Shown here: positions 1-48,289 of the stretch, piece after piece
Position numbering within the stretch: position 1 is the first letter of the stretch
How the letters are laid out: each line of letters opens with the position of its first letter
Source: Pelagibacteraceae bacterium AG-426-G09
Lineage (GTDB): Bacteria > Pseudomonadota > Alphaproteobacteria > Pelagibacterales > Pelagibacteraceae
DNA length: 48,289 nucleotides
Reading direction: 5' to 3'
Assembly: GCA_003210075.1 (NCBI GenBank)
Contig: QCNR01000010.1
Location: 7,501 to 55,789 of the forward strand
Notes under the pieces: generated by a model
What the model was told of the DNA's origin: nothing
Databases searched by the model: none
Seen by the model: the letters and a program-made list of their open reading frames with translations, nothing else
Made by a program: the position numbers and the translations under genes

Positions 1-63
1 GAACAATCGGATATAGATATTGATAATAATAAAATATTTACAAATAAAATAACTAAGTGTTAC

Positions 64-139
64 TGGTGGAGGATAGCGGGATCGAACCGCTGACCTCCTG
101 AATGCAAATCAGGCGCTCTCCCAGCTGAGCTAATCCCCC
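64..139 (-). tRNA. tRNA-Ala (anticodon TGC)
   Basis: Read on the minus strand this is a 76-nt cloverleaf. The acceptor stem is GGGGGAT paired with ATCCTCC (one G-U pair), followed by discriminator A and an encoded CCA. The D-arm has TTAGCTCAGCTGGGAGAGC, the anticodon loop reads TTTGCAT (TGC), and the T-loop is GTTCGATCC. It is the second spacer tRNA of the rRNA operon, downstream of tRNA-Ile and before the 23S gene, which lies outside the window. The 63 bases between it and the window edge show no gene and belong to the 16S-23S spacer. Confidence 0.97.
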
Positions 140-150
140 GTTATTAATTG

Positions 151-227
151 TGGTGGGCCGAGAAAGACTCGAACTTTCGACCCCACCCTTATCAAGGGTG
201 TGCTCTAACCAACTGAGCTACCGGCCC
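151..227 (-). tRNA. tRNA-Ile (anticodon GAT)
   Basis: A 77-nt cloverleaf on the minus strand. The acceptor stem is GGGCCGG paired near the 3' end, with an encoded CCA. The D-arm has TAGCTCAGTTGGTTAGAGC, the anticodon loop reads TTGATAA (GAT), and the T-loop is GTTCGAGTC. It lies between 16S and tRNA-Ala, the usual arrangement of alphaproteobacterial rRNA spacers, and is cut from the rRNA precursor. Confidence 0.97.
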
Positions 228-254
228 ATTCCAGTCAAAGTAACACTTTAATTC

Positions 255-277
255 TTAAGAAGAGAAATGAGGACGGT
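255..277 (-). other. 3' arm of the 16S precursor processing stem
   Basis: In the transcript this 23-nt stretch, between 16S and tRNA-Ile, can pair with the leader stretch at 1893-1915. My base-by-base check gives 22 of 23 paired positions, counting one G-U. It would form the long helix that closes the 16S loop and is normally cut by RNase III. The pairing is seen in the sequence; cleavage by RNase III is inferred from rRNA operons in general. Confidence 0.7.
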
Positions 278-331
278 CAACATTATCCTGTTAATTATTT
301 TGATTAAGAATTAATCCTTAATCATCCTTAG

Positions 332-1807
<1,476 letters not shown>

Positions 1808-1892
1808 AAAACGGCGCACACTAGCTTCCATATAAATCTAAGAATAAATTTACATGTGTTTGAAGTGTGTACGACAAATTTTGGTAACCTTA

Positions 1893-1915
1893 ACCGTCCA
1901 CACTTCTCTTCTTAA
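1893..1915 (-). other. 5' arm of the 16S precursor processing stem
   Basis: Leader partner of the arm at 255-277. The transcript here starts TTAAGAAGAGAA and ends GGACGGT, and it matches the reverse complement of the downstream arm at 21 of 23 positions, one difference still allowing G-U. It lies about 85 nt before the mature 16S 5' end, a sensible distance for the RNase III stem. Confidence 0.7.
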
Positions 1916-1925
1916 AATATTAACG

Positions 1926-1958
1926 TATTAAATAGCTAATCGCGCTAAAAAGCGCGAT
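1926..1958 (-). promoter_or_regulatory. rRNA leader hairpin and boxA-like antitermination element
   Basis: On the minus strand a perfect 8-bp hairpin (ATCGCGCT, 4-nt loop, AGCGCGAT; 1939-1958) is followed by AGCTATTTAATA (1926-1937). That matches 9 of 12 bases of the boxA consensus TGCTCTTTAACA. A boxB-like hairpin followed by boxA in an rRNA leader is the known signal for Nus-factor antitermination. The hairpin is GC-rich in a very AT-rich leader, so chance is unlikely. No T-run follows on the minus strand, so it is not a terminator of the rRNA transcript. The function is inferred. Confidence 0.45.
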
Positions 1959-1989
1959 AAATATAACTTTTTTTAAGTTAAGTGGGATG

Positions 1990-2017
1990 CTTATATTCTA
2001 AAAAATATATAAATCAA
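1990..2017 (-). promoter_or_regulatory. probable rRNA operon promoter
   Basis: On the minus strand, TTGATT (-35, 2012-2017) and TATAAG (-10, 1990-1995) are separated by 16 nt. Transcription would start near 1983, giving a leader of about 175 nt that includes the hairpin, the boxA-like element and the processing arm. The 265-bp gap 1808-2072 otherwise holds only the upstream region of the divergent peptidase gene. The site was read by eye; AT-rich DNA yields such matches by chance, hence the modest confidence. Confidence 0.4.
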
Positions 2018-2072
2018 GCTATTAGATATAAAAAAATGTGTTAAAAAACCCTTTATATACAACGTTTTTTTA

Positions 2073-3386
2073 ATGATAAAAATTATTCTTAAAAGTCAAA
2101 TTTATCAGAAGTTTCAAGAGTTCCGATCGTTTGTACTGTTATTGTTGTTATTAACATTAACAGTAATAACAATTAGTTCTTATGATCGTTTCAAGTCTGA
2201 ACAATTAAATAATTTAGAAAATATTATACAAAATTTATATTTACAAAAAACACTGGAATCAATTTCAAATTCTTTAAATCCTAGGTTTGAAAAAATTAAT
2301 TATATAATCAAATCTGGTCAAAGCTTTGAGGCAATACTTAATGAAGTAAATATTGATAAACAAGAGAGAAAAAAAATAATTGATTTTATAATTAAAAATA
2401 AAATTAAGTTTAATATTTATGAGAATCAAAAAATTATTTTAGATATTGACAACCTAGAAGGTAAAAAAATCAGAAAAATAACAATTCCAATTAACAAAAA
2501 AAAGGATCTAATCCTTTCATATAACCAAAATAATTCTCTCGAATTCAAAGAAATTACCAAAGAGCTAAGAATTGCTAATATTTACAAAGAAAATTTTATT
2601 TCAAATAGCTTATATAAAGCTGCTATAGATAAAAAGATAGATCCAAATATTATAGTTCAATTTGCTCAAATATATGGTTTTCAGGTTGACTTCCAAAGAG
2701 ATATTAGAAAAAATGATAGCTTTCAAATTGTCTATGAAGAATATAAAAATGAAGACAATAAGACTGTAGATTATGGAAATATTTTATACGCTAACTTAAT
2801 ATTACAAGGTAAAGCTTTAGAACTTTTTTATTTTAACTCAGAAAAAGATAAGATAAATGATCATTTTGAACCTAACGGTCAAAGTATAAAAAAAACTTTA
2901 ATGAAAACCCCTATCAATGGAGCGAGATTGTCATCAAGTTATGGGATGCGTAAACATCCGATACTAGGATATAATAAAATGCATCAAGGAACAGATTTTG
3001 CCGCTCCAATGGGCACTCCAATAATGGCGTCTGGATCAGGTTTAATATTAAAAGCTGGCTGGTGTGGTGGTGGTGGAAATTGCGTTAAAATAAAACATAA
3101 TAGTACTTATAGTACAGTTTATGCTCACATGTCTAAATTTGCTAGAGGTATTAAAAAAGGAATAAGAGTTTCTCAAGGTCAAATTATCGGTTATGTTGGA
3201 TCAACTGGAATGTCAACAGGTCCACATTTGCACTATGAAGTTATTAAAAATGGAAAAAAAGTTAATTCTCAAACACTAAAACTTCCATCAGGAAAAAAAT
3301 TAAAGGGTAAAAATAGAGAAAATTTTGAGTTAGCGAAAATTAAAATTAATGTACTTAAATCAGAATTAATTAATGCTTCAAACTAA
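2073..3386 (+). CDS. M23 family peptidoglycan endopeptidase (murein DD-endopeptidase type)
   Basis: A 437-residue zinc metallopeptidase expected to cut peptide cross-links in peptidoglycan from the periplasmic side. A hydrophobic segment at about residues 17-39 is a signal anchor. A long charged middle section follows, and then the LytM/M23 domain from about residue 284. Zinc-ligand motifs are visible: H304-Q-G-T-D308 and the H385-L-H387 pair in GPHLHYE. The family is placed with confidence; the exact paralogue (NlpD-like, MepM-like) is not. It is divergent from the rRNA operon and its stop interleaves with the stop of the DUF4167 gene. Confidence 0.88.
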   Translation: MIKIILKSQIYQKFQEFRSFVLLLLLLTLTVITISSYDRFKSEQLNNLENIIQNLYLQKTLESISNSLNPRFEKINYIIKSGQSFEAILNEVNIDKQERKKIIDFIIKNKIKFNIYENQKIILDIDNLEGKKIRKITIPINKKKDLILSYNQNNSLEFKEITKELRIANIYKENFISNSLYKAAIDKKIDPNIIVQFAQIYGFQVDFQRDIRKNDSFQIVYEEYKNEDNKTVDYGNILYANLILQGKALELFYFNSEKDKINDHFEPNGQSIKKTLMKTPINGARLSSSYGMRKHPILGYNKMHQGTDFAAPMGTPIMASGSGLILKAGWCGGGGNCVKIKHNSTYSTVYAHMSKFARGIKKGIRVSQGQIIGYVGSTGMSTGPHLHYEVIKNGKKVNSQTLKLPSGKKLKGKNRENFELAKIKINVLKSELINASN

Positions 3387-3778
3387 TTTTCTTCAGCTTG
3401 AATTTGATCTTTGTCTTTCTTAGAGGTGTCAGCTTCGCTAATTTTACTAATACTGGTATCATTTAAATTTTCTGTAGATCCATTTTTATTATTTGAAAAA
3501 TTTGAGTTATTTTCTGAAAGTCTTACAAAATGTTCAGCATGTTGCATGTAGTTTTCATATAAAATTTTATCCCCAATAGATAAGGCTTCCCGTGCAAGAT
3601 CTGAATATTTTTGAATTAATTTAGAAGAGTTGAAATTATTTCTATGATAATTTTTCTTTTTAAAATCTGATACATTGCCTATGTTAGAATTAAAACTTTG
3701 ATCATTAGAGTTAATTTTTAATCCTCTTTCAAAAGAATTGCTTCTAAATCTTCTTCTATTATTTTTAAAATTTCTCAT
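3383..3778 (-). CDS. DUF4167 protein, small and basic
   Basis: A 131-residue, Asn- and Arg-rich protein. The N-terminus is strongly basic (RNFKNNRRRFRS), and the conserved block LIQKYSDLAREALSIGDKIL followed by ENYMQHAEHFVRL is the hallmark of the alphaproteobacterial DUF4167 family. In many alphaproteobacteria it follows prmC, as here, where the two genes overlap by one base (TAATG). The family's function is not established; the basic disordered N-terminus suggests RNA or ribosome binding, and the prmC-prfA context fits a translation-related role. That is inference. Confidence 0.85.
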   Translation of the reverse strand: MRNFKNNRRRFRSNSFERGLKINSNDQSFNSNIGNVSDFKKKNYHRNNFNSSKLIQKYSDLAREALSIGDKILYENYMQHAEHFVRLSENNSNFSNNKNGSTENLNDTSISKISEADTSKKDKDQIQAEEN

Positions 3779-4623
3779 TAATTAATTTTTTTTGCAATAA
3801 TGCATCTTTTAATGTTTTGAAAATCCTTCACAACTTTTAAAATGTAATACCCATTTTCTCTTAATAATTTAAAAACTTTATAGTGTTGACCTAAACCCAT
3901 TTCTATTGCCAATAAACCATTGTATTTTAAAATAATATTACTTTTTTTTATTACTTTCTCGATAATTTTTAATCCGTCTATACCACCATAAAGAGCTTCT
4001 ATGGGCTCGTAACCTTTAACTTCCAAACCAAGATTATTGTATTCTATTTTATTTATATATGGTGGATTAGATACAATTAAATCATATTTACTACCATTAA
4101 AATTGTCAATATCAGTTTTGATAAACTTAATTCTATTCGAAACCTGTTGTATTTTTGCATTGGTTTTGGCTATTTTAAGGGCAAATTTAGATATATCTAA
4201 CCCGTCTCCTTTCCATTTTTTTTTATCTTTTAACAAAGATATCAAAATGCATCCCGATCCTGTACCTATGTCTAAAATTCTTAAATCTTCTGAATACTTG
4301 TATATTTTAAAAATTTCCTCTACCAGTAATTCAGTTTCAAATCTTGGTGTTAAAACATTATTGTTAATAATAAATTCATGTTTCCAGAAAAATTTATTAC
4401 CAGTTATATATGAAATAGGCTCTTTTTTTTTTCTTCTATTTATTAAATTCAGATAATTATTTATTTGGTTATAGTTTAGTTGGTCTTCTAAATTCAATAA
4501 TATCTTTTCCCTGCTTTTTTTTAAAGAGATAGATAATAATAGCTCCGCATCATAATCAGCATTAAATATTGCATTCTCATTTAAAATTGATGTTCCTTTT
4601 TTTAATATGTCTCGGTAATTCAT
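3778..4623 (-). CDS. prmC: Peptide chain release factor N5-glutamine methyltransferase
   Basis: A 281-residue S-adenosylmethionine-dependent methyltransferase that modifies the glutamine of the GGQ loop of release factors. It has the SAM-binding motif [15 protein letters not shown] and the NPPY catalytic motif (SNPPYI) typical of N5-glutamine methyltransferases. An N-terminal helical domain, used for release-factor binding in this family, precedes them. It overlaps prfA, which encodes its substrate, by 4 bases and is co-transcribed with it and with the DUF4167 gene. Confidence 0.95.
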
Positions 4624-5699
4624 TTATTTAAATTTTCTAAAAGTTCCTCTTGAGCTTGTAGATTTAGATTCTCAACAAACTCATCAAAAATTTCCCCTTG
4701 CATGAATTCATCTAATTTGTGCAATGTAAGATTTATCCTATGATCGGTCACTCTTCCTTGTGGAAAATTATATGTTCTAATTCTCTCAGATCTATCTCCT
4801 GATCCAATTTTGCTTTTTCTATCTTTAGATCGTTCTTCGTCTATTTTTTTTCTTTCAAATTCATATAATCTTGAACGTAAAATTTTTAAGGCTTTTTCTC
4901 TATTTCTAATTTGTGATTTTTCATCTTGCTGACTAACAACAATTCCTGATGGTAAATGAGTAACTCTTACAGCACTGTCAGTTGTATTTACACTTTGACC
5001 CCCTGGACCACTGCTTCTGAAAACGTCAATTCTTAAATCCTTATCTTCGATTTTTAAATCAACTTCCTCTGCTTCCGGAAGAACGGCTACTGTTGCTGCT
5101 GAAGTATGAACCCTTCCTTGAGTTTCTGTATCTGGAACACGTTGAACTCTATGTACTCCACTTTCATATTTAAGCAATGAATAGATATTTTTTCCTTTTA
5201 TGGATGCAATTACTTCCTTTAAACCACCGGCGTCGCTTTTGGAAAGGTTAATTATTTCTAAAGACCAATTTTTCTTATGACAAACTTTTTCATACATTTT
5301 AAAAAGGTCAGATGCAAAAAGACTAGCCTCGAGACCTCCAGTACCTGCGCGTATTTCTAAAATCGCATTTTTTGTATCAGCTTCATCTTTTGGTAATAAA
5401 AATAATTTTAATTTATTAACATTTTCCTGATGCACTTTAACTAATTCAATTAATTCAACTTTTGCTAAATCCTTCATTTCTTCATCACTTTCAACGTCTG
5501 ATATAATTTTTTCTAAATCCTTTTTGTTGTGTTCAAATTTAGAATACTCTATTGCATGTTTGATTATTTCGTTTAAATTTGAATATTCTTTAGATTTTTG
5601 AGCAAATGATTTGCTATCCAAATTTGAACTGGATAGTTCTTTTTCTAAATCAGCATGTTTTTTAATTATTTCAGAAACTTTTTGAGAAGGAAGTGACAT
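4620..5699 (-). CDS. prfA: Peptide chain release factor 1
   Basis: At 359 residues it is the usual RF1 length. It recognises UAA and UAG in the ribosomal A site and triggers peptide release. The GGQ loop reads [17 protein letters not shown], and the recognition-loop region is present. It lies 6 bases downstream of ispG and overlaps prmC, so ispG-prfA-prmC-DUF4167 is one minus-strand unit, possibly beginning at lysC. Confidence 0.97.
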
Positions 5700-5705
5700 T
5701 GCTAT

Positions 5706-6815
5706 TTACTTAATCTGAGAGTTTTTTTGTATCTCAATATCTTTTTCTTCTACTAATGAAACTATCCTATCAATCATTTCATTTGTTTTAATTTTATTTG
5801 TTTGGTTTCCATTAATATATAGCATGTGATTATTATTGCCCCCTCCAGTAATTCCTAGATCTGTTAAAGCTGCTTCTCCCGGACCGTTTACAACACAACC
5901 TATTATTGACAATGTTATAGGGGATTTTATATGCGAGAGCTTGTTTTCTAATAACTTAACTGTTTCAATTACGTTAAATCCCTGCCTAGCGCAAGATGGA
6001 CAAGAAATAATTTTGACACCTCTTTTTTTTAAATTTAAAGACTTTAATATTTCGTTTCCTATTTTTACTTCTTTTACTGGATCATCCGATAAAGAAACCC
6101 TTAAAGTATCCCCAATTCCTTCTAATAATAGTGTCCCTAAACCAATTGAAGATTTGATACTACCAGGAATAAAACTCCCTGCTTCTGTGATTCCAAGATG
6201 AAGTGGATAATCAGTTTTTTTTGATAACTGACGATAAGCCCACAAGGATAAGAAAACATCTGACGATTTAACGCTAACTTTTAAATTAAAAAAATCTAAA
6301 TCTTCTAGGATTTGAATGTTTCTTATTGCACTATCTACTAATGCCTCTGGACAAGGTTCCTTGTATTTTTCTAATATATCTTTTTCTAAAGATCCTGCAT
6401 TAACACCTACTCTTATTGAGCAGCCATTATTTTTTGCTGCATTAACAACCTCTTTAACTTTTTTTTTGTCTCCGATATTTCCAGGATTTATCCTTAGACA
6501 TGAAGCACCGTTCTCAGCTGCTTCTAAAGCTCTTTTAAAATGAAAATGTATATCAGCAACAATTGGTATGCCAACATGCTTTGAAATATCTTTTAATGCT
6601 TTAGTAGAACTTTCATCAGGACAGGAAACTCTTACAATATCAGCTCCCTCCTCCGCAATATTAATTATTTGATCAATGGTAGATTTAATATCTGTTGTTT
6701 TGGTATTTGTCATTGACTGTATAGCAATGGGATTATCACCACCAATTTTTACATTACCGACAGAAATTTCTCTCGTTTTTCTTCTTTTAATATCTCTAAA
6801 TGGTCTAATACTCAT
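5706..6815 (-). CDS. ispG: 4-hydroxy-3-methylbut-2-enyl diphosphate synthase (flavodoxin)
   Basis: A 369-residue enzyme of the non-mevalonate isoprenoid pathway that reductively converts MEcPP to HMBPP using a 4Fe-4S cluster. The N-terminal TIM-barrel start ([15 protein letters not shown]) is clear. The C-terminal cluster-binding cysteines are in [13 protein letters not shown] and [11 protein letters not shown]. It has the short bacterial form without the plant insert. It sits between lysC (10 bases upstream) and prfA. Confidence 0.97.
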
Positions 6816-6825
6816 TAGTATGAAC

Positions 6826-8040
6826 TTAGATGTCTAGTTTAAATTCTTTATGAAGGACATCAACTGCTTTTTTTAAATTTTTTCTATCTATTAAAACCGA
6901 TATTTTGATTTCAGATGTTGAAATTACCAATATATTAATATTTTTCTTTGCCAAAGCATTAAACATTCTAAAAGTAACACCAGGGGTCGTAATCATTCCA
7001 ACTCCAACTATTGATACTTTAGAAACTTTCTCATCTATCAAAATATTATTAAATTTAATTTTTTTATTTTTTCTTATTAGTTTTTTAGTTTTCAACAGAT
7101 CCTCATTTTTAATTGTAAATGTTAAATCTGTTTCTTTTTTTTTTGACGATATATTCTGAACAACCATATCTACATTTATAGAGTTCTTAAATAAAGGCTC
7201 AAAAATAGTTGCTGCCACACCAGGTCTGTCCTTAACTCCAACTAGAGTAATTTTCGCATCGTTTTTTGTAAAAGAAACACCTCTAATTATATTTTTAGAA
7301 GACACATTTTTTCTTTTAGTAATTATAGACCCGGGTAAATTTTTAAAAGATGATTTTACTTCAATATCTATTCTGTTAAGCCTCGCATCTTGTATGGAGT
7401 GTGGTTGCATAACTTTGGCTCCCAATGATGCCATTTCTAACATTTCTTCATAGGAAATTTTTTGTATTTTTTTTGCTTTTGGAACTACGTTTGGATCTGT
7501 GGTATAGACACCATCCACATCTGTGTAAATTATACATTTTTCAGCTTTAAAAAATTTTGCCAGCATTATAGCGCTAGCATCTGATCCACCTCTTCCAATT
7601 GTTGTTACTCTATTATCAGAATTAATTCCTTGAAAGCCTGCTATTACAGGAATCCCCCCACTTTTTAAAAACTTTAATATATTTTTTTTATTTATATTAA
7701 CTATTCTTGAATGTGAATATTTTCCATGAGTAAATATCGGTACCTGCCACCCAAGCCATGATCTTGATAAATATCCCTGATCGTTTAATCTCCCAGCTAT
7801 TAATGCAGAAGCCACCTGTTCTCCAGTTGCCAAAATAGAATCATATTCAGCTGGTAAAAAATTATTTGAAAGCTGTTTGGTTAACTTAACTAGTTTATTT
7901 GTCTCACCTTTCATTGCAGACGAAACAACAATTATTTTGTAGTTTTTTTTTAAGTAACTGATTGAAATTTTGGCAACATTTTTAATTCTTTGAATTGAAC
8001 CAACAGAAGTTCCTCCAAATTTTAATACTACAATTTTCAT
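6826..8040 (-). CDS. lysC: Aspartate kinase
   Basis: A 404-residue monofunctional aspartokinase, phosphorylating aspartate as the first step to lysine, threonine and methionine. The N-terminal kinase motif [11 protein letters not shown] and the block [10 protein letters not shown] are intact. Two C-terminal ACT domains (from about residue 270; [13 protein letters not shown] and [15 protein letters not shown]) are the usual allosteric sites for end-product inhibition. It is divergent from ubiG, a common alphaproteobacterial neighbour, with 54 AT-rich bases between them. Confidence 0.97.
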
Positions 8041-8094
8041 TGTTATTTCCTATATTATCTTTAAAAAAAAAATTATTAATTTAAAATAAAATTT

Positions 8095-8823
8095 ATGGCT
8101 AATAACACAATAAACAAAGAAGAAATAGAAAAATTTAGTAATTTAGCAGACGAATGGTGGGATCCTGAAGGTAATTTTAAGCCTTTACATAAATTTAATC
8201 CTATTAGAATTGAATACATAAAAAATCATTTAATTAAAGAGTTTAAGATTAAAAACAAAGATAAACCTTTTTTAAATCTAGAAATATTAGACATAGGCTG
8301 TGGAGGTGGTTTGCTAACAGAGCCTATGTATAGACTTGGTGGTAAATTAACTGGAATAGATGCATCAAAAAAAAATATTACTATAGCGAAAATACATGCA
8401 AAAAAAAATAATTTAAAAATAAAATATTTCTGTTGTTCTCCAGAAAATTTTAAGCAGAAAAAAAAATTTGATGTAATATTAAATATGGAAGTAGTGGAGC
8501 ACGTGGATGATTTAAATTATTTTATAAAATCAAGTGCATCGTTATTAAAAAAAAATGGAATAATGTTTATTGCTACATTAAATAAGACACTTAAATCATA
8601 TTTTTTAGCGATAATAGGAGCTGAATATGTATTAAATTGGTTGCCAGTCGGAACACATGACTGGTTTAAATTTGTAGAACCAATTAAATTAGAAACAGTT
8701 TGTAAACAAAATAAGTTATCTCTTTCAAGTATTAAAGGTTTAAAATATAATGTTTTACAAGATAGATGGGAAATAAATAACAATACTGATGTTAACTATA
8801 TAAGTAAATTTAAAAAGATTTAG
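8095..8823 (+). CDS. ubiG: Ubiquinone biosynthesis O-methyltransferase
   Basis: A 242-residue SAM-dependent methyltransferase for the two O-methylations of ubiquinone synthesis. The family signature EIEKFSNLADEWWDPEGNFK lies at the N-terminus, and the SAM motif LDIGCGGGLLTEPM and the post-motif NMEVVEHV follow. Its stop codon interleaves with that of the convergent DUF1178 gene. Confidence 0.95.
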   Translation: MANNTINKEEIEKFSNLADEWWDPEGNFKPLHKFNPIRIEYIKNHLIKEFKIKNKDKPFLNLEILDIGCGGGLLTEPMYRLGGKLTGIDASKKNITIAKIHAKKNNLKIKYFCCSPENFKQKKKFDVILNMEVVEHVDDLNYFIKSSASLLKKNGIMFIATLNKTLKSYFLAIIGAEYVLNWLPVGTHDWFKFVEPIKLETVCKQNKLSLSSIKGLKYNVLQDRWEINNNTDVNYISKFKKI

Positions 8824-9245
8824 TTTTCTTTATCATTAATCCAAGGAATCATGGTTGTATCAATACCTTCATCACTTAATTCCTTGATATCTTTTTTTGA
8901 TGCATTGCCATAGATTCCTTTTTTAAATTTCTTATTTCCATAGTGGATTGATCTAGCCTCGTATGAAAAATTTTCACCTACGTACTCAAAGTTATTTTTG
9001 ATATAAGTTTGGAATTCTTTTATTTTTGATTTTACCTCATTCATTTTTTCTGGAGTTTTTTTATGCTTAATTGTTGATTTTGATGATATTCTTGGCGACA
9101 TTATAGATTTATCAATATTTAAAGAATTGCATTTATTGCAATTAATTAGTTTTATTTTTTTTAATTTTTCAAATTCTTTAGATGATGCAAACCAGCTATC
9201 AAAGATATTTTCACAAGCATTACATTTTAATTGATACTTAATCAT
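8820..9245 (-). CDS. DUF1178 family zinc-ribbon-like protein
   Basis: A 141-residue protein whose N-terminal CNACENIFDSWFASS and INCNKCNS blocks give two CxxC knuckles, the DUF1178 signature. The C-terminal part has the conserved VGENFSYEARSIHYG stretch. The family is widespread in alpha- and betaproteobacteria and lacks an established function. It lies downstream of argJ, separated by 39 bases. Confidence 0.85.
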   Translation of the reverse strand: MIKYQLKCNACENIFDSWFASSKEFEKLKKIKLINCNKCNSLNIDKSIMSPRISSKSTIKHKKTPEKMNEVKSKIKEFQTYIKNNFEYVGENFSYEARSIHYGNKKFKKGIYGNASKKDIKELSDEGIDTTMIPWINDKEN

Positions 9246-9284
9246 TTGTTCTTAAGTAGTATTAAAATTATATTTTTCAATGAG

Positions 9285-10583
9285 TTATGATCTATAATCT
9301 GCGTTAATTTCTATATATTTTTTTGTAAGATCCATTGTATAAACTTCAAACTCTTTTTTTCCACTACCTAATTGAATATTTATTTTAATCTCTCCAGATT
9401 TCATGTATTCAGCAACATTGCTCTCATTATAATTTTGAGAAAGTTTTCCATTATCTATAATTTTAAATGGTCCAATACTTAAATTTAATTTATTTAAATT
9501 TAATTTAACTTTTGTTTTTCCAATTGCCATTATTATTCTACCCCAATTAGGATCCTCTCCAGCGATTGCAGTTTTTACTAGTGGTGAATTTGCAATTGAA
9601 AAACACACTTTTTTTGCATCATTTTCATTTTTACATTTTTCAGTTTTAATAATTATAAATTTAGAAGCACCTTCACCATCAGCAGCCACACTCTTAGCTA
9701 AATTTTTTAAGACTAGATTTAAAGCTTTGTCGAAATCAACCAAAGATTTGTCTTTATATGATTTTATTTCTTTATTTTTAGCATATCCTGTGGAAAAGAT
9801 ACTTACCATATCATTTGTACTAGTGTCTCCATCACAACTAATTGCATTAAAAGTGTTTTGGATATTTTTTTTTAATAATTTTTTTAATACATTTGAACTA
9901 ATTTTTGCATCAGTAAATACAAATCCTAAAGTTGTAGCCATATCTGGATGTATCATCCCGGATCCTTTTGCAACTCCATAAATTTTTACAGGCGTACCTG
10001 ATATTTTACATTCTTCCATGGAAAGTTTTGGCTTAGTATCTGTAGTTAAAATACCCATTGCAGCTTTAATCCAAATATACTTATTTTGTATATATTTAAT
10101 TTTATCAACTAAGTTTGGTAATGCACATTTAATTTTATCTTCTGGAAAAGTTTCTCCAATCGTTCCTGTTGAGGCAAATAAAATATTTTTATTTTTTATT
10201 TTTTTTGGTTCTTCCTCATCATTAATCTGTTTTTTTGTTAATAATTCTGATAGTAAAGATGCAATATTGTTTATTGATTTGTAACCTTCTTTTCCCGTAA
10301 ATGCATTTGCATTCCTTGTATTTATGAGAAGAGCATTTACTTTATCTTTTGTGTTAGTTAAATTCCATTTTATATTTTCAGATCTAATATTCGATTGAGT
10401 ATACACGCTTGCATAACTTGCTCCTTTTCTAAAGTAAAAAATTACAAGTTCGTCTCGTTTTTTTTCATTTGAATATAAATCTGCTGATACAGCTGAAATT
10501 CCAACTCCATCTAAATGTTCTAGATCTTGGTAAAAACCAATAGAATTTGACCTTATTTGATAATTTTCTTTTTTAAAAAGCAT
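9285..10583 (-). CDS. argJ: Glutamate N-acetyltransferase / amino-acid acetyltransferase (ArgJ)
   Basis: A 432-residue member of the ArgJ family, which transfers the acetyl group from N-acetylornithine to glutamate in the cyclic arginine pathway. The self-cleavage site is recognisable as MIHPDMATTLGFVFTDA, where the second Thr becomes the nucleophile of the beta chain. The GEDPNWGRIIMAIGK block is also diagnostic. Whether it also makes acetylglutamate from acetyl-CoA cannot be told from sequence. Its product feeds argD and argF, encoded at 21412-23522. It is divergent from secA. Confidence 0.95.
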   Translation of the reverse strand: MLFKKENYQIRSNSIGFYQDLEHLDGVGISAVSADLYSNEKKRDELVIFYFRKGASYASVYTQSNIRSENIKWNLTNTKDKVNALLINTRNANAFTGKEGYKSINNIASLLSELLTKKQINDEEEPKKIKNKNILFASTGTIGETFPEDKIKCALPNLVDKIKYIQNKYIWIKAAMGILTTDTKPKLSMEECKISGTPVKIYGVAKGSGMIHPDMATTLGFVFTDAKISSNVLKKLLKKNIQNTFNAISCDGDTSTNDMVSIFSTGYAKNKEIKSYKDKSLVDFDKALNLVLKNLAKSVAADGEGASKFIIIKTEKCKNENDAKKVCFSIANSPLVKTAIAGEDPNWGRIIMAIGKTKVKLNLNKLNLSIGPFKIIDNGKLSQNYNESNVAEYMKSGEIKINIQLGSGKKEFEVYTMDLTKKYIEINADYRS

Positions 10584-10642
10584 ATGTTTAAAAAATTAAT
10601 AATATGATTATATAAGATTTGTTTAAATAACAAATAAATCAT

Positions 10643-13162
10643 ATGAAAAATCCATTTAATCTATTGTCAAAATTATTCAAATCTTCTAATCAAAAAGAAT
10701 TAGATAAATTATCAAAATTTGTTGAAGAAATAAACAAATTAGAGGGTAAAACTAGCAAATTAGACGATAATGACTTTCCTAAAAAAACTCAAGAGTTAAA
10801 AAACAAAATAATTGATGGTGCTAATAAAGTTGATTTACTGCCTGAAGCATATGCGCTTGTAAGAGAAGCCTCAAAACGAATTAATAATGAGAGACATTTT
10901 GATGTCCAGTTAATAGGTGGAATAGTTTTAAATCAAAACAAAATTGCTGAAATGAAAACAGGTGAAGGAAAGACTCTTACAATTGCTCTTGCCGCATATT
11001 TAAATTCACTTGAAGGTAATGGAGTTCATATTGTTACAGTAAATGATTATCTCGCAAAAAGAGATGCTGAAAATATGGGAAAAATATATAATTTTTTGGG
11101 TATTAACTGTGGATATATTAATTCAGGTCAAAGCGATGAAGAAAGAAGAAAAAATTATCTATGTGATATTACCTACGCAACTAATAGTGAGTTAGGATTT
11201 GATTATCTTCGTGATAATATGAAATATTCTCAAGAAGAGATGGTTCAGAGAGGTCATAATTATGCAATTGTTGACGAAATTGACTCTTGTTTAATTGATG
11301 AAGCAAGGGTTCCTCTGATAATATCTGGGCAGGCAGAAGACAAAACAGAACAATATATACTTGTAAATAAACTAGTAAAAAAATTAAATAATGAAGATTT
11401 TGATATAGACGAAAAAAATAGAAGTGTTCTGTTAACAAACAAAGGTATTGATAATGTTGAAAAGATTTTTTCAGATATTGGTATTTTAAAAAATAATAAT
11501 TTTTATGATCCAGAAAACCTATCTTTAGTCCATTTAGTAAATCAATCTTTAAGAGCAAACTATATTTTCAGCAATGGTAAAGATTATATAGTCAAAAATA
11601 ACGAGATTATAATTATAGATGAGCAAACTGGAAGACAAATGCCTGGAAGAAGGTTTGGTGATGGTTTACATCAAAGCTTAGAAGCAAAAGAGAATTTGTC
11701 TATTCAATTTGAAAATCAAACTTTAGCTTCGATTACTTATCAAAATTATTTTAAATTATATAAAAATATTTGTGGTTGCACAGGAACTGCTATTACAGAG
11801 GCTCAAGAATTCTATGAAATTTACAATTTAAATATTTTATCAATCCCAACAAATAAAGTAATGATACGAAAAGATCTTAATGATCAGATTTATAGAACTG
11901 AAAAAGAAAAAGACACTGCCATAGTAAAATTAGTAAGTGAAAAATATAATCTAGGCCAACCTATTTTAATTTTTACGAGTAGTATCAACAAATCTGAACA
12001 TTACTCCAAGTTATTTGATGAAAATAAAATAAATCATATTGTTCTAAATGCAAAAAACCATGACAAAGAGGCTGAAATTATCGCAAATGCTGGCTCTAGA
12101 AAATCTGTAATAATCACAACCAGCATATCAGGAAGAGGCGTCGATATAAAGCTTGGTGGTAAAGAAGCTGATAATTTATCTAGAGATGAAATAAAAAAAT
12201 TAGGCGGCTTATGTGTTGTAGGCACTGAAAGAATGGAAAGTAGGAGGGTTGACAATCAAGCGCGTGGAAGATCTGGAAGACAAGGAGACGAGGGTAATTC
12301 AATTTTTTTTGTAAGCCTTGAAGATGATTTAATGAGAATTTTTGGTTCAGAGTCTATGAATAATATACTTGAAAAACTTGGCCTGAAAGATGGCGAAAGT
12401 ATTGACCATCCATGGATTAACAAAGCTCTTGAAAGAGCCCAACAAAAAGTAGAGGCAAGAAATTTCGATATTAGAAAATCGCTACTAAAATTTGATGATG
12501 TTTTGAACGATCAAAGACATGTTATATTTTCTCAAAGAAGAAAGGTAATTGATAGCTCTAATCCCTATGAATTTGCAGATATCTTTCTAGGTCAAATAAT
12601 TGATGAATTGTCTGACTATAAAAATAAAAACAACAATATAGAGAAAAAATTGTTATTAACATTGGGAGCTTCATTTAATAAAGATGAAATAGATAATATT
12701 CAATCTAAGGATACTGCTTTTTTTAGAGAAATAACTACAACAAAATTTAATGAAAAAAGAAATGATAGAATTGATATTTTAGGTGAAGAAAAATCGAAAG
12801 AAATAGAAAAAAAAATATTTTTACAATTAATTGATCAAAATTGGAAAATGCATATCCAATATTTGGAACAACTTAGACAAGTAATTGGCCTAAGATCGTA
12901 TGGTCAAAGAGATCCTTTGATAGAATATAAAAAAGAAGCTTTTAATTTATTTGAAGAATTACTTGGTAGACTCAAAGAACAGTTTATTGGCCTGCTGTTA
13001 AATATAAAAATTGTTTCAGATGATTATAATAATGAAAAAAAACCTAAAGTTTCTGACAATCCCAAATGCTTAATAATTTTAAAAAAGGGTGAAAAAATTT
13101 CGAGAAATGAAGTTTGCCCAGCTACAAATAAAAAATACAAAAACTGTTGTGGATCTTTATAA
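10643..13162 (+). CDS. secA: Preprotein translocase ATPase SecA
   Basis: An 839-residue motor protein that drives unfolded preproteins through SecYEG. Walker A is AEMKTGEGKTLT, DEAD-type box VDEIDSCLIDEAR, and the NBD2 motif GRSGRQGDEGNS is intact. The helical wing and scaffold regions follow. The C-terminal zinc-binding tail is degenerate: where the family has CxC followed by CH or CC, this protein has C825-P-A and then C835-C836, so one ligand and one residue of spacing are lost. Its 3' end overlaps accA tail to tail by 6 bases. Confidence 0.97.
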   Translation: MKNPFNLLSKLFKSSNQKELDKLSKFVEEINKLEGKTSKLDDNDFPKKTQELKNKIIDGANKVDLLPEAYALVREASKRINNERHFDVQLIGGIVLNQNKIAEMKTGEGKTLTIALAAYLNSLEGNGVHIVTVNDYLAKRDAENMGKIYNFLGINCGYINSGQSDEERRKNYLCDITYATNSELGFDYLRDNMKYSQEEMVQRGHNYAIVDEIDSCLIDEARVPLIISGQAEDKTEQYILVNKLVKKLNNEDFDIDEKNRSVLLTNKGIDNVEKIFSDIGILKNNNFYDPENLSLVHLVNQSLRANYIFSNGKDYIVKNNEIIIIDEQTGRQMPGRRFGDGLHQSLEAKENLSIQFENQTLASITYQNYFKLYKNICGCTGTAITEAQEFYEIYNLNILSIPTNKVMIRKDLNDQIYRTEKEKDTAIVKLVSEKYNLGQPILIFTSSINKSEHYSKLFDENKINHIVLNAKNHDKEAEIIANAGSRKSVIITTSISGRGVDIKLGGKEADNLSRDEIKKLGGLCVVGTERMESRRVDNQARGRSGRQGDEGNSIFFVSLEDDLMRIFGSESMNNILEKLGLKDGESIDHPWINKALERAQQKVEARNFDIRKSLLKFDDVLNDQRHVIFSQRRKVIDSSNPYEFADIFLGQIIDELSDYKNKNNNIEKKLLLTLGASFNKDEIDNIQSKDTAFFREITTTKFNEKRNDRIDILGEEKSKEIEKKIFLQLIDQNWKMHIQYLEQLRQVIGLRSYGQRDPLIEYKKEAFNLFEELLGRLKEQFIGLLLNIKIVSDDYNNEKKPKVSDNPKCLIILKKGEKISRNEVCPATNKKYKNCCGSL

Positions 13163-14263
13163 TAAATAAATTATAGCCGCTAACATCAGAATAAGTACTA
13201 AACCAACTAATAAATTTTTTTTATTATTAGTAATTTTTTCAACAAAGTCAGTCATATTATTTTTTCTGAGAGAAAGATTACTATCGTTTTCTGTATTAGT
13301 TGAAAATCCTCTTCCTCTACCAATTTGTAAAAATTTATTCTTTCTTTGCAAGATTACCTCATCTCCGTTCATACCTTCAAAATATTCTAAATTTTTCAAT
13401 ATTGAACTATTTATGTTTTCTAGTGTCTTCTCTCTATCTCTATGAGCTCCACCTAGAGGCTCTTCAATAATTTCATCTACAATATTTAAATCAAATAATT
13501 CTTTTGAGGTAAGTTTCATTGCTTTGGCTGCCTCTAGAGTTTTCTTAGGATCTCTCCACAAAATTGTTGCGCAACCTTCTGGGGATATTACAGAGTAGAT
13601 TGCATTTTCTAACATAATTACTTTGCTAGCTGATGCTAGAGCAATTGCACCACCTGATCCACCCTCGCCTATGATTATAGATATATTAGGCACCTTTAAT
13701 TTCATACAAGTTTCAATAGATCTTGCAATTGCCTCAGCTTGTCCTCTTTCTTCTGCACCAACTCCTGGGTAAGCACCTGGGGTATCTATGAAAGTGATTA
13801 TTGGGATGTTAAATTTGTTTGCTAATTCCATTAATCTAATACTTTTTCTATAACCTTCTGGTCTCATCATTCCAAAATTTCTATCAAGCCTCTCCTCTAA
13901 ATTTTCTCCTTTTTCTTGTCCAATTACTAAAATTGATTTATTTCTAAATTTAGCAAATCCAGCTATTACGGAATTATCCTCCCCATAAAATCTGTCGCCT
14001 GATAAGGATATAAAATCATCAAACAAATTTTCAATAAAGTATTTTGCCTTTGGTCTATCTTCATGTCTAGCTACTTGAGTAGTTTGCCAAGGATTTAAAT
14101 TTGAGTAAATTTTTTTTAATTTATCATTTATTTTGTCTTCGTATGATGCAATTTCGTCAGTATCAACCTCTGAAATTCCTTCCTTGTTATATGGGTCTTT
14201 CAATCCCTCTAGTTCAGCTTCAAGTTCTTTGACTTCATTCTCAAAATTTAGATAATTTTTCAT
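13157..14263 (-). CDS. accA: Acetyl-CoA carboxylase carboxyltransferase subunit alpha, with C-terminal membrane tail
   Basis: The alpha subunit of the carboxyltransferase that, with AccD (32910-33839), moves the carboxyl group from biotin to acetyl-CoA to make malonyl-CoA. The catalytic core is clear: ITFIDTPGAYPGVGAEERGQ and IGEGGSGGAIALASA. At 368 residues it is about 50 longer than the usual 317-320. The extra C-terminus ends in a hydrophobic stretch (about residues 350-368, VGLVLILMLAAIIYLL) preceded by lysines, which looks like a tail anchor. A small overlapping product from Met337 (13157-13255) is an alternative explanation for that tail. Confidence 0.95.
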   Translation of the reverse strand: MKNYLNFENEVKELEAELEGLKDPYNKEGISEVDTDEIASYEDKINDKLKKIYSNLNPWQTTQVARHEDRPKAKYFIENLFDDFISLSGDRFYGEDNSVIAGFAKFRNKSILVIGQEKGENLEERLDRNFGMMRPEGYRKSIRLMELANKFNIPIITFIDTPGAYPGVGAEERGQAEAIARSIETCMKLKVPNISIIIGEGGSGGAIALASASKVIMLENAIYSVISPEGCATILWRDPKKTLEAAKAMKLTSKELFDLNIVDEIIEEPLGGAHRDREKTLENINSSILKNLEYFEGMNGDEVILQRKNKFLQIGRGRGFSTNTENDSNLSLRKNNMTDFVEKITNNKKNLLVGLVLILMLAAIIYLL

Positions 14264-14353
14264 AATTTGAATATTTTATAAAATAAAGGCAATAAAGTGA
14301 CTAATTTTACCAATTTACTAATTTATAAAACTTTTTTAAAATTATAAAATAAA

Positions 14354-16504
14354 ATGCCGAAAAAATATATAAATATAGAAAACTTGTCTATTTCTGAAGA
14401 TCTATATAGCTTTATTAATAATGAAGCTATTCCTGGAACTGAAATTTCAAAAGATAAATTTTGGAAAGGCTTAAGCAAAGTAAGCCACGAACTGAGACTT
14501 AAGAATATAGAGTTGCTTCGAATAAGAAAAAAATTACAAATAGATATTGATAGATGGCATCTAGAAAATTATGAAAAAGAATTTGATTTAAAAGAATATA
14601 AATCATATCTCGAAAAAATTGGTTATCTAAAAAAAGAAGGGGCAAATTTTCAAATCAAAACAGAGAATGTAGATATAGAAATTTCTAGTATAGCAGGTCC
14701 ACAACTTGTGGTGCCAATTATGAATGCTAGATATGCTTTAAATGCTGCTAATGCGAGATGGATGAGTCTTTATGATAGTTTATATGGTACAGATATTATC
14801 TCATCTGAAGAATCAATCAGCGAAAGATATGATCCTGAGCGGGGGCTGAAGGTAATTGAATATACAAAAAAATTTTTAGATAAAAATTTTAAATTGAAAA
14901 ACTCTTCTTGGAAAAAAATTGATAAAATCTCTATTAAAGATAATAAATTAGAACTGTATACTAACAAAGGTTTAACTGAACTTGAGGATAATCATAAATA
15001 TATAGGATATAGACTAGACAAAGAAAAACTTTCAGCAATCATTTTAAAAAATAATAATCTTCATATTGAGATTATCATTAATCCTAATGCATTTAGTGCA
15101 AAAGGAGATCCCGCTGGAATTTCAGATATTATCATAGAATCTGCTATATCTACTATATGTGATCATGAAGACTCTGTAGCGGCTGTTGACTCAGAGGATA
15201 AAATAATTGGCTATAGAAACTGGCTAGGGTTAATGAAAAAAAATCTTATCGCAGAATTTGAAAAAGATGGAAAGAAATTACGAAGAAAACTTAATCCTAA
15301 TAGAAATTATATATCAAAAAATGGAAAGAAAGAAAGTCTTCATGGAAGAGCTCTCCTTTTAAATAGAAACGTTGGTCATTTAATGACTAACTCTGCCGTA
15401 CTTTTACAAGATGGTTCTGAAATACCTGAAGGAATTTTAGATGCTTTTATAACTTCCTTATGTGCTATCCATGACTTAAAAAATAAAAATAATTCAAGAT
15501 ATGGTTCTATTTATATAGTCAAACCCAAACAACACGGACCTGATGAGACGGCATTTACAAATTTACTATTCACAAAAGTAGAAGAGATTTTAGGTCTTAA
15601 AAAATTTACTATTAAGTGTGGAATAATGGATGAAGAGAGAAGAACAACAGTTAATCTTAAAGAATGTATTAGAACACTGGAAAATAGAGTATTCTTTATA
15701 AATACCGGTTTTTTAGATCGAACAGGTGATGAAATGCACACATCTATGGAGGCTGGACCAATGATTAAAAAGGGGGACATGAAAACATCTTCTTGGATAA
15801 ATGCGTATGAAAATAATAATGTCGATGTAGGATTAAATTGTGGTTTCTCAGGTGTTGCTCAAATTGGCAAAGGTATGTGGGCTATGCCAGACAGAATGTC
15901 TGAGATGATGAAACAAAAAATTTCACATTTAGAAGCTGGTGCAAATTGTGCATGGGTCCCATCCCCAACTGCTGCCGCTCTTCATGCTCTTCACTACCAT
16001 GAAATTAATATATTTGAGAAACATGGTAAATTAAAAAAAAGAGAAAGGGCCAAAATAGATCAGTTATTATCTATACCAATTGTAAAAAATCCAAATTGGT
16101 CAGTAGAAGAAATTAATAAAGAAATTTCAAATTCTGCACAGACTATACTTGGTTATGTTGTTAGATGGATCGATCAAGGAATCGGATGTTCAAAGGTACC
16201 AGATATTAATAATGTTGGATTAATGGAAGATAGGGCAACTTTAAGAATTTCATCTCAACAAATAACTAATTGGCTTTACCACGGAATTTGTAGTCGAAAA
16301 CAAGTTTTAGAAATCATGAAAAAAATGGCCAAAGTTGTAGATAAACAGAATAGTAATGACAAACTATATCAAAATATGTCACCGAATTATGATAGATCTA
16401 TTGCATTTAAAACAGCTTGTGAACTAATATTTCAAGGAAAAGATCAGCCATCGGGATATACCGAACCTTTATTACATTTAAATAGACTGATTAAAAAAAA
16501 TTAA
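14354..16504 (+). CDS. glcB: Malate synthase G
   Basis: A 716-residue malate synthase of the G type, condensing glyoxylate with acetyl-CoA to malate. Family blocks include GDPAGISDIIIESAISTICD, a core EDSVAAVDSEDKI and the active-site region RTTVNLKECI. It is the second enzyme of glyoxylate use. In Candidatus Pelagibacter ubique a glycine riboswitch is reported before this gene; the 90 bp upstream here (14264-14353) is almost pure A/T and shows none of its conserved blocks. The stop interleaves with that of recR. Confidence 0.97.
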   Translation: MPKKYINIENLSISEDLYSFINNEAIPGTEISKDKFWKGLSKVSHELRLKNIELLRIRKKLQIDIDRWHLENYEKEFDLKEYKSYLEKIGYLKKEGANFQIKTENVDIEISSIAGPQLVVPIMNARYALNAANARWMSLYDSLYGTDIISSEESISERYDPERGLKVIEYTKKFLDKNFKLKNSSWKKIDKISIKDNKLELYTNKGLTELEDNHKYIGYRLDKEKLSAIILKNNNLHIEIIINPNAFSAKGDPAGISDIIIESAISTICDHEDSVAAVDSEDKIIGYRNWLGLMKKNLIAEFEKDGKKLRRKLNPNRNYISKNGKKESLHGRALLLNRNVGHLMTNSAVLLQDGSEIPEGILDAFITSLCAIHDLKNKNNSRYGSIYIVKPKQHGPDETAFTNLLFTKVEEILGLKKFTIKCGIMDEERRTTVNLKECIRTLENRVFFINTGFLDRTGDEMHTSMEAGPMIKKGDMKTSSWINAYENNNVDVGLNCGFSGVAQIGKGMWAMPDRMSEMMKQKISHLEAGANCAWVPSPTAAALHALHYHEINIFEKHGKLKKRERAKIDQLLSIPIVKNPNWSVEEINKEISNSAQTILGYVVRWIDQGIGCSKVPDINNVGLMEDRATLRISSQQITNWLYHGICSRKQVLEIMKKMAKVVDKQNSNDKLYQNMSPNYDRSIAFKTACELIFQGKDQPSGYTEPLLHLNRLIKKN

Positions 16505-17106
16505 TCTTTTCCTAGACTCTGTCTATTTTTAAATGCATAAATTAAAGTTCCATCATCTAAACTTTCAATTTCTCCACCTACTGGTAATCCTTGAGCAAGC
16601 TTTGAAACTTTAGTATTAGTGTCCCTAAGACTGTCTTGGATATAAAATGCAGTTGTTTGTCCCTCTATAGTTGCACTTGTAGCTAAAATTACTTCTTCAA
16701 TCTTTTGTTTTTTTACTCTTTCAACTAGAGCATCTATCAGTAAATCCGCTTTGTTTTGATTGTTTGAAGAAATAGTGCCTCCAAGAATATGGAAGTATCC
16801 ATTATAAATACTAGAAGAAACTATGCTCCACTGATCCGCGATATTTTCAACTACACAAATTTTATTAGGCTTGTTGTTGTGTATTTCACAATTGCTACAT
16901 AGGGTTAAATTTGATTTAAGTGATCCACAAGTTTTACATCTTGATATATTTTTATAAACATTTGCCAAATTTTTTGCCATAGGTTTGATTAGTTCCTCTC
17001 TATTATTTATCATTTTAAGAACTATTCTTTTTGCAGACCTGGGTCCTAAACCTGGAAGTTTAGATATTAACTTAATTAATTCGTCTATTTCATTTAAATT
17101 CTGCAT
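16501..17106 (-). CDS. recR: Recombination mediator protein RecR
   Basis: A 201-residue RecR acting with RecF and RecO to load RecA on gapped DNA. The N-terminal helix-hairpin-helix (LISKLPGLGPRSAKRIVLKM) is followed by a four-cysteine zinc finger (CKTCGSLKSNLTLCSNC) and a Toprim domain beginning ICVVENIADQWSI. It is the last gene of the 4.5S RNA-dnaX-ybaB-recR cluster, a widely conserved arrangement. Confidence 0.97.
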   Translation of the reverse strand: MQNLNEIDELIKLISKLPGLGPRSAKRIVLKMINNREELIKPMAKNLANVYKNISRCKTCGSLKSNLTLCSNCEIHNNKPNKICVVENIADQWSIVSSSIYNGYFHILGGTISSNNQNKADLLIDALVERVKKQKIEEVILATSATIEGQTTAFYIQDSLRDTNTKVSKLAQGLPVGGEIESLDDGTLIYAFKNRQSLGKD

Positions 17107-17111
17107 TTAAA

Positions 17112-17429
17112 TTACAAAGGCCATTTAAAACCAGGTATTCCAAAATTTCCAGCAGATTTAGAAATTTCCTCTGTTGTTTTAGATTTTAATGAGGATTTAG
17201 CGTTGTTATGTGCGGCCTTAATTAAATCCTCGATAACATTTTTTTCTTCATTTAAAAGTTTGTCTGAAATTTCAACTGAAATCATTTCGCCTTCTCCGTT
17301 AAGCTTAACTTTTACTAGATCTCCACCTGAATTACCCACAACCTCAATTTTTTTAATTGCCTCCTGGCTTTCCTTAACTTTTTTTTCTAGTTCTTTTGCT
17401 TTCTCTAGGATTTTAGAAAAATCTGTCAT
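17112..17429 (-). CDS. ybaB: YbaB/EbfC family nucleoid-associated protein
   Basis: A 105-residue protein with the YbaB pattern: an N-terminal coiled coil (SKILEKAKELEKKVKESQ), a central beta section (GDLVKVKLNGEGEMISVEIS) and a C-terminal helix. The family binds DNA as a dimer. It overlaps the dnaX stop by one base and lies 5 bases before recR, the canonical position. Confidence 0.93.
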   Translation of the reverse strand: MTDFSKILEKAKELEKKVKESQEAIKKIEVVGNSGGDLVKVKLNGEGEMISVEISDKLLNEEKNVIEDLIKAAHNNAKSSLKSKTTEEISKSAGNFGIPGFKWPL

Positions 17430-19063
17430 TACTCATTCTCCTTTTTAGCAGTTAAAAGTTCTGCATCAGGAAATATTTTTTTAATCTTCTGTGAAAAATC
17501 AGATTTAGATACGCTATTAAATAATTTTTTTTCTAAATCTTTTCTCTTTTCTTTAATAGTTGGCAAACCTACCTCTTTGGAGAAAGCTATAATCCATCTC
17601 CTACCTGTCCACTCTAGTAATTTTGCAGTCAACTCTTTAACAAACATTTTATCAAGATTTGAATTAAAAGAAATTTCTATTTTATTGTCTTTAAAACTTA
17701 CTAATCTTAAATTATTTTCAAGCTCATATTTGATTTTTAGTTCTTTTTTGGTTTCACAAATTTTGATAAGTTCATCAAAATTATTAATTTCTAAATTATC
17801 AATTATATTTTTTACCTCAGGTTTAGACGTTATTTTTTCTTCCTGCTCAATGCTCTTTAATTGATCAATGGTGTCTTTTTTAACTTGGATCTTATTTTCT
17901 GGCATTATTTTATTTATATTCAAATCTTTAATCTCACGATTTTTAGCCCCTTTCAAAACTTTTTTTAAATGAAGCAATCTCACTAAAAACATCTCAATAA
18001 ATTGATGTTGATTTTTTATAATATCAATTTTTTCAAGATTATTTAAAGTAAACTGCCACAAAATAAGCAGGTCTTTTTTTTCAGTTATTTTTGACAAAGA
18101 AAGAATTTTGTCAAATTCTTTATCGTTTAATTCAAAATTTGTTCCATTTAAATCGATAAAATTTATATTTTTCAAATAGTATAATGTTTCCAAAAACTCA
18201 TTAAGAAAAACTTTCGGCTCCACTCCAGAATTATAAATATTTTTATACATTTTAAGAGTATCTTCTTCTTCTCCATTTAAAATACATTCAATTAAGTCTA
18301 TAATTAAAGTTTTTTCAAAATATCCAAATATTTTATGTGCTGTTTTAAGGTCAAGTTTTTTACCTTGATTATCTACTAGTAAAGCTCTATCGAGTAGCGA
18401 GAGAGAGTCTCTAACTGATCCTTCTGATAATTTAACGATTAATTTGATCGCATCATCTGAAATCTCTCCTTTTTCTAATTCATTAATTTTATGAAGGTAA
18501 TTAAACAATTCCTCTGAATTTACTCTTGAAAGATCATATCTTTGGCATCTGGATATAATTGTAACTGGTATTTTTTTTACATCTGTACTGGCAAAAATAA
18601 ATTTTAAATAAGAGGGAGGTTCTTCTAATGTTTTTAAAAGAGCCGCAAAAGCTGATTTTGAAAACATATGAACCTCATCACATATAAATATTTTATATTT
18701 AGCAGAAGTCGGTTTGTACCTAGAAAATTCTATTAATTCTCTAACGTCCTCTACGCTTGTTTTGCTGGCGGCATCTATTTCTAAAACATCTATATTATTA
18801 CCTTCAATAATTGATTTACAACTTTCGCAAAAATTTTCTGTACACAAGTTTTCTACACCATTTACACAGTTAAGAGCTTTAGCAACAATTCTTGCGGCAC
18901 TTGTTTTTCCACTACCTCTAATTCCTAAAAACATATATGCATTTGGAATTTTGTTATTTCTGATTGAATTAAATATACTTTCAGCGATAACTTTTTGACC
19001 AACAAGTTGATCAAAAGTTTGTGGTCTATATTTTAGCGCTAAAACTTTGCTGTTTGAATTCAT
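17429..19063 (-). CDS. dnaX: DNA polymerase III subunit gamma/tau
   Basis: A 544-residue clamp-loader ATPase. The start LALKYRPQTFDQLVGQ, Walker A GIRGSGKTSAAR, zinc cysteines in CVNGVENLCTENFCESCKS, Walker B ICDEVHMFS and sensor SRCQRYDL are all present. The tail beyond about residue 370 is lysine- and glutamate-rich and poorly conserved; it should contact the polymerase and DnaB. I see no clear programmed frameshift signal, so a separate gamma form is not supported here. The start lies 9 bases after the 4.5S RNA. Confidence 0.96.
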   Translation of the reverse strand: MNSNSKVLALKYRPQTFDQLVGQKVIAESIFNSIRNNKIPNAYMFLGIRGSGKTSAARIVAKALNCVNGVENLCTENFCESCKSIIEGNNIDVLEIDAASKTSVEDVRELIEFSRYKPTSAKYKIFICDEVHMFSKSAFAALLKTLEEPPSYLKFIFASTDVKKIPVTIISRCQRYDLSRVNSEELFNYLHKINELEKGEISDDAIKLIVKLSEGSVRDSLSLLDRALLVDNQGKKLDLKTAHKIFGYFEKTLIIDLIECILNGEEEDTLKMYKNIYNSGVEPKVFLNEFLETLYYLKNINFIDLNGTNFELNDKEFDKILSLSKITEKKDLLILWQFTLNNLEKIDIIKNQHQFIEMFLVRLLHLKKVLKGAKNREIKDLNINKIMPENKIQVKKDTIDQLKSIEQEEKITSKPEVKNIIDNLEINNFDELIKICETKKELKIKYELENNLRLVSFKDNKIEISFNSNLDKMFVKELTAKLLEWTGRRWIIAFSKEVGLPTIKEKRKDLEKKLFNSVSKSDFSQKIKKIFPDAELLTAKKENE

Positions 19064-19072
19064 AAATTATTA

Positions 19073-19161
19073 GGAGACCAACCAACCTGAATGAATACTC
19101 AATACCCTTGCTTCCGTTAAGACCTAGGGGAGTTCATGGTACCTTCACCTGGATGGCCCCC
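19073..19161 (-). ncRNA. ffs: 4.5S RNA (small bacterial signal recognition particle RNA)
   Basis: Read on the minus strand, an approximately 89-nt hairpin RNA. GGGGGCCATCCAGGTGAA at the 5' end pairs with TTCAGGTTGGTTGGTCTCC at the 3' end. The apical domain IV core reads AGGTC then GGAAGCAAGG, the asymmetric loop bound by Ffh. The usual C-GGAA-G tip is replaced by U-UAAC-G; UAAC fits the UMAC tetraloop class, known to fold like GNRA. A strong promoter lies just upstream and dnaX starts 9 bases downstream, the common ffs-dnaX arrangement. Ends are estimated from the closing helix. Confidence 0.88.
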
Positions 19162-19167
19162 ATATAT

Positions 19168-19197
19168 ATTATATCAGTAATAATTTAAAATCTTCAA
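19168..19197 (-). promoter_or_regulatory. promoter of the 4.5S RNA gene
   Basis: On the minus strand a perfect TATAAT (-10, 19168-19173) is preceded at 18 nt by TTGAAG (-35, 19192-19197). Six bases separate the -10 box from the first G of the 4.5S RNA, the expected distance to a start site. The same transcript may read through into dnaX, since no terminator is visible between them. Confidence 0.65.
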
Positions 19198-19206
19198 TAT
19201 GATATC

Positions 19207-20034
19207 TTATTTTTTTCTTAGCTTATCTGCCTCGAAAACCCCTAAAACACTCATATCTTCACAATGATAATTTAAATCTTCTAAAGAATTTTTAATTTTT
19301 TGATTTTCAATATGACCTTCAACTTCACATAGAAAAAAATATGATGAAAAAGAATTTTTTTCTGGGAAGCTTTGCAACTTAATCATATTAACTCCATTAA
19401 TTGCCATTCCTTGCAAGGCACTGTAAAGAGCGGCTGGTTTACTTTTAAGTTTAAATAAAAAAGACGTGATGTATAATTTGTTATCATTCTCAGGTTGTAT
19501 AATGTCCTTTCCCAATAATAAAAATCTTGTAAAATTTTCTTTATTATCTTGAATATCCTTTTTAATAATTTCAAGATCATAAATTTCTGCACTTAAATTC
19601 GATGCGATAGCTCCTTTAGATTTATCTTTGCTATCAGATATATATTTTGCTGAACCGGCTGTATCAGCTCTAACCTGTTCATTAAGATTATTTTTTTTTA
19701 TAAATACAGAAGATTGACTTAAAGCTTGAGCGTGTGAATAAACATCTTTAATGTCATTTAAATTTGATCCTTTAATACCCAGAAGGTTATGGCTTATTTT
19801 AAAAAAATGTTCAGCATAAATATTTAGTCTAAATTTAAATATTAAATATTCAATTCCAATATTTCCTGTAGTTTTATTTGACTCTGGAATTATAGTTTTT
19901 ATATCGTTGTTTTTATTTGCTATCTCAAAACATTCATCAAACGTTTTACAAGAAATAGTCTCACACTCAGGATAATTTATCTTAGCACAACTTTCACTGT
20001 AACTACCTGGAATACCTTGATAAGCAATTTTCAT
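19207..20034 (-). CDS. pheA: Prephenate dehydratase
   Basis: A 275-residue monofunctional dehydratase that converts prephenate to phenylpyruvate in phenylalanine synthesis. The N-terminal GIPGSYSESCA and the catalytic TR-F motif (ENFTRFLLLG, near residue 175) mark the family. A C-terminal ACT domain (KSKPAALYSALQGMAINGVN and FFLCEVEGH) suggests phenylalanine feedback control. It starts 3 bases after kdsB. Confidence 0.94.
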   Translation of the reverse strand: MKIAYQGIPGSYSESCAKINYPECETISCKTFDECFEIANKNNDIKTIIPESNKTTGNIGIEYLIFKFRLNIYAEHFFKISHNLLGIKGSNLNDIKDVYSHAQALSQSSVFIKKNNLNEQVRADTAGSAKYISDSKDKSKGAIASNLSAEIYDLEIIKKDIQDNKENFTRFLLLGKDIIQPENDNKLYITSFLFKLKSKPAALYSALQGMAINGVNMIKLQSFPEKNSFSSYFFLCEVEGHIENQKIKNSLEDLNYHCEDMSVLGVFEADKLRKK

Positions 20035-20037
20035 AAT

Positions 20038-20775
20038 TTAAGACTTATATTCCATAAGTTTTTTTATTTCCAGATAATCTTCATTGGTATCTACTCCAAT
20101 AGGTATAGAATTTGAAAAAATTACGTCAATATTAATATTATTGTCTAAAGCTCTAAGTTGCTCAAGTTTAAAATTAATTTCGTTATTTGATTGTTTCAAG
20201 CTAACAAACTTTTTTAGTACGGATACTTTATAAATATAAATTCCAATATGATGATAAATATAATCTGAATTTTCATTTTCAGCTACTCTTAAAAATTTTT
20301 TTGCTGATGAAAATTGATGCTTTTCAATATTTTCCTTACAAATTACTTTCACAACATTTTTATTTTTTATATTCTTGTTTTCAAGTTTACATGCAAGTGT
20401 TGCAATGTCTGAATTATGCTTTATTGCTAAATTATTTAAATTAATAATATCTTTTGTTTCTATTAAAGGCTCATCACCTTGAAGATTAATTATATATTCT
20501 ATTTTATTTTTTTTTAATTGTTCATAGGCTTCAAAAATTCTATCTGTTCCTGTTAGATGATTTTTTTTTGTAAAAATACTTTTACCATTGTTTTTTATGA
20601 CTTCCTCAAATATCTCTTCATCTCCAGTGGCAACATAAACTTCACCAATATTAGTAGATTTGCCTTTATCATAAACGTGATTAATTAATGATTTATTTTT
20701 AATTTTGAGAAGTGGTTTGTTTGGTAGTCTGGTTGCTCCCATTCTAGAGGGTATTAAAATAATAGTTTTTGTCAT
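20038..20775 (-). CDS. kdsB: 3-deoxy-manno-octulosonate cytidylyltransferase
   Basis: A 245-residue CMP-Kdo synthetase, activating Kdo for lipopolysaccharide core assembly. Visible motifs are IPSRMGATRLPNKPLLKI at the N-terminus, TGTDRIFEA and the NLQGDEPLI block. It belongs to the same pathway as kdsD at 25825-26796. It forms an apparent two-gene unit with pheA and is divergent from the cytochrome gene. Confidence 0.95.
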   Translation of the reverse strand: MTKTIILIPSRMGATRLPNKPLLKIKNKSLINHVYDKGKSTNIGEVYVATGDEEIFEEVIKNNGKSIFTKKNHLTGTDRIFEAYEQLKKNKIEYIINLQGDEPLIETKDIINLNNLAIKHNSDIATLACKLENKNIKNKNVVKVICKENIEKHQFSSAKKFLRVAENENSDYIYHHIGIYIYKVSVLKKFVSLKQSNNEINFKLEQLRALDNNINIDVIFSNSIPIGVDTNEDYLEIKKLMEYKS

Positions 20776-20838
20776 AAATTTAGTATTTATGCGTCTTTCA
20801 GCCGCTTAAATAAAAAATAATTATATATTATTTTTTTT

Positions 20839-20854
20839 GTTTAACATGTTATAC
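20839..20854. promoter_or_regulatory. dyad-symmetric site between kdsB and the cytochrome c gene
   Basis: GTTTAACATGTTATAC is palindromic at 14 of 16 positions, with a perfect core TAACATGTTA (20842-20851). It lies 20 bases before the cytochrome start codon in the 99-bp divergent gap 20776-20874. It could be an operator for a dimeric regulator; no regulator can be named. Confidence 0.3.
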
Positions 20855-20874
20855 GACTTAAAAAAGTAAATATC

Positions 20875-21420
20875 ATGGATTCATTCGAAATAAATAAAAT
20901 TGTAGCTTCAATATTATTAATTGCCCTGCTATTTATTGGGATAGGAAAGATATCTAATTTAATTTTTCACGTCGATAAGCCTAAAACTGCTGGATATAAA
21001 GTTGAAGTGCCTGAAAGCAGCTCAGTAACTCAAGTATCTGAAACAAAAACTGAATCAGTTAATGAAGTTGATATTGCGGGTCTATTAGCTTTGGGTGATG
21101 TTGCGCATGGAGAAAAGGTGTTTAAAAAATGCTCTGCGTGCCATGTGATTGAAAAAGGAGGTGCAAATAAAATTGGACCAGCGCTCTATGGAGTGCTAGG
21201 TAGAAAAGTTGCTGCAATCGATGATTACAAATATTCGCAGGCCTTAAACGAATACGACAAAGAATGGACTTTTGAAGAGATGAACGGTTATCTTAGAAAA
21301 CCTCAAGCTTGGATAAAAGGTACCAAGATGAGTTTTGCTGGTCTAAGGAAAGAGAAAGATAGAGCTTCGGTTATTCTATTTTTAAATCAATATTCTGATA
21401 ATCCTATTCCGCTACCTTAA
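20875..21420 (+). CDS. Membrane-anchored c-type cytochrome
   Basis: A 181-residue protein with one N-terminal membrane helix (about residues 9-30), a flexible linker to about residue 70, and a class I cytochrome c domain. The heme site is CSACH (in FKKCSACHVIEKGG), with KIGPALYGVLGRK following and a distal methionine in GTKMSFAG. It resembles the CycM-type cytochromes that carry electrons between the bc1 complex and the terminal oxidase in alphaproteobacteria. The heme domain should face the periplasm. Its end overlaps argF by 9 bases, tail to tail. Confidence 0.92.
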   Translation: MDSFEINKIVASILLIALLFIGIGKISNLIFHVDKPKTAGYKVEVPESSSVTQVSETKTESVNEVDIAGLLALGDVAHGEKVFKKCSACHVIEKGGANKIGPALYGVLGRKVAAIDDYKYSQALNEYDKEWTFEEMNGYLRKPQAWIKGTKMSFAGLRKEKDRASVILFLNQYSDNPIPLP

Positions 21421-22341
21421 TTTTCCAAAACTATATAATAGAATACTTTTTTGAACATGAACTCTATTAAGCGCTTGTTGCCAAACTCTAGATCGTTCGC
21501 CTAAAAAAACTTCCTCTGACACTTCATTTCCTCTGGGCAAACAGTGAAGAAATATTGAGTCGGCTCGTGTTACTCTCATTAGTTTTGTATCTATTCTATA
21601 ATTTTTAAAATCTTCTATTTTTTTTGATTTATTTCCTTTGTCATTCAGTGAAAATACTTTATCAGAAAATACCACATCTGCATTCTTTGCAGCTTTTTTT
21701 GGATCATTAAAAACATTTACTCTTCTTTTGTTTTTTTTTACCCAGTTCATCACAAATTTAGGTGGGCTATAATTTTTCGGACATCCAATATTTAAATTAA
21801 AGTTAAATTTTACAGACGCTGCTATTAATGAATTCAAAACATTATTGCAATCACCAATCCAACATATATTTAGTTTTGATATTGGTTTTTTTTTTATTTC
21901 CTCAATTGTAAATATATCAGAAAGTACCTGGCAGGGATGAGAGCTTGGACTTAATAAATTAATAATTGGTATCTTTAAATTTTTGCTGAAATCATCAATT
22001 TTCTTATCACTATCTGTTCTGAGTAAAAATCCATCACCATAAGTTGATAAAATTTTTGCTGTGTCTGCTAAACTTTCACCCCCTTTTCCTAGATGTAATT
22101 CATTAGCTTTTACAGTTATCGAACTAGCACCAAGTTGATTTATCGAAATATGAAAACTTAATCGTGTTCGAGAACTAGGTTTTTCATACATTTGTATCAG
22201 TAGTTTTCCCTTTAATGGATGATCTTTGTCGACATCAATGGTGCTGAGTTTTTTTCTTCTATTTTTTCTTTTCTTAGCATCGTTTAAAATTTTCCTTAGA
22301 TTTTTTGCTGAAATATCCTTTAGATTAATAAAGTTTCTCAT
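21412..22341 (-). CDS. argF: Ornithine carbamoyltransferase
   Basis: A 309-residue enzyme making citrulline from ornithine and carbamoyl phosphate. The carbamoyl-phosphate motif SSRTRLSFH, the HPCQVLSD block and the ornithine-binding FLHCLPRG motif are intact. It follows argD by two bases, giving an argD-argF unit that uses the ornithine released by ArgJ (9285-10583). Confidence 0.96.
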   Translation of the reverse strand: MRNFINLKDISAKNLRKILNDAKKRKNRRKKLSTIDVDKDHPLKGKLLIQMYEKPSSRTRLSFHISINQLGASSITVKANELHLGKGGESLADTAKILSTYGDGFLLRTDSDKKIDDFSKNLKIPIINLLSPSSHPCQVLSDIFTIEEIKKKPISKLNICWIGDCNNVLNSLIAASVKFNFNLNIGCPKNYSPPKFVMNWVKKNKRRVNVFNDPKKAAKNADVVFSDKVFSLNDKGNKSKKIEDFKNYRIDTKLMRVTRADSIFLHCLPRGNEVSEEVFLGERSRVWQQALNRVHVQKSILLYSFGKLR

Positions 22342-22343
22342 AG

Positions 22344-23522
22344 TTACTTGTATTCTTTACAAACTTTCTTGATAGTTTTTAATGCTAAATCAATTTCAAT
22401 TTTTTTAACATTTAATGGAGGTAAAACTCTTATAACATTTTCTGAAGCTCTAATTGTCAAAAGATAATTTTGCTCAAGAGACTTTATAAAATTTGATTGA
22501 TCAAAATGTAATTGAATTCCAATTAAAAATCCTTTTCCTCGTATTTCTTTTATAATTTTTGGAAATTCATCTTTAATTTTATTGAGTTCTTTTAAAAAGT
22601 ATTGAGATAATTTAGTAACATTTTTAAAAAAATTTTTTTTTAATAATTGATCTAAAACAGCATTGCTTACTGACATTGCTAATGGATTTCCACCAAATGT
22701 TGATCCATGTGTTCCAGGTGTCATACATTTTGCTACTTTGTTAGTCATTAATACCGCTCCAATTGGAAATCCACCACCAATACCCTTCGCTATTGGTACT
22801 ATATCTGGTCTAACATTAGCATGTTCAAATGCAAAAAATTTACCAGTTCTTCCTATTCCACACTGGACTTCATCTAAAATTAGTAATATTTTTTTTTCAT
22901 TACAAATTTTTCTTAAATATTTAAGACATTTATTAGGTACAACTTTAACGCCACCCTCTCCCATCACCGTCTCAATCATTATTGCTGCTGTATTTTTTTT
23001 GATTTTTTTTCTAATATTTGGGAATCTTGGCTTAAAATTTTTAAAATCAATATGATCAAATCCTGGAACCTTGGGCCCAAATCCCTCGACCATTTTTTTT
23101 GAACCACTTGCATGAATTGCGGCGATTGTTCTCCCATGAAATGAATTTTTTATACAAATTATTCTATTTTTATAAGATTTCCCTTTTGAAAAAAAATATC
23201 TTCTTGCAACTTTAATACTGGCTTCAGTTGCCTCAGCACCTGAGTTCACATACATGACTTTGTCAGCAAATGAGTTTCTCGTAATTTTTTTTGCTAATTT
23301 TTCACCCTCTGGAGCAAGAAAAGCATTAGAAATATGCCAAACTTTTTTTGCTTGTTTAGTCAATGCTTTAATTAAATAAGGATTTGCATGTCCTAAAGAT
23401 AAGACTGCAATTCCTCCAACCATATCCAAATATCTCTTACCAGAAGTTGAATATAAGAAGCTTCCTTTTCCATATTTAAAAGAAATTTTTCTTCTGTTAT
23501 AATTATTTGCAAGTGAGCTCAT
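22344..23522 (-). CDS. argD: Acetylornithine aminotransferase
   Basis: A pyridoxal-phosphate enzyme of arginine synthesis. Motifs seen are MVGGIAVLSLGHANP, NSGAEATEASIKVAR, the LDEVQCGIGRTG block and the lysine motif AKGIGGGFPIGA. I chose ATG at 23522 (393 residues, start MSSLANNYNRR), because it matches the usual N-terminus. The frame is open to a TTG at 23582, but those 20 extra residues have no family counterpart. The gap 23523-23707 upstream is AT-rich and shared with gcrA. Confidence 0.94.
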   Translation of the reverse strand: MSSLANNYNRRKISFKYGKGSFLYSTSGKRYLDMVGGIAVLSLGHANPYLIKALTKQAKKVWHISNAFLAPEGEKLAKKITRNSFADKVMYVNSGAEATEASIKVARRYFFSKGKSYKNRIICIKNSFHGRTIAAIHASGSKKMVEGFGPKVPGFDHIDFKNFKPRFPNIRKKIKKNTAAIMIETVMGEGGVKVVPNKCLKYLRKICNEKKILLILDEVQCGIGRTGKFFAFEHANVRPDIVPIAKGIGGGFPIGAVLMTNKVAKCMTPGTHGSTFGGNPLAMSVSNAVLDQLLKKNFFKNVTKLSQYFLKELNKIKDEFPKIIKEIRGKGFLIGIQLHFDQSNFIKSLEQNYLLTIRASENVIRVLPPLNVKKIEIDLALKTIKKVCKEYK

Positions 23523-23649
23523 AAATTTTGTATTTATCTTATACACATATAAATCATATTGACTTAAATAAAATGCAACCAATGGTTAAATTTTGATTTA
23601 TTAAATAAATTGTTAAAAAAACCAAAAAAAAACTTGCTTAAAAGCATTA

Positions 23650-23666
23650 ATTATGAATTACATAAT
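23650..23666. promoter_or_regulatory. short dyad upstream of gcrA
   Basis: ATTATG and CATAAT form a perfect 6-bp inverted repeat around AATTA, about 42 bases before the gcrA start and within the divergent argD/gcrA gap. It may be an operator half-site pair. AT-rich DNA makes such dyads fairly likely by chance. Confidence 0.2.
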
Positions 23667-23707
23667 GTAGTATAAATTTTATGAAAATACACTATATTTA
23701 GTAATTA

Positions 23708-24202
23708 ATGAGCTGGGACGAAAAAAAAATTGAAATTTTAAAGAAAGAATGGGGAAAAGGAAAAACTGCTTCTCAAATAGCTGAAATGATAGGTGGGGTA
23801 AGCAGAAATGCCGTTATAGGAAAAGCTCATAGGTTAAATTTATCAATAAAAATAAAAACAAGAAACGCGTATACTAACCATGCTTCAAAGCATCAAAGCT
23901 CTGAAAAAAGAAATAATATAAATAGTAAAAGATTAAAGTTTAGAAGCTTGGTATTAGATAAAAACTTTGAAGAAGCTAAAAATATTTCACTTGAAGAATT
24001 AACTGAAAATACTTGCAAGTATATGGATGGGCATCCAGACGAGAAAAATTCATCATTTTGCGGAAGAAAAACTGTAGAAAAATTTTCCTATTGTCCTCTA
24101 CATTTAATGATAGTGTATCAACCAAAAGGTAAGAGGGAAGATGTTGCACTTAAAGATAACGAAGTGCCAACTTTTATTGAAAAAAAAGTAAAATCAGCAT
24201 AA
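23708..24202 (+). CDS. gcrA: GcrA-type cell cycle regulator
   Basis: A 164-residue transcription factor. The N-terminus MSWDEKKIEILKKEWGKGKT, then SQIAEMIGGVSRNAVIGKAH, is the GcrA helix-turn-helix. The C-terminal part has conserved C/H residues (TCKYMDGHP, SFCGRKT, YCPLH) matching the family's zinc-binding-like region. In Caulobacter GcrA binds sigma-70 and methylated GANTC sites to time cell-cycle genes. The family is confined to alphaproteobacteria, which supports the taxonomic reading. Confidence 0.9.
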   Translation: MSWDEKKIEILKKEWGKGKTASQIAEMIGGVSRNAVIGKAHRLNLSIKIKTRNAYTNHASKHQSSEKRNNINSKRLKFRSLVLDKNFEEAKNISLEELTENTCKYMDGHPDEKNSSFCGRKTVEKFSYCPLHLMIVYQPKGKREDVALKDNEVPTFIEKKVKSA

Positions 24203-24214
24203 TTTTAATTTAAG

Positions 24215-25186
24215 TTATCTTTGTACCTTTGAGAATTCTCCACCTGATCTCCACATATAAGAATATTTTAATACCTCTTTGTCAAAATATTTTAATTCTC
24301 GATTAAATTTAAAGTCCAAATTAGTTTTATATTTTTTTGTTGGTATATTATCATATTTTAAAAGTTTTAATTGATCTGAAGTCAGCTGCTTACGCCCACC
24401 TTGTAAAAAAGATGGAAGCAATTCAAAAAAATATGCTTGCATTTTTGCAATTGGTAAAGGCATGGGAACTAAAAAACGCTTTTTATCTATTGCATTTAAT
24501 AATTTTTTAAGAATTTCTTTGAAAGATAGCTCCTCAGGTCCTACACATTCAATTGTTTCATTTTTTATTGCATTTGAAATAACTTTGGAAATAATTTCTG
24601 TTAAATCTGAAACATGTATTGGTGCAAATTTTGTTTTTCCATTATAAAATAGTGGCATTAAAGGTAGACGACTTAATAGAGTCATAAAGTTAGTTGTAAA
24701 GTTGTCATCTATAGAGTAACAAATCGATGGTTTTAAAATAACTGAATTTTCAAAATTTTCCCTTACTCCTTTTTCACCTTCTAATTTACTCATTGCATAC
24801 TCGCTATCTTGGGCATTCTCAACCCCTAGTGCAGACATATGTATAAATTGATCAATATTTTTTTCTTTAGAAATTTTTGCAAGTAAAGTTGGCAAAGAAG
24901 AGTGAATTTTTTTAAATTGATTTTTTTTCTCCTCATATAATATACCGATTAAATTAATACATACTGAACAATTTTTAAATAAGTCTCGTATTTTCTCTTC
25001 ATTAAATGTGTCCAGCTCTACAATTTCAAGATAGCCGGGGTTGCCTTGAGTTTTTAAAACATATCCTTTTTGGTGGGTATTTCTGGTGACTGCAATAACT
25101 TTATAGTTATTTTTAGTAAGTTTTCTAATTAGGTTTCGTCCTATTTGCCCAGAGGCTCCAAATACTAGAATTTCTAACGGTTTCAT
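24215..25186 (-). CDS. NAD(P)-binding Rossmann protein of the NDUFA9 / complex I type
   Basis: An atypical short-chain dehydrogenase of 323 residues. The N-terminal LEILVFGASGQIGRNLIRKL is the NAD(P)-binding glycine motif; ALGVENAQDSEYAMSKLEGE carries the YxxxK-like pair. The closest known group is the NDUFA9-like family associated with respiratory complex I. I start at ATG 25186, just before the Rossmann strand. A longer frame opens at 25315 but would overlap the divergent rnd gene and add 43 residues lacking family features. The substrate is unknown. Confidence 0.85.
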   Translation of the reverse strand: MKPLEILVFGASGQIGRNLIRKLTKNNYKVIAVTRNTHQKGYVLKTQGNPGYLEIVELDTFNEEKIRDLFKNCSVCINLIGILYEEKKNQFKKIHSSLPTLLAKISKEKNIDQFIHMSALGVENAQDSEYAMSKLEGEKGVRENFENSVILKPSICYSIDDNFTTNFMTLLSRLPLMPLFYNGKTKFAPIHVSDLTEIISKVISNAIKNETIECVGPEELSFKEILKKLLNAIDKKRFLVPMPLPIAKMQAYFFELLPSFLQGGRKQLTSDQLKLLKYDNIPTKKYKTNLDFKFNRELKYFDKEVLKYSYMWRSGGEFSKVQR

Positions 25187-25199
25187 ATATATATATGTA

Positions 25200-25817
25200 A
25201 TGCAAATAGATATTAAATTACATAAAAATGATTTGCCAGATGAAATAAAGCTGGATGACAAAAAGTCTTTGGCAGTAGACTCTGAATTTTCGGGTCTAAA
25301 TGTCAATAGAGACAAGCTTTATTTGGTTCAAATTTCATCAGGAGGTAACGATGCACATATAATCCAACTTAATAGAGAAAATTATGATGCACCAAACTTA
25401 AAAAAATTATTAATGAACCAAAATATTGAAAAAATTTTTCATTATGCAAGAGCAGATATGGTATTTATAAAAAGGTATTTAAATATTGATGTTCTAAATG
25501 TAAATTGTACAAAAATTATGAGTAAAATAGCACGAAGCTATTCCGACAAACATGGTTTAAAAGATCTAACCAAAGAATTCCTTGGAATAGAGTTGAGTAA
25601 ACAATTTCAAAGTAGTGACTTTGGTGGGCATTTAAATGAAAAACAGTTAAAATATTGTGCTAGTGATGTTATATATCTTCATAAAATTTACTCGAGTTTA
25701 AAGGAAATACTTTTAAGAGAAAACAGGTATGATCTTTATAAAAAAGCTATTAGCTGTATTCAAACAAGAGTTGATTTAGATTTAGCATCTTTTAATGAAG
25801 ATATCTGGTCACATTAA
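25200..25817 (+). CDS. rnd: Ribonuclease D-like 3'-5' exonuclease
   Basis: A 205-residue DEDD exonuclease with only the nuclease domain. Exo I is AVDSEFSGLN, Exo II lies around FHYARADMVFI, and the YCASDVIYLHKIY block is Exo III. Full-length RNase D has additional HRDC domains; this short form is common in alphaproteobacteria. It probably trims tRNA or other structured RNA 3' ends. It opens the long plus-strand run and is divergent from the NDUFA9-like gene by 13 bases. Confidence 0.88.
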   Translation: MQIDIKLHKNDLPDEIKLDDKKSLAVDSEFSGLNVNRDKLYLVQISSGGNDAHIIQLNRENYDAPNLKKLLMNQNIEKIFHYARADMVFIKRYLNIDVLNVNCTKIMSKIARSYSDKHGLKDLTKEFLGIELSKQFQSSDFGGHLNEKQLKYCASDVIYLHKIYSSLKEILLRENRYDLYKKAISCIQTRVDLDLASFNEDIWSH

Positions 25818-25824
25818 ATAAATT

Positions 25825-26796
25825 ATGAAAAATAGTTTCTCTGCTTTAGGAAAAAGTGTAATTCAGTCTGAGTTAAACGCTTTAAAAAAATTAAAAAAAT
25901 CTATTAATAAAGATTTTGATAAAATTGTATTATCCATTTTAAAATGTAAGGGTAAAGTTATTTTTTCAGGAGTGGGGAAATCAGGCATTATTTCAAGGAA
26001 GATATCCTCAACACTATCATCATTAGGCGTACCTTCATTTTATGTTGATGCTGGATCTTGTTCTCATGGAGATATGGGCATGATTACTTCTGGTGATGTA
26101 CTTATTTTAATAAGTCATAGTGGTGAGACTTCAGAGTTAAAAAATCTAATTCAGTACACTAAAAGAAACAAGAGTATAGTTTTAATAGGTATCACATCAA
26201 AGAAAAATTCACTTTTATATAAATCAAGCAATATACATTTTTTATTACCAACTATAGTTGAAGCAGGACCAGGGAATTACATACCGTCATCTAGCACTAC
26301 AATGCAAATGTGTTTTGGTGATGCGCTTGCAATATCAACAATTAAAAAACGGAATTTTTCTAAATTTGACTTCAAAACATTTCATCCAAGTGGTAGCCTA
26401 GGAGCAAGATTAAAAACAGTTGGTGAATTAATGTATAGAGGAAAGAATTTACCTATCATAAACGAAAGTTCTAATATAAAAACTGCGTTAAAAGTTTTTA
26501 ATAAAAAAAATCTTGGACTTTTAATAGTTACTAATAAAAAGGGAAATACCACTGGAATAATTTCTGATGGGGATTTAAAAAGAATAAATTATAAATCAGA
26601 AAATATAAGTAATATAATAGTTAAAAATGTGATGAAAAAAAATCCTATTTTGGTTAATGAAAATATGTTAGCTGCAGAGGCTTTATCGATCATGAATAAT
26701 AAAAAAATTACTGCTTTATGTGTATTTAAAAGGAATAAAAAGAAAACTACTGGCTTAATTCATGTACACAACATTTTAAATGCAAATATTAATTAG
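25825..26796 (+). CDS. kdsD: Arabinose-5-phosphate isomerase (KdsD/KpsF)
   Basis: A 323-residue isomerase making arabinose 5-phosphate for Kdo. The SIS domain contains FSGVGKSGIISRKI, SHGDMGMIT and LISHSGETSEL; GPGNYIPSSSTTMQ follows. Two CBS domains occupy about residues 210-320 (TTGIISDGDLKR is in the first). It works upstream of KdsB (20038-20775). In alphaproteobacteria it often precedes the lptC-lptA-lptB export genes; here only a stub of lptC-like sequence follows. Confidence 0.95.
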   Translation: MKNSFSALGKSVIQSELNALKKLKKSINKDFDKIVLSILKCKGKVIFSGVGKSGIISRKISSTLSSLGVPSFYVDAGSCSHGDMGMITSGDVLILISHSGETSELKNLIQYTKRNKSIVLIGITSKKNSLLYKSSNIHFLLPTIVEAGPGNYIPSSSTTMQMCFGDALAISTIKKRNFSKFDFKTFHPSGSLGARLKTVGELMYRGKNLPIINESSNIKTALKVFNKKNLGLLIVTNKKGNTTGIISDGDLKRINYKSENISNIIVKNVMKKNPILVNENMLAAEALSIMNNKKITALCVFKRNKKKTTGLIHVHNILNANIN

Positions 26797-26798
26797 CA

Positions 26799-26924
26799 AT
26801 GAAAAAAAATTATATTTATCAGGTACTAATCTTTATAAGTATATTTATTATTTTAGTGGCATTTTATTACTCTTTTTTTTACCAAAAAACCAAAGAGAAT
26901 ATTAATGTAGTTCAAAAAAATTAG
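26799..26924 (+). CDS. 41-residue single-pass membrane protein, LptC-like N-terminal stub
   Basis: ATG at 26799 begins two bases after the kdsD stop and the frame ends at TAG 26922-26924. The product has a short basic start (MKKNYIYQ), one hydrophobic helix (VLIFISIFIILVAFYYSFF) and a short polar tail. Its place directly after kdsD is where lptC lies in many alphaproteobacteria, and the shape resembles the LptC membrane anchor without its periplasmic beta-jellyroll. It could be a degraded lptC or an independent small membrane protein. The tight spacing favours a translated gene. Confidence 0.5.
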   Translation: MKKNYIYQVLIFISIFIILVAFYYSFFYQKTKENINVVQKN

Positions 26925-26937
26925 GAGCGAAAATAAA

Positions 26938-27591
26938 TTGAAAAAAAAGTTTTTTATTACAGTGGCAATAGATTCACCTGCTGCAGCAGGCGCTGGAACT
27001 CAATCCAAGTTAATTGCTAAACATTACAAATTACTTTATCTGGATACTGGAAAAATATACCGATACATTGGCTATCTTAAGTTAAAATCGGAGAAACACT
27101 TCTCTTATAAGTTAGTTGAAAAAAAAGTAAAAAACTTAAATTTAAAATTTCTGAAAAAAAAAATCTTACAAACCGATGATGTTGCAACTTCAGCTTCATT
27201 AGTTGCTAGAAAAAAAATAATTAGAGATATTGTTCATAAATTTCAAAAAAAGATAGCTTATAATCCGCCAAAAAAATTTAATGGATCTATTCTGGATGGA
27301 AGAGATATAACCTCAATTCAACTTAAAAATGCTACTTTTAAGTTTTATATAACAGCTAGTTTAAAAGTAAGAGCAGAAAGAAGATTTAAGGAATATAGAA
27401 ATTTAAAAAAAGAAATTTCATTATCAGAAGTCATAAAAAGCATTAAAAAACGTGATAAATCTGATAGAAACAGAAAATATGGTCCACTTGTTAAAACAAA
27501 AGATTCAATCTTGATTAATACAACTAAATTAAGTAAGAAAGCCTGCTTTAAAAAAATTAAAGCTATTATGGATAGGAAATTAAATAATTAA
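26938..27591 (+). CDS. cmk: (d)CMP kinase, with altered P-loop
   Basis: A 217-residue cytidylate kinase phosphorylating CMP and dCMP. Start TTG 26938 is backed by a TAGGAG ribosome site at 26922-26927. Family blocks are YLDTGKIYRYIG, LDGRDITSIQ and the lid DRNRKYGPL. The Walker A region reads IDSPAAAGAGTQSK: the usual G-K-G is G18-A19-G20, so the normally invariant lysine is absent and the preceding glycine is S13. The gene order cmk-rpsA-ihfB is canonical and the rest of the fold looks intact, so it is probably active by another route or uses a nearby lysine. It overlaps rpsA by one base. Confidence 0.9.
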   Translation: MKKKFFITVAIDSPAAAGAGTQSKLIAKHYKLLYLDTGKIYRYIGYLKLKSEKHFSYKLVEKKVKNLNLKFLKKKILQTDDVATSASLVARKKIIRDIVHKFQKKIAYNPPKKFNGSILDGRDITSIQLKNATFKFYITASLKVRAERRFKEYRNLKKEISLSEVIKSIKKRDKSDRNRKYGPLVKTKDSILINTTKLSKKACFKKIKAIMDRKLNN

Positions 27592-29318
27592 TGGAATTTT
27601 ATAAAGATATTTCAAATAGCAAAAGTCAAGAATTTAAGAAACTATTAATCGATAACTTTTCAAAAACTAAAATAGAAGAAGGCAAAATTTTAACAGGAAA
27701 GATTTCAAAAATTACAGATAAACATGTATATCTTCTGATAGAAGGTATGAAGAGTGAAGCTCTAATAGATATCAGTGAAGTTAAATTAGTATATGGAAAT
27801 AAAGAAATTAAAGAAAATCAAAAACTCGATGTTTTTTTAGAGAAAATAGAAGACCCAAAAACTGGTGAGGTTATTGTATCTGCATCAAAAGCACAAAAAA
27901 TTAAAGGGTTTTATATTTTAGAGAAAGCATTTGAAGCGGGCGAAATCATAAAAGGTAAGTTTGTTAGTAAAATAAAAGGTGGACTCATCGGATGTCATAT
28001 AGATACAGGTACACTTTTTTTCGTTCCCGGTAGCCAGGTAGATACTAAAATTTTGAAATCTTTTGATCATTTGTTCAACGTAGAATTGGATTTCAAAATA
28101 ATTAAGATAGATAAAATAAGAGGAAATATACTTTGCTCCAGGAGAGAAGTAATCAGTTCTTCAAAAAAAGAAGATAAAGCAAAAATTTTATCAAAGTATT
28201 CTGTTAATCAAATCGTTACTGGAAATGTGAAAGGAATTTCAAGCTTCGGAGTATTTTTTGAAGTAAATAATGAGATAGATATGCTCTGTCATCTTCAGGA
28301 AATTTCATACTCGAGAATTAATCACCCGGATGAGGTCTTTTCCATTGGTCAGTCTCATTCAATGAAAATTATTTCAATCGATTTAGAAAAAGGGCAAATC
28401 TCAACGAGTATTAAAATGCTCTCGCCGGATCCTTTTGAAAACATTTCTAATTATGAGATAGGAAAGACTTACAAAGCTAAAGTTATTAAACTTGTAGATT
28501 ATGGTGCTTTCTGTGAGCTTCAACCTGGACTCACCTGCTTGTGTCATAGTTCGGAACTTTCTTGGACCAGAAAGAACGTTACACCAAATAAGGTTTTAAA
28601 AGTTAACGAAGAAATTGACTGTGTCATAACAGAAATCGATCGAGATAAAAAAAGAATAGCAATATCTTACAAACTTGCTCAAGAAAATCCTTATGAAAGT
28701 TTTCAAAATAAATATCCTGAAAATTCTATATTGAAGGGTACAATTTCAAACATTAAAGATTTTTCGATTTATGTAAATATTCAAGATTTTGATATAGATG
28801 GTTTTCTTCATGCAAATGATCTTTCTTACTCCGGAAAACCAGAGGAGCAAATAAAAGAATATAATAAGGGAGATGAAATAGAAGTGAAAGTTTTAGAAAT
28901 AAAGCCAAAAGAACAAAGAATAAAATTTGGGGTCAAGCAACTACAAGAGGATCCATTTAATATATTTAAAGATAAAAAAATTAATGATATTTTAACAGTT
29001 AAAGTTAAATCAACGAGCTCCAAAGGTATATTAGTTTCTCCTGAAGGAAGCAATTTTGAAATTTTGATTAAAAAAAGTGCTATAGCTATTAATGCAGAAG
29101 ATGCACGTAGCAACCGTTTTATAACTGGAGATAGAATAGATGCTGCAATATCAGAAATTAATATTGAAAAGAGAAAAATATCCCTAAGCATTAAACTACT
29201 AGAGGAAATGCAAAATAAAGAGGCTGTATCTAAATTTTCGTCACCTCTTAGTGGTAAGTCGTTGCCATTCGCAAACTTATCTGAGAAATTAGATAATAAG
29301 AAAAAGGAAGATAAATAA
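27591..29318 (+). CDS. rpsA: 30S ribosomal protein S1
   Basis: A 575-residue RNA-binding protein with six consecutive S1 repeats, for example GKISKITDKHVYLLI, TGNVKGISSFGVFFEV, KAKVIKLVDYGAFCEL and KGTISNIKDFSIYVNI. It brings mRNA to the 30S subunit, important in a genome whose genes mostly lack strong Shine-Dalgarno sites. Length and repeat number are normal. It lies between cmk and ihfB as in many proteobacteria. Confidence 0.97.
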   Translation: MEFYKDISNSKSQEFKKLLIDNFSKTKIEEGKILTGKISKITDKHVYLLIEGMKSEALIDISEVKLVYGNKEIKENQKLDVFLEKIEDPKTGEVIVSASKAQKIKGFYILEKAFEAGEIIKGKFVSKIKGGLIGCHIDTGTLFFVPGSQVDTKILKSFDHLFNVELDFKIIKIDKIRGNILCSRREVISSSKKEDKAKILSKYSVNQIVTGNVKGISSFGVFFEVNNEIDMLCHLQEISYSRINHPDEVFSIGQSHSMKIISIDLEKGQISTSIKMLSPDPFENISNYEIGKTYKAKVIKLVDYGAFCELQPGLTCLCHSSELSWTRKNVTPNKVLKVNEEIDCVITEIDRDKKRIAISYKLAQENPYESFQNKYPENSILKGTISNIKDFSIYVNIQDFDIDGFLHANDLSYSGKPEEQIKEYNKGDEIEVKVLEIKPKEQRIKFGVKQLQEDPFNIFKDKKINDILTVKVKSTSSKGILVSPEGSNFEILIKKSAIAINAEDARSNRFITGDRIDAAISEINIEKRKISLSIKLLEEMQNKEAVSKFSSPLSGKSLPFANLSEKLDNKKKEDK

Positions 29319-29324
29319 ATAAAA

Positions 29325-29615
29325 TTGTCTGTATCAAAACCAGAAATAATCAACAAAATTTCAAAAAACTTCCCAAATCTCTATAAGAAAGATATAAATA
29401 AATTATTTGACATCTTATTGTCTGAAATAATTAAGGCACTTAAAAATGGTGAAAGAGTAGAATTGAGAGATGTAATGACATTCGAAACCAGAATTCAAAA
29501 AGAAAGAATATCCTTAAATCCTAAAACTCTTGAAAAAGTTCAAGTACCTGAAAAAAAAACTATTTTATTTAAATGTTCAAAAGAATGGAAAAATAAACTA
29601 AATGAGCAAAAATAA
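29325..29615 (+). CDS. ihfB: HU/IHF-family DNA-binding protein, integration host factor beta by position
   Basis: A 96-residue HU/IHF fold protein starting at TTG 29325. The N-terminal helical dimer part (SKPEIINKISKNFPNLYKKD) is followed by the beta-arm with the intercalating proline in SLNPKTLEKVQVP. The usual RGFGSF turn reads RDVMTF, a departure from the family signature. The position after rpsA is that of ihfB. It would bend DNA as a heterodimer with an alpha subunit encoded elsewhere. It overlaps pyrF by 14 bases. Confidence 0.88.
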   Translation: MSVSKPEIINKISKNFPNLYKKDINKLFDILLSEIIKALKNGERVELRDVMTFETRIQKERISLNPKTLEKVQVPEKKTILFKCSKEWKNKLNEQK

Positions 29616-30279
29616 AGTATTTATTGCTTGTGATACCTCAAACATTAAAAAAGTTAGAAATATTATAGATAAAACACAAACAAATAAAATACAAATTGGA
29701 TATAAATTTGGTATTGAGTTTTTAAATTCAAAAAACGGTCGAAACTTTTTATCTAAAATAAAAAAAAAAATTATTTTTCTCGATTTAAAGTTACATGATA
29801 TACCTAATACATGTTTATCTGCAGTAAAAGCTGTAAGAGATTTGAAGCCAAATTATATTACTATTCATATTAGTTCTGGATTAGAAGCCTTAAGAGCCGT
29901 AAAAAAAGTATCGAAAAATATAAAAGTAGTTGGAGTAACGACATTAACTTCGCTTGATGATAAGTCTATAAAACAGATAGGTTATGATAGAAAGATTAAT
30001 TCTTTAATATTACATCAAGCAAAACTCGCCTCAAAAGCAAAGCTCGATGCAATTGTTTGCAGTGCTAAAGAAATAAAAATAGTCAAAAAAGTGTTCAGAA
30101 AGGAAATAATTACCCCAGGAATAAGATTTGATTCAAAAACAAATGATCAAAAAAGGGTTATGAAACCAGGTGAGGCTTTTAAAAAAGGTAGTAGTTGGCT
30201 AGTAATTGGAAGACCCATAACAAAAGGAAATATTAAAAATAATATTACAAAATTAATTGATCATTTAAAAAATGATTAA
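29602..30279 (+). CDS. pyrF: Orotidine 5'-phosphate decarboxylase
   Basis: A 225-residue enzyme for the last step of UMP synthesis. The catalytic motif is FLDLKLHDIPNT, with the substrate loops VGVTTLTSL and ITPGIRF also present. It stands where many alphaproteobacteria have lapA, between ihfB and trpF, and overlaps both neighbours. Confidence 0.95.
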   Translation: MSKNKVFIACDTSNIKKVRNIIDKTQTNKIQIGYKFGIEFLNSKNGRNFLSKIKKKIIFLDLKLHDIPNTCLSAVKAVRDLKPNYITIHISSGLEALRAVKKVSKNIKVVGVTTLTSLDDKSIKQIGYDRKINSLILHQAKLASKAKLDAIVCSAKEIKIVKKVFRKEIITPGIRFDSKTNDQKRVMKPGEAFKKGSSWLVIGRPITKGNIKNNITKLIDHLKND

Positions 30280-30895
30280 AGGTACAAAAATTTGTGGGGT
30301 ATCAAGCACCGAAACATTAAATTTTATTAAAGAGCATCCCTATCCATCTAAGTTTATCGGTTTTATAACAAATTACAAAAAATCACATAGAAATGTCAGT
30401 TTTGATAATCTAAAAAAACTAACAAATTTAAATAATGATAAAATAAATTTTGTGTCTGTTCTTGTAAGTCCTGATAACGAAATTTTAGAAAAAATAAAGG
30501 ATCTTAATATCGATTATTTTCAATTATATAATGTAGATCCTGAAAGAACAAAACAAATTAAAAATAAATATAAAAAAAAAATAATTTCTGCTCTAACAAT
30601 TGAAGATCAGGCAGATGTGGAAAAATACAAACTTTACAGAGATATTTCAGACATAATCCTTTTTGATGGCAAAGGATATGAAAAATCAATTGGATTTGAT
30701 CATAAGCTTTTAGATAAAATACCAAACGATATAACAAAAATGATAGCTGGAAATATAAAAATTGATAATATTCCAGTTTTGAGAAATATAGATTATTTTA
30801 TTGATATAAGTGGTGGATTAGAAAATGAAAATGGAAAAAAAGATTTGAAAAAAATAGATTTTTTTTTAAAAAAGATTAAAGCATATGAGGCTTAA
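30272..30895 (+). CDS. trpF: Phosphoribosylanthranilate isomerase
   Basis: A 207-residue TIM-barrel isomerase of tryptophan synthesis. The general-base cysteine is in TKICGVSS and the general-acid aspartate in IILFDGKG. The phosphate-binding end reads IDISGGLENENGKKD. The sequence is divergent but its motifs and its place before trpB and trpA identify it. It overlaps trpB by 11 bases. Confidence 0.92.
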   Translation: MIKGTKICGVSSTETLNFIKEHPYPSKFIGFITNYKKSHRNVSFDNLKKLTNLNNDKINFVSVLVSPDNEILEKIKDLNIDYFQLYNVDPERTKQIKNKYKKKIISALTIEDQADVEKYKLYRDISDIILFDGKGYEKSIGFDHKLLDKIPNDITKMIAGNIKIDNIPVLRNIDYFIDISGGLENENGKKDLKKIDFFLKKIKAYEA

Positions 30896-32129
30896 GAAAA
30901 AAATACCAGTAATTGATCAACACGATAAGTTTGGAATGTGGGGAGGTAAGTTTGGTGGTAATTTTGTTCCTGAAACTTTAAAAAAACCAATAAATGATTT
31001 AGAAGTGCTATTTACTAAATTAAGAAATGATAAATACTTTATTCAAGAGCGAGACAAATATTTTAAAAATTGGGTGGGCTCTCCAACTAGATTTATAAAG
31101 TTACAAAATCTATCAGATTATATTGGAGGAGCCCAAATATGGGCAAAAGTTGTTTCAGATGCTAACGGAGGAGCACATAAAATATATAATGCTACTGTTC
31201 ATTGCTTATTGGCAAAAAAAGCTGGTAAAAAATTTATAGTTGGAGACACTGGCGCTGGCTATGCTGGTAAAATGTTAAGTATGGCAGCAAAAAAATTTGG
31301 GCTTAAATGTAAAATTTTTATGGGAGCTAAGGATATAAAAAGACAGCAGCCTAATGTTCGAGCTATGAAAAGAAATGGTGCAGACGTTGTGCCTGTCTAT
31401 ACAGGTAGTCAAACTTTAGTAGATGCGGTTTCTGAATGCATGAGGTATTGGGTGGCAAACTGTGATACAACTGCAATGTGTGTCGGATCAACTGTAGGGC
31501 CAAATATTTTTGTCAAAATTTGCGGATGGAGCACAACTCAAATTTCTAGAGAATTAAAGGTTCAAATCAAAGAGGAATTTGGATTGATACCAAAAAAATT
31601 AAAACTTTATAATTGCGTTGGGGGAGGTTCATCTAGTTATGGTTTTTGGAGTGAATTTATAGATTACGACAAAAATCATGTAGAATTAATTGGAGTTGAA
31701 GCCGGAGGTCCTAAAAAAAGTAAAAAGCATGCAGCACCATTAACTTATGGATCTAAAATAGGAATACTTCATGGCGCAGCTCAGTATGTAAATCAAAATT
31801 CTGAGGGACAAATTGAAGAAACAGAGTCCATCTCTGCTGGATTGGACTATCCAGGAGTTTCTCCTCTACATTGTTTTTTAAAAGATTTAAAAAGAGTTAG
31901 ATATACAGCTGCAAGTGACGAAGATGCATTAAAAGCATATATGCTTGTTACAAAATTTGAAAATTTACGCCCTTCTCTAGAACCAAGTCATGCGTTTTCG
32001 GTTGCTATAAAAGAATCAAAAAATCTGAATAAAAATACTATAGTTGTGGTTAACAGTTGTGGAGATGCACATAAAGATAAAAATATTTTAAAGGCTAAGT
32101 TAGGTAAAAAATATGGACAGTTTAATTAG
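30885..32129 (+). CDS. trpB: Tryptophan synthase beta chain, divergent active-site motifs
   Basis: A 414-residue PLP enzyme joining indole to serine. The N-terminus (GMWGGKFGGNFVPETL) and the PLP lysine K99 in GGAHKI are clear, as are ISAGLDYPGVSP and GGGSS. Key motifs differ from the family: D121 replaces the catalytic glutamate of ETGAG (Glu109 in Salmonella numbering), GPHPYP reads GPNIFV, and the LSGRGDKD loop reads SCGDAHKD so that Cys392 replaces the Ser that contacts the PLP ring nitrogen. Gene context (trpF-trpB-trpA, all overlapping) still says TrpB. Activity may be altered or compensated by the similarly divergent TrpA. Confidence 0.92.
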   Translation: MRLKKKIPVIDQHDKFGMWGGKFGGNFVPETLKKPINDLEVLFTKLRNDKYFIQERDKYFKNWVGSPTRFIKLQNLSDYIGGAQIWAKVVSDANGGAHKIYNATVHCLLAKKAGKKFIVGDTGAGYAGKMLSMAAKKFGLKCKIFMGAKDIKRQQPNVRAMKRNGADVVPVYTGSQTLVDAVSECMRYWVANCDTTAMCVGSTVGPNIFVKICGWSTTQISRELKVQIKEEFGLIPKKLKLYNCVGGGSSSYGFWSEFIDYDKNHVELIGVEAGGPKKSKKHAAPLTYGSKIGILHGAAQYVNQNSEGQIEETESISAGLDYPGVSPLHCFLKDLKRVRYTAASDEDALKAYMLVTKFENLRPSLEPSHAFSVAIKESKNLNKNTIVVVNSCGDAHKDKNILKAKLGKKYGQFN

Positions 32130-32913
32130 TTTAGCATTTGAAAAGGCAAGATTAGAAAAAAGGCCAGCCTTATTGACTTATACTGTTGCAGGAGACAATA
32201 CAAAAAAAATATCTCTAAATATTTTAAAATCCTTGTCTAAAAAAGTTGATATATGTGAACTTGGATTTCCTCATAATACTCCAATTGCTGATGGTGGTCA
32301 GATACAGACCAGTGCATATAGGGCAATTAAAAATGGTATTAAAATTCAAAATATATTCAAACTTGTAGAAATTTACAAAAAGGAAAAATCTGCAAAACCA
32401 CTAATTTTAATGGGTTATTATAATATTATTTATCAATATGGTGAGAATAATTTTTTAAATAAATGTAAAAAGGTTGGAGTAAATGGAATTATAGTAGTTG
32501 ACCTACCTTGGCCAGAGAATAAAAAATTTTCAAATAAATGTAAAAAAAAAGGAATATGTTATGTACAACTAATTTCACCTACAACTTCGTATAACAGGTG
32601 TAAAAAAATTATAAAAGATTCACATGAAATGATTTATTATATTTCAATGCTGTCTACAACTGGTGGAAAATTGAAGGTTTCACCTAAACAAATTTTATCA
32701 AATTATAAAAAAATTAAGAAAATTAATCCAAAAAAAAATTGTGTAATAGGCTTTGGTATTACAGAAAAAACCATTGATAAGTTAAAATTGGCAGATGGTT
32801 TAGTTGTTGGTAGCGCAATTTGTAGAGAAATTACTAAAAGTATAAATAAAAGACAAAATCCTGTCACAAATGTGAGCAAAACTGTTATAAGATTAAAAAA
32901 TAAAATTTTATGA
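32113..32913 (+). CDS. trpA: Tryptophan synthase alpha chain
   Basis: A 266-residue TIM barrel that releases indole from indole-glycerol phosphate. Both catalytic acids are present at their usual numbers: E49 in CELGF and D60 in PIADG. The loop between them reads GFPHNTP instead of GVPFSDP, and loop 6 reads SMLSTTGG instead of the usual SRxGVTG. It overlaps trpB by 17 bases and accD by 4. The departures lie near the interface with TrpB, which is also unusual. Confidence 0.93.
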   Translation: MDSLISLAFEKARLEKRPALLTYTVAGDNTKKISLNILKSLSKKVDICELGFPHNTPIADGGQIQTSAYRAIKNGIKIQNIFKLVEIYKKEKSAKPLILMGYYNIIYQYGENNFLNKCKKVGVNGIIVVDLPWPENKKFSNKCKKKGICYVQLISPTTSYNRCKKIIKDSHEMIYYISMLSTTGGKLKVSPKQILSNYKKIKKINPKKNCVIGFGITEKTIDKLKLADGLVVGSAICREITKSINKRQNPVTNVSKTVIRLKNKIL

Positions 32914-33839
32914 ATTGGATAAATAAAATAAAAAAACTTGGTGAAAGTATTAAAAAAAATATTAATAAGAAATTTCCTACAAGATCTGAAAGAGAAACAA
33001 GTGCATGGACAAGCTGTTGTGGCCCAGTTTTAAAAACAGAATTAGAAGAAAATCTTTTTGTTTGTCCTCAATGTAATAAGCATCATAGAATAAGTCCAAA
33101 GCAAAGATTTGACATTTTTTTTGGTACTAATAATTATGAAATATTAAAAACACCAATTCCAAAGGATGATCCTTTGGGATGGATAGATACTAAATCTTAT
33201 AAAGAGAGATTAAAAGATGCTAGAAAAAAAACTAACCAAGAATGTGCTGTAGTTATTGCTCAAGGAAATTTAAATGGAATAGCAATAACTGTTGGTGCAA
33301 CAAATTTTGATTTTATTGGTGGATCAAGCGGTGCTGCTGAAACTGAAGCTGTAATATATGGTGTTCAACATGCAATTGATAATAAAACCCCTTTTGTATT
33401 TTGGCCGTGCGGCGGTGGACAAAGAATGTTCGAAAGCCCCATAGCTCTTGCTGGAATGACAAAGACAACTTTAGCAATTAATGAGCTAAAAAAAAATAAT
33501 TTGCCTTATTTGGTTTGTTTCACTGATCCAACTGCTGGCGGTATCACTGCAAGTTTTGCCATGCTAGGTGATATTCAATTTTCAGAACCAGGGGCTTTAA
33601 TAGCATTTGCTGGCCGTAGAGTTGTTCAAGCTACAGTAAAAGAGGAATTGCCACCAGATTTTCAAACAGCTGAATTTTTATTAAAACACGGTTTCGTAGA
33701 TAAAATTATTGAGAGAAAAAGTTTAGCAAGAGAGATAAGACTTATATTATCTATATTGCTAAAGAAAAATTCTGAAGTAAATTCAGAGAATAATGAACAA
33801 ACTTCACAACCTAATATCCAGACTCGAGAAGCATCATAA
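32910..33839 (+). CDS. accD: Acetyl-CoA carboxylase carboxyltransferase subunit beta
   Basis: A 309-residue partner of AccA (13157-14263). The core blocks ATNFDFIGGSSGAAE, FWPCGGGQRMFE and DPTAGGITASFAMLGD are intact. The N-terminal zinc ribbon is modified: its first knuckle is W-T-S-C36-C37-G rather than CxxC, while the second (C52-P-Q-C55) is normal. Zinc binding may be weakened or use adjacent cysteines. The 3' end overlaps folC by 47 bases. Confidence 0.96.
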   Translation: MNWINKIKKLGESIKKNINKKFPTRSERETSAWTSCCGPVLKTELEENLFVCPQCNKHHRISPKQRFDIFFGTNNYEILKTPIPKDDPLGWIDTKSYKERLKDARKKTNQECAVVIAQGNLNGIAITVGATNFDFIGGSSGAAETEAVIYGVQHAIDNKTPFVFWPCGGGQRMFESPIALAGMTKTTLAINELKKNNLPYLVCFTDPTAGGITASFAMLGDIQFSEPGALIAFAGRRVVQATVKEELPPDFQTAEFLLKHGFVDKIIERKSLAREIRLILSILLKKNSEVNSENNEQTSQPNIQTREAS

Positions 33840-35061
33840 AAAAAAAATAGACTTATCATTAGATAGAACCTACAGCCTTTTAAATTCTTTAGGGAATCCC
33901 CACGAAAAACTTCAAAATGTTATCAATGTGGTTGGAACAAATTCTAAAGCATCAATGGCTTACAGTTTAAAAGCTATACTAAATGAAGCTGGATATAAAT
34001 GTAATTTATACACCTCACCTCATTTACAGTCATACACTGAACGTTTTATTTTTAATGATAAAGAAATATCCGAGGATGATTTAATTAAATTATTAAATGA
34101 TACTGAGGAGGCGCTAGACGATAATGAGGCGACTGTATTTGAGATATTGACATGTGCTTTTTATAAATATGCTGAAAATTATAAAGATAATATAAATATT
34201 ATCGAATCTGGCCTATTTTTCAGAATGGATCCAAGTTCCGTATTCAAAAAAAATATTTGTACACTTTTAGGAGTATGCCATTCGGATCACTACCAGTGGC
34301 TAGAAAATAAATCAATTGATGGTGTTATTTATGAAAAAACTTCTAAGCTTTTAAACTCTAATATATTCGTGAATAAACAAATAAATGAAGAAATAAGAGT
34401 AAAAATTGAAAAAGCTCTCAAAAATAATTTATCAAATAAATATTTTTTTGGCAAAGAATTTAATATTTCAAAATCTGAAAATAATTTTATTCACTATCAG
34501 GACGATTTAGGAGAAATAATACTGCCTGAACCAAATATTTTAGGTGATCATCAGCTATATAATATTAGTACATCTATTGCTGCATCGAGAAAAATGTTTA
34601 ATGTTAAAGATGAACATATCAAAAAGGGTATTGTAAATATTGAGCTTAAAGGACGTTTGCAAGAATTACACTCAGGCAAATTAAAAAATATTCTTGGAAA
34701 TAATAGATTAATTTTAGATGGAGGTCATAATGAAAGTGCTAGTATATCTATTTCCAATTGGATCAAACAACAAAATCAAGATGTTCATTTAATATGTGGA
34801 ATGATGAAAGATAAAGAACATAAAGAATTCATAAAACGTTTTAAAGATGCTGTTAAATCAATAACTTTGATAGATATTCCAAATCAAGAGGGATCAATAC
34901 CTAAAAAGGAATTTAAAGAAAAGTTAAATGATATAAATATGACTATTAATCTATCCCCATCCATAGAAGATGCTATTAAATTAAATTCTAAACACCAAAA
35001 CTCAATCTGTTTATTTGCAGGTTCACTTTATATGGTTGGAGAAGTTTTAAATCTAAATTAA
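33793..35061 (+). CDS. folC: Bifunctional folylpolyglutamate synthase / dihydrofolate synthase
   Basis: A 422-residue Mur-ligase-like enzyme that adds glutamate to (dihydro)folate. Family blocks are [36 protein letters not shown] and [10 protein letters not shown]. The P-loop reads GTNSKAS where the family has GTNGKGS; the lysine (K52) is kept but both flanking glycines are replaced. The start overlaps accD deeply; a later in-frame start (for example near 33955) would lose the P-loop, so 33793 is preferred. It ends the plus-strand run. Confidence 0.93.
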
Positions 35062-35378
35062 ATATTTGTCTCAATCCAAGACTTCAAATCAGACTTTGTT
35101 GTTGCTCCAACTTTTGTAGCTTTAAGTTCGCCACCTTTAAACAGTAGCATGGTTGGAATTCCTCTTACACCGTACTTGGTCGGTGTATTAGGTTCATTGT
35201 CAATATTATGTTTTGCAATAGTTACTTGAGCTGACATTTCATCAGACAATTCTTCAAGCACTGGACCTATCATTTTACATGGTCCACACCACTCAGCCCA
35301 AAAATCTACGAGAATAGGTTTGGAAGATTTTAAAACTTCTGTATCGAAATTATCATCTGTAACACTAATTGTTGCCAT
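35058..35378 (-). CDS. trxA: Thioredoxin 1
   Basis: A 106-residue cytosolic thiol-disulfide reductase with the canonical [13 protein letters not shown] active site and cis-proline loop [12 protein letters not shown]. In many alphaproteobacteria trxA follows folC near addA and addB. Here it converges on folC with interleaved stops and marks the last conserved core gene before the accessory region. Confidence 0.98.
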
Positions 35379-35384
35379 AATCTT

Positions 35385-35412
35385 TTAATATTATTTTTGT
35401 AAGATAAGTCAA
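35385..35412 (-). promoter_or_regulatory. probable trxA promoter giving a near-leaderless mRNA
   Basis: On the minus strand TTGACT (35407-35412) and TATTAA (35385-35390) are 16 nt apart. Only six bases separate the -10 box from the trxA ATG, so transcription would start about at the start codon. No Shine-Dalgarno sequence is present, which agrees with leaderless or S1-dependent translation. Confidence 0.4.
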
Positions 35413-35426
35413 TATTTAAAAAAAAA

Positions 35427-38400
35427 TTATTTCTTCTTTTTAACAACCATTTTTTTTTCATATTTCTTTTTATTTTCTTCTTTTTCAAGATCTAAATACT
35501 TAGTCTCTAAGCTATACCAATCAAATTCATCTGTATTGATATGATCCATTCTATTCCAATTTTTTCGGTAATCACTATCTTCTTCATAATCTTCTATATA
35601 TTCATCATAAAATTTAGGATTATCATATTTTTCTTTTTTAAAGGCTATTCTGCATTTCCTGAATTCAGAAAAACTCACTGATTTCCAGAAGATATCTATA
35701 TTCTTAATCGTTTTTAGATTAACTACCTCATCAAAATTTATTGACTTAAACGGAATGTATAAAGATTCTCCAAATTGTTGTACATAAAGATTTTTAAGTT
35801 TCTTTAATTTAGCAATTTTCTTAAAATCTAAAATTTGTGTATCAAGTTTTGGAGTATATCCTTTTTCATAATCAAAATATTCTTGTCTAGCAGCAACACT
35901 AAAACTTAAATTAAGTTCCTCTAACGATAAAAACCTATTGGTAATGTTATTTATTATATCTTGAATAGTAGTTTGATTTTTTATATCAACATTTACAGTT
36001 AAGCTTAGTTTTTTAATTTTATGATTTATAAAATTTATAAATTCACTACTTCCTTTATAACTAGATGATATATTTCCTCCTCCATCATCTTTGAAATTTA
36101 GATCTCCTAATCTTAAATTAATATCTTCAATTTTTTTACAATTTTTGAAAAAAGATAAATCTTGATCACAAATTTCTTTTTGAGGCTCATAAGCAGTTAA
36201 ATGATCATCTTTATTAAAATGCATGACCCCAAGATTAATCTTTTTTAAATTTTCAATGGATTTTAGTTCTTTTAGATCAGAGGCTATTATTGCAGGGATT
36301 GTTATTTCCTCTAACTTTTTTAAATGATGAAGTTTTGATAAATCCACATTTATATAAGACCATGTATCTGTGTAGTATAAATTAGTCGAATATCCTGTAT
36401 AACCTAAAGTGTATTTGAACAATCTTTTATTATAAAAATTATCTAAATTTCTAATTTCAATTTTTTGAAGATTTGGGCAGTTCTCAAATTTTGATAATAA
36501 TACCTTATCTAAAGATTTTCTGTGATGATTTTGAAAAAAATTCATTTTAAGAATTTTTAACTTTGGAAAATAAGGTAAGTCTAAATTCTCACTTTGTAAG
36601 CAATCACTTAATTTTAAATATTCTAAATTCTCAATCGGTATAAATTTATCAAATTCATCTAATTTAATATATTTTTCTTGCCATGGATTTACACCCTCAA
36701 TCCAACAATGGGTGAGGTTTTTAATTTTTTCATCTTTAATTTCTATATTTTCTAGTACCTGGGTGAAATCCGTAGATTTTAAAAAATCCTCTTTAGATAG
36801 GTTACTATCTTTAAAATCATTTGATAAAACAAATTTTTCACTGATATTAGTTGCAACAGAAAATAACTTATCTTTTATCTTATTTATTCCCTCTTCATTA
36901 TTATTAACTAGCGTTCCTACAATTTTTTTTGCATTCCAATCTTTTTCTGTATAAGTCATTTGATGAGAAACATGATGTAGGGAAGCACCAAAATAAATAT
37001 ATATCTTTTTAAAATTTATATTTGGAATTTTGTCTATTGCAGTTTTCTTGATTACTAAAATTAAGCTATTTTTATCAGGCCTAAAATCAGAATCTGAAAA
37101 TCCAATTATTCTAATTATCTCTTCATATACATATTTAAACTGGTAATTTAATTTAGACCATTTTTTATCATCATCATTGATAAATTTTGGATAATGACTT
37201 TGTAAATCATCTAGTTGATTATTATTTATAAATGTTTGATCGGGAAAGTAGTTAGATTTATTATAAAAAATATCATCTACAATAACAACTTGATTGACAT
37301 TTTCATTTATAAATTTATCAGTCAATAAATCTAATTGTTTATCACTTGCACCCAATATTGTGAGGTTATCTTTTAAATTATTAATCTTAATTGAATTATA
37401 AAGATAAATTAAATGAATTTTGAAAGTGTCTGAACTATCTTTTTCATTTAGTAACTTTTTAATTTCAGGATGATAAATGAATATTTGAGTTTCTTTACAA
37501 TTTAATCTTAGTTCATATATAAATTTTACTAAAAAACTTATTTGGCTTGCGCTCCAATTTTCATCACCATCATATTTGTCATTTCTGGATAAATCAAAAA
37601 TAATTGACTCTAATTTATTTTGATTTTTAAATAGATGTTCCATTACATTCAATTTTTTTCCTCTATCAGATCCAGAATTACTTATATTTAAAAACCTAAA
37701 ACATGATTTAAAAATAAAACAAGTTGGATTTGATTTGATAACTTCCTCGTAATTTTTATTTTTTTTTATTACATAAGGCTTGTCATATTTATAGGTATCT
37801 TTGTAATAATCAAATTCACTGATATTAAAAACATTCTTATCTATAGCTATATTATTTTCTTTCATGATATTTAAAAACTTTTTATCTAATTGAAGGCAAG
37901 TATTAGTCTTGGTGTCTTTAAAACCGCAAAAAAAATTTACAGTTTTAAAGTCAATATTTAATTTTGACGTATGATTAACATTGTTTATTGTGAAATTAGT
38001 TTTTTGTTTTTCTAAAATTTTTATAAAATGATCTAATCCGTTTGTATATATATCGGTAATATTTCCATTATTAATAATTATATTTTTTAATTTTTTAAAT
38101 CTTTTGAGATCATTTAGTTTTGTATTCCAATAAATTTCTTTAAATATTTTTTTATTGTATTCATCATCCTCAAGAATTCTTTGTTTATATGTTTCATAAT
38201 TTATCAATTTAATAACTTCTAGATTTGGAAATATGATATGGCTGTTAGGAATATCAGTTATTGAATTATGCTTGTTCTTATAGCTTTTTTGCGAATAAGT
38301 GTTTATTTCAAAATCTGGTTCATCTGAGCTTGGGAATTCTAGACAGAATTCTTTTAAAGAAGAAAGTTTTGGATTTTTTTCAAATTTTTCGTTTTTTGAT

Positions 38401-38645
38401 TTATTGAAATAACAATAATGATTTAATTTTAATTTATATAATTTTTTAAGTGAAAAAATTGCATTATAAAATTTCTTAAAATCTATATAGCTATCTTTTA
38501 CATTTAAAGTTTCTAGTTTTTTAGCATCTGATAATACCGACCAATCATCATCTAATGTAAGATTTTGAAGCTTTAAATTTTTAATTTCTGAAATTTTTTT
38601 TATATCTTTAAGATTGCTTACGCTATACTCTTTAGAAATAATCAT
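35427..38645 (-). CDS. Very large leucine-rich-repeat protein of unknown function
   Basis: 1072 residues, no signal peptide and no membrane helix, so probably cytosolic. Irregular leucine-rich repeats occur in two blocks: about residues 1-205 (for example LSDAKKLETLNVKDSYID, FPNLEVIKLINYETY, FKKLKNIIINNGNITDI) and about 645-1000 (ENLEYLKLSDCLQS, CPNLQKIEIRNLDN, LKSIENLKKINLGV, AKLKKLKNLYVQQFG). Between them lies a 400-residue section without repeats that I cannot assign. The tail is Glu/Asp-rich and then ends in lysines (KKMVVKKKK). It is divergent from the chaperone operon with only 46 bp between start codons, suggesting shared control and perhaps a recognition role. That role is inference. 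Confidence 0.75.
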   Translation of the reverse strand: MIISKEYSVSNLKDIKKISEIKNLKLQNLTLDDDWSVLSDAKKLETLNVKDSYIDFKKFYNAIFSLKKLYKLKLNHYCYFNKSKNEKFEKNPKLSSLKEFCLEFPSSDEPDFEINTYSQKSYKNKHNSITDIPNSHIIFPNLEVIKLINYETYKQRILEDDEYNKKIFKEIYWNTKLNDLKRFKKLKNIIINNGNITDIYTNGLDHFIKILEKQKTNFTINNVNHTSKLNIDFKTVNFFCGFKDTKTNTCLQLDKKFLNIMKENNIAIDKNVFNISEFDYYKDTYKYDKPYVIKKNKNYEEVIKSNPTCFIFKSCFRFLNISNSGSDRGKKLNVMEHLFKNQNKLESIIFDLSRNDKYDGDENWSASQISFLVKFIYELRLNCKETQIFIYHPEIKKLLNEKDSSDTFKIHLIYLYNSIKINNLKDNLTILGASDKQLDLLTDKFINENVNQVVIVDDIFYNKSNYFPDQTFINNNQLDDLQSHYPKFINDDDKKWSKLNYQFKYVYEEIIRIIGFSDSDFRPDKNSLILVIKKTAIDKIPNINFKKIYIYFGASLHHVSHQMTYTEKDWNAKKIVGTLVNNNEEGINKIKDKLFSVATNISEKFVLSNDFKDSNLSKEDFLKSTDFTQVLENIEIKDEKIKNLTHCWIEGVNPWQEKYIKLDEFDKFIPIENLEYLKLSDCLQSENLDLPYFPKLKILKMNFFQNHHRKSLDKVLLSKFENCPNLQKIEIRNLDNFYNKRLFKYTLGYTGYSTNLYYTDTWSYINVDLSKLHHLKKLEEITIPAIIASDLKELKSIENLKKINLGVMHFNKDDHLTAYEPQKEICDQDLSFFKNCKKIEDINLRLGDLNFKDDGGGNISSSYKGSSEFINFINHKIKKLSLTVNVDIKNQTTIQDIINNITNRFLSLEELNLSFSVAARQEYFDYEKGYTPKLDTQILDFKKIAKLKKLKNLYVQQFGESLYIPFKSINFDEVVNLKTIKNIDIFWKSVSFSEFRKCRIAFKKEKYDNPKFYDEYIEDYEEDSDYRKNWNRMDHINTDEFDWYSLETKYLDLEKEENKKKYEKKMVVKKKK

Positions 38646-38691
38646 ATTTTTTTTTATATTATTAAGATAGTATTTTTAAATAAAAATTAAA

Positions 38692-39300
38692 ATGAATATT
38701 CAGCTAATAATATATGTATCAATAATAGCTTTATTATTATCAATTTTATGGTTAATTTTTTCTGTAAGAAAAAATAGCACAAATTTAAAAGAAAAAATAA
38801 GTAATTTACATAAAGACTTTGGATCTGGTTTGGAAACAATTAATGAAAATGTTTTAGAAATAAGTGAATTACTTGAAACATATAAAAAAGTAGTTGAAGA
38901 AAAAAACAATGAATTAAAAAAATATAAAGAAGGTGGAGATTTACAAAAACAAAAAAACTTATTTGTAAGTTTAATTGAAATTTTAGAGTTTATAAACGAA
39001 TTCAAAAAAAACTTAAATAACCTTGATGAAAAAACAAAAAATTATGTAGAGGCTATATATGATAAGTTAGAGATTATTCTAATGAACTCTGGTGTTGAAA
39101 AATTTAGTCCTGAGATAAATCAGAACGTACTTGAAATTAACGGTTGTTCACCCTCAATTGAAACGAAAAAAACTAAAGAAAAAAATAAAGTTAATCTTAT
39201 CTCTTCAGTTATTAAGCCAGGATATAGATTGCAGATAAAAGAAAATGATTTTATAATTCTTAAAAATTCAGAAGTTCAAGTATATGAATTGGATGTATAA
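38692..39300 (+). CDS. Membrane-anchored GrpE-like nucleotide exchange factor
   Basis: A 202-residue protein. Residues 4-24 form an N-terminal membrane helix (LIIYVSIIALLLSILWLIFS), residues about 28-75 a coiled coil, then a helical bundle (SLIEILEFINEFKKNL through LEIILMNSGVEKF). The C-terminal beta section VIKPGYRLQIKENDFIIL then NSEVQVYE matches the end of GrpE (pattern: GY.l....lRPA.V.V). GrpE releases ADP from Hsp70. The next gene, which starts directly after its stop, encodes an Hsp70. Classic GrpE is soluble; the anchor would tie this Hsp70 to the membrane. The similarity is remote and read by eye. Confidence 0.65.
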   Translation: MNIQLIIYVSIIALLLSILWLIFSVRKNSTNLKEKISNLHKDFGSGLETINENVLEISELLETYKKVVEEKNNELKKYKEGGDLQKQKNLFVSLIEILEFINEFKKNLNNLDEKTKNYVEAIYDKLEIILMNSGVEKFSPEINQNVLEINGCSPSIETKKTKEKNKVNLISSVIKPGYRLQIKENDFIILKNSEVQVYELDV

Positions 39301-40848
39301 ATGAGTAAAATTATTGGAATTGATCTTGGAACAACATACAGTGCAATTGCTCAATTAGATGATCTTGGAAATCCTGAGGTGCTTGCCTCAACTGACAACA
39401 ATAAAAAAATTACCGCAAGTGCTATATATATAAAAAGTCAAAATGTTGTTGTAGGTGATAAAGCTTTAGATGCGTTAGCTGCTACTCCTAAAAATGTAGT
39501 TACTGAAACCAAAAGACAAATGGAAAATGATGTAGTTTATTCCGAAGAAGCTGGTAAATGGGTTGATAAAGATGATAATAATAAAAATCTTTACTCCCCT
39601 GCTCAGATATCATCTTTTATTTTATCTAAATTAAAATCATATACATCTGATGTAAAAAAGGTTGTAATAACCGTTCCTGCTTTATTTGCAGAAAAAGCTA
39701 GAGTTGCAACTTTAGATGCTGCTAAAATGGCTGGTTTAGAGGTAATAAGCTTAATTAACGAACCAACTGCAGCAGCTTGCTATTATGCTAGCCTTCCAAA
39801 TGTAAAAAAAATTACAGGAAAAATTTTAGTTTTTGACTTAGGTGGTGGTACTTTTGATGTCACAGTTTGTAATTGTGAAGGAGAAAAGGTTGAGGTTATA
39901 ACTAGTCGAGGAGACAAATGGCTCGGTGGAAAAGATTTTGATAATGAGCTTGTAAATATTATGAGTGATAAATATCAAAAAGAAACAGGTAAATCACTTG
40001 ATCTTGAAAACAAAAATCAAGCTTATATGGAAATAGCAGAACGAATTAAGAGAAATTTGTCTTTAAGGGAAAAGCATGCTGAAGTAATTGAAGGTCCAGA
40101 GGGTCCAAAGAAAATTGAAATCACAAGAAATGAATTTGAACAATCAATACAAACACATATTGAAAAATTAAAAATGTTAATGGAAGAAGCTCTAGACGGG
40201 AGTGGACTTAAGCCTGAAAATGTAAGTCATACACTGCTCGTGGGGGGATCAACAAGAATACCAATTGTAACCGAAACAATAAAATCTGTAATGAAGAAGC
40301 CCCCGCTTAAAGGAGTGAACGTTGATGAAGCTGTTGCAGCGGGTGCTGCGATATATGCGGGTCTTCAATCCAGAAAAAGTTTAAATGAGGCACAGAAGCA
40401 AGCAATTTCAAATGTTAAGCTTCAGGATGTTTGCAACTTCTATTTAGGAACTTTAATTCAAGAGGATGATCCTGTATTAAATAGAAAGGTTACTGCTAAC
40501 TTAATTTTGATTGATAGAGATACACCTTTGCCGGCTACAATGACAAAAAGGATAGTTACACTCTATGATGACCAAGAAGCAATCTCTATTGAAATAACTC
40601 AAAGCGAAGGTCGGGAAAAAAACAGAGAATTTGTAAATATTATTCATGAAGGAGAACTGAAATTTCCTGATAAAAAACCAAAAGGAAGACCAATTGATGT
40701 GACTTACAAATATGATACATCTGGTAAACTTCATTGCACATTTCAAGATGAGTCCTCAAAAGAAAAGTATGAGATATCCTTAAGACCAGAGTCTGCTGAA
40801 GATCTAAGGAAAAATTATGAAGCAATTGAACATATAGTTATTGAATAA
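39301..40848 (+). CDS. Hsp70-family chaperone, short form (HscC-like)
   Basis: 515 residues against about 640 for DnaK. All nucleotide-binding motifs are present: IIGIDLGTTYSAIA (4-17), VVITVPALFAEKAR, INEPTAAACYY, ILVFDLGGGTFDV (about 176-188), LLVGGSTRIP (about 313-322) and DEAVAAGAAIYAG. A beta-sandwich substrate domain follows (PLPATMTKRI), but the helical lid and the C-terminal EEVD-type end are missing, as in HscC-type proteins. It is not the housekeeping DnaK, which normally sits next to dnaJ. It forms an operon with the GrpE-like gene (no gap) and the J-like cochaperone (6 bases). Confidence 0.93.
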   Translation: MSKIIGIDLGTTYSAIAQLDDLGNPEVLASTDNNKKITASAIYIKSQNVVVGDKALDALAATPKNVVTETKRQMENDVVYSEEAGKWVDKDDNNKNLYSPAQISSFILSKLKSYTSDVKKVVITVPALFAEKARVATLDAAKMAGLEVISLINEPTAAACYYASLPNVKKITGKILVFDLGGGTFDVTVCNCEGEKVEVITSRGDKWLGGKDFDNELVNIMSDKYQKETGKSLDLENKNQAYMEIAERIKRNLSLREKHAEVIEGPEGPKKIEITRNEFEQSIQTHIEKLKMLMEEALDGSGLKPENVSHTLLVGGSTRIPIVTETIKSVMKKPPLKGVNVDEAVAAGAAIYAGLQSRKSLNEAQKQAISNVKLQDVCNFYLGTLIQEDDPVLNRKVTANLILIDRDTPLPATMTKRIVTLYDDQEAISIEITQSEGREKNREFVNIIHEGELKFPDKKPKGRPIDVTYKYDTSGKLHCTFQDESSKEKYEISLRPESAEDLRKNYEAIEHIVIE

Positions 40849-40854
40849 ATCCTT

Positions 40855-43455
40855 GTGATTAAAAAAAAAATAAAGAAAAAGTTTGTTCAAAGACTTCAGC
40901 ACATAGTGCGTTTTGATGTAGAATTTGACTGCAAACATGAAGAAAGATCAAGTCATAAACCGTTGATTTCTTTTATTCAGGCGGGAGGTATATCAGATAA
41001 AAAATTTCTACTGGGCGATTTAATAATATCAATAAATAATATTAAAATAAAAACAATCAGTGATCTTGATTTTGAGGTAAATAAATTAAATTGGGGAGAT
41101 AAAGTATTATTTGAAGTAAAAAGAGAAGATAAAATTCAGGAGGTCAAAATAAATACAGTTTCATTTGATAGCTATACAAAGAAAAAAACGGTTTGGCCAA
41201 TAGAGGTAGAGTTAAAACATAACTTGCTTAAAATTAAAAATAAGGGAATTGAATACGAAAAATTTAATAAAGAGATAGAAGACGGCGATATTTTAATATC
41301 TATAAACTCTGAAGAAATTTTATCAGAATCTGATTATCATAAAAAAAGATCTAAATATAAAGTTGGTGATGAAATAGAGTTTGAAATTAAAAAAATTAAA
41401 AATTCAAAATTAAAAAGATTAAAAATAAAATTAATTAACTTCAAAAAATCCATAATGCTTAATAAAAAATCTTGTGAAAATTTTTATTTAAAAAAGGCTG
41501 GAGCATTATTATTTAAGGAATGGGAAGCTACAGATTTTGGACATAATCATGAAGATTGGAATATGAGAAGAGAAGAAATTCTTCAGCTAGAAGAAATTGC
41601 TGAAAGATTTGCAAAACAAGAAGATCAGGTCAATATAATTAAACATTGGCTGAACAAAGATATAAGATTAATAAATAAGTTAGTAAAACCAGAATTCAAA
41701 GATATTAATTTTAAATTAAATTTTTTTAGTTTAATTTTTCATCCTAAAATAATAGAAAAGTTAAAAAGTTTAAGTTTAACAAGCATTAACGAATGCTGTT
41801 ACTCATTTTTGTTAACAGGAAAAGCAATTAATGGTAGTTGGGATAAAAATCTTAAAGGAAATATTAAAAGTTTTGAAAAATTAATTTCAGTTAGAGATAA
41901 AAAAAAAGAGCTATTCATTGACAAAATCTCTGAAGTTACAAAAAATTTCTTCTTTAATCTTATTATAGATAAAAAAAGAGAATTAAATATTAAATACTTA
42001 TCAATTCAAAATAATAAACCATCTAAAAGAAATGCAGTTTTAAGTTCCGAACACTGTGGTGGATTTGAAAATATTATAAGTTTGCTAAAATTTTGGTTTA
42101 ATAGAAAATATGGTTTGAATAAGGCGGAAGTGAAACAAGCTATTGATGATTGGTGTAAAAGTTTTTTTTTAGAGTATCCTGATTTTACATATGAGAGAAT
42201 TGAAGAGATTCAAGAAATGGAACTTGAGGATGAACCTGAATATACTGAAGATGAAAATTCTAAGATTTTCATTTCAACACAAGTAAATAAAAAAAAAGTA
42301 AATGGAAAAGAATCATTTGTGGTGAAATTTAAAAGTTTTCCTGATGACTACGAATTGGAAAAAATATTAGAAAAAGGTAAAAAAATATTTTTAAAAATTT
42401 ATGTTTATGATGTTACGGATCTTAATTCTGATAAATACTATGAAATCCAAGATACAACTGGAGACACAGACAAATATTTTTCAAATAACTGTCACATTAT
42501 CAAAACTGAAAATTTTTCGTGGTCTGAGGGAAATAATGTTCTTGTACAGTCAAAAGTTTTAGAATCTGAGTTTGATCGTCCAAATGAGATTGCATTTCCC
42601 TACTCTGTTATGCAATTACCTAAATATGGAAAAAGAAAATTGGAATTTAGGTCGTTTATTTGTACGGAGGATTTAAAATTTGACGAAAATGACGGTAGAT
42701 TTATTTTCCGTGACAATGATCATGGAAGTTTTATAGCAGAAGTATATTATTTGGACGGATATGAATTTAATGAATATGGAGATTATCCAGAAATATTAGC
42801 ATACTCCTCTTCGGTTATTGATGTGGAATATAAACAGCCTGGATATTTAGAGCTAAATAGAAGAAAGTACAAAGATCTTAAAATTGCTCTAAGTTTTGCA
42901 CTCACTCAAGATAATGAGAATAATATAAATAAAAATTTTGATAAGATTAAAGAAGATATAAGATATGGAGATTTCTCAGCTGAAGGAAATATTAATAAAA
43001 TACTAAGTTTAAAAAAATATTACGAACAAGCCTCGAAAAATAAAATAAATTTAGATGATATTTTAAAAGATTTTAAAAAAAATTCATTAATATATGAACG
43101 ATACGAAATTATTGATTTTTTACTTAATCTAGCTACTAAGGATGGAAGTTTTTCAAATAAAGAAAATGATTTTATTGATAAGATTTCTAAACAACTAGAA
43201 TTAAATAAAGAAAATTATCAAGAAATTAAGAAACAAAAAACAGCATCAGTAAAATTAGTTGATTTCGGAGAGTCTGCTGGTGAGAACGTTTTTGGTTTAA
43301 ATAAAAATATGAGTAATGATGAAAAGATGAAAATTTTGAGAAAAGAGTATAGTAGATGGAATGCTCTTACAAACAATAGTGATAAAACTATTAGAGAGCG
43401 AGCTAGAGAAATGAGAGATTTAGCCGCTAATCTAAGGTCGGAGTATAACAAATAA
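40855..43455 (+). CDS. Giant multidomain cochaperone: two PDZ-like domains, TerB-like domain and HPD-less J-like domain
   Basis: 866 residues, start GTG 40858 or the in-frame ATT-preceded start; I keep the frame beginning at 40855. Two PDZ-like domains lie at about residues 30-110 (KKFLLGDLIISINNIKIKT) and 125-195 (IEDGDILISINSEEI). A helical section (about 215-460) and a beta-rich domain (about 475-690) are unassigned. A TerB-like helical domain follows at about 725-795 (IIDFLLNLATKDGSFSNKEN). The last 54 residues look like a J domain (MSNDEKMKILRKEYSRWNA, then ERAREMRDLAANLRSEY), but W835-N-A stands where HPD should be. TerB plus J is the DjlA architecture. With the preceding Hsp70, a role as its partner is likely. 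Confidence 0.75.
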   Translation: MIKKKIKKKFVQRLQHIVRFDVEFDCKHEERSSHKPLISFIQAGGISDKKFLLGDLIISINNIKIKTISDLDFEVNKLNWGDKVLFEVKREDKIQEVKINTVSFDSYTKKKTVWPIEVELKHNLLKIKNKGIEYEKFNKEIEDGDILISINSEEILSESDYHKKRSKYKVGDEIEFEIKKIKNSKLKRLKIKLINFKKSIMLNKKSCENFYLKKAGALLFKEWEATDFGHNHEDWNMRREEILQLEEIAERFAKQEDQVNIIKHWLNKDIRLINKLVKPEFKDINFKLNFFSLIFHPKIIEKLKSLSLTSINECCYSFLLTGKAINGSWDKNLKGNIKSFEKLISVRDKKKELFIDKISEVTKNFFFNLIIDKKRELNIKYLSIQNNKPSKRNAVLSSEHCGGFENIISLLKFWFNRKYGLNKAEVKQAIDDWCKSFFLEYPDFTYERIEEIQEMELEDEPEYTEDENSKIFISTQVNKKKVNGKESFVVKFKSFPDDYELEKILEKGKKIFLKIYVYDVTDLNSDKYYEIQDTTGDTDKYFSNNCHIIKTENFSWSEGNNVLVQSKVLESEFDRPNEIAFPYSVMQLPKYGKRKLEFRSFICTEDLKFDENDGRFIFRDNDHGSFIAEVYYLDGYEFNEYGDYPEILAYSSSVIDVEYKQPGYLELNRRKYKDLKIALSFALTQDNENNINKNFDKIKEDIRYGDFSAEGNINKILSLKKYYEQASKNKINLDDILKDFKKNSLIYERYEIIDFLLNLATKDGSFSNKENDFIDKISKQLELNKENYQEIKKQKTASVKLVDFGESAGENVFGLNKNMSNDEKMKILRKEYSRWNALTNNSDKTIRERAREMRDLAANLRSEYNK

Positions 43456-43457
43456 AT

Positions 43458-44591
43458 TTAATTTGCATCGAGTTTTAAAATAAGTTTTTCTAAAATGGAT
43501 TTAGAATCTTCACTATGATCAACCGTTTCTGCAAATATTTCTTTTAAAGTATTAATAATTTTTTGTTTGTCGGTTTTCAATAATACTTCAGCTTCATTGA
43601 AAGCTTCTTCTACTCTTTTTTCTATTATTGACATTTTAGAAATATTTAAAAGGCTTTTGATACTAATAGTTACCTTTTCCCCAAATCTCTTTTCAAATCT
43701 TTGTTGATCTTCCTTTGAAAATTTTTTGTCCGCTAAATAAATTCTTAAAGCACCCCATAGCAAAGCTTTATTAATTATCTCTTTATTTGAAATATCCAAT
43801 TCATCTCCAGCAACTTTTTTTATGCTATCATTTATTTTGTCATCAACTTTGCTTAAATCATAGGTACCAGTTTTATTTGTTTTAAAATATTCGTTGTATT
43901 CACGGCTCATTGAAAACCAAATTAATGCCTGCATACGATTTAAAAATGTTGGATGTGTTGAGTAAGCTAGATTTTGATTTCCTTTTAATTCTTTTAATTC
44001 TCTCAATTGATCTAAATATGAACTAAAGTTAAATGAAATATACTTATCACTAAGTCCTGTTGAAATTTTAAGCATGGATCTTAAAGAATTTTCAATATCA
44101 CCTGAACCGATTAATCCTGCTCGGTCGGCTGAAATCTCAGCAGCCCTACTCAAATGAAGAAAATTTAAGAATTCAGTTCGATTTCGAGCTTTATTCACTT
44201 CGGGATATAAATTGTGTTGGTAATAAAAGTGCGAAACTTCATGAGCAATTACACTCTCTAATTCTTGTGCATTTAGTAATTCTACCATTTTAGATGTAAT
44301 TATGATTTCTGCATTTGAACTTTGAGGCATCATCGCACAAGCTGCTTGGGTCTCTACATGGTTTGCTGTTATAAAAAAATTGAAATTGTTATTAATTCCA
44401 AGTTTTGAGAAAACATTATCAATGCTTTTTGCAATTGTGGGAAATAAACTATGACTTACTTTAACCGAACTAGATAATAAATTTTTTAAATTTTGATTAT
44501 TGTAGGTTTTTTCTTTAATTTTTTTTGTTTCTAGATGAACAATTTCATTTAGATTGTCATATTTATATCTAAATTTATCTAAGTAGTTCAT
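43458..44591 (-). CDS. Soluble M48-family zinc metallopeptidase
   Basis: A 377-residue peptidase with the zinc motif H117-E-V-S-H121 in LESVIAHEVSHFYYQHN and the third ligand in AEISADRAGL (E152, D156), the M48 arrangement. Unlike HtpX or Oma1 it has no obvious membrane helices or signal peptide, so it probably acts in the cytosol. Residues about 285-377 are helical and unassigned. It is the last gene of a minus-strand operon and converges on the cochaperone gene with two bases between the stops. Its place beside a chaperone module suggests protein quality control. Confidence 0.85.
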   Translation of the reverse strand: MNYLDKFRYKYDNLNEIVHLETKKIKEKTYNNQNLKNLLSSSVKVSHSLFPTIAKSIDNVFSKLGINNNFNFFITANHVETQAACAMMPQSSNAEIIITSKMVELLNAQELESVIAHEVSHFYYQHNLYPEVNKARNRTEFLNFLHLSRAAEISADRAGLIGSGDIENSLRSMLKISTGLSDKYISFNFSSYLDQLRELKELKGNQNLAYSTHPTFLNRMQALIWFSMSREYNEYFKTNKTGTYDLSKVDDKINDSIKKVAGDELDISNKEIINKALLWGALRIYLADKKFSKEDQQRFEKRFGEKVTISIKSLLNISKMSIIEKRVEEAFNEAEVLLKTDKQKIINTLKEIFAETVDHSEDSKSILEKLILKLDAN

Positions 44592-44607
44592 AATATTATC
44601 TAATAAA

Positions 44608-45630
44608 TTAATTTTTCTTTTCGATGCTATTTAACTCTTCTTCTACTCTTTCCATTTTAATTTTTATTTTTTCAGCTGATGTTGAAACAGATTGGGCACT
44701 GTTATAAACTCGTTTCATATTATTTTCATGCGTTTCTGTATCAGTACGAAGTTTTTCGATCAGTGAATTTAATGATTCAACATGTTTTAAAAAGTTTTTT
44801 GCTTTTTGATCTACTTCTATTGAATTAAAACCTAATAGAATAGCGCTGCAGTATGCTGAAAAAGTTGATGGACCCATAAAGGTTACTTTTGTTGAGCTTT
44901 GAACTTTAGATATCCATAATTCTTTTTCACTATTTATATGAGTTGTTATTTCTAAATATAAACTTTCACTAGGAATATATACGCATGCGAAACCCGAACT
45001 GATTGGACTATCTATATATTTTTTATTTACTTCGATAGATTTATCTTTGTAACTTTTTATTATTGCTTTAAATAAATCTTCTTTTTTTTTATCTATTTCT
45101 GGAGAAGTTGGTTGATCTCTTAACTTTAACAAGTCTTCATATAAAGTTTTGGTCCAATGCGAATCTACTGGCATTACTAATCCACTTGGATGTTTAATTG
45201 CAAACTCTACAGATAATGTCGTACCATCTTTCTCTATAGACTGATTTTTGACCCATTGCTTATCATATACGAGACCAGAATTTTTAAATAAATTTTCTAA
45301 TAGTAATTCACCTGCAATTCCAGATCTTTTACTTCCTGTTAAATTATCCACTAGTTTTTGATGAGCTGTTAAAATTTCAGTAGATTTTGACTCTATTATA
45401 CCTTTGTTAACACCTACATTGGTCGTAACAGTACTTAAACTATTTGTAAAATTATTTCTTAATTTTTCAACCTCATCATCTATTTTTTTTTTAATATCAT
45501 CGTTATACTTAACGTGATCTTCTTTGCTATAAACATCACTATCCGAGTTATTTTTTTTACTTTTAAATATTGTTAAGATTATATTTAATAATATTAATAA
45601 TCCTATTATCCACAATAAAACGTCATTCAT
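44608..45630 (-). CDS. RmuC-family protein, membrane anchored
   Basis: 340 residues with an N-terminal membrane helix (LLWIIGLLILLNIILTIF), a coiled coil (about 45-90) and an RmuC domain. The family blocks are VEFAIKHPSGLVMPVDSHW, YKDKSIEVNKKYIDSPISSG and FACVYIPSESLYLEI. RmuC proteins are predicted nucleases reported to limit inversions at short repeats; the biochemistry is thin. A clear AAAGGTAGG ribosome site precedes ATG 45630. A second coiled coil ends the protein. It lies 16 bases before the M48 peptidase gene. Confidence 0.85.
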   Translation of the reverse strand: MNDVLLWIIGLLILLNIILTIFKSKKNNSDSDVYSKEDHVKYNDDIKKKIDDEVEKLRNNFTNSLSTVTTNVGVNKGIIESKSTEILTAHQKLVDNLTGSKRSGIAGELLLENLFKNSGLVYDKQWVKNQSIEKDGTTLSVEFAIKHPSGLVMPVDSHWTKTLYEDLLKLRDQPTSPEIDKKKEDLFKAIIKSYKDKSIEVNKKYIDSPISSGFACVYIPSESLYLEITTHINSEKELWISKVQSSTKVTFMGPSTFSAYCSAILLGFNSIEVDQKAKNFLKHVESLNSLIEKLRTDTETHENNMKRVYNSAQSVSTSAEKIKIKMERVEEELNSIEKKN

Positions 45631-45681
45631 AAAACCTACCTTTCTAGTTTATAGTATTTTAATTTCACCTTAAATTGAAAA

Positions 45682-46113
45682 TTAATGAAGTGTTTCATTT
45701 TCATTATCATCCTTTTTTTCGCCTATTAATTTTCCCTCAGTTGGTGCTTGGTCCCATTCTTTAAATTCATGAAGCCATTCTTTATGGTTATTTAAAATTT
45801 GTTTCGTAGTTGCTTTTAAATAGTGTCGGTAAATTGGATAGCTAAATTCAAATATCATCCGTTGCAATAGTCTAAATAAAAATAAATAAAAACAATATCC
45901 CATATCTAAAAAACTTTTTCGAGAAGCCTTTAAATAATTATCTACTAATTCTTTTGCTAAGTTGTCCATCTTTTTGATTTCCGTTTGTTCAGTTTGAATT
46001 TTATTTTTCTCTTTTGATCTATTTATAAAATTTATAACTTCAGCTTTTTCTTTTTTTATTTCCTTTGATTTGGTTTTTTTCTTTTTGAATAAATTTATTA
46101 TTTTTTTAATCAT
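45682..46113 (-). CDS. Small basic protein of unknown function
   Basis: 143 residues; I do not recognise a family. The first 50 residues are lysine-rich and probably disordered or coiled (KIINLFKKKKTKSKEIKKEK). The middle contains an aromatic, partly hydrophobic stretch (GYCFYLFLFRLLQRMIFEF) that could lie on or in a membrane. The C-terminus is acidic. It begins 3 bases after the exonuclease stop and is followed by the RmuC-like gene, so it is part of the operon. Confidence 0.6.
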   Translation of the reverse strand: MIKKIINLFKKKKTKSKEIKKEKAEVINFINRSKEKNKIQTEQTEIKKMDNLAKELVDNYLKASRKSFLDMGYCFYLFLFRLLQRMIFEFSYPIYRHYLKATTKQILNNHKEWLHEFKEWDQAPTEGKLIGEKKDDNENETLH

Positions 46114-46116
46114 AAT

Positions 46117-47577
46117 TTAAATTTTTGAATATTTTTCTTTAAGTTGATTTGCATATTGATCAATCTGATCAAGAAACTTTAGCTTTTCATTTTTTGATTT
46201 AAATGCAAACATCCTGTCATTTTTTTCTCTCAGATCATCAATTTCTTTTTGAAGTTTTGGAATTGTCCACCATTTTTCATCACCCATGCTTAAAACTCTA
46301 TCGGCAATCTTTTTTTTTATTCTTTTAAAAACTTTTTCCGGGAGAACATCGGGAGCTTCATTGTAAATTAATTGTTCTCCAAAAACTTTCATCCTCTGAT
46401 CTTCAAAGTTTTCTAGCATTTTAAATTTTTCACCCCAGTCTGCAGCATGGAATTTTGGAAATAGAAATCGATCTTTATCAGGTGTAAAACCTTTATAAAT
46501 TTGCTCCTCTGGCTCTGAATCTAATTGAGAATCTGTTTCTGCTTTTTCTTCTGCATTTTCTCTTAAGATATTACAAACATCTTCTGCAAATTTTGCATTA
46601 GACTTAATTAAATGGGCTCTTTTTTTCAAAAGATCTGGTGCTATTGCATTATATGGTTCAACTTTCATTCCATGGCTAGCATTTAGTATAACGGGAGCCT
46701 TATTTGACCGGATGGTTCTTAAAAACTTCGGAGCTTTATTCATTTCTTTTTTTAATTCTGAATGAGAAAGATCAAACAACCGCTCTATATCTGTACGTAA
46801 ATCAACTGCTTGCCCATATTTCCAAACTGGATGTATACAATTGCTTGGATGCAGTGGAGCACAGAGGTATAAACGAGAACGTGAATAAAAATATTCATTA
46901 ACAGTTATCATTGTCTCGTTTTTAATTATTTCCTCGACATTCTGCCTGGTACTTGTTTTAAAATAAGTCTGCCAAAGGTCTGGCTGCTTTTCTTTCACTA
47001 TGGATAGTAACTTTCCGGTTAATTCTGCGTCAAATAAGGCTGAATGTGATTGATCTGTATTAAAACCATTTAATCTTCCAAGAGACTCTAGTTTCATTGA
47101 AACATTTCCTTTTTCATTTAATTCTGTGTTTAGTACTGTTGAGTCAACCGCGTAAGCAGCTCTAATTATATTTAATGCATCATGCCTAGAGTTACCTTTG
47201 GTATTTGTAAGATAAGGTTCTCTAAGAGATTTAAAAAATTCTTTCCTAATGCATTCTTCATCAAAATTAATTGACGAGAAACCTATGAATATAATTGGAG
47301 AAGCTTTTGACCATTCTTTAAATTTAGCCTCCACCTGACCTATTAATTGATAATGAGATAAATTTTGTTTAGTTAATAATTCTATTGAAGATCGATTCAC
47401 GCATAAAGCTGTAGCTGACGGAACCCGATCTTGTGGCAATCTACATCTTCCACTAAATCTCTCAATTTCTTTAAAATTCTCATCTAATAATATTGCTCCA
47501 ATTTCAATTATTGTTGCCCAATCTGTTGAAGCTTGGTCTGTTTCAAGGTCATATAGAACATACCTTTTATTTGTCAT
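46117..47577 (-). CDS. sbcB: Exonuclease I-like DEDDh nuclease (SbcB family)
   Basis: 486 residues, the length of exonuclease I, which degrades single-stranded DNA 3' to 5'. All five DEDDh positions are seen: D10 and E12 in YDLETDQ, D106 in INFDEE, and H178 and D183 in SHSALFDAE. NSRHDALNIIRAAYAVD is a further ExoI-type block. The second half matches the SH3-like and helical part only loosely. A strong AAGGAGAT ribosome site lies 7 bases before the start. It heads the sbcB-hypothetical-RmuC-M48 operon. A more distant DnaQ-type nuclease is the alternative. Confidence 0.88.
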   Translation of the reverse strand: MTNKRYVLYDLETDQASTDWATIIEIGAILLDENFKEIERFSGRCRLPQDRVPSATALCVNRSSIELLTKQNLSHYQLIGQVEAKFKEWSKASPIIFIGFSSINFDEECIRKEFFKSLREPYLTNTKGNSRHDALNIIRAAYAVDSTVLNTELNEKGNVSMKLESLGRLNGFNTDQSHSALFDAELTGKLLSIVKEKQPDLWQTYFKTSTRQNVEEIIKNETMITVNEYFYSRSRLYLCAPLHPSNCIHPVWKYGQAVDLRTDIERLFDLSHSELKKEMNKAPKFLRTIRSNKAPVILNASHGMKVEPYNAIAPDLLKKRAHLIKSNAKFAEDVCNILRENAEEKAETDSQLDSEPEEQIYKGFTPDKDRFLFPKFHAADWGEKFKMLENFEDQRMKVFGEQLIYNEAPDVLPEKVFKRIKKKIADRVLSMGDEKWWTIPKLQKEIDDLREKNDRMFAFKSKNEKLKFLDQIDQYANQLKEKYSKI

Positions 47578-47584
47578 TAGTTAA

Positions 47585-47592
47585 TATCTCCT
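47585..47592 (-). promoter_or_regulatory. strong Shine-Dalgarno site before the exonuclease gene
   Basis: AAGGAGAT on the minus strand, 7 bases before ATG 47577, is fully complementary in its core to the 16S 3' end (CCTCCTTT at 332-340). Most genes in this window have no such site, so it fixes the start and hints at a different origin for this operon. Confidence 0.75.
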
Positions 47593-47605
47593 TCATATTT
47601 AATTT

Positions 47606-47759
47606 ACGAAGACTAGTCTAAATCAGAGTTTAGAAAGAAAGTTGAAAGCAAGAAACACAACTCAGGATCTAAACTAGTACCTTCGTATTCTAGATAAATT
47701 AGATTGTTTAGATTGAGTGAAAAGAAAGAACTAAACATCACAAGATCTAAACAAGTACT
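47606..47759. repeat. two imperfect 55-nt direct repeats with inverted ends
   Basis: Copy A (47627-47681) and copy B (47705-47759) are 78 bp apart and share GTTTAGA at the left and GATCTAAAC-AGTAC at the right, about 38 of 55 positions in all. Each copy can fold: AGTTTAGA/TCTAAACT (47627-47634 with 47668-47675) and TTGTTTAGAT/ATCTAAACAA (47704-47713 with 47745-47754, 10 bp perfect). ACGAAG-ACTAGT (47606-47617) is mirrored by ACTAGTAC-CTTCGT (47673-47686), extending the first hairpin. They lie in the 240-bp gap 47578-47817 upstream of the exonuclease operon. The function is unknown: operator, terminator pair or recombination site. Confidence 0.6.
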
Positions 47760-47817
47760 TATTTATTTAGTATTTCTTACGTTATCAAAGTGTTTTTTAA
47801 AAGTCAATAACTTTTTT

Positions 47818-48289
47818 TTATTTTTTTATACTGGAATAATATTGTTCAACTCTTTCTAAAAATCTGTTTTGATATTCTTTTAATTTATCGCCATAAATTA
47901 CAAAACGCTGAAAAACAATATCTTTAGTGCAAAATAAAATTACACCTTGATTAATATTAGTTCCATAAACAACATTGTGGGCCAAGGAATACGCGGCCAA
48001 TTGCAAATAATACGTATCATTCCAGCTTTCACTGCGCAATTTGTTTCCATTTTTGAAGTCAACACAAGTTTGATATTTTTCATATACACAAAATAAATCA
48101 GCTGCGCCGGCGTATTTACCTGGGTAAGCTACAACTGATTCTACCCCCCATATTTCGTCTACTTTATTTCTAAGGCCATTTTCAATTATTTCATCTGCCA
48201 TTCTTTTTTCGAGGGTGTTATCGCCTAATAATTCAAGATTTAGCTTACCTAGTAAGAATTTTTCAAGATAATCGTGCATAGAAGAACCT
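47818..48289 (-). CDS. PD-(D/E)XK exonuclease, phage/MGME1-like, 5' end beyond the window
   Basis: The frame is open to the window edge. The residues before the first in-window Met read G-S-S, giving GSSMHDYLEKFLLG, which matches an internal RGTxxHxxxE motif, so the gene is cut by the window. The nuclease core follows: D61 in AGAADLFCVYEK, D74-F-K76 in TCVDFKNGNK and Q93-LAA-Y97 (numbered from that Met). This pattern is shared by RecB-type, MGME1-type and phage exonucleases, and the overall sequence recalls marine phage enzymes. It probably trims DNA ends. Confidence 0.8.
   Translation of the reverse strand, partial: GSSMHDYLEKFLLGKLNLELLGDNTLEKRMADEIIENGLRNKVDEIWGVESVVAYPGKYAGAADLFCVYEKYQTCVDFKNGNKLRSESWNDTYYLQLAAYSLAHNVVYGTNINQGVILFCTKDIVFQRFVIYGDKLKEYQNRFLERVEQYYSSIKK

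Follow-up and report, generated by a model that had tools for sequence, protein, structure and literature searches.

Gene organization of the locus

The window analyzed here is a 48,289-nt stretch of contig QCNR01000010.1 (positions 7,501 to 55,789; assembly GCA_003210075.1) of Pelagibacteraceae bacterium AG-426-G09. Window positions 38692 to 43455 contain three same-strand open reading frames (ORFs) placed back to back, and the ORF coordinates confirm the contiguity described in the initial annotation, with intergenic gaps of 0 and 6 bases. The first ORF (38692..39300, plus strand) encodes a GrpE-like protein of 202 residues with an N-terminal membrane helix. The second (39301..40848, plus strand) encodes a 515-residue Hsp70 that ends in Ile-Glu and was identified by its Pfam match. 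The third (40855..43455, plus strand) starts with GTG and encodes a co-chaperone-like protein of 866 residues, assigned from Pfam matches, a structure model, and profile comparison; its last 64 residues (43261..43452, plus strand) form a J-like tail without an HPD motif.

The adjoining gene on the minus strand (43458..44591) encodes an M48 metallopeptidase of 377 residues, recognized by Pfam and by its motifs. Next on the same strand are genes for an RmuC-family protein (44608..45630), a neighbor outside the core, and an exonuclease I-like protein (46117..47577), a homolog of which also adjoins the module of genome G260. The RmuC protein matches the PADLOC family RTasRmuC at 2e-7. On the other side, a gene for a leucine-rich repeat (LRR)-like protein of 1,072 residues (35427..38645, minus strand) diverges from the module; the 46 bases between it and the GrpE-like gene (38646..38691, from the ORF coordinates) are a presumed promoter region. 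The trio is not confined to the window genome, as the initial annotation had expected: Hsp70 and TerB-J-like genes are adjacent in 11 loci, and in 11/11 of these Hsp70-bearing loci the M48 gene adjoins them as a constant third partner.

Lidless Hsp70

The window Hsp70 matches the Pfam HSP70 family over residues 4 to 499 (1e-88) and contains both the ATPase domain and the β substrate domain. A helical lid is usual in the Hsp70 superfamily, although not universal. In 11/11 module Hsp70s, only 15 or 16 residues are left after the position of DnaK 507, so these proteins are lidless, as had been proposed for the window protein. The ATPase residues E171, T199, and D201 are kept in 11/11 module Hsp70s, and D8 and K70 in 10/10 (the G150 Hsp70 is cut). 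The DnaK linker VLLLD is replaced by V-polar-[LM]-polar-D, and residues of the substrate arch are altered too; the polar residue at linker position 392 is not peculiar to the module, being present in both HscC proteins compared. The stretch after Lys70 is shortened. In 11/11 module Hsp70s, six or seven residues are also missing from the stretch corresponding to DnaK residues 258 to 305, which includes a putatively GrpE-facing loop, whether or not the locus has a grpE-like gene.

The window Hsp70 scores far below the cutoffs of the DnaK models (299 bits versus 648 for PRK00290 and 297 versus 822.55 for TIGR02350) and of the HscA model TIGR01991 (267.2 bits versus 708.55; NCBIfam, a model set that lists no HscC model). 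In a tree, the 11 module Hsp70s split with a support of 1.0 from nine others (DnaKs, one HscA, and two HscC), and the sequences indicate that, within this small sample, the module Hsp70 is a lineage apart from DnaK, HscA, and HscC. The dN/dS ratios of 0.03 to 0.06 for the Hsp70 (5 pairs) and 0.03 to 0.04 for the M48 peptidase (3 of 5 pairs, the other 2 being saturated) indicate that both genes are under purifying selection.

Loss of the HPD contact on both sides

DnaK Arg167 and Gln378 are reported to bond the aspartate of the J-domain HPD motif (excerpt of PMC8215388), and DnaJ D35N is reported to rescue DnaK R167A (excerpt of PMC13012618). In 11/11 module Hsp70s, the Arg167 position is occupied by Ser (4 proteins) or Glu (7 proteins) and the Gln378 position by Tyr or Phe; the window protein has Ser and Tyr. 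Both residues are intact in 17/17 other Hsp70s. On the partner side, the HPD motif is absent from the tail in 12/12 homologs. Judged by sequence, the loss of the two Hsp70 contact residues stands out only slightly from the background: of the 99 positions invariant in the 17 other Hsp70s, 22 are changed in every module Hsp70, and both contact residues would be among these 22 by chance in about 5% of cases if positions were independent. D477 was also considered as a lost J contact and dropped, as HscA and HscC differ there too. Because the HPD contact is lost on both sides, the cell's DnaJ should not drive the module Hsp70, nor should the module tail drive DnaK. We read the Hsp70 and its partner as a putative insulated chaperone circuit.

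TerB-J-like partner and GrpE-like protein

The 866-residue protein consists of two PDZ domains (residues about 20 to 195), a low-confidence middle part, a β-rich part (about 470 to 660), TerB helices (about 666 to 796), and the J-like tail (about 803 to 866). Pfam searches detect PDZ_2 in two stretches (1.6e-13) and TerB (1e-7); the structure model has a mean pLDDT of 60.7 and a pTM of 0.31. Its predicted PDZ part matches the HtrA/Deg/Ctp proteases (best match, 3qo6_B; Z score of 12.5, rmsd of 2.2, 90 aligned residues). Pfam finds TerB in 12/12 partner homologs (best, 1.4e-14) and PDZ in 5/12, the window protein and 4 others. The PDZ-type partners have no hydrophobic anchor (5/5), and such an anchor is present in 6/6 non-PDZ partners with a readable N terminus.

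In the tail, two helices are predicted (residues 821 to 840 and 844 to 864; block pLDDT, 70 to 82). Profile comparison of the partner with the TerB-J part of DjlA gives 97.2% (E value of 3.8e-11), with TerB carrying most of the match; the tail alone gives 9.5% and has no HPD, so its J assignment is weak. The order of TerB and a C-terminal J-like tail is shared with DjlA, as is the hydrophobic stretch with which the non-PDZ partners, and DjlA itself, begin. Unlike DjlA, the module partner has no HPD (0/12), an extra β-rich part, and PDZ domains in 5/12 homologs, and its gene adjoins its own Hsp70 gene and an M48 gene. A link to Shango was considered on the TerB domain alone.

The GrpE-like protein matches Pfam GrpE at 2.3e-5 with 24.6 bits, slightly below the cutoff of 25.8. 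Family members match GrpE in 5/5 cases scanned at an E value of 0.01 or better (best, 1.4e-8), and profile-profile comparison gives 43% (E value of 2.5e-4). The structure model (mean pLDDT, 52.6) is too low in confidence to judge the fold; a BAG-like fold was set aside, the model being poor and helical bundles matching widely. A membrane helix lies near the N terminus in 5/5 GrpE-like proteins, with a peak mean hydropathy of 2.8 to 3.1 over 19 residues. The gene is adjacent in 5/10 testable module loci, and the GrpE-like factor is an optional part of the module. Its absence beside half of the loci counts against reading them as a chaperone module, and so does the shorter Hsp70 stretch at DnaK positions 258 to 305. 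Against PADLOC, the protein has weak matches only (best, 1.1e-3).

In the initial annotation, these proteins were a GrpE-like factor with a membrane helix, an Hsp70, and a PDZ-TerB-J protein. The Hsp70, PDZ, and TerB calls are firm, the GrpE-like call is good although slightly below the Pfam cutoff in the window protein, and J is the weak call.

M48 peptidase and LRR-like protein

The M48 peptidase matches its Pfam family at 7.7e-13, and HExxH and ExSAD motifs are kept in 12/12 M48 homologs. It shares HExxH and ExxAD with HtpX-type M48 peptidases; unlike these, it has no membrane helix by hydropathy. Module-type M48 is found in 11/397 genomes of the order (best few candidates per genome scored), with a weakest match of 9e-156 and no other M48 between that value and 1e-15. 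As the gene lies on the strand opposite to Hsp70 in the window and in G805, G811, and G741, it need not be cotranscribed with Hsp70. The peptidase next door and the lack of HPD in the tail had been overlooked in the initial annotation.

A homolog of the LRR-like protein flanks 7/11 module loci. The window protein has no Pfam match at an E value of 1, and the LRR reading is partly by eye; a 966-residue homolog from L038 matches Pfam LRR families weakly, at scores under the cutoff. The initial annotation had also overlooked the association of the divergent LRR gene with the module and the horizontal transfer described below.

Distribution and horizontal transfer

The TerB-J-like gene adjoins the M48 gene in 11/11 of the genomes with module-type M48, and Hsp70 does so in 10, the eleventh (G090) being at a contig end. 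In two genera, the module Hsp70s are 97% identical versus 88% for the DnaKs, and the sequences show in this way that the module moves horizontally. In G741, it occupies a site that is variable elsewhere; a separate insertion site for the G811 module was considered and dropped.

Across the phylum, the M48 profile finds 2/349 genomes (the window's own and G526). Across wider taxa, the Hsp70 profile at 1e-80 finds 1/269 (the window's own) and the TerB-J profile at 1e-4 finds 24/398, with 4e-79 for the window's own and 5e-10 for the next. Nine of the TerB-J loci were inspected. Eight of them (L045, L046, L050, L052, L057, L058, L060, and L069) each have a DjlA-like ORF with HPD; the ninth, G101, has a 137-residue ORF, and none of the module genes occurs in the 17 kb examined there. 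A wider contig scan has at least one distant M48 among the matches listed (L070, Bdellovibrionales); no Hsp70 is found among the ORFs of its 6.8-kb contig, and the TerB-J search of that genome, which weighs little, was empty. These sequence searches do not establish that the module is restricted to the order. Searches of open-licence literature showed no title or abstract start on this module.

Possible functions of the module

The best explanation is a core of lidless Hsp70, TerB-J-like partner, and soluble M48 zinc peptidase, with GrpE-like and LRR-like proteins as optional parts. It is, on balance, probably a mobile, dedicated, self-contained Hsp70-M48 chaperone-protease module. With the DnaK-DnaJ-GrpE system it shares the Hsp70 ATPase and β subdomain, a GrpE-like factor, and a J-like partner; unlike that system, it has no lid, a changed linker and substrate arch, no HPD, and an optional GrpE. 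This agrees with the earlier proposal of a second, dedicated Hsp70 machine that departs from DnaK-DnaJ-GrpE. In a putative physical complex of these proteins, the client would be chosen by the N-terminal arm of the partner (the PDZ pair or the membrane anchor, plus the β-rich part), and the LRR protein, where present, would join in client selection. The J-like tail might dock close to the nucleotide-binding domain and linker of the Hsp70, by a contact in which the HPD aspartate no longer takes part. Through its ATP turnover, the Hsp70 would hold or open the client, which would then be passed to the M48 peptidase.

A role in defense or conflict, which would be another task for the same module, is plausible but unproven, with a less than even chance: an LRR or PDZ arm would recognize a protein of the invader, and Hsp70 together with M48 would degrade either that protein or a host target. 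The patchy distribution, the horizontal exchange, and the variable site of the G741 module are consistent with this role, although that site holds apparent nondefense genes as well. Nuclease-like genes lie close to 7/11 module copies, the neighbors including RmuC, ExoI-like, Cas4-DUF2779, and helicase-nuclease genes; the four LRR-less loci (G211, G171, G150, and G829) have none among the neighbors scanned. A DUF2130-like gene is found within about 2 kb of 5/11 modules versus anywhere in 5/147 genomes (Fisher P = 1.3e-4), but three of these five loci carry closely related modules. In G526, a distant M48-TerB unit has a helicase and an endonuclease-like domain as fusion partners and adjoins a GajA homolog. 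Against a defense role, the Hsp70, partner, LRR, and M48 proteins match no PADLOC 2.0.0 family at an E value of 0.1, and mobile elements yielded no relatives of the proteins searched: none of the 866-residue protein in the phages or plasmids searched, none of M48 in the plasmids searched, and none confirmed when viral contigs were scanned with patterns for Hsp70, M48, TerB-J, and LRR. Plasmid Hsp70s match in 174 records, all less than 60% identical; a spread selection of 40 of these is annotated as DnaK, HscA, or HscC or is unannotated. A J protein in phage sensing has a precedent in bNACHT25 with DnaJ (PMC12169576), a system that differs in comprising a NACHT protein and an ordinary DnaJ with no dedicated Hsp70. 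A specific version, in which an LRR/PDZ sensor passes invader-triggered clients to a fourth prokaryotic Hsp70 type, which the paired losses of HPD and Arg167/Gln378 would insulate from DnaK/DnaJ and which would power M48 as the effector of an immune-like mobile machine, is tentative and somewhat unlikely.

A role in membrane or envelope quality control, in which an anchored Hsp70 machine with PDZ arms resembling HtrA and a peptidase resembling HtpX would tend membrane or exported proteins, appears unlikely; it would be a task for the same module and overlaps the best explanation. HscC, for which we know of no M48 or LRR partner, is proposed to care, with tail-anchored DjlB/DjlC, for membrane or exported proteins. 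The anchors of the GrpE-like proteins and non-PDZ partners, the protease-like PDZ part, and a PrsW-like protease gene near the G211 module (Pfam; homologs near G171 and G829) point to the envelope. However, the M48 peptidase has no membrane helix, and presence in 11/397 genomes with horizontal exchange suits housekeeping poorly. The module was initially described as membrane tethered; this applies to the GrpE anchor in the window, but not to the 5/10 loci without an adjacent GrpE or to the anchorless PDZ-type partners, three of whose loci also lack an adjacent GrpE.

It is improbable that the module Hsp70 is just another DnaK, or a stress chaperone of the HscC kind, without any special design. 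HscC, in the excerpt of PMC8215388, is likewise sporadic, with its own J proteins, probable GrpE independence, and a shortening after Lys70 (residues 76 to 101 deleted), but it has a lid. Like the module Hsp70, HscC is a specialized Hsp70 whose gene adjoins that of its J partner (DjlB/DjlC). Both HscC proteins compared retain Arg167 and Gln378, the tree places them, the HscA, and the sampled DnaKs apart, and the window Hsp70 falls far short of the DnaK and HscA cutoffs.

Prokaryotic Hsp70s are of three types, DnaK, HscA, and HscC, according to the excerpt of a 2021 review (PMC8215388). A further lineage that lacks, in Hsp70 and partner alike, the contact regarded as critical to ATP hydrolysis driven by J proteins would be a natural experiment on Hsp70 switching. 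Were the immune-like version true, a bacterial system would combine LRR recognition with an Hsp70 and a protease. That a peptidase and an LRR-like protein accompany the Hsp70 in a horizontally exchanged gene set suggests mobile accessory chaperone machines, even in small genomes.

Composition and distribution

In the window, genes for a GrpE-like protein (38692-39300), an Hsp70 (39301-40848), and an 866-residue protein with a TerB domain and a J-like tail (TerB-J; 40855-43455) form a contiguous set on one strand, with gaps of 0 and 6 bases, as initially annotated. The genome (38 contigs totaling 1.16 Mb; 87% complete) also encodes, on a different contig, a standard grpE-dnaK-dnaJ locus, so that the module is indeed a second Hsp70 system. 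That dnaK (L002, contig C13) is divided between two reading frames (ORFs 1501-2589 and 2603-3421), reflecting either an assembly error or a real break.

The set is not peculiar to this genome: Hsp70 adjoins TerB-J in all 11 Hsp70-bearing loci (the window, G260, G805, G811, G741, G179, G015, G211, G171, G150, and G829). The constant third partner, however, is an M48 metallopeptidase (43458-44591, minus strand), adjacent in 11/11. The GrpE-like gene, initially counted as the third part, is adjacent in 5 of the 10 testable loci and not in the other 5 (adjacency only; G150, cut by the contig end, was left out). A gene for a giant LRR-like protein (35427-38645, minus strand) adjoins 7 of the 11 modules, and a DUF2130-like gene lies within ~2 kb of 5. 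In a twelfth locus, G090, which lies at a contig end, TerB-J and M48 are present.

Searching the order with the M48 profile gave matches in 11 of 397 genomes; even the weakest reached 9e-156, and nothing else scored between that value and 1e-15. G015 comes from another sample (3/101). The Hsp70 search in the order returned 6/297 at 2e-147 or better, followed by longer DnaK-like frames from 2e-64 on. All 12 M48 proteins keep HExxH and ExSAD, and hydropathy shows no membrane helix in them. In a distant M48 relative from a Bdellovibrionales MAG (L070:622-1911), Pfam detects M48 alone, although the tail resembles TerB by eye.

The module Hsp70

The window Hsp70 matches Pfam HSP70 at 1e-88. Only 15 to 16 residues remain past the position of DnaK residue 507, and the protein therefore lacks the lid, as proposed; all 11 module Hsp70s end in Ile-Glu. 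In a tree, these 11 group apart from the 9 others included (DnaK, HscA, and HscC), with a support of 1.0. They retain the ATPase residues.

According to PMC8215388, Asp35 of the DnaJ HPD motif bonds DnaK Arg167 and Gln378, His33 contacts Leu391, and Pro34 contacts Pro419. PMC13012618 describes suppression of DnaK R167A by DnaJ D35N and states that, in some systems, part of the activation survives even HPD/AAA. Arg167 and Gln378 are retained in all 17 comparison Hsp70s (12 DnaKs of the order, E. coli DnaK, one Clostridia DnaK, one HscA, and two HscCs). In the module Hsp70s, the former position is occupied by Ser (4 proteins) or Glu (7), and the latter by Tyr or Phe in all 11; Pro419 remains in 11/11. 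The module has thus lost the two residues bonded by Asp35 as well as, on the partner side, HPD itself. In the linker, Leu390 and Leu392 are replaced by polar residues, Val389 and Asp393 are kept, and 10 proteins have Leu at position 391, the remaining one Met. Both sampled HscCs have Thr at 392, so a polar residue there is not special. These losses call for a cautious reading: 22 of the 99 positions invariant in the 17 other Hsp70s are changed in all module Hsp70s, so that joint loss of Arg167 and Gln378 by chance would have a probability of ~5% if positions were independent; with DnaK alone as the reference, 114 of 304 positions are changed.

TerB-J and GrpE-like proteins

Pfam recognizes two PDZ stretches and the TerB domain in the 866-residue protein, in agreement with its initial description. 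The J-like assignment is tentative: the tail taken together with TerB matches TerB + J of DjlA, a known DnaK co-chaperone, in profile comparison (97.2%, E = 3.8e-11), but the tail alone matches J at only 9.5%, and HPD is absent from it in 12/12 homologues. TerB is present in all 12, PDZ in 5. The structure model (mean pLDDT, 60.7; pTM, 0.31) adds a β-rich part at ~470-660 and two tail helices, with ~200-405 unresolved. The C-terminal residue is Cys (in Tyr-Asn-Cys) in 6 of the 12 proteins and Lys in the window protein.

The window GrpE-like protein, at 24.6 bits, falls short of the Pfam cutoff of 25.8, but all 5 family members match GrpE (best, 1.4e-8) and have a strongly hydrophobic N-terminal stretch, in line with the proposed membrane helix. 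The structure model of the GrpE-like protein (mean pLDDT, 52.6) is too poor for use.

Genomic sites and selection

As befits a horizontally exchanged module, its Hsp70 identity does not track DnaK identity (rho, -0.12; P = 0.53; 28 nonindependent pairs from 8 genomes). G805 and G741, from two genera, share 97.1% identity in the module Hsp70 versus 88.4% in DnaK, and G179 and G150 share 60.0% versus 98.6%.

The G741 module sits between rpoD/dnaG (Pfam) and a 199-residue protein gene, which we take to be MlaC-like; on the corresponding side, the G805 module is bordered by homologues of this gene and of the one after it. The 199-residue protein gene was located in ten other genomes, and the nine downstream stretches fetched contain no module gene. 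There, rpoD follows after ~250 bases in G106 and after one to four listed ORFs in G103, G110, G012, G102, G112, and G107, and is not reached within the 11.7 to 11.8 kb fetched from G108 and G109. The interval from the presumed MlaC-like gene to rpoD is a variable site (L125 to L133), near-empty in G106 and holding different genes elsewhere. In G012, G107, and G108, this interval contains homologues of genes that neighbor the G811 module, so the latter may occupy the same site as the G741 module.

The window LRR gene differs from that of G811 at a dS of 0.51, against 1.9 for Hsp70; comparison with loci L082 and L083 gives ~0.5 to 0.6 for LRR and ~1.7 to 1.9 for the adjoining Hsp70. Such closeness of LRR alone is a sign that module parts are also exchanged separately. 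The dN/dS values for Hsp70 (0.03 to 0.06), M48 (0.03 to 0.04 in 3 of 5 pairs, the rest being saturated), TerB-J (0.12 to 0.21), and LRR (0.13 to 0.17) indicate maintained genes, of which the presumed recognition parts, TerB-J and LRR, change faster.

Neighbors and possible functions

In the window, the module is followed by RmuC (44608-45630, minus strand), ExoI-like (46117-47577, minus strand), and, near the window end, Cas4-like genes. The RmuC-family gene matches RTasRmuC of PADLOC, a library of defense-system models, at 2e-7. RmuC also lies beside the G260 and G179 modules, Cas4-DUF2779 adjoins those of G015 and G741, and an RNase H_2/AAA helicase adjoins that of G179, with a homologue beside G260. 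DUF2130 is found beside G260 and G811 (Pfam) and G015, G805, and G741 (homology), i.e., 5/11 modules versus 5/147 genomes (P = 1.3e-4), three of the five modules being closely related. Such neighbors accompany 7 of the 11 loci, all with LRR; none was seen among the neighbors scanned at the four loci without it. In G526, a distant 2,073-residue protein (L089:2725-8946) combines M48, TerB, an SF1-type helicase, and an endonuclease-like part (MTES_1575, below the Pfam cutoff); its helicase-endonuclease part matches PADLOC PDC-S37 and Hhe, and the adjoining gene (L089:505-2550) is a GajA homologue. These neighbors and the G526 unit favor, without proving, a link with genome conflict, and defense is a tentative candidate for the task of the module.

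Membrane quality control is a somewhat less likely candidate. The "membrane-tethered" description agrees with the hydrophobic N terminus of the GrpE-like proteins and with the hydrophobic start of the six other TerB-J partners with a readable N terminus, but the partners of the PDZ build (window, G260, G805, G811, and G741) have no hydrophobic anchor, so it fits only some loci.

Whatever its task, the system is fairly probably a dedicated chaperone-protease module built on Hsp70 and M48, one that is mobile and whose J contact is rewired and probably insulated.
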